Shown here: piece by piece, positions 1-42,511 of the stretch | Numbering within the stretch: position 1 is the stretch's first letter | Layout of the letters: the number at the start of each line of letters is the position of its first letter | Assembly (NCBI GenBank): GCA_030655755.1 | Contig: JAUSOQ010000056.1 | Coordinates: 1 to 42,511, forward strand | Direction: 5' to 3' | DNA length: 42,511 nt | Origin: Coriobacteriia bacterium | GTDB taxonomy: Bacteria; Actinomycetota; Coriobacteriia; Anaerosomatales; Anaerosomataceae | The notes under the pieces: model-generated | The model's database searches: none | Seen by the model: only the letters and a program-made list of their open reading frames with translations | What the model was told of the DNA's origin: nothing | Made by a program: the position numbers and the translations under genes

Positions 1-212
1 TTGCCATGCGCATCCCTCGTCTCTCTGGAGCCCAGCCGCTCCTATAGCGTCTTGTCTGTCGCGTCCGTTTTCAGGCACAGCGAAACGCGAGTCTCATCTG
101 AGTAGGCTATTCGCCTCCAGATGACGCGTACCTGCAAAACAGTATGAACCCAATCGAAGATCGCGGCCAACTCTCCTTAGCAGACGAGCAGACGAGCAGA
201 AGCCGGGAGCCT

Positions 213-677
213 TCAGCCGCGCACCTGCATGATGACAGAGACCTCGACCGGAGATCCAAGGGGCAGCGCGGCGACACCGATCGCCTCACGCGCATGCCTT
301 CCGGCATCACCGAACGCCACGGTCATGACCGCACTGGCACCATCCACCACACCTGGCTGTGTGATGAAGCCTGGCGCACAAGCCACAAATCCAGTCAGCT
401 TGACGACCCGCACGATATCATCCAGGTCGCACACAGAAGACGCAGCCCGGAGCGCATTGAGCGCACAGCGCTCGGCGCATGTCTTCGCGAAGTCCGGATC
501 AACGTCGATGCCCACGATACCCGTCGCGAGCAGCGTCCCATCCACAAGCGGCAGTTGGCCCGAAGTGAACACAAGATCGCCGACGCGCACTGCGGGCAGA
601 TAGGCGCCGAGCGCATGGGAAGCCAAGGGTAACAGCAGACCCGCCTCGGTCAGTCGGTGCTCCACGGCGCCAGACAT
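213..677 (-). CDS. RidA/YjgF family protein
   Basis: A 154-residue protein of the RidA (YjgF/YER057c/UK114) fold. Members deaminate reactive enamine/imine intermediates or serve as small ligand-binding proteins. The family pattern is visible in VGDLVFTSGQLPLVDG near residue 30 and in the C-terminal LPLGSPVEVSVIMQV strand. It is longer than the typical 125-130 residues and lacks a clear C-terminal Arg-Cys-Glu catalytic patch, so it fits the divergent YjgH-like branch better than true RidA. Its ATG shares one base with the stop of the upstream chemoreceptor gene (TGATG), so the two are translationally coupled. The downstream end of the window (1-212) shows no gene; it holds only a short tandem repeat of GCAGACGA near 179-200. 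Family assignment is firm, substrate unknown. Confidence 0.85.
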   Translation of the reverse strand: MSGAVEHRLTEAGLLLPLASHALGAYLPAVRVGDLVFTSGQLPLVDGTLLATGIVGIDVDPDFAKTCAERCALNALRAASSVCDLDDIVRVVKLTGFVACAPGFITQPGVVDGASAVMTVAFGDAGRHAREAIGVAALPLGSPVEVSVIMQVRG

Positions 678-1840
678 CAGCGCACCACCAACTTATCGAC
701 GAGGACGTTGAGTTCTATGATCGCGGCAGAGATCTGACGCGACGTCTGCGCCGCCTGCTGCGAGACGACCGCAACCTCTCTCATTGAGATCACGACTTGG
801 TCTGAAGCGGTGCGCTGTTGTTGCGTCGCGATGGATATCTGCTTGGCCGCGTCGGTGGTCTCTTCCACCTGAGAAACGATTCGCTCGAGCGCGTCGCCTG
901 TGGATTGAGCCCGTCCCTTACCCTCGACAACCTTATTCGCGGCCTTTTCTGTCGACATGATGAGGGCGGAGGTCGAGGCCTGGATCTCGCGGACCACGCG
1001 GTTGATCTCCTTGGTTGACTCGGTGACCGAATCCGCCAGCTTGCGAATCTCCTCGGCCACTACCGAGAAGCCCTTCCCGGCCTCACCGGCACGCGCCGCC
1101 TCAATGGCCGCATTCAGCGCAAGGATCTTGGTCTGCTCGGCGATCTCGTCAATGACCGAGAGCACACGACCGATCTCCTGGCTGCGTTCACCGAGCGCGA
1201 GGATACGATCGGAGGACTGTTGGGTCGTCAGCCGAATCTCCTCGATACCGGCGGCAGTCTCGGCGACCTCATGCATCCCGTCCTCGGCGCTCGCAAGCGT
1301 GCGCTCGGCAACCCTGACAACGGCTGCCGAGTTGTCCGCGATCTGGCTGGATGTCTGGGCGAGTTCCTCGACCGTCGCCGAGGTCTCGGTCACCGCAGCG
1401 GCCTGTTCGGCCGCGCCCGACGCCTGCTGCTCGGTCGCAGCGAGCACTTGTGCCGTGAGCGCCCGGATGTTGGTGTTGGCCGAACGTATCTGCTCGAGCA
1501 GTGAGACCACGCTGGAGAACACGCGCTCGATCTCATCTGAGAGAGCATCGATACCTCTGATATCCTCGATGGACATACCGAGCGAGCCGGCCGTCCGGCG
1601 CAGAACAGTGAGTAAAACATGTTCTGACACACGTAACGAGACGACGTGCGCAAGCAGGGCAAGTGTCACTCCGGCAGCGATGCACGCAACAACGAAGATC
1701 CACCATGCTGCTGTGCTCTTAGGCTCAACGAAGACACGAGCGAAAAGCGGGAAGATGACGCCCACGGCGACACCAGCCGCCAGCAGGTAATAGAGCAACT
1801 TCCGGCCGGTCACGCCCAATTGCCGCTTCGTGTTCACCAA
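677..1840 (-). CDS. Methyl-accepting chemotaxis protein, minimal sensor
   Basis: A 387-residue chemoreceptor. Two hydrophobic helices lie at about residues 13-35 and 45-68 with only about ten residues between them, so there is no extracytoplasmic ligand domain. The rest is a long coiled coil with the conserved signalling hairpin around residues 235-265 ([20 protein letters not shown]). It should form trimers of dimers that control the CheA kinase through CheW. Such receptors usually sense membrane state or a partner protein. The chemotaxis operon lies 14 kb away on the same strand, and this gene is paired with a RidA-like gene instead. Upstream of it is the divergent selenoprotein promoter region. 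Function as a receptor is sure; signal unknown. Confidence 0.93.
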
Positions 1841-1944
1841 GGTCTCCTTGCGCCATGCGTATGTGTCGTGACCAACGATCTAGTGCGGTCTCATAGTAGC
1901 AGTAGGCGCAGCGTCACGCATGGGCCATCAGGTTGGCATCAGGA

Positions 1945-1972
1945 TTGCATTCCATACCCCCACAGGTATACT
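1945..1972 (+). promoter_or_regulatory. Candidate promoter of the selenoprotein gene
   Basis: TTGCAT at 1945-1950 and TATACT at 1967-1972 are separated by 16 bases and match a vegetative sigma-70 promoter well. Transcription would start near 1979, leaving a leader of about 145 bases before the ATG at 2124. A palindrome lies within the spacer (listed separately), which suggests repression. Confidence 0.55.
1954..1969. promoter_or_regulatory. CsoR/CstR-like operator within promoter spacer
   Basis: ATACCCCCACAGGTAT is an inverted repeat (ATACC, six bases, GGTAT) with a C-tract. It resembles operators of the CsoR/RcnR/CstR repressor family, which respond to copper, other metals or persulfide. 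It sits exactly between the -35 and -10 boxes, where a bound repressor would block the polymerase. No csoR gene is in the window, so the assignment rests on the motif only. Confidence 0.4.
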
Positions 1973-2123
1973 TGCCATGGGGAAACCTTTGGCAAGCGAG
2001 ACTACAAGGTGATCACGTGCGCATAGTAAGTGTCGACAACACGAGTTGTGACCGCTCTCCCGGATGCCCGGCACGATGGGTCTGCCCGAGAGGCACCATT
2101 CAACTCGGCTGAGGAGGGACTTG

Positions 2124-2459
2124 ATGGAACAGCAGATGGTAGTAGTCGAGGTTTTCGACTTCCCCACAGAGACCGCATGCTGGGGCGGTGGATGAGGTCC
2201 TACCTGGTCTCCGGAGGAGATCACATCCATCGTTCGTGGTGAGATGCAGAATCGCTTCGGCGAGTCGGCACGCATCACATACCACGATACCAGCCGACCC
2301 GAAGTCATGGCCCAGTATCCGGATGAAGTGCGACGGATCCAGGGAGACGGCCTGGTGTACCCGGTCACATTCATCGACGGTGAACCGGTCTATGACGGGG
2401 CAGTGTCCTACCCCGCGATCCTACGGGCGGTTCAGTCGAAGTTGTTTGCGACAAGCTGA
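2124..2459 (+). CDS. Putative selenoprotein, ArsD/YuzD-like thioredoxin fold (in-frame TGA as Sec24)
   Basis: An ATG with a strong Shine-Dalgarno (AGGAGG at 2112-2117, six bases before) opens a frame that meets TGA at codon 24 (2193-2195) and then runs on to a TGA stop at 2457-2459, 111 residues in all. Upstream of the TGA is a beta strand (VVVEVFDF, residues 6-13) and Cys19; then Sec24-Gly-Pro. The spacing C-x4-U-G-P matches C-x4-C-G-P of the arsenic metallochaperone ArsD, with Sec in place of its third metal-binding Cys. The C-terminal half (YPVTFIDGEPVYDG around residues 79-92) matches the cis-Pro and last strands of ArsD and YuzD. Protein-like sequence on both sides of the TGA, no other start with a ribosome site after it, and a hairpin downstream argue for recoding. 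No arsenic genes are adjacent. It could otherwise be a nonsense-mutated gene. Role: thiol/selenol redox or metal(loid) handling, inferred. Confidence 0.75.
2205..2223 (+). promoter_or_regulatory. Candidate bacterial SECIS hairpin
   Basis: An 8-bp stem (2205-2212 with 2216-2223, one G-U pair) is capped by the triloop GGA at 2213-2215. The loop starts 17 bases after the TGA at 2193-2195 and has G in its first two positions. Known bacterial SECIS elements have small loops with an early G, at about 16-37 bases from the UGA, and bind the selenocysteine elongation factor SelB. The element lies inside the coding sequence as expected in bacteria. Confidence 0.6.
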
Positions 2460-2479
2460 GAGAACCACCAGAACAGACC

Positions 2480-2512
2480 AAGGGGTCGGGGCGATACGCT
2501 TCGGCCCCCTTT
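2480..2512. terminator. Bidirectional intrinsic terminator
   Basis: AAGGGG (2480-2485) pairs with CCCCTT (2506-2511), with an inner stem CGGGGCG/CGCTTCG around the loop ATA. It is A-flanked on the left and T-flanked on the right. It lies between the convergent selenoprotein gene and the J-domain gene and can end transcripts from both sides. Confidence 0.6.
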
Positions 2513-2520
2513 GATCCTCT

Positions 2521-2820
2521 TCAGCGTCGAACCCGGTGGCTGAGATAGAGTCCGACCAATCCCTCATCCCAGAACACGTCCCAGCCACTACGTGTCTCGC
2601 GATCGCGAAGCAACGTCGCGTCATAGCGAGCCCGCTTCAGTGGATCGCCGAGTACCGCGTACGCTTCATTGATACGCTGCATGCGAAGCGTTGCGCTCTC
2701 CCCGACCTCGGTCGAGGTGTCAGGATGATACTTGAGCGAAAGCGCACGATACGCCTTGTCGATCACGGCGGGATCGGCGCTCCGCACGACCTGCAACACA
2801 CGGTAGTGATCGGCGACCAT
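2521..2820 (-). CDS. J-domain (DnaJ-like) protein
   Basis: A 99-residue protein that is almost entirely a J domain: helix I DHYRVLQV, helix II KAYRALSLKY followed by the HPD loop (HPDT, about residues 32-35), helix III INEAYAVLGDPLKRARYD. The HPD tripeptide stimulates the ATPase of a DnaK/Hsp70 partner. The zinc-finger and substrate-binding domains of full DnaJ are absent, so it is a dedicated co-chaperone. A short tail of about 30 residues (WDVFWDEGLVGLYL) follows. The ATG is one base after the stop of the penicillin-binding protein gene, so they are co-transcribed. The link to cell-wall synthesis is by position only. Confidence 0.88.
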   Translation of the reverse strand: MVADHYRVLQVVRSADPAVIDKAYRALSLKYHPDTSTEVGESATLRMQRINEAYAVLGDPLKRARYDATLLRDRETRSGWDVFWDEGLVGLYLSHRVRR

Positions 2821-2821
2821 G

Positions 2822-4804
2822 TCAGTGCACCCCGCATGTCTTCGTCGGCACATCCTTGGGATCCAGGTAGACGTCCACGGCATTCGGGCAGCGCGGGTTG
2901 GCCAGCAGGAACGTGTCAGCACACACGTGCACCATAACGACGTCGTGTGCGACCTCACCACCCACGCCCGGCAGCGGCTCGGGCGCACTCGTCTGCACGA
3001 GAGCCTGCTCCATGAACCGTTTCCAGATCATCGCGGGGAAGCTGCCGCCGGTCACCCTGATCCCCCGGACGTTCGTCATCGGGATCTGGCCCTCAGGATG
3101 GCCGACCCACACCGCAGTGACCATATCGCCGGAGTAACCGACGAACCACGCGTCACGGTACCCCTGGGTCGTGCCCGTCTTGCCGGCGGACCATGCGGGT
3201 ATCCTCGCCGCCTGTCCTGTGCCGGTCTCCATGACATCATGCAACATGAGTGAGGCTGTTCTCGCCACGTCCTCGGGTACCGCACGCTCGACCGCACGCT
3301 CAGGCTCGAACACGAGCGCGCCATCGTCACCGGTCACCCTGATGATGGCCGAGGGTTCAGCGTGAACGCCATCATTCGCGATCGTGCCGTAGGCAGATGC
3401 CATCTCCAACGGCGAAACACCCGTGGTGAGACCGCCAAGGGCGATTGCAGGATTGGGCTCCAGTGAGCTTGTGATACCCATGGCCTTCGCGGTCTCCACG
3501 ACCTTCTCGGGGCCAAGCCTGATGATCAAGCGTGCGTAGACAGCGTTGACCGACCAGTTCGTGGCAGCCGACAAGGTGAGCGAACCGCCGGTGATAGTGT
3601 TCTCGTAGTTCTGGACGTTCCATGTCCCGTCCTTGACCTGGACCGTATATGGAGCGGCCGAGAAGACATCACCGGGTTTGATGCCATTCTCCAACGCGGT
3701 CACAAGAACGAAGGGTTTGAAGGCTGATCCGGGCTGTCGTCTTCCCTGTGTCGCAAGGTTGAACTTGTCCTCGGTGAAGTCCCGGCCTCCGACCATCGCG
3801 AGGATATCCCCGTTGCGATGATTGATGCACACGAGCGCGACAGAAGGATCATCGCTGTTGCCGAGGATAGCGTCCGCTGCCGACTCGGCCTTCTGCTGGA
3901 CCGCCGGATCGAGCGTCGTGTACACGCGAAGCCCGCCCTGGAAGACCATCTCCGAACCGAGCCGATCGATAAGTACCTGCTTCACGTATTCGACGAAGTA
4001 CGGTGCAGACTCCGATGGCTCCCCGGAAGGTGCGGTCACGAGTTCTTCGGCCTGGGCAAGGCGCCGCTCATCAGCAGTGATATAACCGAGTTCGCGCATT
4101 TTCGCCAACACCAGATCGCGTCGCTCCTGAGTCGCCTCAGGATCGTCTACCGGCGAGTATCGGCCAGGAGAGCGTATGACCGCGGCAAGGGTCGCCGAAT
4201 CTGCAAGCGTCAGCGCAGAGACCGACTTGCCGAAGTAGTGCTGCGCGGCACTTTCCACTCCATACGCACCATCACCGAAATAGACGAGATTGAGGTACGT
4301 CTCGAGGACTTCCTGCTTGTCAGCCTTCGTCTCGAGTTGAAAAGCAAGTAACGCTTCACGGATCTTACGAGTCATCGTCCGTTTACCGTCGGTGAAGAGC
4401 AACTTGACCACTTGCTGGGTTATCGTGCTGCCGCCCTGAGCGTACGTACCCGCCTCGGCATTGACCTTGAGAGCACGAACTATCGCCTCCAAGTCGACAC
4501 CGTTATGCGTATAGAACCGCTCGTCCTCAATAGCGACGACGGCGTCGACGAGCGACTGGGGGATGTCGTCGTAGAGCACGATCGTGCGGTCCTGCTCACC
4601 ATGCCAAGTAGCGATCTCGGAGCCGTCGGCCGCGTAGACGAAAGACGTGCGAGGCGTGCTGATCATGCGAGCATCCGCGCTTATGTCGGGCAACGTCTCC
4701 GAGAGCCTGTACAGGTAGATACTTGCTGCGAGGAGAACGACAAGCAACCCAGCGAGAACGCCAGCGATGACCTTCAATATGAGCGTGAGCCGACTCGATG
4801 ACAC
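2822..4804 (-). CDS. Class A penicillin-binding protein (PBP1A type)
   Basis: A bifunctional glycosyltransferase/transpeptidase that polymerises and cross-links peptidoglycan outside the membrane. One N-terminal membrane helix is followed by a GT51 domain with the catalytic motif EDERFYTHNGVD and GGSTITQQ, and by a transpeptidase domain with the serine motif GSAFKP, SVN and KTGTT. All three penicillin-binding motifs are intact. I start at the GTG 4804 (660 residues) because AAGAGGTG stands eight bases before it. An ATG at 4870 would add 22 residues but has no ribosome site. A J-domain gene follows directly. The function is firm; the choice of start is moderate. Confidence 0.94.
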   Translation of the reverse strand: MSSSRLTLILKVIAGVLAGLLVVLLAASIYLYRLSETLPDISADARMISTPRTSFVYAADGSEIATWHGEQDRTIVLYDDIPQSLVDAVVAIEDERFYTHNGVDLEAIVRALKVNAEAGTYAQGGSTITQQVVKLLFTDGKRTMTRKIREALLAFQLETKADKQEVLETYLNLVYFGDGAYGVESAAQHYFGKSVSALTLADSATLAAVIRSPGRYSPVDDPEATQERRDLVLAKMRELGYITADERRLAQAEELVTAPSGEPSESAPYFVEYVKQVLIDRLGSEMVFQGGLRVYTTLDPAVQQKAESAADAILGNSDDPSVALVCINHRNGDILAMVGGRDFTEDKFNLATQGRRQPGSAFKPFVLVTALENGIKPGDVFSAAPYTVQVKDGTWNVQNYENTITGGSLTLSAATNWSVNAVYARLIIRLGPEKVVETAKAMGITSSLEPNPAIALGGLTTGVSPLEMASAYGTIANDGVHAEPSAIIRVTGDDGALVFEPERAVERAVPEDVARTASLMLHDVMETGTGQAARIPAWSAGKTGTTQGYRDAWFVGYSGDMVTAVWVGHPEGQIPMTNVRGIRVTGGSFPAMIWKRFMEQALVQTSAPEPLPGVGGEVAHDVVMVHVCADTFLLANPRCPNAVDVYLDPKDVPTKTCGVH

Positions 4805-4912
4805 CGAAGTCACCTCTTGGATCAGGACCGCCGGCACACTTACAGCTTTCGAGGCGCGTAGCGCATCCATCCAGTATGCTGTTCACAGGTCAGAACACCC
4901 GGAGAAGAGGGC

Positions 4913-5482
4913 ATGACAAAGCACATGGTAGCATGGAGAAACCTAGTGCAGCGCAGCGCAGCCAGGAAGCTGCACTACCACCCAAGACCCGCCCTTATGC
5001 TCGCGTACGTCCGCGCACCCGAGCACGCGATTCGTTCTACTCAAGAGGCACCGAGCCGCATCGCAGCGTTCGGCGCACGCGCCTTTCTCGCCGGTGCGCT
5101 CGGGCTTGTGGCTGTGTCTGCCATCACGGGAAGCGACACCACTGTCGCTGGGACCCGAGCGCTTACAGCGGTCGTGTGGGCGTTCGCCCGCCTCGGCGTG
5201 ATGCTGTTCTTTGCGCGCGGTGACCAACGTGCGGCCATTGCCACCGGATGGGCTGCGGGGCTGCTCCCCTATCTTGTCGGCGTCACGCTCGGCTTGAGGG
5301 CTGTCGCATTCTTTATCTCAGCCATCTACACCGATGCGGCGCTTACAGGCGTCGGCATCGACCGGGAACGCTCCCATTCGCTCGTAGTCCGGGCGTTCGG
5401 TGCACAGGGCATCGTGGTCGGCGCTTTGTGGGCAGCGCGCGCGATCATCGCAGCAGTCGTGATGCTCGGCGCCTCGTTCTAG
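4913..5482 (+). CDS. Uncharacterised membrane protein
   Basis: A 189-residue protein with about 50 mostly hydrophilic, basic N-terminal residues and then roughly four hydrophobic stretches (about 55-72, 82-98, 108-135, 163-188). I do not recognise a family. The ATG is preceded by GGAGAAGAGGGC, a plausible ribosome site, although an internal ATG four codons later is possible. It is divergent from the penicillin-binding protein gene with about 100 bases between the starts. Its stop TAG overlaps the stop of the convergent exporter gene within a single CTAG. Reality as a gene is supported by the hydrophobic pattern and gene packing; function unknown. Confidence 0.65.
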   Translation: MTKHMVAWRNLVQRSAARKLHYHPRPALMLAYVRAPEHAIRSTQEAPSRIAAFGARAFLAGALGLVAVSAITGSDTTVAGTRALTAVVWAFARLGVMLFFARGDQRAAIATGWAAGLLPYLVGVTLGLRAVAFFISAIYTDAALTGVGIDRERSHSLVVRAFGAQGIVVGALWAARAIIAAVVMLGASF

Positions 5483-6390
5483 ACAGCTGCAAACTCGTCC
5501 GTCGCGACCGGAGTGGTCGTGCGCCACTCGGCAGCAACGACACCGCTGATCACAAAGAGGACTCCGAGCAGCTGCATGGCGGTCAAACGCTCTGCGAGGA
5601 AGACCGCCGCAAGTGCGATCGTGAAGATAGGCTCCATCGTCGATACGATCGCCGCTTGGGAGGGCCCGAGCGCACGGATGCCTCGCAGGTAGAGCACGAC
5701 CGCCGCGAACGTCGGGATCAGCACGATCAAACCGAGCAGCACCCAGAGTCGACCGCTCCATGCAGCGACCGAGAGGCTCTCGCCTGACGCGAACGTCACC
5801 ACAGCCAGAGCTATGGCGGACAGACCGAACGTGTAGGTCATCACCACGATGCGCGGGCGCTTACCGACAAGCGTGTGGGACAGCATGTTGAAGATGGAAT
5901 AACCGAATGCGGCACCCAGACCGAGCAAGACGCCCCGCAGCGTGACCGAGACATGTGAAGTCAGTAGTCCGACGACCAATGCGCACCCTATGAAGGTCAA
6001 AGCTATGGCTAGCAGACGGTTCTTGGTGAGCGGCTCCCGATACATGAGCCAACTCAGCAGCGCCACCATGGCGGGATAGGTGTACAGAAGCACAGCGACG
6101 ACCGATGCTGACGCGAACTTGAGAGCGTAGAAGTAGCAGATCGAGGCGGCTCCATAGCCGGTGATCGACATCAGTATGTACGCCTTCATGTCACGAGCAC
6201 CCGAGACTAGCTTGGCGCGATCATGGGACAGCTGGTACACGGCCATGAGTGCTGTGACTATCGCAAAACGCCACGTCAACAAGGGCAGTGGTCGGACGCC
6301 TTCGGCGTATGCGAGGTTCGTGAAGATGGCCAGCGTGCTGAAGCATGCCGCCGACAAGACAACGATGACGAGTGAGCCACGCCGATTCAT
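5479..6390 (-). CDS. EamA/DMT-superfamily transporter
   Basis: A 303-residue inner-membrane protein with about ten hydrophobic helices arranged as two EamA repeats. The typical pieces are LLTWRFAIVTALMAVY in the first repeat and STMEPIFTIALAAVFLAERLT in the second. Family members export amino acids, purines and other metabolites. The substrate cannot be told from the sequence. The ATG is chosen because GGAGGTGG lies directly upstream; a longer reading frame upstream has no protein-like sequence. Confidence 0.92.
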   Translation of the reverse strand: MNRRGSLVIVVLSAACFSTLAIFTNLAYAEGVRPLPLLTWRFAIVTALMAVYQLSHDRAKLVSGARDMKAYILMSITGYGAASICYFYALKFASASVVAVLLYTYPAMVALLSWLMYREPLTKNRLLAIALTFIGCALVVGLLTSHVSVTLRGVLLGLGAAFGYSIFNMLSHTLVGKRPRIVVMTYTFGLSAIALAVVTFASGESLSVAAWSGRLWVLLGLIVLIPTFAAVVLYLRGIRALGPSQAAIVSTMEPIFTIALAAVFLAERLTAMQLLGVLFVISGVVAAEWRTTTPVATDEFAAV

Positions 6391-6448
6391 TCCACCTCCA
6401 GGGACGATGGCCGGTACGTTGTCACGAGGCAGACAGCCAGTCAACCGT

Positions 6449-6476
6449 CCGACTCTGGTAGACTCACCCGAGTCGG
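6449..6476. repeat. Inverted repeat upstream of vanZ-like gene
   Basis: CCGACTC (6449-6455) and GAGTCGG (6470-6476) form perfect 7-base arms around 14 bases, 25 bases before the vanZ-like start. TAGACT, a possible -10 box, lies in the loop at 6459-6464. It may be an operator or a leader hairpin for the gene downstream. Confidence 0.35.
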
Positions 6477-6500
6477 AGCGAGGCAGAGAAGCGGGGCAAC

Positions 6501-6872
6501 GTGAGAACACGGTTGCACAGTGTAACGACATGGAGCGCAGTCGTCTTATGGGCGACGATGATCTTCATCCTCTCCAGCATCCCGGGCTCCGCCCTGCCTC
6601 CGGGAAGGTACAGCACCCTGGGACATTTCACGCTCTACTTCGTCTTGGGTGCGCTGGTATTCGCCGCCCTCGACGGAGATCTGCGCAGTCGCGCTCTGTC
6701 AGCCATCGCCATCGCATCTGCTTATGGGGTGAGTGACGAGTTGCACCAACTCTTCGTACCCGGGCGTTGTGCCGACCCGATCGACTGGCTCGTTGACACG
6801 CTTGGCGCCCTTACGGCGATCGTCTTGATCCTATTCATCTTGCGACCACGCGCATCGCGCCGAAAAGACTAA
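6501..6872 (+). CDS. VanZ family protein
   Basis: A 123-residue membrane protein with three or four helices. The family marks are visible: SSIPGS after the first helix, GHFTLYFVLGAL in the second, and DELHQLFVPGRCADPIDWLVDTLGA near residues 80-106, which matches the VanZ DExxQ.f.pgR....D...n..G pattern. VanZ gives low-level teicoplanin resistance in enterococci; most homologues have no known role in the envelope. The start is GTG. A hairpin terminator begins at its stop codon. Confidence 0.85.
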   Translation: MRTRLHSVTTWSAVVLWATMIFILSSIPGSALPPGRYSTLGHFTLYFVLGALVFAALDGDLRSRALSAIAIASAYGVSDELHQLFVPGRCADPIDWLVDTLGALTAIVLILFILRPRASRRKD

Positions 6873-6903
6873 GGGCAGCCACCGCGCACGCGGCGACTGC
6901 CCT
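6872..6903. terminator. Hairpin terminator between convergent genes
   Basis: AGGGCAG at 6872-6878 pairs with CTGCCCT at 6897-6903, and an inner CCGCG/CGCGG stem extends it. There is no long T-tract. It lies between the vanZ-like gene and the convergent secreted-protein gene. Confidence 0.5.
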
Positions 6904-6930
6904 CGAGGATCGAACATCACTTTCGGTCTG

Positions 6931-7410
6931 CTACAGACCAAGCCAAGCCGTGAGCTGTGCCGCAAGACGCGCCAAGCTGGCGGTGATATTCCCCAGCAGA
7001 CCTTCGCTGGCACGCACCTGAGCTCGAATGATTGCGGTGACCGGTCCATCAACCGGCTCGCCTGCAGGCTCTCCGAGCGCTCCCGCGTTCACATGCGCCT
7101 TCACTTGCGCCTTCACCTTCACCGACTCGTCGGTCGGTTCGATCACGTCATCTGGATCGTCGCCCGTTGTCGCCATGTGAACCTGGGTCCGAGTCTGGGT
7201 GCACGTCTTCTCGCCATCGCATTCGGCAGTGCATTCCGCGAACGGCCCGTCGCGGAACCAATCCTGCAAACAGTCCCCCTTGAGTTCACCGCTACACGCG
7301 GTCTGCTGCGTCTGGGACGGTTCACCGCTCCCTGCGGCAAGTGCCGAGACAGGCACTGCCAGCGCAGCAAACATCGCTGCGGCCGCAACCAGTGCGATCA
7401 TCTTCTTCAT
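6931..7410 (-). CDS. Secreted cysteine-containing protein, unknown function
   Basis: A 159-residue protein with a clear signal peptide (KKM, then a hydrophobic stretch ending in SALAAG, about residues 1-26). The mature part has a Cys-rich segment (five Cys between about residues 38 and 73) and an acidic, then Lys/Ala-rich central stretch that ends in a C-terminal amphipathic helix (LARLAAQLTAWLGL). I do not recognise a family. It is the third gene in line after the ECF sigma factor and the DUF5667 protein (79 bases behind the latter), so it is probably part of that regulon. The ATG is supported by the signal peptide; upstream codons are not protein-like. Confidence 0.65.
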   Translation of the reverse strand: MKKMIALVAAAAMFAALAVPVSALAAGSGEPSQTQQTACSGELKGDCLQDWFRDGPFAECTAECDGEKTCTQTRTQVHMATTGDDPDDVIEPTDESVKVKAQVKAHVNAGALGEPAGEPVDGPVTAIIRAQVRASEGLLGNITASLARLAAQLTAWLGL

Positions 7411-7489
7411 GTGGCGCACCCCTACTCTGTGGATTCGAGATCGATCGTCTACAGAAACGGTTCGCGTGCGAAAGAGGATACGGTCAGCG

Positions 7490-8197
7490 TCAGGGTCGGG
7501 ACATCCCTGATGGTCCAGTCGTCTCCGGCGATGCAGCGGGAGCGTCACCTGTGCCCGGAGAGTCAGGGCTGCTACCGCTGTTGACATCGGACCCCTGCAT
7601 GCTGTTCCCTGCCGGCGATCCGTTCGAGACAGTGGGGTCGGCGTTATCGAGCGCCTCCTGCAGTTCGGTCCTGATCGGCTGAGGTGTCGATTCCACATGC
7701 TCACGCAGGCGTGTCGCATAAGCACTCTCTTCAGCACTCATGGCGTCTTCACCGTATGCAGCCGATGTCATCACTCGGAACTGCTCGAACGCGCGCAACA
7801 TGAGCTCGTCGTCTGCGCCGTCGTTGGTCATCCGAGCAAGTTCATCGGCTCTCCGCATCGCGATCGTGAACAGGAAGTGACGCTGCATATCCCCGTCGGG
7901 GAGCACCTGTAGCGTCACGTTTTCAGAAAAACGCTTGATACCGTAGAACGGATCTCCGGGGAGAGATACTGCGGCCGCGTATGAGGTACCGCCGAGAACG
8001 GTCGCCGTGATCGTGATCATCGCCATCGCGCGACGGAAGACCGTAAGCCCGCGTACTGGGAGCGCGTCATGATCGACATGCGACATCACGCGCGCACGGA
8101 TCGCCCGCTTGCGGTCAATAGACAACGGTGCTGCACTGCGCAGGACGACCTGCGCGACAACGTCCCATTCGTGTGTCTCTGCGTCGAACCTAGCCAT
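7490..8197 (-). CDS. DUF5667 membrane protein, likely anti-sigma partner
   Basis: A 235-residue protein with one membrane helix near residues 54-78 and, just outside it, the DUF5667 pattern LPGDPFYGIKRFSENVTLQ followed by a helical segment. The C-terminal 45 residues are a Ser/Pro/Gly-rich low-complexity tail. In actinobacteria, DUF5667 proteins are encoded next to ECF sigma factors and are thought to control them. The start ATG overlaps the end of the sigma gene by 8 bases, so the two are translationally coupled. The cytoplasmic part of about 50 residues is short and lacks the zinc HxxxCxxC motif of typical anti-sigma domains, so the mechanism of control is inferred. Confidence 0.8.
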   Translation of the reverse strand: MARFDAETHEWDVVAQVVLRSAAPLSIDRKRAIRARVMSHVDHDALPVRGLTVFRRAMAMITITATVLGGTSYAAAVSLPGDPFYGIKRFSENVTLQVLPDGDMQRHFLFTIAMRRADELARMTNDGADDELMLRAFEQFRVMTSAAYGEDAMSAEESAYATRLREHVESTPQPIRTELQEALDNADPTVSNGSPAGNSMQGSDVNSGSSPDSPGTGDAPAASPETTGPSGMSRP

Positions 8198-8777
8198 GTT
8201 CGTTCTCCTCGGCCAGCAGCCTTGTAAGCGAGCGTACCGCCCGATGCTGCAGCGCCTTGACGGCCCCTTCTGACTTGCCGAGCCCTTGCGCACTCTCTTT
8301 CACATCGAAGCCCCAGACGAACCGGAGCATCAATACCGATCGTTGCTCCTCGGTCAGCGAGTCCATCGCCTCGCAGACCTCCTCCACCTCAAGACGGGCG
8401 AACACCCTCTCGTCGACGATCGCGGACACATCCATGACTTCGAAAGCATCCTCTGCCGAGGCGATCTCGGGCACACGCGCTGTCCGACGGTAGGAGTCGA
8501 TCACTGCATTCCGAGCGATGCGGAAGAGCCAGGCTCCGAACGGAATACCTCTGTCGTCGTATCCATTGATCGCCTCCCACGCCTTCAGGAAGACGGTGGC
8601 CGTGAGGTCTTCAGCGTCCTGTGTCGAGACCACCCGCCCGCGGACGAACGCGTATACTCGGTCAGCGAACTCATCGTAGAGTCTGCCGAACGCGCGTGCG
8701 TCACCAGCGATGGCCTTCGCCACCAGCCTGTCAATGTGCCTCTCAGCCAACGCGGTCTCCCGCGCGCCTAGAACCAT
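8190..8777 (-). CDS. ECF-type RNA polymerase sigma factor
   Basis: A 195-residue sigma-70 of the extracytoplasmic-function group. Region 2 spans about residues 20-95 (RLYDEFADRVYAFV, DAEDLTATVFLKAW, the -10 recognition helix IPFGAWLFRIARNAVIDSYRR). Region 4 spans about residues 137-185 (SLTEEQRSVLMLRFVWGFDVKESAQGLGKSEGAVKALQHRAV). The DUF5667 gene that overlaps its end is the likely regulator. Target promoters are unknown; the secreted Cys-containing protein downstream is a candidate. It is divergent from the radical SAM gene. Confidence 0.92.
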   Translation of the reverse strand: MVLGARETALAERHIDRLVAKAIAGDARAFGRLYDEFADRVYAFVRGRVVSTQDAEDLTATVFLKAWEAINGYDDRGIPFGAWLFRIARNAVIDSYRRTARVPEIASAEDAFEVMDVSAIVDERVFARLEVEEVCEAMDSLTEEQRSVLMLRFVWGFDVKESAQGLGKSEGAVKALQHRAVRSLTRLLAEENEHG

Positions 8778-8798
8778 TCATAGCAACGCCAATCCACG

Positions 8799-8827
8799 TT
8801 CGGCGGATACGGTCTCCATGATAGAAT
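8799..8827 (+). promoter_or_regulatory. Weak candidate promoter for radical SAM gene
   Basis: TAGAAT at 8822-8827 is a good -10 box, and TTCGGC at 8799-8804 is a poor -35 at 17-base spacing. It lies in the divergent region before the radical SAM gene. Confidence 0.3.
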
Positions 8828-8906
8828 CTACTGACTCGTGCGCCGATCTCGAACCCTGCACCGTACACTGCAATGCGCACGCCACATGAGGACTGAGGCT
8901 CAACAT

Positions 8907-10355
8907 ATGATACGTCGCATCGCACTTGTAACACCTCACTATCACAGTGGCGTCGTAGAGACCGCCGGCACTTGGCCCAATGTCGCATTCGTCTACATCG
9001 CCGGAGCACTCCGAGAAGCGGGCTTCGAACCCGTGATCTACGACGCCATGACCATGGACCATGACGCCGACCAGATTCGCGCACAACTCGTCGCGCTGCA
9101 ACCGGACGTCGTGCTCACCACAGCGTACACGCCCTCATTCCCTAAAGCAGTCGACCTACTGCGCCTGGCTAAAGACGCGCTTCCCGGCGTGATCACCGGT
9201 ATCGGGGGCGTGCATACGCACTTCATGTACGAAGAGGCGCTCACTCGACATGGAGATGTCATCGATTTCGTACTTCGCGGCGAGGGTGAGGTCACTGCCC
9301 CTGAGCTCATGTGCTGCCTTGCCGAAGGGGGTGACCCGGCTACCGTCGAGGGTGTCGTCTTCAAACGTAACGACGTCGTTGTCGTTACCCCCACGCGACC
9401 CTTCCTGGAGAGCCTTGACGGCCTCGCAACCGCATGGGACCTGGTGGACTGGGATCTGTACCGGTTCTACCCGCTTCCCGAGACAAACCTCGCCGTCATC
9501 TCGACATCACGCGGCTGCAACCAGTCATGCACCTTCTGCAGTCAGCAGTCCTTCTGGTGTAAGACTTGGCGCGGACGCTCCCCCAAAGACGTGGTCGATG
9601 AGATGCAGATGCTCAAGGACCGTTTTGGCGTCGGGGTCATAATGTTCTCAGACGAAACACCCACACTCGACCGCGAACGCTGGGAGCAACTACTCGACCT
9701 ACTGATCGAACGTGACCTGGGGCTGCACCTGCTCATGGAAACGCGAGTCGACGACATCTTGCGTGACGAGGATATCCTCCCCAAGTATGTCGAGGCGGGC
9801 ATGCGACACGTGTATGTCGGGGTCGAGCGTACCGACCAGGCGACACTGGATCTGTTCAAGAAGAACACCGACGTACAGATGGGCAAGAAGGCCCTCGACC
9901 TCTTGAACTCGTACGACATCATCACCGAGACGAGCTTCGTCCTGGGCCTGCCCGACGACACACCCGAGACGATCGAAGCGACGTTCGAACTTGCGAGACA
10001 CTACAACCCCGATCTCGCGTTCTTCCTCACGATCGCTCCCTGGCCGTACGCCGACATCTACCCCGACCTTGAGCCGTATATCGTGTCCTACGACTACGAG
10101 GACTACAACCTGGTCGCGCCTGTGGTGAAGCCTAAGGCGATGGAGACCGACGAACTCATGCGCATCGTGATCAACTGCTACCGACGCTTCTACATGGGTA
10201 AGCTCAAGCGCGTCGCTTCGATGTCACCGTCAAAGCGCGACTACTTCCTTGTGACCATGAAGCTTCTCATGGAAAACTCGTATCTCAAGCAGTTCATGGG
10301 TGGGCTGGGAAAGATGCCGACTGAGATCGACTCACTGCTCGGGAAGTGGCTCTAG
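8907..10355 (+). CDS. B12-binding-domain radical SAM protein
   Basis: A protein of about 482 residues with an N-terminal cobalamin-binding-type domain (LREAGFEPVIYDA, VLTTAYTPSFPKAVDLLRLAK, GGVHTHF) and a radical SAM core. The Fe-S motif CNQSCTFC (CxxxCxxC) follows STSRG. Such proteins, often named BchE-like, perform methylations, ring closures or C-C bond rearrangements with a 5'-deoxyadenosyl radical. The usual DxHxxG of B12 ligation is not evident, so cobalamin may not be bound. I start at ATG 8907 (GAGG eight bases upstream). In-frame ATGs at 8889 and the GTG 8838 would extend it. There is no operon context, so no substrate can be named. Confidence 0.85.
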   Translation: MIRRIALVTPHYHSGVVETAGTWPNVAFVYIAGALREAGFEPVIYDAMTMDHDADQIRAQLVALQPDVVLTTAYTPSFPKAVDLLRLAKDALPGVITGIGGVHTHFMYEEALTRHGDVIDFVLRGEGEVTAPELMCCLAEGGDPATVEGVVFKRNDVVVVTPTRPFLESLDGLATAWDLVDWDLYRFYPLPETNLAVISTSRGCNQSCTFCSQQSFWCKTWRGRSPKDVVDEMQMLKDRFGVGVIMFSDETPTLDRERWEQLLDLLIERDLGLHLLMETRVDDILRDEDILPKYVEAGMRHVYVGVERTDQATLDLFKKNTDVQMGKKALDLLNSYDIITETSFVLGLPDDTPETIEATFELARHYNPDLAFFLTIAPWPYADIYPDLEPYIVSYDYEDYNLVAPVVKPKAMETDELMRIVINCYRRFYMGKLKRVASMSPSKRDYFLVTMKLLMENSYLKQFMGGLGKMPTEIDSLLGKWL

Positions 10356-10380
10356 GACATCACACTGAAGGCGACGCGCA

Positions 10381-11484
10381 CTAGTAGATGCCGGTCTGCG
10401 CCGCCTGTTCGGCAGTGACGCCGAGCTGTCGCACCTTGATCTTGAAGTCGTGTGCGTTCCCGGCCATCGCAGTGGCGTCCTCTAACGTGACCCTCCCCTG
10501 CTGGTACAAGGAGAGCAGACTCTTGTCGAAGGTCTGCATCCCGTAGTACTCACCGTCTTCCATCGCATCCCGGATCATGTAGGTCTTCTCGGAATCGACG
10601 ATGTACTCCCTGACCGTACCGGTCATGACGAGGACCTCGACGGCGGGTACAAGGCCACCGTTGATCGACGGGATGAGACGCAACGAGACGATGCCCTTCA
10701 GAGTCGAAGCGAGCATCAGGCGGATCTGCTTCTGCTGGTAGGGTGGGAAGAAGTCGATGATGCGGTTGATCGTCTCGGTCGCATCGATCGTGTGCAGTGT
10801 CGAGAAGACGAGGTTACCGATCTCTGCAGCCGTGAGCGCCGCTGAGACTGTCTCGTGGTCGCGCATCTCACCGATAAGGACGACATCGGGATCCTGGCGA
10901 ACGACATGCCGAAGGGCATCGGCATAACTGTCGGTGTCGATGCCGATCTCGCGCTGGCTGATGATGCACTTGTCATCCCGGTGCAGCACTTCGATCGGAT
11001 CCTCAATGGTGACGATGTGACCTTCGCGCGTGTGGTTGATGTGGTCGATCATCGCCGCAAGTGTCGTCGTCTTACCTGAACCCGCGGTACCCGTGACGAG
11101 CACCAGACCACGCGGCTCATCAGCAAGACGGCTCACGACCGGCGGCAAGCCGAGATCCTCGATCGAACACCGATCGGTGGACACACGACGCAGCGTCATA
11201 CCGACGCTGCCACGCTGATGGAAGACGTTCACGCGGAATCGCCCGACACCCGGCACGGAGTAGGCGAAGTCGATCTCGCAGTGATTGACGAAGGACGCCT
11301 GCTGCCGCTCGTCCATCATGCCGAGCGCAAGCTGATTGGTGGCTTCAGCGCCAAGGGTGGGGAGATCGCGCAGCACGACGAGCTTCCCGTTCAAGCGAAC
11401 TGCGGGAGGACTCCCGACTTTCAGATGCAGGTCGGAACTCCCCCGGTCGCTCATGAGTTTAAGCAGGCCATCTATCTCAGCCAT
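10381..11484 (-). CDS. pilT: Type IV pilus retraction ATPase PilT
   Basis: A 367-residue hexameric ATPase of the PilT/VirB11 family. It has the N-terminal PAS-like domain (SDLHLKVGSPPAVRLNGKL), Walker A GTAGSGKTTTLA, the Asp box IVTIEDPIE, Walker B VVLIGEMRD and the His box STLHTIDATETINRIIDFFP. PilT depolymerises type IV pili for twitching and DNA uptake. No other pilus gene is in the window. The ATG at 11484 is preferred; a GTG four codons earlier is closer to GGAG and is a real alternative. It is convergent with the radical SAM gene. Confidence 0.93.
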   Translation of the reverse strand: MAEIDGLLKLMSDRGSSDLHLKVGSPPAVRLNGKLVVLRDLPTLGAEATNQLALGMMDERQQASFVNHCEIDFAYSVPGVGRFRVNVFHQRGSVGMTLRRVSTDRCSIEDLGLPPVVSRLADEPRGLVLVTGTAGSGKTTTLAAMIDHINHTREGHIVTIEDPIEVLHRDDKCIISQREIGIDTDSYADALRHVVRQDPDVVLIGEMRDHETVSAALTAAEIGNLVFSTLHTIDATETINRIIDFFPPYQQKQIRLMLASTLKGIVSLRLIPSINGGLVPAVEVLVMTGTVREYIVDSEKTYMIRDAMEDGEYYGMQTFDKSLLSLYQQGRVTLEDATAMAGNAHDFKIKVRQLGVTAEQAAQTGIY

Positions 11485-11565
11485 TCTCGTCACCACTCCG
11501 ACTGCTCGCAGGCTTCAGGCAGACACCAGCATACCCCACGAAAGGTAGAATCGCGTAGCGGGTTC

Positions 11566-12768
11566 TCACGCAGTGCGCAGTGCGTGACGACTGAAACCGA
11601 CGACTCCTGTAAGAAAGACCATGCCGCCGATCAGGGCGATCGTGATACTGAGACCGACCCTCTCGGCAAGAAGACCGGCGCCGATGAAACCTACAACCGT
11701 GAAAATGCGTGATACTGTCGCCTTCGCCGCGAAGACGCGGCCGCGCAGCTCGCCGCGTGAGGACTGCTGGATCATCGTAGCCATCGGCACCTGGAACCAC
11801 ATGTTGGCGATCCCGCCCACAAACAGCAGCGGCACTGCGACCAACATGCCGGGAGCCAGCGCAACCGCGCCGAAGAAGAACCCGAAGGCACACAGACCGA
11901 GAAGGAACTTGCGACCTGACGCATCGCTGGTCGTCCTTCCGACACTGAAGCTTCCAAGCAGCAGCCCGACCGTGATCGCTGCATCCAATATGGCCAGACC
12001 GGGAGCCCCGGCATTGAAACGATCGAGTGCAAGCAGATAGACGACCGTGACCGATGCCGCGACGCCCATCGCAGCGATCGTGTAGACGCCCATCAGATCC
12101 CGCAATAACGGGACTTCATTGATGTGCCGCAGACCGCGCATGACGTCCTCGCGCAAGCGAACGCTCACCTGTCCCACCCGTTCACGAGTCTCACGGTAGG
12201 ACACGAACATAATGAAGATCGCGGAGATCACGTACGTTCCGGCATCAAGGAAGAACGCTACCCTGTAGCCGAGTGCGGCAACGAGCGCACCCGCGAACGC
12301 CAGCCCGAAGAGTTCGGAGACAGACATCGTGGCGTTGTCGAGAGAGTTCGCCGCCATGAGTTCGTCTTCTCCCACCAGTTCAGGGATGAGCGAAAACTTC
12401 GAGGGCTCGAAGAACAGCGAGATCGTCGAGACGAGGAACGCCACCGCGTAGACACCGAGTATGCCGACACGCGCGACAGCCGGAATCGCAAGGACAAGCA
12501 CACCACGCAGAAGATCCGAGACGATCATCGTGATGCGGCGATTCCAGCGGTCCACGAACACGCCTGCAAGCAGCCCGAACAGGGCGGCGGGCAGTGTCGA
12601 GATCGCCAGCATGATGCCCATCTGCAGCATCGAACCTGTGGCCTTGTAGACAAGGATGCCCATAGCGATCTGGTTCACCTTGTCGCCCACCACCGACACC
12701 ATCTGGCCGAGCCAGAGCATCCGGTAGTCCTTCGAGCGCAACGGAACCCAGAGACGGCTGGTCGCCAT
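11566..12768 (-). CDS. MFS exporter, MFS_3 (enterobactin-exporter-like) type
   Basis: A 400-residue protein with about twelve membrane helices. The pattern LWLGQMVSVVGDKVNQIAMG in helix 1 and LLAGVFVDRWNRRITMIVSDLLRG at the loop 2-3 signature is typical of MFS_3 exporters related to EntS and macrolide efflux proteins. It should expel small molecules using the proton gradient; the substrate is unknown. The ATG has GGGGGAG just upstream. Confidence 0.9.
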   Translation of the reverse strand: MATSRLWVPLRSKDYRMLWLGQMVSVVGDKVNQIAMGILVYKATGSMLQMGIMLAISTLPAALFGLLAGVFVDRWNRRITMIVSDLLRGVLVLAIPAVARVGILGVYAVAFLVSTISLFFEPSKFSLIPELVGEDELMAANSLDNATMSVSELFGLAFAGALVAALGYRVAFFLDAGTYVISAIFIMFVSYRETRERVGQVSVRLREDVMRGLRHINEVPLLRDLMGVYTIAAMGVAASVTVVYLLALDRFNAGAPGLAILDAAITVGLLLGSFSVGRTTSDASGRKFLLGLCAFGFFFGAVALAPGMLVAVPLLFVGGIANMWFQVPMATMIQQSSRGELRGRVFAAKATVSRIFTVVGFIGAGLLAERVGLSITIALIGGMVFLTGVVGFSRHALRTA

Positions 12769-12832
12769 ACTCCCCCCGATGTGAGTACCTCAGTTCCCCC
12801 AGCTTAAGAATGAATCTGCGCCACATGGATGT

Positions 12833-13840
12833 CTAGTGGCGACACGCACCAGCATAGTCACTTCGATCCATACTAGCGATCCTCACGACGTCACCGGTAT
12901 GCGGCGCATGGATGTACATCCCGCCACCGACGTAGATCCCGACATGGTGGATCACGCTCGTACCGAAGAACACAAGGTCGCCCGGTGCAAGATTGGCACG
13001 AGAAACGCGTTGGCCACAGCTGATCTGGGAACGGGAACTGTGCGGCAGACTGACACCGACGCGTGCATACACCCACATCGTGAAACCGCTGCAATCGAAG
13101 GCATTGGGGCCAGCCGCTCCCCAGACATACGGCGCACCGAGCTTGGACTTCGCTATCGAGACGACCTCGGAACGAGGGGCATTGGTGGGACTGCCGTAGT
13201 CGCCCCTTGGAGCCGCGCTTACCCGCTTGGCCTCTTCGGCTGCCTGTAACGCGCGGACTTCGGACTCGATCCCCGCTAAGACGCGCTTGCGCTCGGCGAA
13301 CTGCTTCTCGATCGACGCCTTGCGGTCATCCATGATGTCGAGCTGCTTCTTCGCCTCAGCCTGCTGCGCCTTGAGCTCGACTTGCACTGCCGATATCTGG
13401 GCTCGTGTCGCCTTGAGTTCAGCAACCGCGTCGGCATCGTTCTCATTCATCTGCTTGAGCAGGTCCCACGTCGAGGCGAACTCTTCAAACGTCGTAGCGC
13501 CGAAAAGGAGCTCCAGTGCGCCAAGTGGACCGCTGCGATACATGCCCTCGACACGCGTGTCGAGGTGCTTCTGCAATTCCTCCTGACGAGCGGTGAGCGC
13601 CGCAAGCTCCTGCTCGGCGCTCTTCACCTTCTTGGTGACGGCGTTGTATGCAGCACTCGCCTCGTTGTAATCGTCGCTCGCGATCTCGACCTTGGCGTCG
13701 AGTTCCTCGACCTGCGCTTTGACTTTAGCCGCCTCGGCCTGCTTATCAGACGTCGGGGTGGCAAGCGCCATGCCGGGAAGTGCCATGAGCAGCGCTGCGC
13801 TGAGAAGCAACGCGACAAGACTGCGGAACGGACTCTTCAA
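12833..13840 (-). CDS. Secreted coiled-coil NlpC/P60 peptidoglycan hydrolase
   Basis: A 335-residue secreted endopeptidase. A signal peptide (KSPFRSLVALLLSAALLMALPGMALA) is followed by a long coiled coil (about residues 30-215) and a C-terminal NlpC/P60 domain with the catalytic Cys in FDCSGF, His in HHVGIYVG and a third polar residue in HAPHTG. It cuts the D-Glu to diamino-acid bond in peptidoglycan stems. The architecture is that of RipA-like hydrolases for cell separation, in which the coiled coil controls activity. I start at TTG 13840 because GAAGAGGTG stands just before it and the signal peptide then begins correctly. A GTG at 13864 without a ribosome site would add eight residues. Confidence 0.9.
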   Translation of the reverse strand: MKSPFRSLVALLLSAALLMALPGMALATPTSDKQAEAAKVKAQVEELDAKVEIASDDYNEASAAYNAVTKKVKSAEQELAALTARQEELQKHLDTRVEGMYRSGPLGALELLFGATTFEEFASTWDLLKQMNENDADAVAELKATRAQISAVQVELKAQQAEAKKQLDIMDDRKASIEKQFAERKRVLAGIESEVRALQAAEEAKRVSAAPRGDYGSPTNAPRSEVVSIAKSKLGAPYVWGAAGPNAFDCSGFTMWVYARVGVSLPHSSRSQISCGQRVSRANLAPGDLVFFGTSVIHHVGIYVGGGMYIHAPHTGDVVRIASMDRSDYAGACRH

Positions 13841-13882
13841 TGTGACACCTCTTCGTTCGAACACGGACGAAGCCCAAAGATA

Positions 13883-14791
13883 TTACCACATATCGCCCTC
13901 TCGACACAGCGCGGAGCACAAAGCGTCGAGCACTCTGACGGCGACTCGCTGCCTTCCTGCATCATCATCGAGAAGCAGGGAGCTGAGATCGACGACTACT
14001 TCCTTGCGGCCTTCAAGGGCGCTCAGGGCGGTGAGTAATCGTGGCTCCAACGCACCATCGTCAACCGAATCGATGACGAGCCGAGGAAGCGACCCATCGA
14101 CGTCTGGAGCGATCCCGCTGCCAAGTCGAAGGACGATCATAGCATCCGGTGCCGGAACGTCACACACGTCCACCCCTGCCGAGGGTTCGGTGGCGAATGC
14201 AAGATTCGCCATTCGGTCAGCAATATCACGCCCGCCGTCATCCAGACCGACGAGCGAGACCGGTGTTCGCGCCAGTACGTCGGCAGCACGCGCTGCTGCC
14301 ACCTTGAGTGCCACAGGGGCAGACGGATCCTTGTCGTGCCAGACATGGCGAAGACGATCGATCGCTCGGACGGTCTCGCCACCGACGATACCGTCCTCCG
14401 CCTGCGCGACATTGGACTGAAACTCACGCACGGCGCGCTCAGTGAACGCACCGAATATGGCATCCGGTTCTCCACACGCGAAACCAAGGGCATTCAGTGC
14501 ACCCTGCAAGACACGCACGTCTTCTCCATGGAAGTACGGGAACTTGAGGTAGAGTAGCCGATCACCGAGTCTGAATGTCGCGTCGACGAGGGCGGCCCAA
14601 GTCTCTGCGCCGACCTCACCGTCTTCGGTAAGGCGCCGTTCGCTCTGGAAACCTCTCACCGCGTCCCAGGTCGCACCTAGGAACACGCCATCAACTCCAG
14701 TTGGGCCGAGGTCATACCCCAGCATCAACAGGCGCTTCTGGATGTCCTCGACCGCGGAGCCTCGGGAGCCCCGCTTGATGGGTTCGATCAC
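13883..14791 (-). CDS. Tandem peptidoglycan-binding protein, CwlM-like
   Basis: A 302-residue protein with no signal peptide. Two PG_binding_1 domains occupy about residues 7-72 (RGSRGSAVEDIQKRLLMLGY...FQSERRLTEDGEVG) and 83-148 (EDVRVLQGALNALGF...FQSNVAQAEDGIVGG). The C-terminal half has the size and alternating strand pattern of an amidase_3 domain, but I see none of the zinc-binding His/Glu residues. This resembles mycobacterial CwlM, a cytoplasmic, non-enzymatic relative of amidases that regulates peptidoglycan synthesis. That role is inferred from architecture. The start is GTG after GGAGGG. It lies between two envelope-related genes. Confidence 0.75.
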   Translation of the reverse strand: MIEPIKRGSRGSAVEDIQKRLLMLGYDLGPTGVDGVFLGATWDAVRGFQSERRLTEDGEVGAETWAALVDATFRLGDRLLYLKFPYFHGEDVRVLQGALNALGFACGEPDAIFGAFTERAVREFQSNVAQAEDGIVGGETVRAIDRLRHVWHDKDPSAPVALKVAAARAADVLARTPVSLVGLDDGGRDIADRMANLAFATEPSAGVDVCDVPAPDAMIVLRLGSGIAPDVDGSLPRLVIDSVDDGALEPRLLTALSALEGRKEVVVDLSSLLLDDDAGRQRVAVRVLDALCSALCREGDMW

Positions 14792-14835
14792 GGGCGAAAC
14801 CCTCCGTCCGGGTCCTTGCGTGGCACGGGGCAGAG

Positions 14836-15180
14836 TCAGTTGGGGCTGTACCGCTCCCGGAACTTCGCGACATTGCTCTGCATATGGTCTCGATGCGCCC
14901 TGATACGTTTGACAAAAGAATCTATCTCCACAACGAGCGCGATATCACCGGTGAACGCGTACTCCGTGGGCTCACCGACACGCGAATTGAACACGTAGGA
15001 CTCCCTGAGCGTCTCGAGGATCCGCTCCGCTGCTGCCGAAGCGTGACCTGTGCGACACCACACGTCATCAGCGGTCATCCACTCACGCTGGTGCTTCGAG
15101 AACAGCATCAGTATGTCGCGCACGATCATCTCGTGACCGCCGTCCTCGGGCAACCGGGACAGCGCTCTTGCAAGACTCAC
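14836..15180 (-). CDS. Small winged-helix-like protein, unknown
   Basis: A 114-residue soluble protein. The middle (IVRDILMLFSKHQREWMTADDVWCRTGHASAAAERILETLRESYVFNSR) looks like a winged helix: three helices and a two-strand wing. The C-terminus (IDSFVKRIRAHRDHMQSNVAKFRERY) is a basic helix. This suggests a DNA-binding or protein-binding regulator, but I do not recognise the family. GTG start with GGAGGGCGTT upstream. It follows the GGDEF gene by 55 bases on the same strand. Confidence 0.65.
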   Translation of the reverse strand: MSLARALSRLPEDGGHEMIVRDILMLFSKHQREWMTADDVWCRTGHASAAAERILETLRESYVFNSRVGEPTEYAFTGDIALVVEIDSFVKRIRAHRDHMQSNVAKFRERYSPN

Positions 15181-15235
15181 AACGCCCTCCGTTCGCTACG
15201 GCGGCAGTGAGATAGTAACTACATGTTACCACCGG

Positions 15236-16726
15236 TCAGGAGGCGACCGTCACCTGATTCTTGCCATACCGCTTCGCTTCATACATCGCCTTGTCAGCCG
15301 TCTCGATGAGCCGGGCAGCAGTCGTGGCATGCGTAGGGAAGGTCGCGACACCGAGCGAGACGGTCTGGGTCGTAGGGCTAGTCCCCTCGCCCGTGACGAA
15401 GGGATACTGCGACATGCTCTTGCGGATGCGTTCTGCGACTGCAAGAGCGCCAGGGATGTCAGTCTCGGGAAGCACGACGACGAATTCCTCGCCACCGTAC
15501 CGCGCGGCGACATCTATCTCACGTAGGTTCTGCATGATGATCGAACTCACAGCCTGAAGCACCTTGTCCCCCCGCGGGTGACCATAAGTGTCGTTGAACT
15601 GCTTGAAATCGTCGATATCGAGCATGATGAGTGACAGCTTGTGACCGAAACGCTGTGCACGTCCGAGTTCCTCCTCCAGCCGCTGCTGCAGGTAGCCGTG
15701 ATTGTAGAGCTCGGTCAGTCGGTCGGTGATCGAGAGACGTTCAAGCTCTTCATGCAACAGCGCGTTCTGCAGAGCGAGCGACGACTGGTTGCCGATGATC
15801 TGAAGACGGTCACGCTCGGGCTGCGTGAACTCACGGTACGTCGAGGATGCAAGAACGAGTATGCCGATGATCGACTCGCCCGCCCTCAGAGGAATCGCCG
15901 CTTGGGAGCGGATGCTCTCAGGCTGATTCGTCCACCGCGCGGACTCGGCGCCGAGCGGTACGTCGCTCTCCTGCGTGGCACCGTCGCGGAACGCGGTACC
16001 CAGGATCGTCTCGGAGACAGAGACCACCGGCCGGAACGCATCCTCGGGTCTACCCTGGCTCGCACGCAAGTGTAAGGTCCAGTCCTGCTGATCGAAGAGA
16101 TACACACACGATATCTCCGCGCCGAGGATACCGTTGGCGCCGTCAACGATCAGACTCACTACGTCATCGACAGAAGAGTAACTCGTCAGCGCTTTGAAGA
16201 ACTCGTGAGTGAAGAATATCTCAGCAAGTCTGCTTTCGAGTTCTTCATTTGCCTGCTCGAGCGCCTCCTTGCTCGCCTGCAACCGTCGCTCGTGACTGCG
16301 GATCTTGTCGTACGCCACCTGCAACTCGACGAAGATCTTCTCCTGCTCCTCACTGCGCTTCTTTGCAATGAGCAGATCCCAGACGAGTTCTGCGCCCACC
16401 GCCGACACGATCTCCACTGCTCCGGGACGCAGTGACTCAAGCGCTGCACGCACGGTGAGGTCTTCAGACATGTCGAGGATGAGATCGAGCTCCATGAGCT
16501 GCGAGAGCTCGGATATCTCCGTCGTCGTGAGAATACCGAGGTCGTCCGCCAGCCGAAGCGCCGGGGCCGACCGGTTCGGATCGTAGACGGCTACCATGGC
16601 AAGGTTCTCGACATCGGCAAGCAGGCGCAACACGGAGGTGGCACGTAGCCCACCTCCCGCGATCGCGATATGCACCTGTCCCGAGCGGGCCGCCGAGCCG
16701 GCGACCGACGCCACGACCTCTTCCAT
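15236..16726 (-). CDS. Diguanylate cyclase with Rossmann-like and GAF domains
   Basis: A 496-residue protein. Residues about 18-130 form a Rossmann-like nucleotide-binding domain (IAIAGGGLRATSVLRLLADVEN, then VAVYDPNRSAPALRLADDLGI), followed by a coiled coil (about 135-170), a GAF domain (about 175-320) and a GGDEF domain (about 330-495). The active site GGEEF is intact, and REID five residues before it is a full RxxD product-inhibition site. It should make cyclic di-GMP from two GTP. It starts 22 bases after cheD and is probably the last gene of the chemotaxis operon, linking that system to c-di-GMP. An NAD-type or metabolite signal is possible through the Rossmann domain; this is inference. 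ATG chosen over the GTG one codon before. Confidence 0.88.
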   Translation of the reverse strand: MEEVVASVAGSAARSGQVHIAIAGGGLRATSVLRLLADVENLAMVAVYDPNRSAPALRLADDLGILTTTEISELSQLMELDLILDMSEDLTVRAALESLRPGAVEIVSAVGAELVWDLLIAKKRSEEQEKIFVELQVAYDKIRSHERRLQASKEALEQANEELESRLAEIFFTHEFFKALTSYSSVDDVVSLIVDGANGILGAEISCVYLFDQQDWTLHLRASQGRPEDAFRPVVSVSETILGTAFRDGATQESDVPLGAESARWTNQPESIRSQAAIPLRAGESIIGILVLASSTYREFTQPERDRLQIIGNQSSLALQNALLHEELERLSITDRLTELYNHGYLQQRLEEELGRAQRFGHKLSLIMLDIDDFKQFNDTYGHPRGDKVLQAVSSIIMQNLREIDVAARYGGEEFVVVLPETDIPGALAVAERIRKSMSQYPFVTGEGTSPTTQTVSLGVATFPTHATTAARLIETADKAMYEAKRYGKNQVTVAS

Positions 16727-16748
16727 CACGTGCCTTCCCTCATACGAC

Positions 16749-17264
16749 CTAAAGCTCCTTCATACCGTACAGATAGCTGCGCACGACGACCAGACCGGTG
16801 TCCAGGTGAAGTTCGACGGTCCGAGCATGACTACCACCTGTATCTTCGGCCAGAACCGGGATCATCAAAAGAGCGAGCTGCCTTCTGACTTCCTCGGCGT
16901 TCCGATCTCCGATACCCGTGAAACGAATATCCCCCGTGAACATGGATGCCCCGCCGATGACCTTAGCTACCAATCGACGACGAGCTCCGCCCTCACTCAA
17001 CATCTCGGCCATGCGAGGCACGGCATACGATGCGAAGCGATCGAGAGTGCCCTGGAAGGCCGTGTCTGCCGGGCTTGGAAGCATGACATGCGCAAGACCG
17101 CCGGTATGTCGGAAGGGATCGAACATCGTGACGCCGATGCAAGACCCGAGCGCCTGTGTCACCAGTACCTTAGGGTGGGACGCGACAACGTACTTCCCCG
17201 TGCCGACGTATACCGCAAAACCGTCGGTCAGATCCCTGCACTCATGTTCATCGTAACCTGTCAT
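16749..17264 (-). CDS. cheD: Chemoreceptor glutamine deamidase CheD
   Basis: A 171-residue CheD. The catalytic Cys42 lies in ALGSCIGV and His59 in GGLAHVMLP; the conserved GGASMF and GIGDRNAEEV segments follow. CheD converts receptor glutamines to glutamate and pairs with CheC, which in turn is a CheY-P phosphatase. It lies 6 bases after cheC. All expected catalytic residues are seen. Confidence 0.95.
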   Translation of the reverse strand: MTGYDEHECRDLTDGFAVYVGTGKYVVASHPKVLVTQALGSCIGVTMFDPFRHTGGLAHVMLPSPADTAFQGTLDRFASYAVPRMAEMLSEGGARRRLVAKVIGGASMFTGDIRFTGIGDRNAEEVRRQLALLMIPVLAEDTGGSHARTVELHLDTGLVVVRSYLYGMKEL

Positions 17265-17270
17265 CGGTTC

Positions 17271-17882
17271 CTAGATGATGCCGAGTCGACCGAGCAGGAC
17301 TTCAAGACTATCCGGATCGGGCAGATAGAACAGACCGGCGTCGATGGACATGTCCTCCTCCGAGAATCGCGTGAGAACGAGCAGTGCCGTGTCGACCTTC
17401 ATGCCGATCTCAGCGGTCACCACCTCGAGGATCGCGCCGAGCATGTCGAAAGCGAACGAAGCGGGCGACGGAAGCAAGTTGATGTCGGCCATGCGGGCAA
17501 TCGCCGACACATACGCCGATATGAGGATCGAAGCGGTGTGTACCGCCAGCGCCTCCTCGTCACCATGGAGGGACTTGGTCGTGCCCGGTGCACGGCTGCG
17601 GAGCATATCGACGAGCGCGAGCAGGTCCTCACGCGCAGCGATGAACACGATACTGCCTTCGATATCGCCCAGCAGTCTGCTGTGCACGGCGCCAACGAGA
17701 CGTTCTGGTCCTCCTAAGACGTTCGGGACCTCGGTGACAGGAATGAGCGCGATGCGCGGGACATCGATAGCGACGGCTTTGCCGAGCATCTGTGACAGTG
17801 CGGTCGCCGCATGGCCGGCTCCTATACTCCCCACCTCGCGCAATGCGTCGATCTGAAGTGCCGAAAGCTGGTCTGGGTTCAT
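17271..17882 (-). CDS. cheC: CheC family protein with degenerate active sites
   Basis: A 203-residue CheC. The first signature reads REVGSIGAGHAATALS: the catalytic Glu16 is present but the usual Asn is Ser19. The second signature, normally ExxN before IL, reads HTASIL (His115, Ser118), so both residues are lost. In B. subtilis CheC the motifs are EVGNIGAG and ELGNILAG. CheC normally dephosphorylates CheY-P and binds CheD. Here the phosphatase activity is probably weak or absent, which would leave binding and control of CheD as the main role. Starts 4 bases after cheA. Confidence 0.9.
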   Translation of the reverse strand: MNPDQLSALQIDALREVGSIGAGHAATALSQMLGKAVAIDVPRIALIPVTEVPNVLGGPERLVGAVHSRLLGDIEGSIVFIAAREDLLALVDMLRSRAPGTTKSLHGDEEALAVHTASILISAYVSAIARMADINLLPSPASFAFDMLGAILEVVTAEIGMKVDTALLVLTRFSEEDMSIDAGLFYLPDPDSLEVLLGRLGII

Positions 17883-17886
17883 GCGA

Positions 17887-19839
17887 TCACGCTCCCATAT
17901 GGAACAAGGTCCGAGGATCGAGGATCAAGGCGACACGACCATCTCCGAGCACTGTTGCGCCACCGAGGCCATACAAACCCCTGAACAGCGGCGAAAGCGG
18001 CTTTATCACGACCTCCTGTCGACCGACAAGTCCCCCGACAGCAAGCGCGTTGATCTCTTCGCCGATCTCCATCAAGACGATATGCTCCCCGGGCAACGGT
18101 TGTCGCTTGCTACGCGGGGCTGCCCCGATCACCTCGTCCAGTAGATACAGCGGCGCCACGGAGCCATCGCGCAGCACCACGACCGGGGTGCCATCGACGG
18201 TCTTGAGTGTGACCTCCTCCGGAGACAGCACCTCGGAGACTGCGGAAAGCGGGACAGCGAAAACCTGTCCGGCACTCGCCACAAGAAGCGCCTGGATGAT
18301 GGCAAGCGTCAAGGGCAGCGCGAGTATCATCTCGGTTCCGACGCCCGATCGCGACTTGATCACGAGCGTGCCACCGAGATACTCGATCTTGCCCTTCACG
18401 ACATCCATGCCGACACCGCGCCCCGAGACCTTCGTGGCCTCCTTCACGGTGGAGAAACCAGGTACGCAGGTCAGCATGAGGATGTCTGACTCGGCGTAGG
18501 AATCGCGGTCGGCAGACGCGACCATGCCGCGTTCAACTGCCTTCTGCCAGATGCGATCAGCATCCATCCCGGCACCGTCATCAGTCACGATCACCCTGAC
18601 CTGCTCCCGTTCACGCCGGGCGATCAGGCGCACGGTGCCCCTCGCGGGCTTTCCCGCACTCTCACGCACGTCGGGAGCCTCGATGCCATGATCGATGCTG
18701 TTGCGCAACAGGTGCACGATCGGGTCACCGATCTCGTCCAGCACCGTCCGGTCGAGTTCGATGTCGAGTCCCTCCATCTCGAACGCGACATCCTTACCAA
18801 GGTCCCGGGCAAGATCGCGTACCATCCGCGGGAAACGGTTGAAGATGTTGCCAACAGGTACCATGCGCGTCTGCATCACCTCGTGCTGGAGATCGCCACT
18901 CACCTGCTCAAGAACGCTCAGGGTCTCGCCTAGTTCCAAAGAACCAAGATCGTGGGCGATCTTATCAAAACGCGAGCGGATGATGACCAGCTCACCAACC
19001 AGATTCACCATATTGTCGAGGTGGCCGATCGAGATCCGCACGGTCTGGGTCTCGGCGATCTTGGGAACCGAGAGGCGACCTTTCGGCGAACGCGCTTCGA
19101 TCTCCATGACCTTCTCGGCAAGTTCGTCCTCGACCAGCGCGACAACGACACCCTCGATCTCACTGATAACCGACAAGGCCTTCTCAATAGCGTCAGGCTC
19201 TTCCTGGGTGCGCAAGATGACCTCGAAAGCGCGGTCGAACTCCTCATCCTCGATCTGCTGGACTGACGGACGCGTCTCGATGACCGTACCCATGTGGCCA
19301 AGACGCTTGATGGCCATGTAGGCGCGAACCGCCTTGAGCACACATGTCTCGGCAAGGGTGATGGTGACCACGAACCGTGAGCCGACATCGGGCATGGCCT
19401 CCGCTACCTCCGGAGGTATCACCTCTTGCACAGCGACATCTTCCTCCGGAGTCGAGCGGATCTCGGCCCGAGCTAGGATCGCCGAGACGATGTCATCGAT
19501 ATCGACGGACTGACCACCCGACGACTCATCGTCGATGAGATCGCGAACGCTGTCCACAGCGCGCAGCATCAGGTCGATGAGCGATGAATCGATCGGCTGC
19601 AGCCTCTGCCGAACGGTATCCATCAGACTTTCCATCTTGTGCGTCAGCTCGGCCGTACGGTCGTAGCACATCGCTGCCGCCATGCCCTTGAGGCTATGTG
19701 CACCGCGGAAGACCGTCTCCACCGGCTCGAGATCAAACGGGTCAGATTCGAGCGCAAGCAGCCCGTCGGTTATCGACTGGATGTACTCCGCGCTTTCAGA
19801 CAGGAAGACCTCTTTGTATGCCGACATGTCGTCGCTCAC
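17887..19839 (-). CDS. cheA: Chemotaxis histidine kinase CheA
   Basis: A 650-residue CheA. Domains in order: HPt with phospho-accepting His48 (FRGAHSLKGMAA), a CheY-binding P2-type region (about 160-265), the dimerisation P3 helices, the kinase domain with N box (HLLRNSIDHGIE), G1 (DDGAGMD) and G2 (GRGVGMDVVK), and a C-terminal CheW-like P5 domain. It phosphorylates CheY and CheB under receptor control. The start is the GTG that overlaps the cheB stop as GTGA. An ATG four codons later is possible, and the longer frame upstream is only the cheB overlap. Confidence 0.96.
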   Translation of the reverse strand: MSDDMSAYKEVFLSESAEYIQSITDGLLALESDPFDLEPVETVFRGAHSLKGMAAAMCYDRTAELTHKMESLMDTVRQRLQPIDSSLIDLMLRAVDSVRDLIDDESSGGQSVDIDDIVSAILARAEIRSTPEEDVAVQEVIPPEVAEAMPDVGSRFVVTITLAETCVLKAVRAYMAIKRLGHMGTVIETRPSVQQIEDEEFDRAFEVILRTQEEPDAIEKALSVISEIEGVVVALVEDELAEKVMEIEARSPKGRLSVPKIAETQTVRISIGHLDNMVNLVGELVIIRSRFDKIAHDLGSLELGETLSVLEQVSGDLQHEVMQTRMVPVGNIFNRFPRMVRDLARDLGKDVAFEMEGLDIELDRTVLDEIGDPIVHLLRNSIDHGIEAPDVRESAGKPARGTVRLIARREREQVRVIVTDDGAGMDADRIWQKAVERGMVASADRDSYAESDILMLTCVPGFSTVKEATKVSGRGVGMDVVKGKIEYLGGTLVIKSRSGVGTEMILALPLTLAIIQALLVASAGQVFAVPLSAVSEVLSPEEVTLKTVDGTPVVVLRDGSVAPLYLLDEVIGAAPRSKRQPLPGEHIVLMEIGEEINALAVGGLVGRQEVVIKPLSPLFRGLYGLGGATVLGDGRVALILDPRTLFHMGA

Positions 19840-20909
19840 GACACACCACCCTCCCTGAGCGTCCTGCGGATCTCCGCCGCGATATGTTGCAGCGGCACGA
19901 TCCGATCCGTCGCACCAATGCTGATAGCGGCCCTGGGCATGCCCCACACCGTACTACTCTTCTCATCCTGAACGATGGTCTCACCACCGCCATCGAATAT
20001 CCGCTTGAGCCCCTGAGCTCCGTCCGAACCCATGCCGGTGAGCACGACCCCTATCGAACGCGAGCCGAAGATATCACTGACGCTCGTGAACAGCGGATCA
20101 GCGGCCGGCCGAACGCCATGTATGGGCGGCCCGTCTTCCATTTGAAGACGTGGCGCCGTAGCGCCGACGACCTTCATGTGTGTGCCGTATGGCGCGATGT
20201 ATGCAGAACCTGGTTTCAAGAGCATGCCCGAGCGACCCTTCTCGACGTGGATGTCTGTCACCCGGGACAAACGCCGTGCGAGCGATTCGGTGAAACCCGC
20301 CGGCAGGTGCTGCACGACGACATATGCAGCAGGAAGCGAAGCGGTCAGACCCGAGAAGACCGCCTCAAGCGCAGGCGGTCCACCGGTAGAAGAAGCGATG
20401 GCGACGACCCGTCCGATCCTGGTAGCGACGGGTGGGCCTTCGGCCTTGAGACCAGGAACCTCCTCAGCAGCGAGCTGCCGTACATTCCCTAGCTCGAAAC
20501 GACTCTCGGGACTGATGCGATATGCCATCTTTATCTTCTTGATGAGCGTCTCGGAAAGCTCGGCCAGCGAGGTCGCGACTCCGGTCTTCGGTTTGACAAG
20601 AAAGTCGACGGCGCCCCCGGCGAGCGCCTGGTAGGTGGTATCCGGATCATCGAGTGAACTGAGCATGACGATGCGCGCAGGGGTTGCTTTGATCAGGTGC
20701 GGTAATGCCTCGATGCCTGTGAGCTCGGGCATCGCGATGTCCAGCGTGATGACATCAGGGGTGAGTTCGACGGCCTTCTCGATCGCTTCGATCCCGTCAC
20801 GGGCGGTACCGACCACCTCAAGTCCGGGGTCGACACTCAGCGCCCGGGTAAGCATCTGGCGAATGAGGGCCGAATCATCGACGATGAGGACTTTGATCGT
20901 TGAGCGCAT
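19836..20909 (-). CDS. cheB: Protein-glutamate methylesterase/response regulator CheB
   Basis: A 357-residue CheB with an N-terminal receiver domain (phospho-acceptor Asp57 in ITLDIAMP) and a C-terminal methylesterase. The catalytic serine is in AIASSTGGPP, the His in VVQHLPAGF and the Asp in LTGMGSDGAQG. It removes receptor methyl groups and acts with CheR in adaptation. It follows cheY by 7 bases and overlaps cheA by 4. Confidence 0.96.
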   Translation of the reverse strand: MRSTIKVLIVDDSALIRQMLTRALSVDPGLEVVGTARDGIEAIEKAVELTPDVITLDIAMPELTGIEALPHLIKATPARIVMLSSLDDPDTTYQALAGGAVDFLVKPKTGVATSLAELSETLIKKIKMAYRISPESRFELGNVRQLAAEEVPGLKAEGPPVATRIGRVVAIASSTGGPPALEAVFSGLTASLPAAYVVVQHLPAGFTESLARRLSRVTDIHVEKGRSGMLLKPGSAYIAPYGTHMKVVGATAPRLQMEDGPPIHGVRPAADPLFTSVSDIFGSRSIGVVLTGMGSDGAQGLKRIFDGGGETIVQDEKSSTVWGMPRAAISIGATDRIVPLQHIAAEIRRTLREGGVS

Positions 20910-20916
20910 CGACGCA

Positions 20917-21291
20917 TCAACTACGTGGTGACGACTGCAGGCACTTCTTGACCGTCTCCAGCACCTTCGTCGGCTGGAAGGGCTTCACGAGGAAGTCCAT
21001 AGCCCCGGACTCTATTGCCTCCACGATCATCTTCTGCTGACCCATCGCACTCACGATCAGCACCCTGGCTACCGGATCCTTCTGGCGAATGATGCGAAGT
21101 GCGTCCAGCCCGCTCATCTCCGGCATTGTTATGTCCATCGTGACGAGATCGGGGTGGACCTCGGTGTACTTCTCGACAGCATCACGACCGTTGACCGCTT
21201 CGTGGATGACGTAGCCCTCCTTTGAGAGGATGTCGCGAATCATCATCCGCATGAATGCGGCATCATCGACGACCAGGACGATCTTAGACAT
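20917..21291 (-). CDS. cheY: Response regulator CheY
   Basis: A 124-residue single-domain receiver: acidic pair Asp9-Asp10, phospho-acceptor Asp53 (TMDITMPEMSG), switch Ser in IVSAMG and Lys in FLVKPFQP. Phospho-CheY would act on the flagellar switch or on pilus output. The ATG overlaps the cheW stop by 8 bases; codons upstream belong to the cheW frame. The position in the operon identifies it as CheY rather than a generic receiver. Confidence 0.94.
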   Translation of the reverse strand: MSKIVLVVDDAAFMRMMIRDILSKEGYVIHEAVNGRDAVEKYTEVHPDLVTMDITMPEMSGLDALRIIRQKDPVARVLIVSAMGQQKMIVEAIESGAMDFLVKPFQPTKVLETVKKCLQSSPRS

Positions 21292-21775
21292 CCGCCTCGC
21301 CCTCCTGGACCGTAGAGGCCACGAACTCTTGCCTAGGCAGTACTTTGTCAGCCTGTAGCAGGATGATGAGGCGGTCACCGTAGTTCGCGACGCCCTCGAA
21401 CGCTTCAGCGGTATCCGCACTGAGCGCGGCTTCGGGCGCAGGTCTGATCTCGCTCATCGAGATACTGACGACTTCGCTGGCCGAGTCGACTGCGAGTCCG
21501 ACGAGACCCGAGTCGCCCTCAGCCACCACGATCCTCGAAGTCGATGCTCCGGTGAACGGCACGCCGAGCAGACGCATGGAAAGGTCGATGACGGGAATGA
21601 CCTTGCCACGCAAGTTGATGACGCCCTCGACTCCCGAAGGAGCGTGCGGCACAGGCGTGGGTTGCTCGTAGCAGATGATGCTCTGTACGCGCTCGATGGG
21701 TAGCCCATACTCCTCTGTCCCAAGATGGAACAGAACGTATTGGCGGCTCTCTGCGGTGACGACATTGTTCTTCAC
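21284..21775 (-). CDS. cheW: Chemotaxis coupling protein CheW
   Basis: A 163-residue CheW-like SH3-type adaptor. Typical pieces are QYVLFHLGTEEYGLPIERVQSI, GVINLRGKVIPVIDLSMRLL and the final LIILLQADKVL. It bridges receptors and CheA. GTG start with AAGGGG upstream, 9 bases after the receptor gene. Confidence 0.94.
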   Translation of the reverse strand: MKNNVVTAESRQYVLFHLGTEEYGLPIERVQSIICYEQPTPVPHAPSGVEGVINLRGKVIPVIDLSMRLLGVPFTGASTSRIVVAEGDSGLVGLAVDSASEVVSISMSEIRPAPEAALSADTAEAFEGVANYGDRLIILLQADKVLPRQEFVASTVQEGEADV

Positions 21776-21784
21776 GGCGACCCC

Positions 21785-23104
21785 TTAGTCGCCGATCTCG
21801 AACCGGCGGACAGACTCCTCGAGACGACGAGCCATGTCTGCGAGTTCCTGCGCCGATGACGAGATCTCTTGCATGCATGCGGTCTGCTGCTGGGCGGCGG
21901 CAGCCGTCTCCTCGGCCGAAGCCGCGTTCTCCTCGACGACTGCAGCGATGTCGTGCATGGCGCGGTCGACGTCGGTGGTGCGCTGGGTCTGATCGGCCAT
22001 GCTGGCAGCGATCTCCTCGGCAAGTGTCGCGGTGCGAGTGACTGACTCCGTGATCTGACGCAACGCCTCGCCACTCCTGGCCACGACCGCGGTCCCATTG
22101 ACGACCTCGGTCGTGCCGATCTCCATGTACTTGAGGGCCTTGGCGGTCTCGGCCTGGACGTCTTTGATCAACTCGCTGATCTGCTCGGCAGCCTTTCCGG
22201 AGCCCTCGGCGAGCCTACGTACCTCCTCGGCGACGACCGAGAAGCCTCGACCGGACTCGCCGGCACGCGCCGCCTCGATGGCAGCGTTGAGCGAAAGCAG
22301 GTTGGTCTGGTCCGCGATGGACGTGATCACATCGACGATATGACCGATCTCCGCAGAACGCACACCAAGCACCGTGACCGATCCCGCGAGCGTCTCGATG
22401 GCCTGACGGATCTCGGCGATCTTGGTGATGGCCTCATCGGTCGCTTGCTCGCCGAGAAGCGCGGCCTTAGCCGCCTCCTCACTCGTCTTACTGGCTTCTT
22501 CGGCACGACGTGCCACGTCTTTCACGGTGCGCGTGATCGACTCCATGGCCGAGGAGGTCTCTTCGACCTTGCGTGACTGCAGCTCGGCGCCGTGCGCGAT
22601 CTGCTGCACGGAGGAACTGATCTCTATGGACGATGCGTTGATCTCCTCGGAAGAAGCGGAAAGCTGGATCGCCGCATTAGTGACGGAGTCGGAAGAACGA
22701 CGCACGCCGGACGCGATCTCAGCAAGAGAGCTGATGAGCTGGTTGCACTCCGTGGTCAACACGCCGATCTCGTCCTCATTGACGACGACCGCCTGCACAC
22801 TGAGGTCGCCTCCGCCCGCATCGATCATCACACTGCCGAGATCGCGGAGCGGGTCTAAGATGCGCGCCATGAACGCCCGGCGCCACATCAACTGCCCCGG
22901 TATCGCACAGACCCCCATCGCGACCGCTCCGAAGACCGCGATGTAGAAAAGGTCAACGATAGCCATCCGTAGGTAGAACATCGCGAAGAACGCCGTCGCC
23001 AGCAGACCGATACCGGCCGCTGGTCCGATGGTCGCCCACGTGAGCAGCGTGAAAGTGAATGCAAGGCCCCGCTTCACCCGGCTACTGCGAACCTGACCAT
23101 CCAT
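21785..23104 (-). CDS. Methyl-accepting chemotaxis protein in che operon
   Basis: A 439-residue receptor. Two N-terminal helices (about residues 16-40 and 42-68) with almost no periplasmic loop are followed by a HAMP-like linker (about 72-125) and the long signalling coiled coil with the hairpin [21 protein letters not shown]. Like the receptor at the start of the window it has no extracellular ligand domain, so it should sense an internal or membrane signal. It is the core receptor of the operon, placed between cheR and cheW. GGAGGG precedes the ATG. Confidence 0.93.
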
Positions 23105-23177
23105 ACTCGGATTTCCCTCCTCCGCAGAACCACGACTGCATTGCTCCCATTGCGTTCACAATAGCAAAAACCCCTGG

Positions 23178-24020
23178 TTACGGCATCCCGAGCGGTTTGC
23201 GATAAACACGTTCGCGGCCGTCCACGAGCTCGAATCGACCGATCATCGAGGTAGCGAGCCGCTCACTGCGGCCAAGCACGAGATAGCCACCGCGGGAGAG
23301 CGAAGCCCAGAAGAGCTCCAATATCCGCTCCTGCTCAGTCCGGGTGAAATAGATGAACACATTTCGACAGAAAATGACATCCACTATATGTATCGGCTTG
23401 TCCTCGAACAGATTCAAGTACTGGAAGCGAACCAGCTTGGTGACTTCCGGACGAATACGGAACGTATCACCGAGGACATCCACATACTTGTGATCAGGAC
23501 GAGGGATGTGCTCGAGCTGCTCGATCGGATAGACCGCCTTCCTCGCCGTGGTCAGCACATTGCTATCGATGTCGGTACCCTGGATCGAGAGCAGGAAGTC
23601 GTTCGATCTGGAGTCCATGACTGAAAGGAATGACATCGCCAGCGAGTACGGTTCCTGGCCGGTCGCACAGCCGGCCGACCAGACACGGATCATGCGCTGA
23701 TGACGTGCCTGCTTGGACTTGATGATGTCAGGCACGATCTTCTCACGAAATAGTTTGAATACCGTGCCGTCCCTGAAGAACTGCGTCACATTGATCGTCA
23801 GCGCATTGAGCAGGCTGGCGTACTCCTGGGGATTTTGATCGAGGTACTCGGCATACTGCCGATAGGTGTGGATATCGAGCAGATGCAGCCGGGATGCGAT
23901 GCGTCGCTCAACGTACCGCTCACGATACTGCGCAAGGTCGAGGCCGCGTTCGTTGCGGATCTTGTCGAGCAACTTAGAAAGGCTGCCCCGATAGACCGCG
24001 TCGGCCTGTTGACCCTCCAT
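23178..24020 (-). CDS. cheR: Chemoreceptor methyltransferase CheR
   Basis: A 280-residue CheR. The N-terminal helical domain includes YVERRIASRL and TINVTQFFRD; the SAM domain has SAGCATGQEPYSLAM, the acidic GTDID and CRNVFIYF. It methylates receptor glutamates with S-adenosylmethionine. It is the first gene of the minus-strand chemotaxis operon. TACAAT in the 78 bases before it may be the -10 box. ATG 24020 is preferred to the GTG just before it, given GGGGAG upstream. Confidence 0.95.
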   Translation of the reverse strand: MEGQQADAVYRGSLSKLLDKIRNERGLDLAQYRERYVERRIASRLHLLDIHTYRQYAEYLDQNPQEYASLLNALTINVTQFFRDGTVFKLFREKIVPDIIKSKQARHQRMIRVWSAGCATGQEPYSLAMSFLSVMDSRSNDFLLSIQGTDIDSNVLTTARKAVYPIEQLEHIPRPDHKYVDVLGDTFRIRPEVTKLVRFQYLNLFEDKPIHIVDVIFCRNVFIYFTRTEQERILELFWASLSRGGYLVLGRSERLATSMIGRFELVDGRERVYRKPLGMP

Positions 24021-24032
24021 CACACTCCCCGC

Positions 24033-24060
24033 TTCACATTAGCTCAGGTCATTGTAGAAT
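24033..24060 (+). promoter_or_regulatory. Candidate promoter of the L,D-transpeptidase gene
   Basis: TTCACA at 24033-24038 and TAGAAT at 24055-24060 are separated by 16 bases. The gene starts 38 bases downstream. It lies in the divergent region with cheR. Confidence 0.45.
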
Positions 24061-24098
24061 ACACGGAAATGCGTGTCATAGATGGCGCGGAGGAGCTC

Positions 24099-25133
24099 AT
24101 GCATAAAGCGTCCCTCAAAGTACGCATACTAGCCACCGCGACAGCGGTGCTCCTGTTGTGCCTGTCGGCTGGCTCGGCCTGGGCGGTCATGGACGACTAC
24201 CAGGTCCGCGAGGTCATGCCGACGGGCTCCGCCATCGCCGGCATCGATGTCAGCGGCATGACCCGCGACTCCGCACGCGACCTTCTTCAGAGCGAACTCG
24301 TGACGCCGCTGAGCGGGCCCATCACCACCCGTCACGACGACCAGACCTTCGTTCTACCGGCGGCAGATCTTGTCGAGATCGACGTCGAGGGCATGATCGC
24401 GCAAACATTCTCTCCGAAGGCAGAAGCCTCACTTCTCCAGCGCGTACTCGTCCGCGTGACCAGCGAGACGATCGGCATGGAAGTGCCGCTCGCGCTCGGG
24501 TTGGACGACAAGGGCATCGGCGTCTGGCTTGCAGACGTCGCGTCACAAGTTGACAAACCGGCGATCGACGCGACCATATCTGTCGAGACGACCGGCGTCA
24601 CGTTCATTGCCTCTCAGCGCGGCGAGATACTCGACGAACAGGAAGCGCGCACGATACTTGCCGTGGCGTTACGGGCCGGTTCGAAAAACGTCGAACTGCC
24701 GGTAGACTACATAGAACCCGCTGTGACCGAGGAAGACCTTGGGAAGGTGATCTTCATCAGCCGCAGCCAGCGTAAGCTCTACCTGTACGACAATGGCGGA
24801 CTTGAGAAATCGTTCGGCGTGGCTGTCGGTACGCCGAGCCACCCGACACCACGTGGCGATTGGGTGATCATGCTCAAGCGCTACATGCCTGCCTGGTCGA
24901 ATCCCGGCTCAGCATGGGCGGCCAGTATGCCCGCCTACATCCCGCCCGGGTCGAGTAACCCGCTCGGTACACGTGCACTCAACCTCGATGCTCCCGGCAT
25001 TCGCATCCACGGGACGACGCAGGACTGGTCGATCGGGCACGCCGCGTCGCATGGGTGCATGCGTATGCACCGTTGGGACATCGAGGATCTCTACGAACGC
25101 GTTGAAGTGGGAACGCCTGTCTTCATCCGCTAG
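24099..25133 (+). CDS. L,D-transpeptidase (YkuD) with PG4-type N-domain
   Basis: A 344-residue exported enzyme. A signal peptide or anchor (about residues 1-28, VRILATATAVLLLCLSAGSAWA) is followed by a VanW/YoaR-type peptidoglycan-binding domain (AIAGIDVSGMTRDSARDLL...) and a C-terminal YkuD domain. The catalytic motif reads IHGTTQDWSIGHAASHGCMRM, with the nucleophilic Cys and its His partner. It would make 3-3 cross-links or attach proteins to the wall. The ATG has GGAGGA just upstream; longer upstream frames are the antisense of cheR. The stop is shared in a CTAG with the convergent DUF3343 gene. Confidence 0.92.
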   Translation: MHKASLKVRILATATAVLLLCLSAGSAWAVMDDYQVREVMPTGSAIAGIDVSGMTRDSARDLLQSELVTPLSGPITTRHDDQTFVLPAADLVEIDVEGMIAQTFSPKAEASLLQRVLVRVTSETIGMEVPLALGLDDKGIGVWLADVASQVDKPAIDATISVETTGVTFIASQRGEILDEQEARTILAVALRAGSKNVELPVDYIEPAVTEEDLGKVIFISRSQRKLYLYDNGGLEKSFGVAVGTPSHPTPRGDWVIMLKRYMPAWSNPGSAWAASMPAYIPPGSSNPLGTRALNLDAPGIRIHGTTQDWSIGHAASHGCMRMHRWDIEDLYERVEVGTPVFIR

Positions 25134-25375
25134 CGATCGAGTATCCGCACGCTTCCCGACCAGCCGACGCCTGCCTCGGCCAGTATTCGCTCGACCAGCG
25201 GTGCGTCGTCTTCCGCAACGCGCAGTGCGATGCCGCACAATGCCCCCAACACCTTAGGGCTAGGCATGACGGTGAGTGCGAGACCCGTCGCGGCAAGCGC
25301 AGCCTCCGCAGTCAGCGCGTCATGCGTGGTCTCGAAGCCGAATACGACGTAAGGCCTCTCGACATCGCTGTTCAC
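25130..25375 (-). CDS. DUF3343 protein (putative Se/S carrier-like)
   Basis: An 81-residue protein of the DUF3343 family: VVFGFETTHDALTAEAALAATGL, then VMPSPKVLGALCGIALRV, with a Cys after the PSPKVLGA segment. Family members are annotated as putative Se/S carriers and sit beside class V desulfurases and YedF-like proteins in selenium-using anaerobes. The GTG start overlaps the desulfurase stop as GTGA. It is the last gene of the Mo/W operon. Role as a sulfur or selenium carrier is inferred from family and context. Confidence 0.82.
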   Translation of the reverse strand: MNSDVERPYVVFGFETTHDALTAEAALAATGLALTVMPSPKVLGALCGIALRVAEDDAPLVERILAEAGVGWSGSVRILDR

Positions 25376-26532
25376 GCGCAGATCTCTCGCATCGCATCCA
25401 GCGCATAGTCGACATCGGCGGAGGTGAGACCGTAGCCGATGCCGAAGCGCAACGCACCGGAATCCAGCGTCCCAACGGTGTTGTGCGCCCAGGGTGCACA
25501 GTGCAGGCCCGCCCGAACGGCGATGCCATACCGGCGGTCGAGCTCGAATGCGATGCGGTCGCCATCGATACGCTCATGCACGACCGAGATGACCGGGACG
25601 CGTTCCTCACCCGGAAGCGGTCCGAGTACACGCAGTCCTTCGATACCGAGCAGGCCCTCGTGCATCCGGGAGGTGAGCTCACCTTCGAGCACGCGCAACT
25701 CATCGCCGTGAACCGCAAGATAGCGTGCCGCGGCACCGAGTCCCGCGATGCCGGGTGTATTGCTCGTGCCGGCCTCATAGCGATCGGGGCGCAACCGCGG
25801 TTGCATCGGTTCCTCGGAGTTCCCGCCACTGCCGCCCTGCACGAGTTCGTCAGGGTCGATGTCGGACGAAAGATAGAGAATACCCACCCCTTGCGGACCG
25901 AGCAGACCCTTGTGACCTGAACTCGCGTACACATCCGCTCCAAGCGCGCCGACATCCACGCGCAGGTGTCCGGTCGCTTGTGCACCATCCACGATAAGGA
26001 CCGCGCCGGCATCGTGCGCAATATCGGCGAGATCGCCCACCGGCTGGATCGAGCCGGTGACATTGGAGGCGTGTTGGCAGATCACCGCCCTTGTCTCGCG
26101 CTCGGCCACCGCAAGTTCGACCGCATCAGCATCCACGTTCCCGTACTCGTCCGCACGCACGACATCGACGATGACGCCTGCGGCAGCGAGCATGTTGAGT
26201 GGTCGCGCAACGGCATTGTGTTCCATCGAAGAGACGACCACACGGTCGCCACGCCTGATGAGGCCTTTGATCGCAACGTTCAACCCCTCGGTGCATCCAG
26301 CGGTGAAGACGATATTGCGCGGCTCGGCAACACCAAGAAGCCCTGCGACCGCGCCACGCGCCTCAAGGATCGTGCGGGACGCCGCGACCGCAAGGCGGTG
26401 TGCACCTCGGCCGGGATTCCCGCCCGCGTCGTGCATCGCGCGCTGCATGGCATCGAGTACGACATCGGGCTTGGGCCAGGAGGTCGCCGCATGATCGAAG
26501 TAGACGACGCGGGACGCGTCAGTCTCAGCCAT
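25372..26532 (-). CDS. Cysteine desulfurase / selenocysteine-lyase-like class V aminotransferase
   Basis: A 386-residue PLP enzyme. Visible are YFDHAATSWPKP at the N-terminus, HNAVARPLN, the Asp of VLIVDGAQATGH, and the PLP lysine in YASSGHKGLLGPQGVG. It fits the desulfurase subfamily typified by E. faecalis EF2568, which was linked by comparative genomics to selenium-dependent molybdenum hydroxylases. It would take S or Se from (seleno)cysteine and could pass it to the DUF3343 protein, FdhD or a cofactor. ATG 26532 overlaps the mogA stop by 8 bases. A GTG three codons upstream is possible. Family sure; Se preference inferred. Confidence 0.9.
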   Translation of the reverse strand: MAETDASRVVYFDHAATSWPKPDVVLDAMQRAMHDAGGNPGRGAHRLAVAASRTILEARGAVAGLLGVAEPRNIVFTAGCTEGLNVAIKGLIRRGDRVVVSSMEHNAVARPLNMLAAAGVIVDVVRADEYGNVDADAVELAVAERETRAVICQHASNVTGSIQPVGDLADIAHDAGAVLIVDGAQATGHLRVDVGALGADVYASSGHKGLLGPQGVGILYLSSDIDPDELVQGGSGGNSEEPMQPRLRPDRYEAGTSNTPGIAGLGAAARYLAVHGDELRVLEGELTSRMHEGLLGIEGLRVLGPLPGEERVPVISVVHERIDGDRIAFELDRRYGIAVRAGLHCAPWAHNTVGTLDSGALRFGIGYGLTSADVDYALDAMREICA

Positions 26533-27010
26533 GGCCTCCACCGGCGATCATCTCAACGGCATGCTCGAGCTGGTCGATGACTACACCGAGCGACTCGCGC
26601 ACAGCCTTCTCGCTACCGGGCAGATTGACGATCAGTGTGCGACCGCGCTGCGCTGCAACGCCACGCGAAAGCATCGCCCGGCCAGTGACACGCATACTCT
26701 CGACACGTATCGCCTCGGCGATGCCCGGGACCTCGCGGTCGGCATGCGCAAGCGTCGTCTCGGGGCAGATGTCACGCGGGCCGAGTCCGGTACCGCCCGT
26801 ACTCAGCAAGACGTCGACCTCGTCGACGTCGCATATCTCGATGATCGCACGTGCGATGGCCTCCTGCTCATCGGGCACGACGTGATACGCCGAGATGATC
26901 CAGCCCCGGTCTTCACAGATGCTGATGATCGCCTTGCCGGATGTGTCTTCCGCTTCTCCCGCAGCGCGAGTGTCGGAGCATGTCAGCACACCGATGCTCA
27001 GTACCGTCAT
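26525..27010 (-). CDS. mogA: Molybdopterin adenylyltransferase-type MogA/MoaB
   Basis: A 161-residue MoCF domain protein with GVLTCSDT near the N-terminus, STGGTGLGPRDICPE in the active-site region and NLPGSEKAV at the C-terminus. It adenylates molybdopterin before metal insertion by MoeA. Its ATG overlaps the stop codon of the MOSC remnant frame as ATGA. It stands in operon order after moaC and before the desulfurase gene. Confidence 0.92.
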   Translation of the reverse strand: MTVLSIGVLTCSDTRAAGEAEDTSGKAIISICEDRGWIISAYHVVPDEQEAIARAIIEICDVDEVDVLLSTGGTGLGPRDICPETTLAHADREVPGIAEAIRVESMRVTGRAMLSRGVAAQRGRTLIVNLPGSEKAVRESLGVVIDQLEHAVEMIAGGGHG

Positions 27011-27129
27011 GAGACCTCCCCCAGCCGTTCGACGATCATGCTGTCGCCTACCTTCACGCTACCACCAACATGTACGACCGCGAAGATGCCTTCCTTCGGC
27101 ATCACGCAATCGCCAGCCTGGTAGTACGC
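27007..27129 (-). pseudogene. C-terminal remnant of a MOSC-domain gene
   Basis: Directly after the moaC stop, and in the same frame, 39 codons read AYYQAGDCVMPKEGIFAVVH..., which is the C-terminus of a MOSC-domain protein (typically CxxxCAIYYQAGDCVMPREGIF in a protein of about 145 residues). The first 100 or so codons are missing, including the catalytic Cys/His part. The frame ends in a TGA that overlaps the mogA ATG, as an intact operon gene would. MOSC proteins carry sulfur for metal-sulfur clusters, and moaC-MOSC-mogA is a common gene order. So an internal deletion has fused the moaC end to the MOSC tail. Confidence 0.75.
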
Positions 27130-27618
27130 TCATTCGTCCTCCTTGCGGGTCCACGTGCCGGACTTCCCGCCCTCCTTGGAGAGCAGCTTCACTTCCTCGA
27201 TGACCATGCCGCGATCCACAGCCTTGACCATATCGTAGAGTGCGAGCGCCGCGACCGACGCCGCAGTGAGCGCCTCGATCTCAACGCCGGTCTTACCGTC
27301 GTTCTCGGCGATAGCCGTGATGCGCACACCGTCGTCCTCGGGTATGAGGTCGACCGCGACGTGCGTGAGCGCGAGCGGGTGACACATCGGGATGAGCTCG
27401 GCGGTGCGCTTGGCCGCCATGATGCCCGCGATGCGAGCGGTTGCGAAGACGTCGCCTTTGGGTGCCCGATCCTCGACGATCATCGCAAGCGTCTCGGGCC
27501 GCATACGGATGAAGCCGCCCGCGACGGCACGGCGGTGTGTGACCGCCTTGTCCGAGACATCGACCATACGTGCCGCGCCGGTCTCGTCCAGGTGAGTGAG
27601 CTTGGGTGCGTCCTTCAT
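27130..27618 (-). CDS. moaC: Cyclic pyranopterin monophosphate synthase MoaC
   Basis: A 162-residue MoaC with the family marks [61 protein letters not shown] and the usual C-terminal GGKSGTW. With MoaA it makes cyclic pyranopterin monophosphate from GTP. The ATG is preceded by GGAGGG, 2 bases after moaA. The MOSC remnant follows in frame after its TGA. Confidence 0.95.
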
Positions 27619-27620
27619 AC

Positions 27621-28646
27621 CTACCCTCCGATCTGGGACATGCCGCGTACGGTCCCGATACGCATGTTGTGACTCGCCGGCTTGGTCGCCAACGCAGTCC
27701 TGATGATCTCGTGCACGTCCTCCTCGCTGCCCTGCCGAAGGACGGTGCGTACGTCGAGTTCGTCGTCGCTGAACAGGCAGGTGCGCAGCTTGCCATCGGC
27801 GGTCAGACGCAAGCGGTTGCATTCGCCGCAGAAGTGATGCGACAAAGGTGAGATAACGCCGAGTGTGCCGGGTGCGTCACCCAGCCGATAGTAGCGCGCA
27901 GGCCCCCAACCACCGGGCGCACGGTTCTTCGCGACAGGCAGCAGCTCACCCAGACCCGCCTCGATCGCTTCAAGTTGCAGTCTGCCCAAGATCTCCTCGG
28001 CAGGGACATAGTCGTCCTCGGTCCAGATGTCGGTGCTGCCCGACGCGCATGACGCCTCGTTGGAGACGCCGCCCACCGGCATGTACTCGATGAAGCGCAC
28101 GTGCAAGGGACGCTCGAGCGTCATCCGCGCGAAGCCGAGTAGGTCCTGCTCGAGTCGCCGGACGACGACGACGTTGAGTTTGACGGGATCCATGCCCACC
28201 TCGAACGCAGCTTCGAGTCCGTCGAGTACAGCCTTAAGCGAGCCACCACGTGTGACGTGCGCGAAGGTGTCGGGATCCAGCGTGTCGAGCGACACGTTGA
28301 CGCGCTCGAGTCCGGCCTCCTTGAGTTCGGCGGCGTAGCGGCGTAGCAGTGTGCCGTTCGTGGTGATAGCGATCGCCTCAAGACCGGTGATCTCGCGCAG
28401 GCGGCGTACATGGTCGACGATGCCGTGGCGGACCAACGGCTCGCCACCCGTGAGACGGATCTTACTGATGCCCTCCTGCACGGCGACCTTCGCGAAACGC
28501 TCGATCTCCTCGAAGGAGAGCATCTCATCGTGAGGCTTCCACTGCACGCCCTCGGGCGGCATACAGTAGATGCAGCGCAGGTTGCACCGATCGGTGACGC
28601 TGATGCGCAGGTAGTCGATGCGCCTGCCGAAGCTGTCAGTCGCCAT
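27621..28646 (-). CDS. moaA: GTP 3',8-cyclase MoaA
   Basis: A 341-residue radical SAM enzyme. The N-terminal cluster motif is CNLRCIYC; the C-terminal cluster is [18 protein letters not shown]; the protein ends in GG as required of MoaA. It catalyses the first step of molybdopterin synthesis. The ATG lies inside the end of mobB (11-base overlap). The long upstream frame is mobB antisense to nothing useful and is not included. Confidence 0.96.
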
Positions 28647-29163
28647 AGGGGGCCTTTCCGCCGAGGAACGTGCGCTCCACGAAATCGGTGAGCGCGTCGT
28701 AGTCGTTGAGTCCGAACACCAAGACACCCTCGGGCTGCAGATCGGAGTGATCGGTGATGAGTGCCGTGAGCTCTTCGACAGTGGAGATGAGCTCGTCGGA
28801 ACGAGCGCGCCGCGCGACCTCGATGCGCACCGAACCGGCGCGCTTGAAGCCCTCGGTGACCAGGATGTCCACGTCGCCGGCAGCGTGCACGATCTCCTCC
28901 AGCGTCCGCTCGCGATCCACCTTGCTCACGACCGCGAACTGGGTTGGCGCGGAGATCATCGTGACCTGTGCACCCGCCCGCGCATGACGCCAGGAGTCCT
29001 TGCCCGGCACGTCGATGTCGACCTCGTGTACGTGGTGCTTGCACGTGGCCACACGATGCCCCCGGTCGACGAGCCGTCGCACCAACTGCTCGACAACGGT
29101 CGTCTTGCCCGAGTCGCTCTTCCCGACGATGGAGACGACGGGTACGCCGGCCTTCTCGGCCAT
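28636..29163 (-). CDS. mobB: Molybdopterin-guanine dinucleotide biosynthesis protein MobB
   Basis: A 175-residue P-loop GTPase-like protein: VGKSDSGKTTVVEQLV near residue 11, then KHHVHEVDIDVPGKDSWRHARAGA, and VTEGFKRAG. It binds GTP and helps MobA to make the dinucleotide cofactor. It starts one base after the 61-residue gene. Confidence 0.93.
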   Translation of the reverse strand: MAEKAGVPVVSIVGKSDSGKTTVVEQLVRRLVDRGHRVATCKHHVHEVDIDVPGKDSWRHARAGAQVTMISAPTQFAVVSKVDRERTLEEIVHAAGDVDILVTEGFKRAGSVRIEVARRARSDELISTVEELTALITDHSDLQPEGVLVFGLNDYDALTDFVERTFLGGKAPYGD

Positions 29164-29164
29164 C

Positions 29165-29350
29165 TTAGAAGCAGCCGAGGTCACAACTGTGCATCTTGAT
29201 GCTGAGCTCATTGGCTGCCTCGCCGACGGCCTTGTACGGCACGCCCAGGTCCTCGGCCAGCTTACGGGCGACCGGACATGCGATACGGCCGTCGACGGCC
29301 TTCTCGGTCACAGCCTGCTTGAGTTCGGGTGTGATCTCGTAGTCTTTCAT
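29165..29350 (-). CDS. Small helical protein with C-terminal Cys motif
   Basis: A 61-residue protein. Residues 1-50 look like a small helix-turn-helix (VARKLAEDLGVPYKAVGEAANEL), with an early Cys (RIACPVA). The end reads KMHSCDLGCF, two Cys four residues apart. Similar short proteins occur in molybdenum-cofactor clusters of anaerobes as far as I recall. Its ATG overlaps the moeA stop as ATGA. The Cys residues could bind metal or carry sulfur; this is a guess. Confidence 0.75.
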   Translation of the reverse strand: MKDYEITPELKQAVTEKAVDGRIACPVARKLAEDLGVPYKAVGEAANELSIKMHSCDLGCF

Positions 29351-30585
29351 TTGACACCTTCCTCGATATCGAGACGGATACAGGTGACGATGCTGCCTGC
29401 CGAGAAGAACGACTCTCCCTCGGCAAGTGAGACGAGACAGTTGGCGCGGTGCATGGAGGTGAGCATGGCCGAGGACTGGGAACCCGAGAGCGCGACGCTG
29501 TAGCCGTCGTCAGTCCTCGTGAGACGCCCGCGCAGGAAGTAGCGACGGTCGGACTTCTTCTTCACATCGTGGGTGAGCACGGCCTGCACGGTGGGACGTT
29601 CGAGAGCGCCGTAGCCTGCCATCTTGCGCATCGCCGGGCGCACGAACAGCTCGAAGCCGACCGTCGTGGAAGTCGGGTTGCCGGGAAGACCGAAGAACGG
29701 CGTGCCGCCGATCGTGCCGTAGGTCTGGGGGGCGCCGGGGCGCATCGCGACCTTCCAGAAGTCCATCACGCCGATGTCTTCCAGCACGTCTTTGACGACG
29801 TCGAAGTCGCCCATCGACACACCGCCGGTGCTCACCATGAGGTCGAACTCCGGCGCACGCGACAGGATCGCTCGCGTATCCGCCTCGTTGTCGCGGGCGA
29901 CAGGCAGGATGTGTGGCTCGCCGCCGGCAGCCAGGACCTGCGCCGCGAGCGAATAGGAGTTCGAGTTGCGGATCTTGCCGGGGCCCGGATACTCGTCGAT
30001 GCCGACGAGCTCGTCGCCGGTCGCGACGATCGCGACGCGGGGACGGCGGTAGACGCTCGCCTTCGGGCGCCCCATCGCTGCCATGAGGCCGATAGCGGCG
30101 GCGCTCACCACCTCGTCGGCCGAAAGAACGATATCGCCGGTGCGAACGTCCTCGGCACGCAGCCTCACGTTCTCGCCGACTGCAACAGGCGCCTTGATCG
30201 CAGCCGTACCACCCGCGCCGCCACCGGCCTCAAGCGCTTCGGTGCGTTCCACCATCACGACCGCATCCGCGCCTTGCGGCATCGGCGCGCCGGTCATGAT
30301 GCGCGTGGCCTGACCGGCGCCGACCGTCTCGACCGGGAACGAGCCGGCCGCGACATGCTCGACGACGTCGAGTACGACCGGCGACTCCTCGGATGCGCCC
30401 GCCACGTCGGCGGCCCTCACCGCATAGCCGTCCATCGCCGAGTTGTCGAAGGGCGCGATGTCGATGTCGGAGCTGATGTCTGCGGCAAGAACGCGGCCGA
30501 GCGTGTCCAGGATGTCTACCTCGACAGCGGGGAGTCGTTTAATGCGAGCGAGTACGGCCTCGCGAGCTTGTTCCACCGTGATCAC
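29347..30585 (-). CDS. moeA: Molybdenum (tungsten) insertase MoeA
   Basis: A 412-residue MoeA: FDNSAMDGYAVRAAD near residue 45, RIMTGAPMPQGADAVVMVE, ATGDELV, NSNSY, STGGVSMGDFD, MRPG and FFGLPGNPTS. It hydrolyses adenylated molybdopterin and inserts Mo or W. It starts at a GTG that overlaps the end of the mobA-fdhD gene as GTGA, with GGAGGA upstream. A longer frame upstream is not protein-like. Confidence 0.95.
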   Translation of the reverse strand: MITVEQAREAVLARIKRLPAVEVDILDTLGRVLAADISSDIDIAPFDNSAMDGYAVRAADVAGASEESPVVLDVVEHVAAGSFPVETVGAGQATRIMTGAPMPQGADAVVMVERTEALEAGGGAGGTAAIKAPVAVGENVRLRAEDVRTGDIVLSADEVVSAAAIGLMAAMGRPKASVYRRPRVAIVATGDELVGIDEYPGPGKIRNSNSYSLAAQVLAAGGEPHILPVARDNEADTRAILSRAPEFDLMVSTGGVSMGDFDVVKDVLEDIGVMDFWKVAMRPGAPQTYGTIGGTPFFGLPGNPTSTTVGFELFVRPAMRKMAGYGALERPTVQAVLTHDVKKKSDRRYFLRGRLTRTDDGYSVALSGSQSSAMLTSMHRANCLVSLAEGESFFSAGSIVTCIRLDIEEGVK

Positions 30586-32000
30586 GAGTCTTCGTCCTCC
30601 TCGTCGATGATGCGCTCCGGATGTGTGTAGACGACGAGCTTCCCGCCGCGCGCGTAGCCAACGATGCTGATGCCCACGCGGGCGCCGATATCGGCGGCGA
30701 GATCGGTGACAGCCGTCCGCGAGACCACGACCGGGATGCGCGCCTTGGCAGCCTTGACGGCCATCTCGTAGCTGACACGGCCGGTCGTGAGCAACACGCA
30801 ACCCGTCGTGTCCGTGCCGTCCAGCCACGCTCGGCCAAGCACCTTGTCGAGCGCGTTGTGACGACCGACATCCTCCCGCATGATCGTCACAACACCGTCG
30901 CAGGCGAGCGCGCACGACTGCATACCGCCCGTATCGCGATACGCGGTTGCCAAGCGCGCCATCTGGCCCATCAGGCCGTACAGCGTTCTAGATGAGATGG
31001 TCATGTCCGAGACGACCGGCTCGATACCGGACGCATGCGCCACGGAGGCGAACGTGATGCCCTTGCCACAGCCCGCAGTGACGTATCGCTCCCGGTAGCG
31101 GAAGTCCTCGGGTACGCTCTCCTCACTCGCCACGTACACATGACCGCGTTTGTGATCGACATCGACCGCGCCGAGGGCATCGCGGCGGGTAATGAGCCCC
31201 TCGGACATCAAGAACCCGACCGCCATCTCCTCCAGATCGGCTGGCGTCGCCTGGATCGTCGCGATCTCAACGTCATTGAGCATGACGGTGACGGGTCGCT
31301 CGGAGGGCATGCCACGTGTACGCCGCGTGCCGACCTCGATGACCGAAAGACGTACGGCGGAGGACTCTTCGCGAGCCGAGATGGGACTGTTGGCGCGCAC
31401 GTCGGCAAGCTCCTCCGGCGTGTTCACGTTCACCAGACTGCGCAGCTCGGGGTCGACATCGCGCAGTGACTCGACCGGGACTTCCACGACCTTCAGCGAT
31501 GGCAGCATCGCGATGAGGCGACGACGCCCCGATTCGAGCACGGCACGCGCCGCCGGTAGACAGCTGACGTGATAGAGGGCAAGCAGCGGCTCGGCGCCTT
31601 TCGAGCTGACCGGGATGACGACCTGCGCACCATCGCGAGCGTCCCAGAGTGCGCGTACAAGCTCGGGGCGCAACCACGGCATGTCAGCGGCGACAGCAAG
31701 CACCCACTCGTCCTCGGACTGCTCGAGTGCAGTCGCAAGACCGCCGAGAGGACCCTGGTAAGCGACGGTGTCCTGCAAGACCCGGACTCCCGCCGGGAGG
31801 TCGATCTCCTCAAGAGCCTCGGGGCGATTGGTCACGATGACGGTGTGTGCGCAGACGTCACCGACACTCTCGGTCACGCGAACGACGAGAGGCTCGCCCT
31901 CGACGGACAGTAACGTCTTGTCGATGCCCATGCGGAGCGAACGACCGCCCGCGAGCACCGCTGCGGTCACCGGTATGCGACTGGCTACTTGCCTACCCAT
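30582..32000 (-). CDS. MobA-FdhD fusion protein
   Basis: A 472-residue two-domain protein. Residues 1-195 are MobA, the GTP:molybdopterin guanylyltransferase, with the nucleotide motif LAGGRSLRMGIDK at 16-28 and VAADMPWL. Residues from about 210 are FdhD, the sulfurtransferase needed for formate dehydrogenase, with TAGCGKG, GGMQSCALAC, EDVGRHNALDKV and TTGRVSYEMAVKA. The E. coli FdhD CxxC is reduced to one Cys in the CGKG loop. FdhD passes sulfur from a desulfurase to the bis-MGD cofactor, so both halves act on the same molecule. ATG chosen from GGGAGA upstream. Confidence 0.92.
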   Translation of the reverse strand: MGRQVASRIPVTAAVLAGGRSLRMGIDKTLLSVEGEPLVVRVTESVGDVCAHTVIVTNRPEALEEIDLPAGVRVLQDTVAYQGPLGGLATALEQSEDEWVLAVAADMPWLRPELVRALWDARDGAQVVIPVSSKGAEPLLALYHVSCLPAARAVLESGRRRLIAMLPSLKVVEVPVESLRDVDPELRSLVNVNTPEELADVRANSPISAREESSAVRLSVIEVGTRRTRGMPSERPVTVMLNDVEIATIQATPADLEEMAVGFLMSEGLITRRDALGAVDVDHKRGHVYVASEESVPEDFRYRERYVTAGCGKGITFASVAHASGIEPVVSDMTISSRTLYGLMGQMARLATAYRDTGGMQSCALACDGVVTIMREDVGRHNALDKVLGRAWLDGTDTTGCVLLTTGRVSYEMAVKAAKARIPVVVSRTAVTDLAADIGARVGISIVGYARGGKLVVYTHPERIIDEEDEDS

Positions 32001-32012
32001 TGAATCTCCCGT

Positions 32013-32066
32013 CCGATACCCCACACCCTTGGGCGTAGGCACCTATAGTACCCTTTCGGGTATCGG
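32013..32066 (-). repeat. Structured intercistronic element between tupC and mobA-fdhD
   Basis: Perfect 9-base inverted arms, CCGATACCC (32013-32021) and GGGTATCGG (32058-32066), enclose 36 bases that can fold further (ACCCGAAAGGGT hairpin in the RNA sense, and UAGG/CCUA). The element directly follows the tupC stop and ends 12 bases before the mobA-fdhD start. It could be an mRNA-processing or attenuation site, or an RNA regulator. Confidence 0.4.
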
Positions 32067-33161
32067 TCATGAAGCCGCGCCAACGCGGACGGCCGTCGCC
32101 TTGAAGACAGCCACCACAGCGCTGCCGACCTCAAGCTGCAATTCCTGCGCTGATGCGCGCGAGACGGCAGCAGCGAAGTGCAGTCCGCCTGCGTTCATCC
32201 GCACCCGCGCGGTCGCACCGCGGGGTTCGACCGCTTCGACGACGCAGTGCAAGATATTGCGAGCCGATGATGCCGGCAGGCCGTCTGCGGCGAAGAGCGT
32301 CACATCCTCGGGGCGGACGCCCACGACGACGTCGGTGCCGATCGGTAGCGACGTGATCGCATGCACGGCAACGCTGCTGCAGTCTATCTCTGCCACATCG
32401 TCTTTGAGCCCCACGATCCGTCCGCGAATGGGCGCCTCCATGCCGATGAAGTCCGCTACCCACTCGTTTGTGGGAAGTCCCATGACCTCGTCCACACCGC
32501 CGGTCCGCACAAAGCGGCCTTCGTGCATAATGCTCAGCCTGTCGGCGACCACCATCGCCTCGTCCTGGTCATGTGTGACGTACACGGTCGTCACACCGGA
32601 ATCACGCAGGATGCGGGAGAAGTCCGCCACGAGCTGGCGCTTGATGAGCGGGTCGAGGTAGCTGAGCGGTTCGTCGAGCAGCAGGATGCGCGGGTCGAGC
32701 ACGAGCGCGCGGGCAAGTGCGACACGCTGGGCCTCACCGCCCGAGAGCGTGAGCGCGGAGGCGTTGATCAGGTCGTCGAGTCCCACGCGCCCCACGATCT
32801 CGCGGACGCGTCGGCTCCTCTCGGCAACGGACACACCGCGAAGCTTGAGGCCGTATCCGATGTTCTCGGCGACCGTACCGTTGAACAGGTACGGCTTCTG
32901 GAAGACGGCGGCCATCATCATGCGCGCCGAACGGCTGCGGTGTGTGACCTCGCGACCCTCGATACTGACGACTCCCGCATCAGGTTTCTCGAGCAGACCC
33001 ACGATACGGAGTAGCGTGGACTTGCCGGCGCCTGACGGGCCAAGAAGCGCGTGCGTCTCTCCTTCGAACACCTCGAAGCGATCGATGTCCAGCACGACCC
33101 GGCGACGGTACTTCTGGCACACGCTCTCGGCGAGGATGAGCGGTATCGTCTTATCGCTCAT
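32067..33161 (-). CDS. tupC: Tungstate ABC transporter ATPase TupC
   Basis: A 364-residue ABC ATPase with Walker A GPSGAGKST, signature LSGGEAQRVALARAL, Walker B ILLLDEPLSYLD and the His loop TVYVTHD. A C-terminal TOBE-type oxyanion domain covers about residues 240-360. It powers uptake with TupB and TupA. It overlaps tupB by 11 bases. Assignment to tungstate rests on TupA. Confidence 0.9.
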   Translation of the reverse strand: MSDKTIPLILAESVCQKYRRRVVLDIDRFEVFEGETHALLGPSGAGKSTLLRIVGLLEKPDAGVVSIEGREVTHRSRSARMMMAAVFQKPYLFNGTVAENIGYGLKLRGVSVAERSRRVREIVGRVGLDDLINASALTLSGGEAQRVALARALVLDPRILLLDEPLSYLDPLIKRQLVADFSRILRDSGVTTVYVTHDQDEAMVVADRLSIMHEGRFVRTGGVDEVMGLPTNEWVADFIGMEAPIRGRIVGLKDDVAEIDCSSVAVHAITSLPIGTDVVVGVRPEDVTLFAADGLPASSARNILHCVVEAVEPRGATARVRMNAGGLHFAAAVSRASAQELQLEVGSAVVAVFKATAVRVGAAS

Positions 33162-33855
33162 AGCGCGCTCCCGACTGCTGCAGCGTGGTAAGCAGCCCGT
33201 TGATGACGAAGGAGATGCCGATGAGGATGAACCCGAGCGCGAGCGCGGTGCCGAAGTTGCCCTTGCGGGCCTCCAGCACGATCGCGGTCGTCATGACCCG
33301 GGTGGAGTGTTCGATGTTGCCGCCGACGATCATGACCGCACCGACCTCGGAGATGATGCCTCCAAAACCAGCGACCACGGCCGCCATGACGCCCCGGCGA
33401 GCCTCCTTGATGGTGAGCACGGCCTCCTGCCACCACGACGCGCCGAGCGAGCGCGCCTGGAGCCGCAGCTCAAGTGGCACCGAGGCGATTGAAGCGGCGG
33501 TGACGCCGGTGACGAGCGGCGTGGAGATGAGCACCTGGGCGATGATCATCGCCGGAGTGGAGAAGAGCAAGCGCAGGTCGCCGAGCGGCCCGCTGCGTGA
33601 AAGGAACATGAAGACGATCAGGCCTGCGACCACCGGGGGCAGACCCATGCCCGTGTTCACGACAACGAGCGAGAGTCGGCGTCCAAAGAACCGGCCGACG
33701 CCGAGCAGGTATCCGGTGGGGATGCCGACGATCATCGCGATCCCCACCGCGATGGCAGAAACGCGCAGCGAGAGAAAGATGATCTCGAAAAGATATGGTG
33801 CTCCGGATCCGATCAGCTGTACGGCCTCAACGACCGCATCCCATATGACTCCCAT
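33151..33855 (-). CDS. tupB: Tungstate ABC transporter permease TupB
   Basis: A 234-residue permease with about five or six helices and the binding-protein-dependent transport EAA-like loop (LRLQARSLGASWWQEAVLTIKEARRG). The segment NTGMGLPPVVAGLIVFMFLSRSGPLG is typical of TupB/WtpB-type permeases. AAGGAG precedes the ATG. Confidence 0.92.
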   Translation of the reverse strand: MGVIWDAVVEAVQLIGSGAPYLFEIIFLSLRVSAIAVGIAMIVGIPTGYLLGVGRFFGRRLSLVVVNTGMGLPPVVAGLIVFMFLSRSGPLGDLRLLFSTPAMIIAQVLISTPLVTGVTAASIASVPLELRLQARSLGASWWQEAVLTIKEARRGVMAAVVAGFGGIISEVGAVMIVGGNIEHSTRVMTTAIVLEARKGNFGTALALGFILIGISFVINGLLTTLQQSGARYER

Positions 33856-33874
33856 GTGACTCCTTGTGAACTAG

Positions 33875-33906
33875 GGGGACGTCGCGACCGGCACCGCGAC
33901 GTCCCC
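33875..33906 (-). other. Strong hairpin between tupA and tupB
   Basis: Perfect 12-base arms (33875-33886 and 33895-33906; GGGGACGTCGCG and its complement) with an 8-base loop. No T-tract follows in the direction of transcription. It probably stabilises the tupA part of the mRNA or partly ends transcription, giving more binding protein than transporter. Confidence 0.65.
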
Positions 33907-33954
33907 TCAGTCTTCACGGCACCTGTAATGCCGAAGACATCTCCGAGAGGTACT

Positions 33955-34836
33955 CTACGATGCGTTCGGGATGAAGAGCGGCTGCCCGAACTTCTCGATA
34001 CCGTAGGTCTCGATGACCGCCTGACCTTCGGCACCGGTGATCCAGTCCGCAAACGCCTGTGCACCCTCCATATTAGTGGCATCTGTGACCGGAATGACAC
34101 CGTACGGGTTGAAGAGGATATCGTCGCCCTCGACGAGCACCTCAAGATCCAGCGTGTCCTTCAGGTTCAGGTAGGTCGCGCGATCCGACATCGTGTAGCC
34201 AAGCTTGTCGTTCGCAAGCTTGAGGACGTCGCCCATACCCTGGCCAGCCGAGAGATACCAGTCGTCGGCTGGCTCGAAGCCCGCCGCCTTCCAGATGGCC
34301 TTCTCCTTGGTGTGGGTGCCCGAATCGTCACCGCGCGACACTAACGTGGCCTTGGCCTCGCTGATCTTCTTGAACGCGTCAGCGGCGACGGTCATGCCCT
34401 TGACGCCCGCGGGATCTGTAGCGGGACCGACGATGACGAAATCGTTGTACATGACGTCGCTGCGCTCGGTACCGAAGCCGGCCTCGACGAAGGCGTCTTC
34501 CTTAGCGCGTGCGTGAACGAGCAGGACATCGGCATCCTTGGACTCGCCGAGGGCCAGCGCCTCGCCCGTGCCGACTGCGATGACTTCGACCTTGTACTCG
34601 GGATAGGCCTCTTCGAACGCAGGGATGAGCACATCGAAGAGTCCCGAATCCTGCGTGGAAGTCGTCGAAGCAAGAACGAGCTTGGTGGTTTCGACGACAG
34701 GTTCCGTCGTCGTGGTCTCGGTGTCCGTGGTGTCCTCGGTCGTCGTTCCGCACGCGGCAAGCGAGAACAGAAGTGCGATCGAGAGGGCGAGGGCGGCGAT
34801 CCGCCAGAAAACGGACGCCTTGAAGCGGTAGAACAT
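33955..34836 (-). CDS. tupA: Tungstate-binding lipoprotein TupA
   Basis: A 293-residue lipoprotein: a hydrophobic signal ending in FSLAAC with lipidated Cys29, a Thr/Glu-rich linker, then the TupA signature STTSTQDSGLFDVLIPAFE. Other conserved parts are AVGTGEALALGESKDADVLLVHA and SRGDDSGTHTKEKAIW. TupA binds tungstate with very high affinity in preference to molybdate. It is the first gene of the operon, with GGAAAGGAG before the ATG. Confidence 0.93.
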   Translation of the reverse strand: MFYRFKASVFWRIAALALSIALLFSLAACGTTTEDTTDTETTTTEPVVETTKLVLASTTSTQDSGLFDVLIPAFEEAYPEYKVEVIAVGTGEALALGESKDADVLLVHARAKEDAFVEAGFGTERSDVMYNDFVIVGPATDPAGVKGMTVAADAFKKISEAKATLVSRGDDSGTHTKEKAIWKAAGFEPADDWYLSAGQGMGDVLKLANDKLGYTMSDRATYLNLKDTLDLEVLVEGDDILFNPYGVIPVTDATNMEGAQAFADWITGAEGQAVIETYGIEKFGQPLFIPNAS

Positions 34837-34849
34837 GGGGTGCTCCTTT

Positions 34850-34950
34850 CCAAGTAACGGGAGGCGAAGCGGTTTCCCTTCTTCACCCTATCGGTCTCGT
34901 GTCCATGACGGCCGTGCCGCGGTAGGCGCACGAGACTCGGAGGCATATGG
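34850..34950 (-). ncRNA. Candidate Moco/Tuco-type riboswitch leader of tupA
   Basis: The tupA leader (about 140 bases) folds strongly. GUCUCGUG pairs perfectly with CACGAGAC (34929-34936 with 34894-34901) after GCCUCCGA. It is followed by AUAGGGUGAAG, then GGGAAACC, then CUUCGCCUCCC pairing back (34861-34888). CUCCGAG, the GGGAAAC loop and GCCUCCC recall the Moco RNA motif from memory, and the position before tungstate uptake fits its tungsten (Tuco) form. An alignment to the family model is needed for certainty. Confidence 0.5.
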
Positions 34951-34982
34951 CCTGATGCTTACAGGGCAACAGGTATGGGGGT

Positions 34983-35010
34983 AGTCTAGCGGATTTTAAA
35001 AGACAGTCAA
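34983..35010 (-). promoter_or_regulatory. Promoter of the tup-moco operon
   Basis: Read on the minus strand, TTGACT (35010-35005) and TAGACT (34988-34983) are 16 bases apart, a near-consensus sigma-70 promoter. It begins 7 bases after the lysR stop and gives a start near 34976. Confidence 0.65.
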
Positions 35011-35016
35011 AACAGC

Positions 35017-35910
35017 TCAGGTCTCAAGGGCCTCGCGGAGATAGTCGGTAAGGGCGGCAGCCGCCCGCGTGGTCGTGGTTCGCGGCATCACGAGGAAGAG
35101 TGGCCGCACGAGCGGGAACGAGCCTTCCGGCACCTGGGCGACGGTACCGAGCTGCAATGCCTTGTCGGCCACCCACGTGCTCACGACACCGATGCCCATG
35201 CCACCCTCCACGGCGCTCACGATCGCCTCGTTGGTGCTGAGCTCCATCACAACGCGCAGCTCGGCGGGATCAACGCCGCCGTGTCGCATCGCGTCCTCGA
35301 AGACCATGCGGGTACCGCTGCCGGATTCACGCACGATGAACGACTCGTCGACAAGGTCGGCGAAACGCACCGCTTCTGTGGCAAGCAGCGGATGGTTCGG
35401 CGCGCAGATCATCACGAGGTCGTCATGTCCGAGACGCTCGTACTCGACGCGCGCGCCATGTACCTCGGCGCCGGTCATACCCAGCTGCGCCTCGCCCGAC
35501 TCCACCTTCTCGATGACCTCGGCGGTGTCGAACACCCGGAGTGAGACGCCGACCTCGGGGTACTGCTTGAGGAAGCCGCCGAGCAGGCGCGGCAGCACGT
35601 ACTGGCCGGGCGTAGTGGATGCGGCGAACAGCAGACGACCCGAGACGGTCTCGCTCAACTCCTCGAGCGCCGTGCGTGCGTGCTCGAGCTCGGTCAGCAC
35701 CTTGCGCGCATACGGCAGCAGGGCGCGTCCGGACTCGGTGATCTCGACTTTGCGGTAGCGGCGATCGAGCAGCGTTACGCCGAGGTCCGCCTCGAGCGCC
35801 TGGACCTGCATCGTCACCGCCGGCTGGGAGAGGCCCATGGAGCGGGCTGCCTCGGAGAACGAGGCATGCTCGACGACCGTCACGAACGTCTTGAGTTGCG
35901 CGATGTTCAC
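35017..35910 (-). CDS. LysR-family transcriptional regulator
   Basis: A 297-residue LysR protein. The winged helix is at residues 1-60 (FVTVVEHASFSEAARSMGLSQPAVTMQVQALEADLGVTLLDRR), followed by a CysB/CysL-like effector domain (about 90-295) with ESGSGTRMVFEDAM, a typical anion-binding loop. It stands directly upstream of the tup operon on the same strand and may control it or sulfur/selenium genes; a homologous group is annotated as selenium-metabolism-associated. Start GTG. An inverted repeat with LysR spacing lies upstream. Confidence 0.9.
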   Translation of the reverse strand: MNIAQLKTFVTVVEHASFSEAARSMGLSQPAVTMQVQALEADLGVTLLDRRYRKVEITESGRALLPYARKVLTELEHARTALEELSETVSGRLLFAASTTPGQYVLPRLLGGFLKQYPEVGVSLRVFDTAEVIEKVESGEAQLGMTGAEVHGARVEYERLGHDDLVMICAPNHPLLATEAVRFADLVDESFIVRESGSGTRMVFEDAMRHGGVDPAELRVVMELSTNEAIVSAVEGGMGIGVVSTWVADKALQLGTVAQVPEGSFPLVRPLFLVMPRTTTTRAAAALTDYLREALET

Positions 35911-35939
35911 GGCTTGAGTCGACCTCCGACCTTCGCGTC

Positions 35940-35958
35940 GTATAGGTAATGCTTATAC
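35940..35958. promoter_or_regulatory. LysR-type operator before lysR
   Basis: GTATA and TATAC arms in a 19-base imperfect palindrome, with T-N11-A character, 30 bases before the lysR start. It is a probable autoregulatory site. Confidence 0.45.
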
Positions 35959-36022
35959 TACCCCATCGCGCTGCCGAGAAGCGCGCCCATGCACTGCTCA
36001 AGCGTGATAGACTCCGTCTATG

Positions 36023-36037
36023 TGAGAATCGTTATCA
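36023..36037. promoter_or_regulatory. Fur-family box
   Basis: TGAGAATCGTTATCA matches the 7-1-7 Fur/PerR/Zur consensus TGATAATNATTATCA at 12 or 13 positions and lies 15 bases before the fur-like gene. It indicates metal-dependent autoregulation of the whole operon. Confidence 0.65.
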
Positions 36038-36052
36038 GTTAGGTGACAACGC

Positions 36053-36499
36053 ATGGCACACGATCGCGAGTTGACCGATAGGGAGCTGCGCACCGCCTGC
36101 GGCGAGGGGCGCATGAGCCACCAGCGGCTGCGCATCGTACGCGCGGCCGACGGGATGGCCGGCACGTTCACCGTCGAGGAGTTGCACCTCTCGGCAAAAC
36201 GCAGCGTCCCCGGCCTCGGGATCGCGACCACCTACCGGGCGGTCACGGCGATGGCGAGCAGCGGCACGCTGGCGGTGGTCGGCGAGCGGAACGGTCGGAC
36301 CCTCTACGTGTGGTGCGCGAACGACGAGCATCACCACCACATCATCTGCACCGGCTGCGGCCGTGTCGCCGGCATCCACTGTCCCCTGCCTGAAGATGAT
36401 GCACTCGTCGCGGTCAAAAACGCGGGTTTCACCGTGACGCGACACGACCTCACGCTCTACGGCCTGTGCGATGCGTGCCGCAAAGGCGGTGAGGTGTAG
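36053..36499 (+). CDS. Fur-family metal regulator
   Basis: A 148-residue Fur protein: winged helix with SHQRLRIVRAA and LGIATTYRAVTAM; metal site HHHHIICTGCGRV; structural zinc Cys in CTGC and CDAC. It is probably a nickel or zinc/cobalt sensor because the next genes encode a cobalt/nickel-type ECF transporter. It ends directly before cbiM (no gap) and has its own Fur box. Confidence 0.9.
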   Translation: MAHDRELTDRELRTACGEGRMSHQRLRIVRAADGMAGTFTVEELHLSAKRSVPGLGIATTYRAVTAMASSGTLAVVGERNGRTLYVWCANDEHHHHIICTGCGRVAGIHCPLPEDDALVAVKNAGFTVTRHDLTLYGLCDACRKGGEV

Positions 36500-37336
36500 A
36501 TGTCGCATATCCACATCCCGGACGGCGTGCTGCCGATCTGGCTCTGGGGTACCGGTTGGGTCATCGCGCTCATCGCGCTCACGATCGCCTCGCGTGTCTC
36601 TGAGCGAGAAGCCGTACGCCGCAAGGTGCCGCTGCTCGGTGTCATGTCGGCACTCATACTCGTCGCGATGTCCACCGAGATCGTGCCCATCGCCTACCAC
36701 GTGAACCTCACGGTGGTCGCCGGCGCGATACTCGGGCCGTGGATGTCGATCATCTCGGCGTTCGTCGTGCAGGTGATCCTGGCGCTGCTCGGTCATGGCG
36801 GCGTCACGGTGATAGGGCTCAACACCATACAGATATCCACCGAGATGATCCTGGGCTGGCTGATCTTCCGCACGCTCGTTCGCATCCTCGGCCGCCCGCG
36901 AGTGCGCTGGGCGGCTGCCGTCACCACGATCATCACGCTCGCCATGACGACAACGATGCTCGTCGGCATCGTGGCGCTCGCCGGTGCGGGTCCCGCCGCC
37001 ATCCGCGATACCGGCGCCCTGAACCCGGCGACGCTGAGCTTCGGCAACCCGCTCGACGGCGGCGTGGTGAGTATCAAGCTCTTCAGCACCCATGAGCATG
37101 CAGATGATCACGAGGCTGACGACGGACATGCCCACGAGGAGGTCGACACCGGACTCTCGATCTCGCGCTTCGCCGCCGTCGTCTACACGCTCGGGCCGAT
37201 CGGCTGGCTGCTTGAAGCGTTGATCACAGCCGGGATCCTCGGCTATGTGGCGCGCGTACGACCGTCGCTGGTGTTCGAAGGTGGCCTTGCCGAGACAGAA
37301 CCCGCCCATTACGGCGACGAGCACGGGAGGCACTAG
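36500..37336 (+). CDS. cbiM: Cobalt/nickel ECF transporter substrate protein CbiM-like
   Basis: A 278-residue membrane protein beginning SHIHIPDG, the N-terminal metal-binding sequence of CbiM/NikM. About seven helices follow, with STEIVPIAYHVNLTVVAGAILGPW. A His/Asp-rich loop lies at about residues 193-215 (THEHADDHEADDGHAHEE), likely a metal-collecting site. No cbiN is present; the last helix may substitute for it as in NikM-type fusions. Co2+ and Ni2+ cannot be told apart here. Confidence 0.9.
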   Translation: MSHIHIPDGVLPIWLWGTGWVIALIALTIASRVSEREAVRRKVPLLGVMSALILVAMSTEIVPIAYHVNLTVVAGAILGPWMSIISAFVVQVILALLGHGGVTVIGLNTIQISTEMILGWLIFRTLVRILGRPRVRWAAAVTTIITLAMTTTMLVGIVALAGAGPAAIRDTGALNPATLSFGNPLDGGVVSIKLFSTHEHADDHEADDGHAHEEVDTGLSISRFAAVVYTLGPIGWLLEALITAGILGYVARVRPSLVFEGGLAETEPAHYGDEHGRH

Positions 37337-38136
37337 TGGATATCACCGCCGTCGACCGCGCTGCGGTGCTGGGCACATCCCGGCTACACGTCACCTCCGC
37401 CCGCGCGAAGGTGATCGCGTTCACGCTCGTACTCGCCACCGTCGTCGTGACCAACGACGTGCTCGTGTTGCTCTCGGCGCTGCTGCTACTGCTCGCGCTC
37501 GCTGCGGGTATGGGGATGCCACTACGCCACATGCTGCCACTCGCTCTGTATCCGGCGGTGTTCGCGGCGGTGTTCGCGTTCGCTTCGGCGCCTAGTGTGC
37601 TCTCGGCAGTGCTGATCGTGGGTAAGGCGGTGACCGCGGCGCTCGGCAGCATCGTGCTGATGTTCTCGACACCCTACCCACAGGTCTTCGCGATCATACA
37701 GCGATTCGTGCCCGGCATCGTGGGCGATGCACTACTCATGACGTACCGCTCCCTGTTCCTGCTGGCCGAGAAGCTCACGAACCTGTCGACCGCCATCAAG
37801 CTGCGCGCAGGCCTGGCGGGCAGACAGCCGGTACGCGCCGTGGGCGCCACCACGCGCGCGCTGGGCGGGTTGGTGCTCTACTCGCTCGACCTCTCACAGC
37901 GCGAGTACGACGTATTACGCCTGCGTGGCTACGAAGGCCGACTACGCGTACGTACTATCCCGTCGGCAGACGGCGCGATGGACCGCGCGCTGCTTCTGGG
38001 CGGCGGCGGGCTGCTCTCCCTCACGATCATCCTGCGCACTGCCCCCGACGTCGTGGGCGCCTACAGCTGGATACTCGCCGCCATCTCGCTTCTCACACTT
38101 GTTGCCGCCGCGACCGTACGCTGGAGGAAGTCATGA
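37336..38136 (+). CDS. cbiQ: ECF transporter T component CbiQ
   Basis: A 266-residue membrane protein with the T-component pattern: N-terminal helices, LLMTYRSLFLLAEKLTNLSTAIKLRAG and LRLRGYEGR, the coupling helices that touch the ATPase. GTG start shares one base with the cbiM stop (TAGTG). It links CbiM to the ATPase. Confidence 0.9.
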   Translation: MDITAVDRAAVLGTSRLHVTSARAKVIAFTLVLATVVVTNDVLVLLSALLLLLALAAGMGMPLRHMLPLALYPAVFAAVFAFASAPSVLSAVLIVGKAVTAALGSIVLMFSTPYPQVFAIIQRFVPGIVGDALLMTYRSLFLLAEKLTNLSTAIKLRAGLAGRQPVRAVGATTRALGGLVLYSLDLSQREYDVLRLRGYEGRLRVRTIPSADGAMDRALLLGGGGLLSLTIILRTAPDVVGAYSWILAAISLLTLVAAATVRWRKS

Positions 38137-39026
38137 AAGAACACACCCATGTGTACGTCCACGAACACACCCATCCGGACGAACCGGTCAGTGAAGAGGT
38201 CGTACGCATCAGCTGCGTGCGGCACACCTACGAGGGCGGCACGAGCGTGCATCTGTGCGGGATGGACTTCCTCGTGCATCGCGGCAAGCGTGTGGCGGTG
38301 CTCGGACCCAACGGCGCAGGTAAGACGACGCTGCTCTACCACATCCTCGGCCTACTGCGCCCGCAAGAAGGCGAGGTCCGCGTGTTCGGTATCGAGCCTG
38401 CCCAGGACTGGAAGAACATCCGGCGGCGCATCGGCGTCGTGCTGCAGAACGTCGACGAGCAGATCATCGCACCCACGGTCTTCGATGACGTCGCGTTCTC
38501 GCCGCAGCAGTACGGGCTTCCGGACGACGAGGTGCAGCAGCGCACGATAGCAGCGCTCGAACTGCTCGGCATCAGTGAGCTCGCAGGCCGTGTGCCACAC
38601 AGCCTCTCTGGTGGCGAGAAGCGCAAGGTCGCCCTGGCCGGCGCTTTGGTGATGGAGCCGGAGCTGCTCGTACTCGACGAGCCGTTCGAGGGGCTCGACC
38701 CCGCCTCACGCGACAACCTGGTGGGGCTGCTCGGACGACTTTCCACCGAGCGGGGCGTGACGGTCGTGCTCTCCACCCACGACATCGACACCGTACCGGA
38801 CTTCGCCGACTTCGCGTACGTACTGGCGCCCGGCGGCACTATCGTGCTGCGCGGGACGCCCGCCGAAGTCTTCAGCAACGCCGACGTGATCGCCGCAGGC
38901 AACATCAAGCCGCCGATCCTGGCCGAGTTGTTCGCGCGACTGCGCGAGCGTGATCCGGATGCACCGGAACCGGCGCTGTCGGTGAACGCCGCTGTCGAGG
39001 CGCTCGAGGCGTGGAAGCGGGGCTAG
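38133..39026 (+). CDS. cbiO: ECF transporter ATPase CbiO
   Basis: A 297-residue ABC ATPase with Walker A GPNGAGKTT, signature LSGGEKRKVALAGAL, Walker B LLVLDEPFEGLD and the H-loop LSTHD. The Q-loop reads VVLQNVDEQI as in ECF ATPases. The N-terminus has an unusual His-rich leader (THVYVHEHTHPD, about residues 5-16). It overlaps cbiQ by 4 bases (ATGA). The stop is part of a CTAG shared with the convergent small gene. Confidence 0.92.
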   Translation: MKEHTHVYVHEHTHPDEPVSEEVVRISCVRHTYEGGTSVHLCGMDFLVHRGKRVAVLGPNGAGKTTLLYHILGLLRPQEGEVRVFGIEPAQDWKNIRRRIGVVLQNVDEQIIAPTVFDDVAFSPQQYGLPDDEVQQRTIAALELLGISELAGRVPHSLSGGEKRKVALAGALVMEPELLVLDEPFEGLDPASRDNLVGLLGRLSTERGVTVVLSTHDIDTVPDFADFAYVLAPGGTIVLRGTPAEVFSNADVIAAGNIKPPILAELFARLRERDPDAPEPALSVNAAVEALEAWKRG

Positions 39027-39205
39027 GAGCGCTGGCCGGAGAACGAGAACCACAGATCGAGAAGCCCGATGATGTTGAACCCGGCGAAGCCGAGCGTCGC
39101 CGCGGTGCCCCAATCGAGGACGAACTCGTTGGCCAGAAGACCGAGTGTGCCGATAATGACCAGCAGGAAACCGGTAGACCGTAGCGTTCCGGAGTCTTCT
39201 CTCAT
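39023..39205 (-). CDS. Small two-helix membrane protein
   Basis: A 60-residue protein: eleven polar residues, a helix (FLLVIIGTLGLLANEFVL), a short turn (DWGTA) and a second helix (LGFAGFNIIGLLDLWFSF). Family unknown. GGGGGTGAG precedes the ATG, and its stop coincides with that of cbiO. The gene is plausible from its hydrophobic pattern and ribosome site. Confidence 0.6.
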   Translation of the reverse strand: MREDSGTLRSTGFLLVIIGTLGLLANEFVLDWGTAATLGFAGFNIIGLLDLWFSFSGQRS

Positions 39206-39221
39206 GATCTCACCCCCCTCT

Positions 39222-39266
39222 TGTAGGGATTACCCGCCTGTGGCTCCAGTGTCACACCTACAGGCG
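39222..39266 (-). other. Leader with two competing stems
   Basis: CGCCTGT (39235-39241) can pair with ACAGGCG (39260-39266), and TGTAGG (39222-39227) can pair with CCTACA (39257-39262). The two pairings share bases 39260-39262 and exclude each other. The second would lie close to the ribosome site of the small membrane gene, so it may be a switch. No known riboswitch was recognised in the 39206-39314 gap. Confidence 0.3.
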
Positions 39267-39314
39267 AAGAGCGCACACGCCGTCTGTGTGGAAGCGCAGG
39301 TTAGGCGTCCCACC

Positions 39315-39599
39315 CTACGCCGTAAGCTGGACCTTCAGCCGCTTGCCGATGGCACTCGCGGCACGCTCAAGTGTGACGAGCGTGACCGAGGGGTTTGCAG
39401 GGTCAAGCAGTCGCTCCACCGAAGAGCGACTCGTATTCATACGACGCGCGAGTTCCGTCTGCGAGATGTTGGCGCGCTCCATCTCCTGCGCCAGCTGATA
39501 GGCGATCACTCGCTTGGTCGCGACGGCCTCCGCCTCGCCGAGAACGCCCTCGCCACGGAGGAAGTCGTCGAAGTCGCTCCCGATATGCTTCTTGTCCAC
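39315..39599 (-). CDS. HigA-like antitoxin (XRE helix-turn-helix)
   Basis: A 94-residue protein with a C-terminal XRE DNA-binding domain (YQLAQEMERANISQTELARRMNTSRSSVERLLDPANPSVTLVTLERAASAIGKRLKV). It follows the toxin gene, the order typical of HigBA. The GTG at 39599 has AGGGAG eight bases upstream; a GTG at 39608 that overlaps the toxin stop as GTGA is the alternative. Confidence 0.85.
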   Translation of the reverse strand: MDKKHIGSDFDDFLRGEGVLGEAEAVATKRVIAYQLAQEMERANISQTELARRMNTSRSSVERLLDPANPSVTLVTLERAASAIGKRLKVQLTA

Positions 39600-39604
39600 C
39601 GTGT

Positions 39605-39964
39605 TCACTCCCTTCGCAGATCCGCCAGGTGCTGCTGCGCGGTCTTGAGATCGGACGCCGGCGTCTTCTGGGACTTCTTCACGAAACCGTGCAAAAGGAC
39701 CATGACCGATCCGTCCACCGTGAAGAGCACCCGTGCGATGCCCGCCGCGATGTGCGAACGGACCTCCCACAGACGCGGCTCGAGCTTGCGGATGAGCGGC
39801 ATCCCAAGTGGCCGGCCGTACTGCGCCGTCTTGATGTCCTCGCCGACCGCGCGACGATCATCCTTCGCGAGTCCGAGCAGCCATTCCCTCACCGGTTCGC
39901 TACCGGACGCGGTGCGGTAGAACCGCACTGAGAGGATGGGCTGCCTGTCACGAGACTCACTCAT
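39605..39964 (-). CDS. RelE/HigB-like (Gp49-type) toxin
   Basis: A 119-residue toxin of the Gp49/HigB type: SVRFYRTASGSEPVREWLLGLAKDDR, then MPLIRKLEPRLWEVRSHIAAGIARVLFTVDGSVMVLLHGFVKKSQKTP. These are ribosome-dependent mRNases. The conserved Arg and Lys residues of the fold (LEPRLWEVR, FVKKSQ) are present, so it seems intact. A palindrome just upstream is the likely operator. Confidence 0.87.
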   Translation of the reverse strand: MSESRDRQPILSVRFYRTASGSEPVREWLLGLAKDDRRAVGEDIKTAQYGRPLGMPLIRKLEPRLWEVRSHIAAGIARVLFTVDGSVMVLLHGFVKKSQKTPASDLKTAQQHLADLRRE

Positions 39965-39972
39965 GCAAGGAG

Positions 39973-39990
39973 TGTACCACAATTGGTACA
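39973..39990. promoter_or_regulatory. Operator of the toxin-antitoxin pair
   Basis: TGTACCA and TGGTACA form perfect 7-base arms with a 4-base centre, 9 bases before the toxin ATG. It is the expected binding site of the XRE antitoxin. The 180 bases beyond it, up to the insertion sequence, hold no gene I can see. Confidence 0.65.
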
Positions 39991-40172
39991 GTCGTGAACC
40001 CGGAATCTGAGCGGGATGAGAAGTGACAGGTGGTCGTTCTAACGTACGTTGTTGCGCTTCACCTGCAAGGCGCTCGCGGCGTCCTCGACCCGAGCTTACC
40101 GCACATGCGCCTTGTCAGCTAAGCGATGCCATTGTTCGACAGCGCGATCGACTTGGGCCGCGCACGCGGATA

Positions 40173-40194
40173 CCTGGACACGAATCTGTCTTAC
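40173..40194. repeat. Left terminal inverted repeat of the IS
   Basis: Starts CCTGGACACG and matches the complement of the right end at 16 of 22 positions, including the first ten. The stop codon of the transposase gene lies inside it. Confidence 0.7.
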
Positions 40195-41078
40195 GCGGCG
40201 ACCCCCTCGGGATCTCGAGCGTACCACGCCTCGCGTGTTGCTGACGGGCTCATGAACCCGTTCTTCTCCGGCAGCCACTGGTCGTTGTAGAGATCGACGA
40301 ACGTATCGACGGCCTCGCGCACCTCGGCCACCGTGCGATAGATCCGACCGTAGATGATCTGCTCCTTCAGGGTACGGAAGAAGCGCTCAGCCACCCCGTT
40401 GGTCTGAGGCTGCTCGATGAAGGCGTAGCTCGCCTCCACCCCCCAGAAGCGGACCTGGTTGCGGAAGTGATCCGAGATGTACTGTGTGCCGTTGTCCATG
40501 CGCAGGCTCAGCCCGCGGCCCGCTTCCGCCTCGACACCACCGAAGTGCTTGAGCAGACCCTGCGCCACCGGCTGCAGTGCGGCGAAGCGGTCACCGCGCT
40601 TGCACACGTGACGCCCCACGACCTCGCAGTTGAAGTGGTCGACGGCCGTGAAGATCCAGCACATCCCTTCGTCAGCGGTCATGACCCGGGTGCCGTCGGT
40701 GCCCCACATCAGGTCGGGCGCATCGGTGGTGATAGTGCCGTCGTGACTGACGCCGGCGCCTTGGCGCACGCGACGCGGGGACAGCAGCCCGTGCTCACGC
40801 ATGATGCGCAGCACGCGCCTGCGCGACACACGTACGCCTGAGACCCTGAGACGCGCCCAGACCATGCGGTGCCCTTCACCCGTGAACGGCGAGCGTTCGA
40901 GATCGTCCTCGATCATGGCGTGGAGCTCCTCGTCACAGATGGCCGGGACCGGACCTCTTCTACTCGGCTCCACCTCGGCCTGAGCCGAGTAGAACGTCGA
41001 GCGGGCCACACCCCATACCGCACACACACGCTGGACGCCGTAGACCCTGTTCGTCGAAATGGAGACCGCCGCGCTCAT
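40191..41078 (-). CDS. IS3-family transposase, catalytic OrfB
   Basis: A 295-residue integrase-core transposase: an N-terminal helical HTH_21 part (GVQRVCAVWGVARSTFY, MVWARLRVSGVRVSRRRVLRIMREHGL), then the DDE residues in WGTDGTRV, RMDNGTQY and NGVAERFFRTLKEQIIYG. The reading frame is complete. It overlaps orfA by ATGA, so it is made by re-initiation or coupling, unlike the frameshift fusion of most IS3 elements. Confidence 0.93.
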   Translation of the reverse strand: MSAAVSISTNRVYGVQRVCAVWGVARSTFYSAQAEVEPSRRGPVPAICDEELHAMIEDDLERSPFTGEGHRMVWARLRVSGVRVSRRRVLRIMREHGLLSPRRVRQGAGVSHDGTITTDAPDLMWGTDGTRVMTADEGMCWIFTAVDHFNCEVVGRHVCKRGDRFAALQPVAQGLLKHFGGVEAEAGRGLSLRMDNGTQYISDHFRNQVRFWGVEASYAFIEQPQTNGVAERFFRTLKEQIIYGRIYRTVAEVREAVDTFVDLYNDQWLPEKNGFMSPSATREAWYARDPEGVAA

Positions 41079-41428
41079 CGCTTCGACCTCCGACCGACCA
41101 AAGGGCCCGGGCGCTCGATTCTTCCGCGGAGCAGTTCGTTCTCCATCGACAACTCACCGATGCGACGCATCGCGGCGTCGAGCTGATCGGCGACCGGGTC
41201 GCCCTCGCGCTCCTTCAATCCGGCGTCCATGCCGGCAAGCGCCTTGTCGCGCCACTTCTCAAGACGGTAGACCTCGACGCCCAGCTCGCGGGACAGCGAG
41301 TCGATCGGCTCGCCTCTCAGTAGGCGCAGGGCCACCTCACGCTTGCGCGCGAGGCTCCAGCGCTGGCCGGGCAGAAGCGGGCCGAACGGGACGAGCTGAC
41401 CTTCTGTGGACGGGTTCTTCTCTGACAT
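41075..41428 (-). CDS. IS3-family transposase, OrfA
   Basis: A 117-residue DNA-binding subunit. The helix-turn-helix is at about residues 24-60 (WSLARKREVALRLLRGEPIDSLSRELGVEVYRLEKWRDKAL), followed by a leucine-zipper-like helix (LDAAMRRIGELSMENELLRGRI). ATG with AAAGG upstream. Confidence 0.9.
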   Translation of the reverse strand: MSEKNPSTEGQLVPFGPLLPGQRWSLARKREVALRLLRGEPIDSLSRELGVEVYRLEKWRDKALAGMDAGLKEREGDPVADQLDAAMRRIGELSMENELLRGRIERPGPLVGRRSKR

Positions 41429-41454
41429 GACGGACCTTTCTCTCGGACACGGAT

Positions 41455-41476
41455 GCTACACAAAACCGTGTCCAGG
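41455..41476. repeat. Right terminal inverted repeat of the IS
   Basis: Ends CGTGTCCAGG. In addition GGACACGG at 41445-41452 and CCGTGTCC at 41466-41473 form a perfect 8-base hairpin arm pair within the right end, ahead of the first transposase gene. Confidence 0.7.
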
Positions 41477-41504
41477 AAATCCGGCGCCGCCGCATCGACT
41501 TGCG

Positions 41505-42332
41505 TCAGCGCGTCGTCATTGGCCTGCATGCGGTGAGCGAGAACATCAGGGGAATGTCACCGATGCCCGCCGGCATCCTCCACAGTCCATCTGCGCCCTC
41601 CTCCATGAACTCAAGCACCTTCCACGACACCACCGGATACTCCTGCAGCCGCCGGATCTGAAGGCCGTGCTTCAGTAGTGAGCCGACAATCTCCGAGAAC
41701 GTGTGTTGCCATGCGTAGGAGTCTGCGACGAAGTCAGCCTCTCGGTCCGTGTAGCTGCCGTGCTCTTCGAATCGAATAGGCTCCCGCGAGAAGTACGGAT
41801 AGCGAACGCCAAGCACTGGTTCCGTTGTTACGTCATCAAAGACCGTCAGGAACGGGTGCACGTCGATGATATGGAACACGCCACCGGGAACGAGTCGAGA
41901 CGCAATCATCTGGGCCCATCGGTCCAGGTCGGGTAGCCACATGATGGTGCCGTAGGACGTGAACACGACGTCGTACGCCGCCTCAGGCACGTCATCGGGC
42001 AGCTCCGCAACGTCTGCCTGGACGAACCGCACGGGCAGCTCAAGCCGAGCCGCGATCGAGCGCGCGGCTGCTACGGCGCGTGGCGAGAAGTCCACGCCCG
42101 TAACGTCCGCCGCGCCAGCAAGAGCGAATCGCAGCGTGTCGAGTCCGATGTGGGACTGCAGGTGAAGCAGCCTCTTGCCGGCAACGTCGCCCACGACCTC
42201 GCGTGTCACCCAGTCGAAGGGACGAGACTCCGGGCTGGCGATGAACCCCTCGACGTCGTAGCCAGTGCCCGACATGTGGAGGTCCGCCCACCCGTCCCAC
42301 AGCCGCAGATTGGTAGCAACTTCTTCGCGCAC
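41505..42332 (-). CDS. SAM-dependent methyltransferase
   Basis: A 275-residue class I methyltransferase. Motif I reads LLHLQSHIGLDTLRFALAGA with the acidic VTGVDFS strand, then VQADVAEL, VVFTSYGTIMWL and PGGVFHIID. The glycine-rich loop HIGLD is altered from GxGxG but is common in this subgroup. Substrate unknown. The GTG start is preceded by GGAGGTTACCT. It lies beside the insertion sequence and may be an acquired gene. Confidence 0.88.
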   Translation of the reverse strand: MREEVATNLRLWDGWADLHMSGTGYDVEGFIASPESRPFDWVTREVVGDVAGKRLLHLQSHIGLDTLRFALAGAADVTGVDFSPRAVAAARSIAARLELPVRFVQADVAELPDDVPEAAYDVVFTSYGTIMWLPDLDRWAQMIASRLVPGGVFHIIDVHPFLTVFDDVTTEPVLGVRYPYFSREPIRFEEHGSYTDREADFVADSYAWQHTFSEIVGSLLKHGLQIRRLQEYPVVSWKVLEFMEEGADGLWRMPAGIGDIPLMFSLTACRPMTTR

Positions 42333-42437
42333 AGGTAACCTCCGAACTACGTGTCTGTCGAACGTCTTTAGGCATCAGCTGCGGCCGATACGCCTCTCTT
42401 CATCCTAACGCTCCTGGCCGTCTGCTGGATGCCCTGG

Positions 42438-42511
42438 TCAGACGACACACAACGGCTTGATGTGCCGCATATCGTCCTTGATCGCAACCTGCGCATCGTA
42501 CAGATCGACGG
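42438..42511 (-). CDS. Possible C-terminal end of a gene running in from outside
   Basis: The minus strand reads VDLYDAQVAIKDDMRHIKPL and four more codons, then TGA. It looks protein-like but is only 23 codons long, and I know no family from it. The 105 bases between it and the methyltransferase start (42333-42437) show no gene. Confidence 0.25.
   Translation of the reverse strand, partial: VDLYDAQVAIKDDMRHIKPLCVV

Follow-up and report, generated by a model that had tools for sequence, protein, structure and literature searches.

An in-frame UGA conserved within Actinomycetota marks a predicted selenoprotein family related to YuzD and ArsD

We analyzed a 42,511-nucleotide stretch of Coriobacteriia DNA (the window) and found a short gene, interrupted at codon 24 by an in-frame TGA, that in all probability encodes a selenoprotein (probability of about 0.97, judged from sequence comparison). 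The selenoprotein family to which it belongs is previously uncatalogued, and its members have a thioredoxin-like fold that is nearest to YuzD/DUF1462 and ArsD and is equally or more YuzD-like. The relevant features of the window are:

2124..2459, + strand: coding sequence of the predicted selenoprotein, 111 amino acids, with a Cys19-Trp-Gly-Gly-Gly-Sec24-Gly-Pro motif and a thioredoxin-like fold.
2193..2195, + strand: in-frame TGA, codon 24, read as selenocysteine; TGA is present in every homologue read.
2111..2118, + strand: Shine-Dalgarno sequence GAGGAGGG; most relatives have a purine-rich site ahead of the matching start.
2205..2223, + strand: predicted bSECIS hairpin UGGUCUCC-GGA-GGAGAUCA, 8 bp, from pairing, covariation and a consensus model (PMC13188914).
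2244..2459, + strand: 71-codon fragment of standard gene calling, a table-11 ORF call whose start codon is not conserved.
2017..2112, + strand: ferredoxin remnant with a GTG start, 31 amino acids, VRIVSVDNTSCDRSPGCPARWVCPRGTIQLG; in relatives this is a full-length dicluster 4Fe-4S protein.

The frame runs from an ATG at 2124 to a TGA stop at 2457–2459, with 87 open codons downstream of codon 24. An earlier sequence-only reading of this DNA had proposed the ribosome site, the start, the TGA, the open frame and the stop, all of which were borne out, and the C-x4-C-G-P motif in which it placed the TGA was found as C19-x4-U24-G-P. It had also claimed that gene calling would report only 71 residues from 2244; table-11 ORF calling indeed returned that fragment and nothing else of the gene.

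Next, we scanned GTDB species genomes for relatives. The 27 relatives retrieved are MAGs of Coriobacteriia or Actinomycetota, one of them labelled Anaerosomatales, and share 49–78% identity with the window protein in the family alignment (A1). TGA occupies codon 24 in 27/27 relatives, and thus in 28/28 members including the window. The invariant residues of A1 are C19, G22, G23, U24, G25, P26, W28, P30, E31, E32 and a C-terminal DGAVSYPAI. When 398 genomes of the class were searched with the A1 profile, 63 matches were obtained, every one with an in-frame TGA (63/63), and nearly all had a single in-frame TGA per gene. Within the window's order, 61 of the 69 genomes in the sample carried the family. 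A search of the phylum with the same profile yielded 18 remote members from four further families, with one TGA each; in all 15 that were read by residue, the TGA lies in the same glycine-rich motif, as it does in the two members read from a further class family (f17). Such recurrence of the TGA far exceeds what chance would give. The spacing between Cys and Sec is Cx4U in the window family and Cx3U in remote families f46 and f48, and Cys19 is absent from one remote member (L108).

Only two phylum matches lacked a TGA inside the match: L109, a true ArsD (CCSTGVCGPS), and the YuzD-like L107, in which a TGA lies just upstream of the profile match in a GURSC motif. No Cys or other sense codon was seen at the TGA position among the family members read, and the family proper yielded no Cys version in the sampled class and phylum genomes. 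A tblastn search of plasmids returned weak matches to ArsD and other proteins without a Cys orthologue, and a search of viral contigs gave no family member. We also sought relatives with neither Cys nor TGA at this position, which the earlier reading had named as evidence against it; none was found, and ArsD and YuzD carry Cys there.

Downstream of the TGA, a predicted hairpin spans +12 to +30 from the first TGA base, beginning 9 nt past the TGA, and presents an apical loop, CGGAG (N1-G-G-N-N2), that begins 16 nt after the UGA. The published bSECIS model describes a stem of 4–16 bp with an MFE of -7.5 kcal/mol or lower, and an apical loop of 3–9 nt that lies 16–37 nt after the UGA, has G in its first two positions and follows the consensus N1-G-[G/U]-N-N2 (PMC13188914). 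With an MFE of -12.7 to -13.6 kcal/mol for its region, the window hairpin agrees with this model. The folding energy of this region is by itself unremarkable (z 0.15), hence the case for a SECIS rests on conservation and covariation. Over 38 distinct sequences, the hairpin pairing held in 99.7% of cells, while structures slid along the same sequences paired in 38–70% only. Sixteen cells were changed on both sides, against a shuffled mean of 2.3, and none of 500 shuffles reached as high a count. The apical N1-N2 pair was unbroken in the 38 sequences (C-G in 28, U-A in 8, A-U in 2), and among members with a 19-nt spacing, L098 adds a G-C apical pair. Codon +5 is TCT in 27/27 Ser codons, although TCT makes up 8% of Ser usage in neighbouring long ORFs, and a CCG within the hairpin stretch is fixed in 28/28 members. 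From this codon pattern, the hairpin appears to hold synonymous choice frozen at rare codons. Elsewhere in the window's genome, a scan for the exact loop consensus hit a single site, C64:80732, where no sensible gene can be read.

The genome that holds the window (G000; 2.13 Mb in 81 contigs) was examined for the selenocysteine machinery that the sequence-only reading had called for, and all four components were present: selA (591.6 bits), selB (384.4 bits), selD (362.2 bits) and tRNA-Sec (68.9 bits, in two contigs). We noted that selD (G000:C77:20732-21649) codes for a selenoprotein as well and has its own in-frame TGA, at the Sec site; its SECIS loop, CGGGU, lies 16 nt after the UGA, the same distance as in the window gene. 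The two tRNA-Sec genes (G000:C77:25501-25593 and G000:C15:45921-46013) are identical, as are the 44 nt that flank each of them on the 3' side at a contig end, and their upstream sequences differ; either selC is duplicated or the assembly forks at this point.

Across the class sample, selA was detected in 52/63 family-bearing genomes and in 134/335 others (odds ratio 7.1, Fisher p 3e-10, relatedness not being corrected for), and it was found in 16/18 of the remote TGA-bearing genomes. Among the 11 family-bearing genomes without selA, two (G101 and G129) have selB over the cut-off, two (G147 and G119) have C-terminal selB pieces, and three (G101, G119 and G147) have tRNA-Sec above 68 bits. In the remaining seven MAGs, all from the window's order (G047, G051, G115, G145, G073, G111 and G133), the TGA gene is present and selA and selB were not detected; three of these (G047, G051 and G073) are rated at least 96% complete. 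Missing contigs would be the simplest cause of this absence. The tRNA-Sec matches in G051 and G145, near 50 bits and just over the cut-off, may be tRNA-Ser instead. Collectively, our comparisons show a UGA at codon 24 whose decoding is predicted to depend on context: a SelB-type hairpin lies just downstream, and the genome has a complete Sec machinery.

Explanations without selenocysteine have to account for the same observations. Under table 11 the frame is interrupted by TGA, as a nonsense mutation or a decaying gene would produce, yet the same TGA is fixed across the order and in remote families. Moreover, codons past the TGA motif evolve in the manner of a protein, with differences of 0.31, 0.24 and 0.57 at the three codon positions; since these fall mainly at third positions, the family gene is not a pseudogene. 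Nonsense mutation or decay is thus refuted by the homologues, and we regard it as extremely improbable. Scarcely more credible is that UGA is reassigned genome-wide, or that the codon serves unregulated read-through or regulatory termination rather than Sec insertion. The gene itself ends in TGA in 12 of the 28 members (TAG in 15, TAA in 1), and this genuine use as a stop indicates that the UGA code is not reassigned. That nearly every hit has just one in-frame TGA in the gene also argues against these possibilities, as do the Sec machinery and SECIS, and code reassignment was rejected on stop usage and homologues. Internal re-initiation at 2244 was likewise rejected, because the internal Met is ATG in just 11/28 members and the start is therefore not conserved.

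We then inspected the gene neighbourhoods. In 24/27 relatives, the gene is immediately preceded, on its own strand, by one for a small dicluster 4Fe-4S ferredoxin whose first motif, CDRSPxCPxxRxCPxGAI, is odd and is followed by CTGCxxCxxxCP. In the three relatives with no upstream ferredoxin (L031, L035 and L037), a DUF362-4Fe-4S protein begins 0–15 nt past the gene. Remote families f46 and f98 have the same ferredoxin type ~500 nt away from the selenoprotein gene. In f54, a thioredoxin gene ends where the selenoprotein gene starts, and in f48 the selenoprotein gene is preceded by genes for a 2-thiouracil desulfurase (PF04463) and for a ThiI/MnmA-like PP-loop protein. No ars genes were present in the family neighbourhoods examined. 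These ferredoxin, thioredoxin and sulfur-gene neighbours speak less for metal(loid) export than for a role in electron transfer or in sulfur chemistry.

Compared with that of relative L021, the window ferredoxin is missing, in frame, the inter-motif residues and the second cluster motif. A similar motif, C-x-G-G-[AT]-I, marks the end of the missing segment, pointing either to recombination between the two cluster motifs or to a fault in the assembly. With only a 31-residue remnant left, the partner may be lost in the window's genome. We also noted that in L096 (f46), ~400–500 nt upstream of the TGA, the ferredoxin appears broken, with its cluster motifs in different frames; decay of the partner may therefore have occurred more than once.

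An AlphaFold2 model computed on A1 (pLDDT 86.3, pTM 0.78) has the order E-H-E-H-H-E-E-H; its least confident part is the loop with C19–U24 (block pLDDT 64–69). The top Foldseek match was 1xg8 of the YuzD family (E 4.9e-5), and the ArsD structures 3ktb, 3kgk and 3mwh came next, among thioredoxins. VIA-align gave Z scores of 9.5 for 1xg8, 8.7 for 3mwh_B, 8.5 for 3kgk_B and 8.3 for 3ktb_A; as thioredoxins overlap the same range, it is the sequence rather than the fold that chooses between these relatives. DUF1462 (PF07315) matched 28/28 members at E up to 1 (best 4.8e-10), and the window protein scored 25.2 bits, above the Pfam gathering score of 25. Pfam ArsD (PF06953) gave weak matches to 26/28 members (best 9.3e-5), and Thioredoxin_3 matched one member. 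The resemblance to ArsD that the sequence-only reading had pointed out thus holds, in profile and fold alike.

The active site of YuzD is CxxC. Its second Cys, Cys22 in the S. aureus structure (1xg8), aligns with Sec24, whereas the window family lacks the CxxC itself and has Cx4U (Cx3U in remote families) followed by a conserved G-P-S-W. ArsD (PF06953, NF033727) shares the thioredoxin-like fold, and its C-x4-C-G-P aligns with C19-x4-U24-G-P, so that Cys13 and Cys18 of ArsD are the equivalents of Cys19 and Sec24. By contrast with ArsD, the window family has Sec for Cys18, a SECIS, and neither a Cys12 equivalent nor an ars operon.

We consider it likely that the protein both is a selenoprotein and has a redox-type thioredoxin fold; that its function, given a selenoprotein, is as a redox or electron relay stands at about even odds. 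In such a relay, the 111-residue product would act as a small cytoplasmic thioredoxin-fold oxidoreductase, in which the selenolate of Sec24 would make the attack and the thiol of Cys19 would resolve it, so that a Cys-Sec selenenylsulfide forms. The electron donor would be the CDRSP-type 4Fe-4S ferredoxin encoded alongside or, for one remote subfamily, thioredoxin; the putative target would be a disulfide, a persulfide or another oxidized sulfur or selenium substrate. The lack of Cys19 in L108 indicates that Cys-Sec pairing is not universal, and together with the variable spacing it makes a mixed selenenylsulfide with a partner also possible.

Two other functions compete with an electron relay. 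Sec24 might carry or release persulfide or selenide for Fe-S, thio-tRNA or desulfurase chemistry, as the f48 neighbourhood and the Fe-S proteins that adjoin the gene in most of the order would allow; the desulfurase link is confined to one subfamily, though, with ferredoxin or thioredoxin adjoining elsewhere, and we hold such trafficking to be rather improbable. Slightly less probable still is an ArsD-like metal(loid) chaperone, in which Sec24 and Cys19 would bind As(III), Hg or a soft metal and hand it to a partner. The Pfam ArsD matches, the ArsD structures among the closest folds and the retrieval of the true ArsD L109 by the A1 profile (E 8.8e-4) are consistent with this idea, but DUF1462 outscores ArsD. 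In addition, according to Lin et al. (2007), as cited in PMC4562236, ArsD function requires Cys12, Cys13 and Cys18; the family does not share this triad, having A, T, S, D, E or N, and never Cys, at the Cys12 position in all 28 aligned members. A genome search for ArsA gave only short P-loop matches (at most 36 bits over at most 66/305 positions), which all 14 controls gave too, making the search unspecific. Where the earlier reading had inferred a metal(loid) or redox protein, the redox half fits better, and the metal(loid) half is unsupported because Cys12 is missing and the genes nearby are not ars genes but those for ferredoxin, thioredoxin and sulfur chemistry.

The YuzD-like match L107 (G443:C25, reverse strand of 6500-16500) merits separate mention. 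This YuzD/DUF1462-like ORF has a TGA at oriented position 4956, within a U-R-S-C motif, and a candidate SECIS hairpin with an AGU loop. It shares the Pfam family and an in-frame TGA at the active site with the window family, differs in its UxxC order and is a single example; it is possibly a second uncatalogued selenoprotein.

The 119 prokaryotic selenoprotein families in the table of a 2026 review include no PF07315 entry and no CxGGUGP motif (PMC13188914). SaoT, Sec.1/Sec.2, UXX-star and HesB-like UxGP proteins are likewise small, with Sec in a redox motif and a SECIS just past the UGA, but none of them has CxGGUGP or PF07315 in that table. With E values of up to 10 admitted, the window protein had no match in NCBIfam 20.0; nine members gave weak ArsD matches only. 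Literature searches combining DUF1462, ArsD or Coriobacteriia with selenoprotein found nothing relevant; subscription papers and preprints lay outside their scope, so a prior description is not fully excluded. The authors of deep-Sep remarked that Cys homologues now seem to exist for every known selenoprotein, and that a selenoprotein lacking them may be thrown out by their method (PMC12013277), which would explain why this family was missed.

The new family occurs in 61/69 sampled genomes of one order, from which isolates exist (PMC9686372), and extends to five or more other families of the phylum; annotation pipelines truncate its gene. Its strict use of Sec, with no Cys versions in the sampled genomes, suggests a reaction that needs selenium. 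The adjoining ferredoxin is a directly testable partner, and the family adds a selenium branch to the ArsD/YuzD fold. Tentatively, and at somewhat less than even odds, we suggest that it represents a Sec-only ArsD/YuzD branch, old in Actinomycetota, whose selenol works in partnership with a dedicated CDRSP-type ferredoxin; if so, it would constitute an unrecognized ferredoxin-to-selenol redox route.
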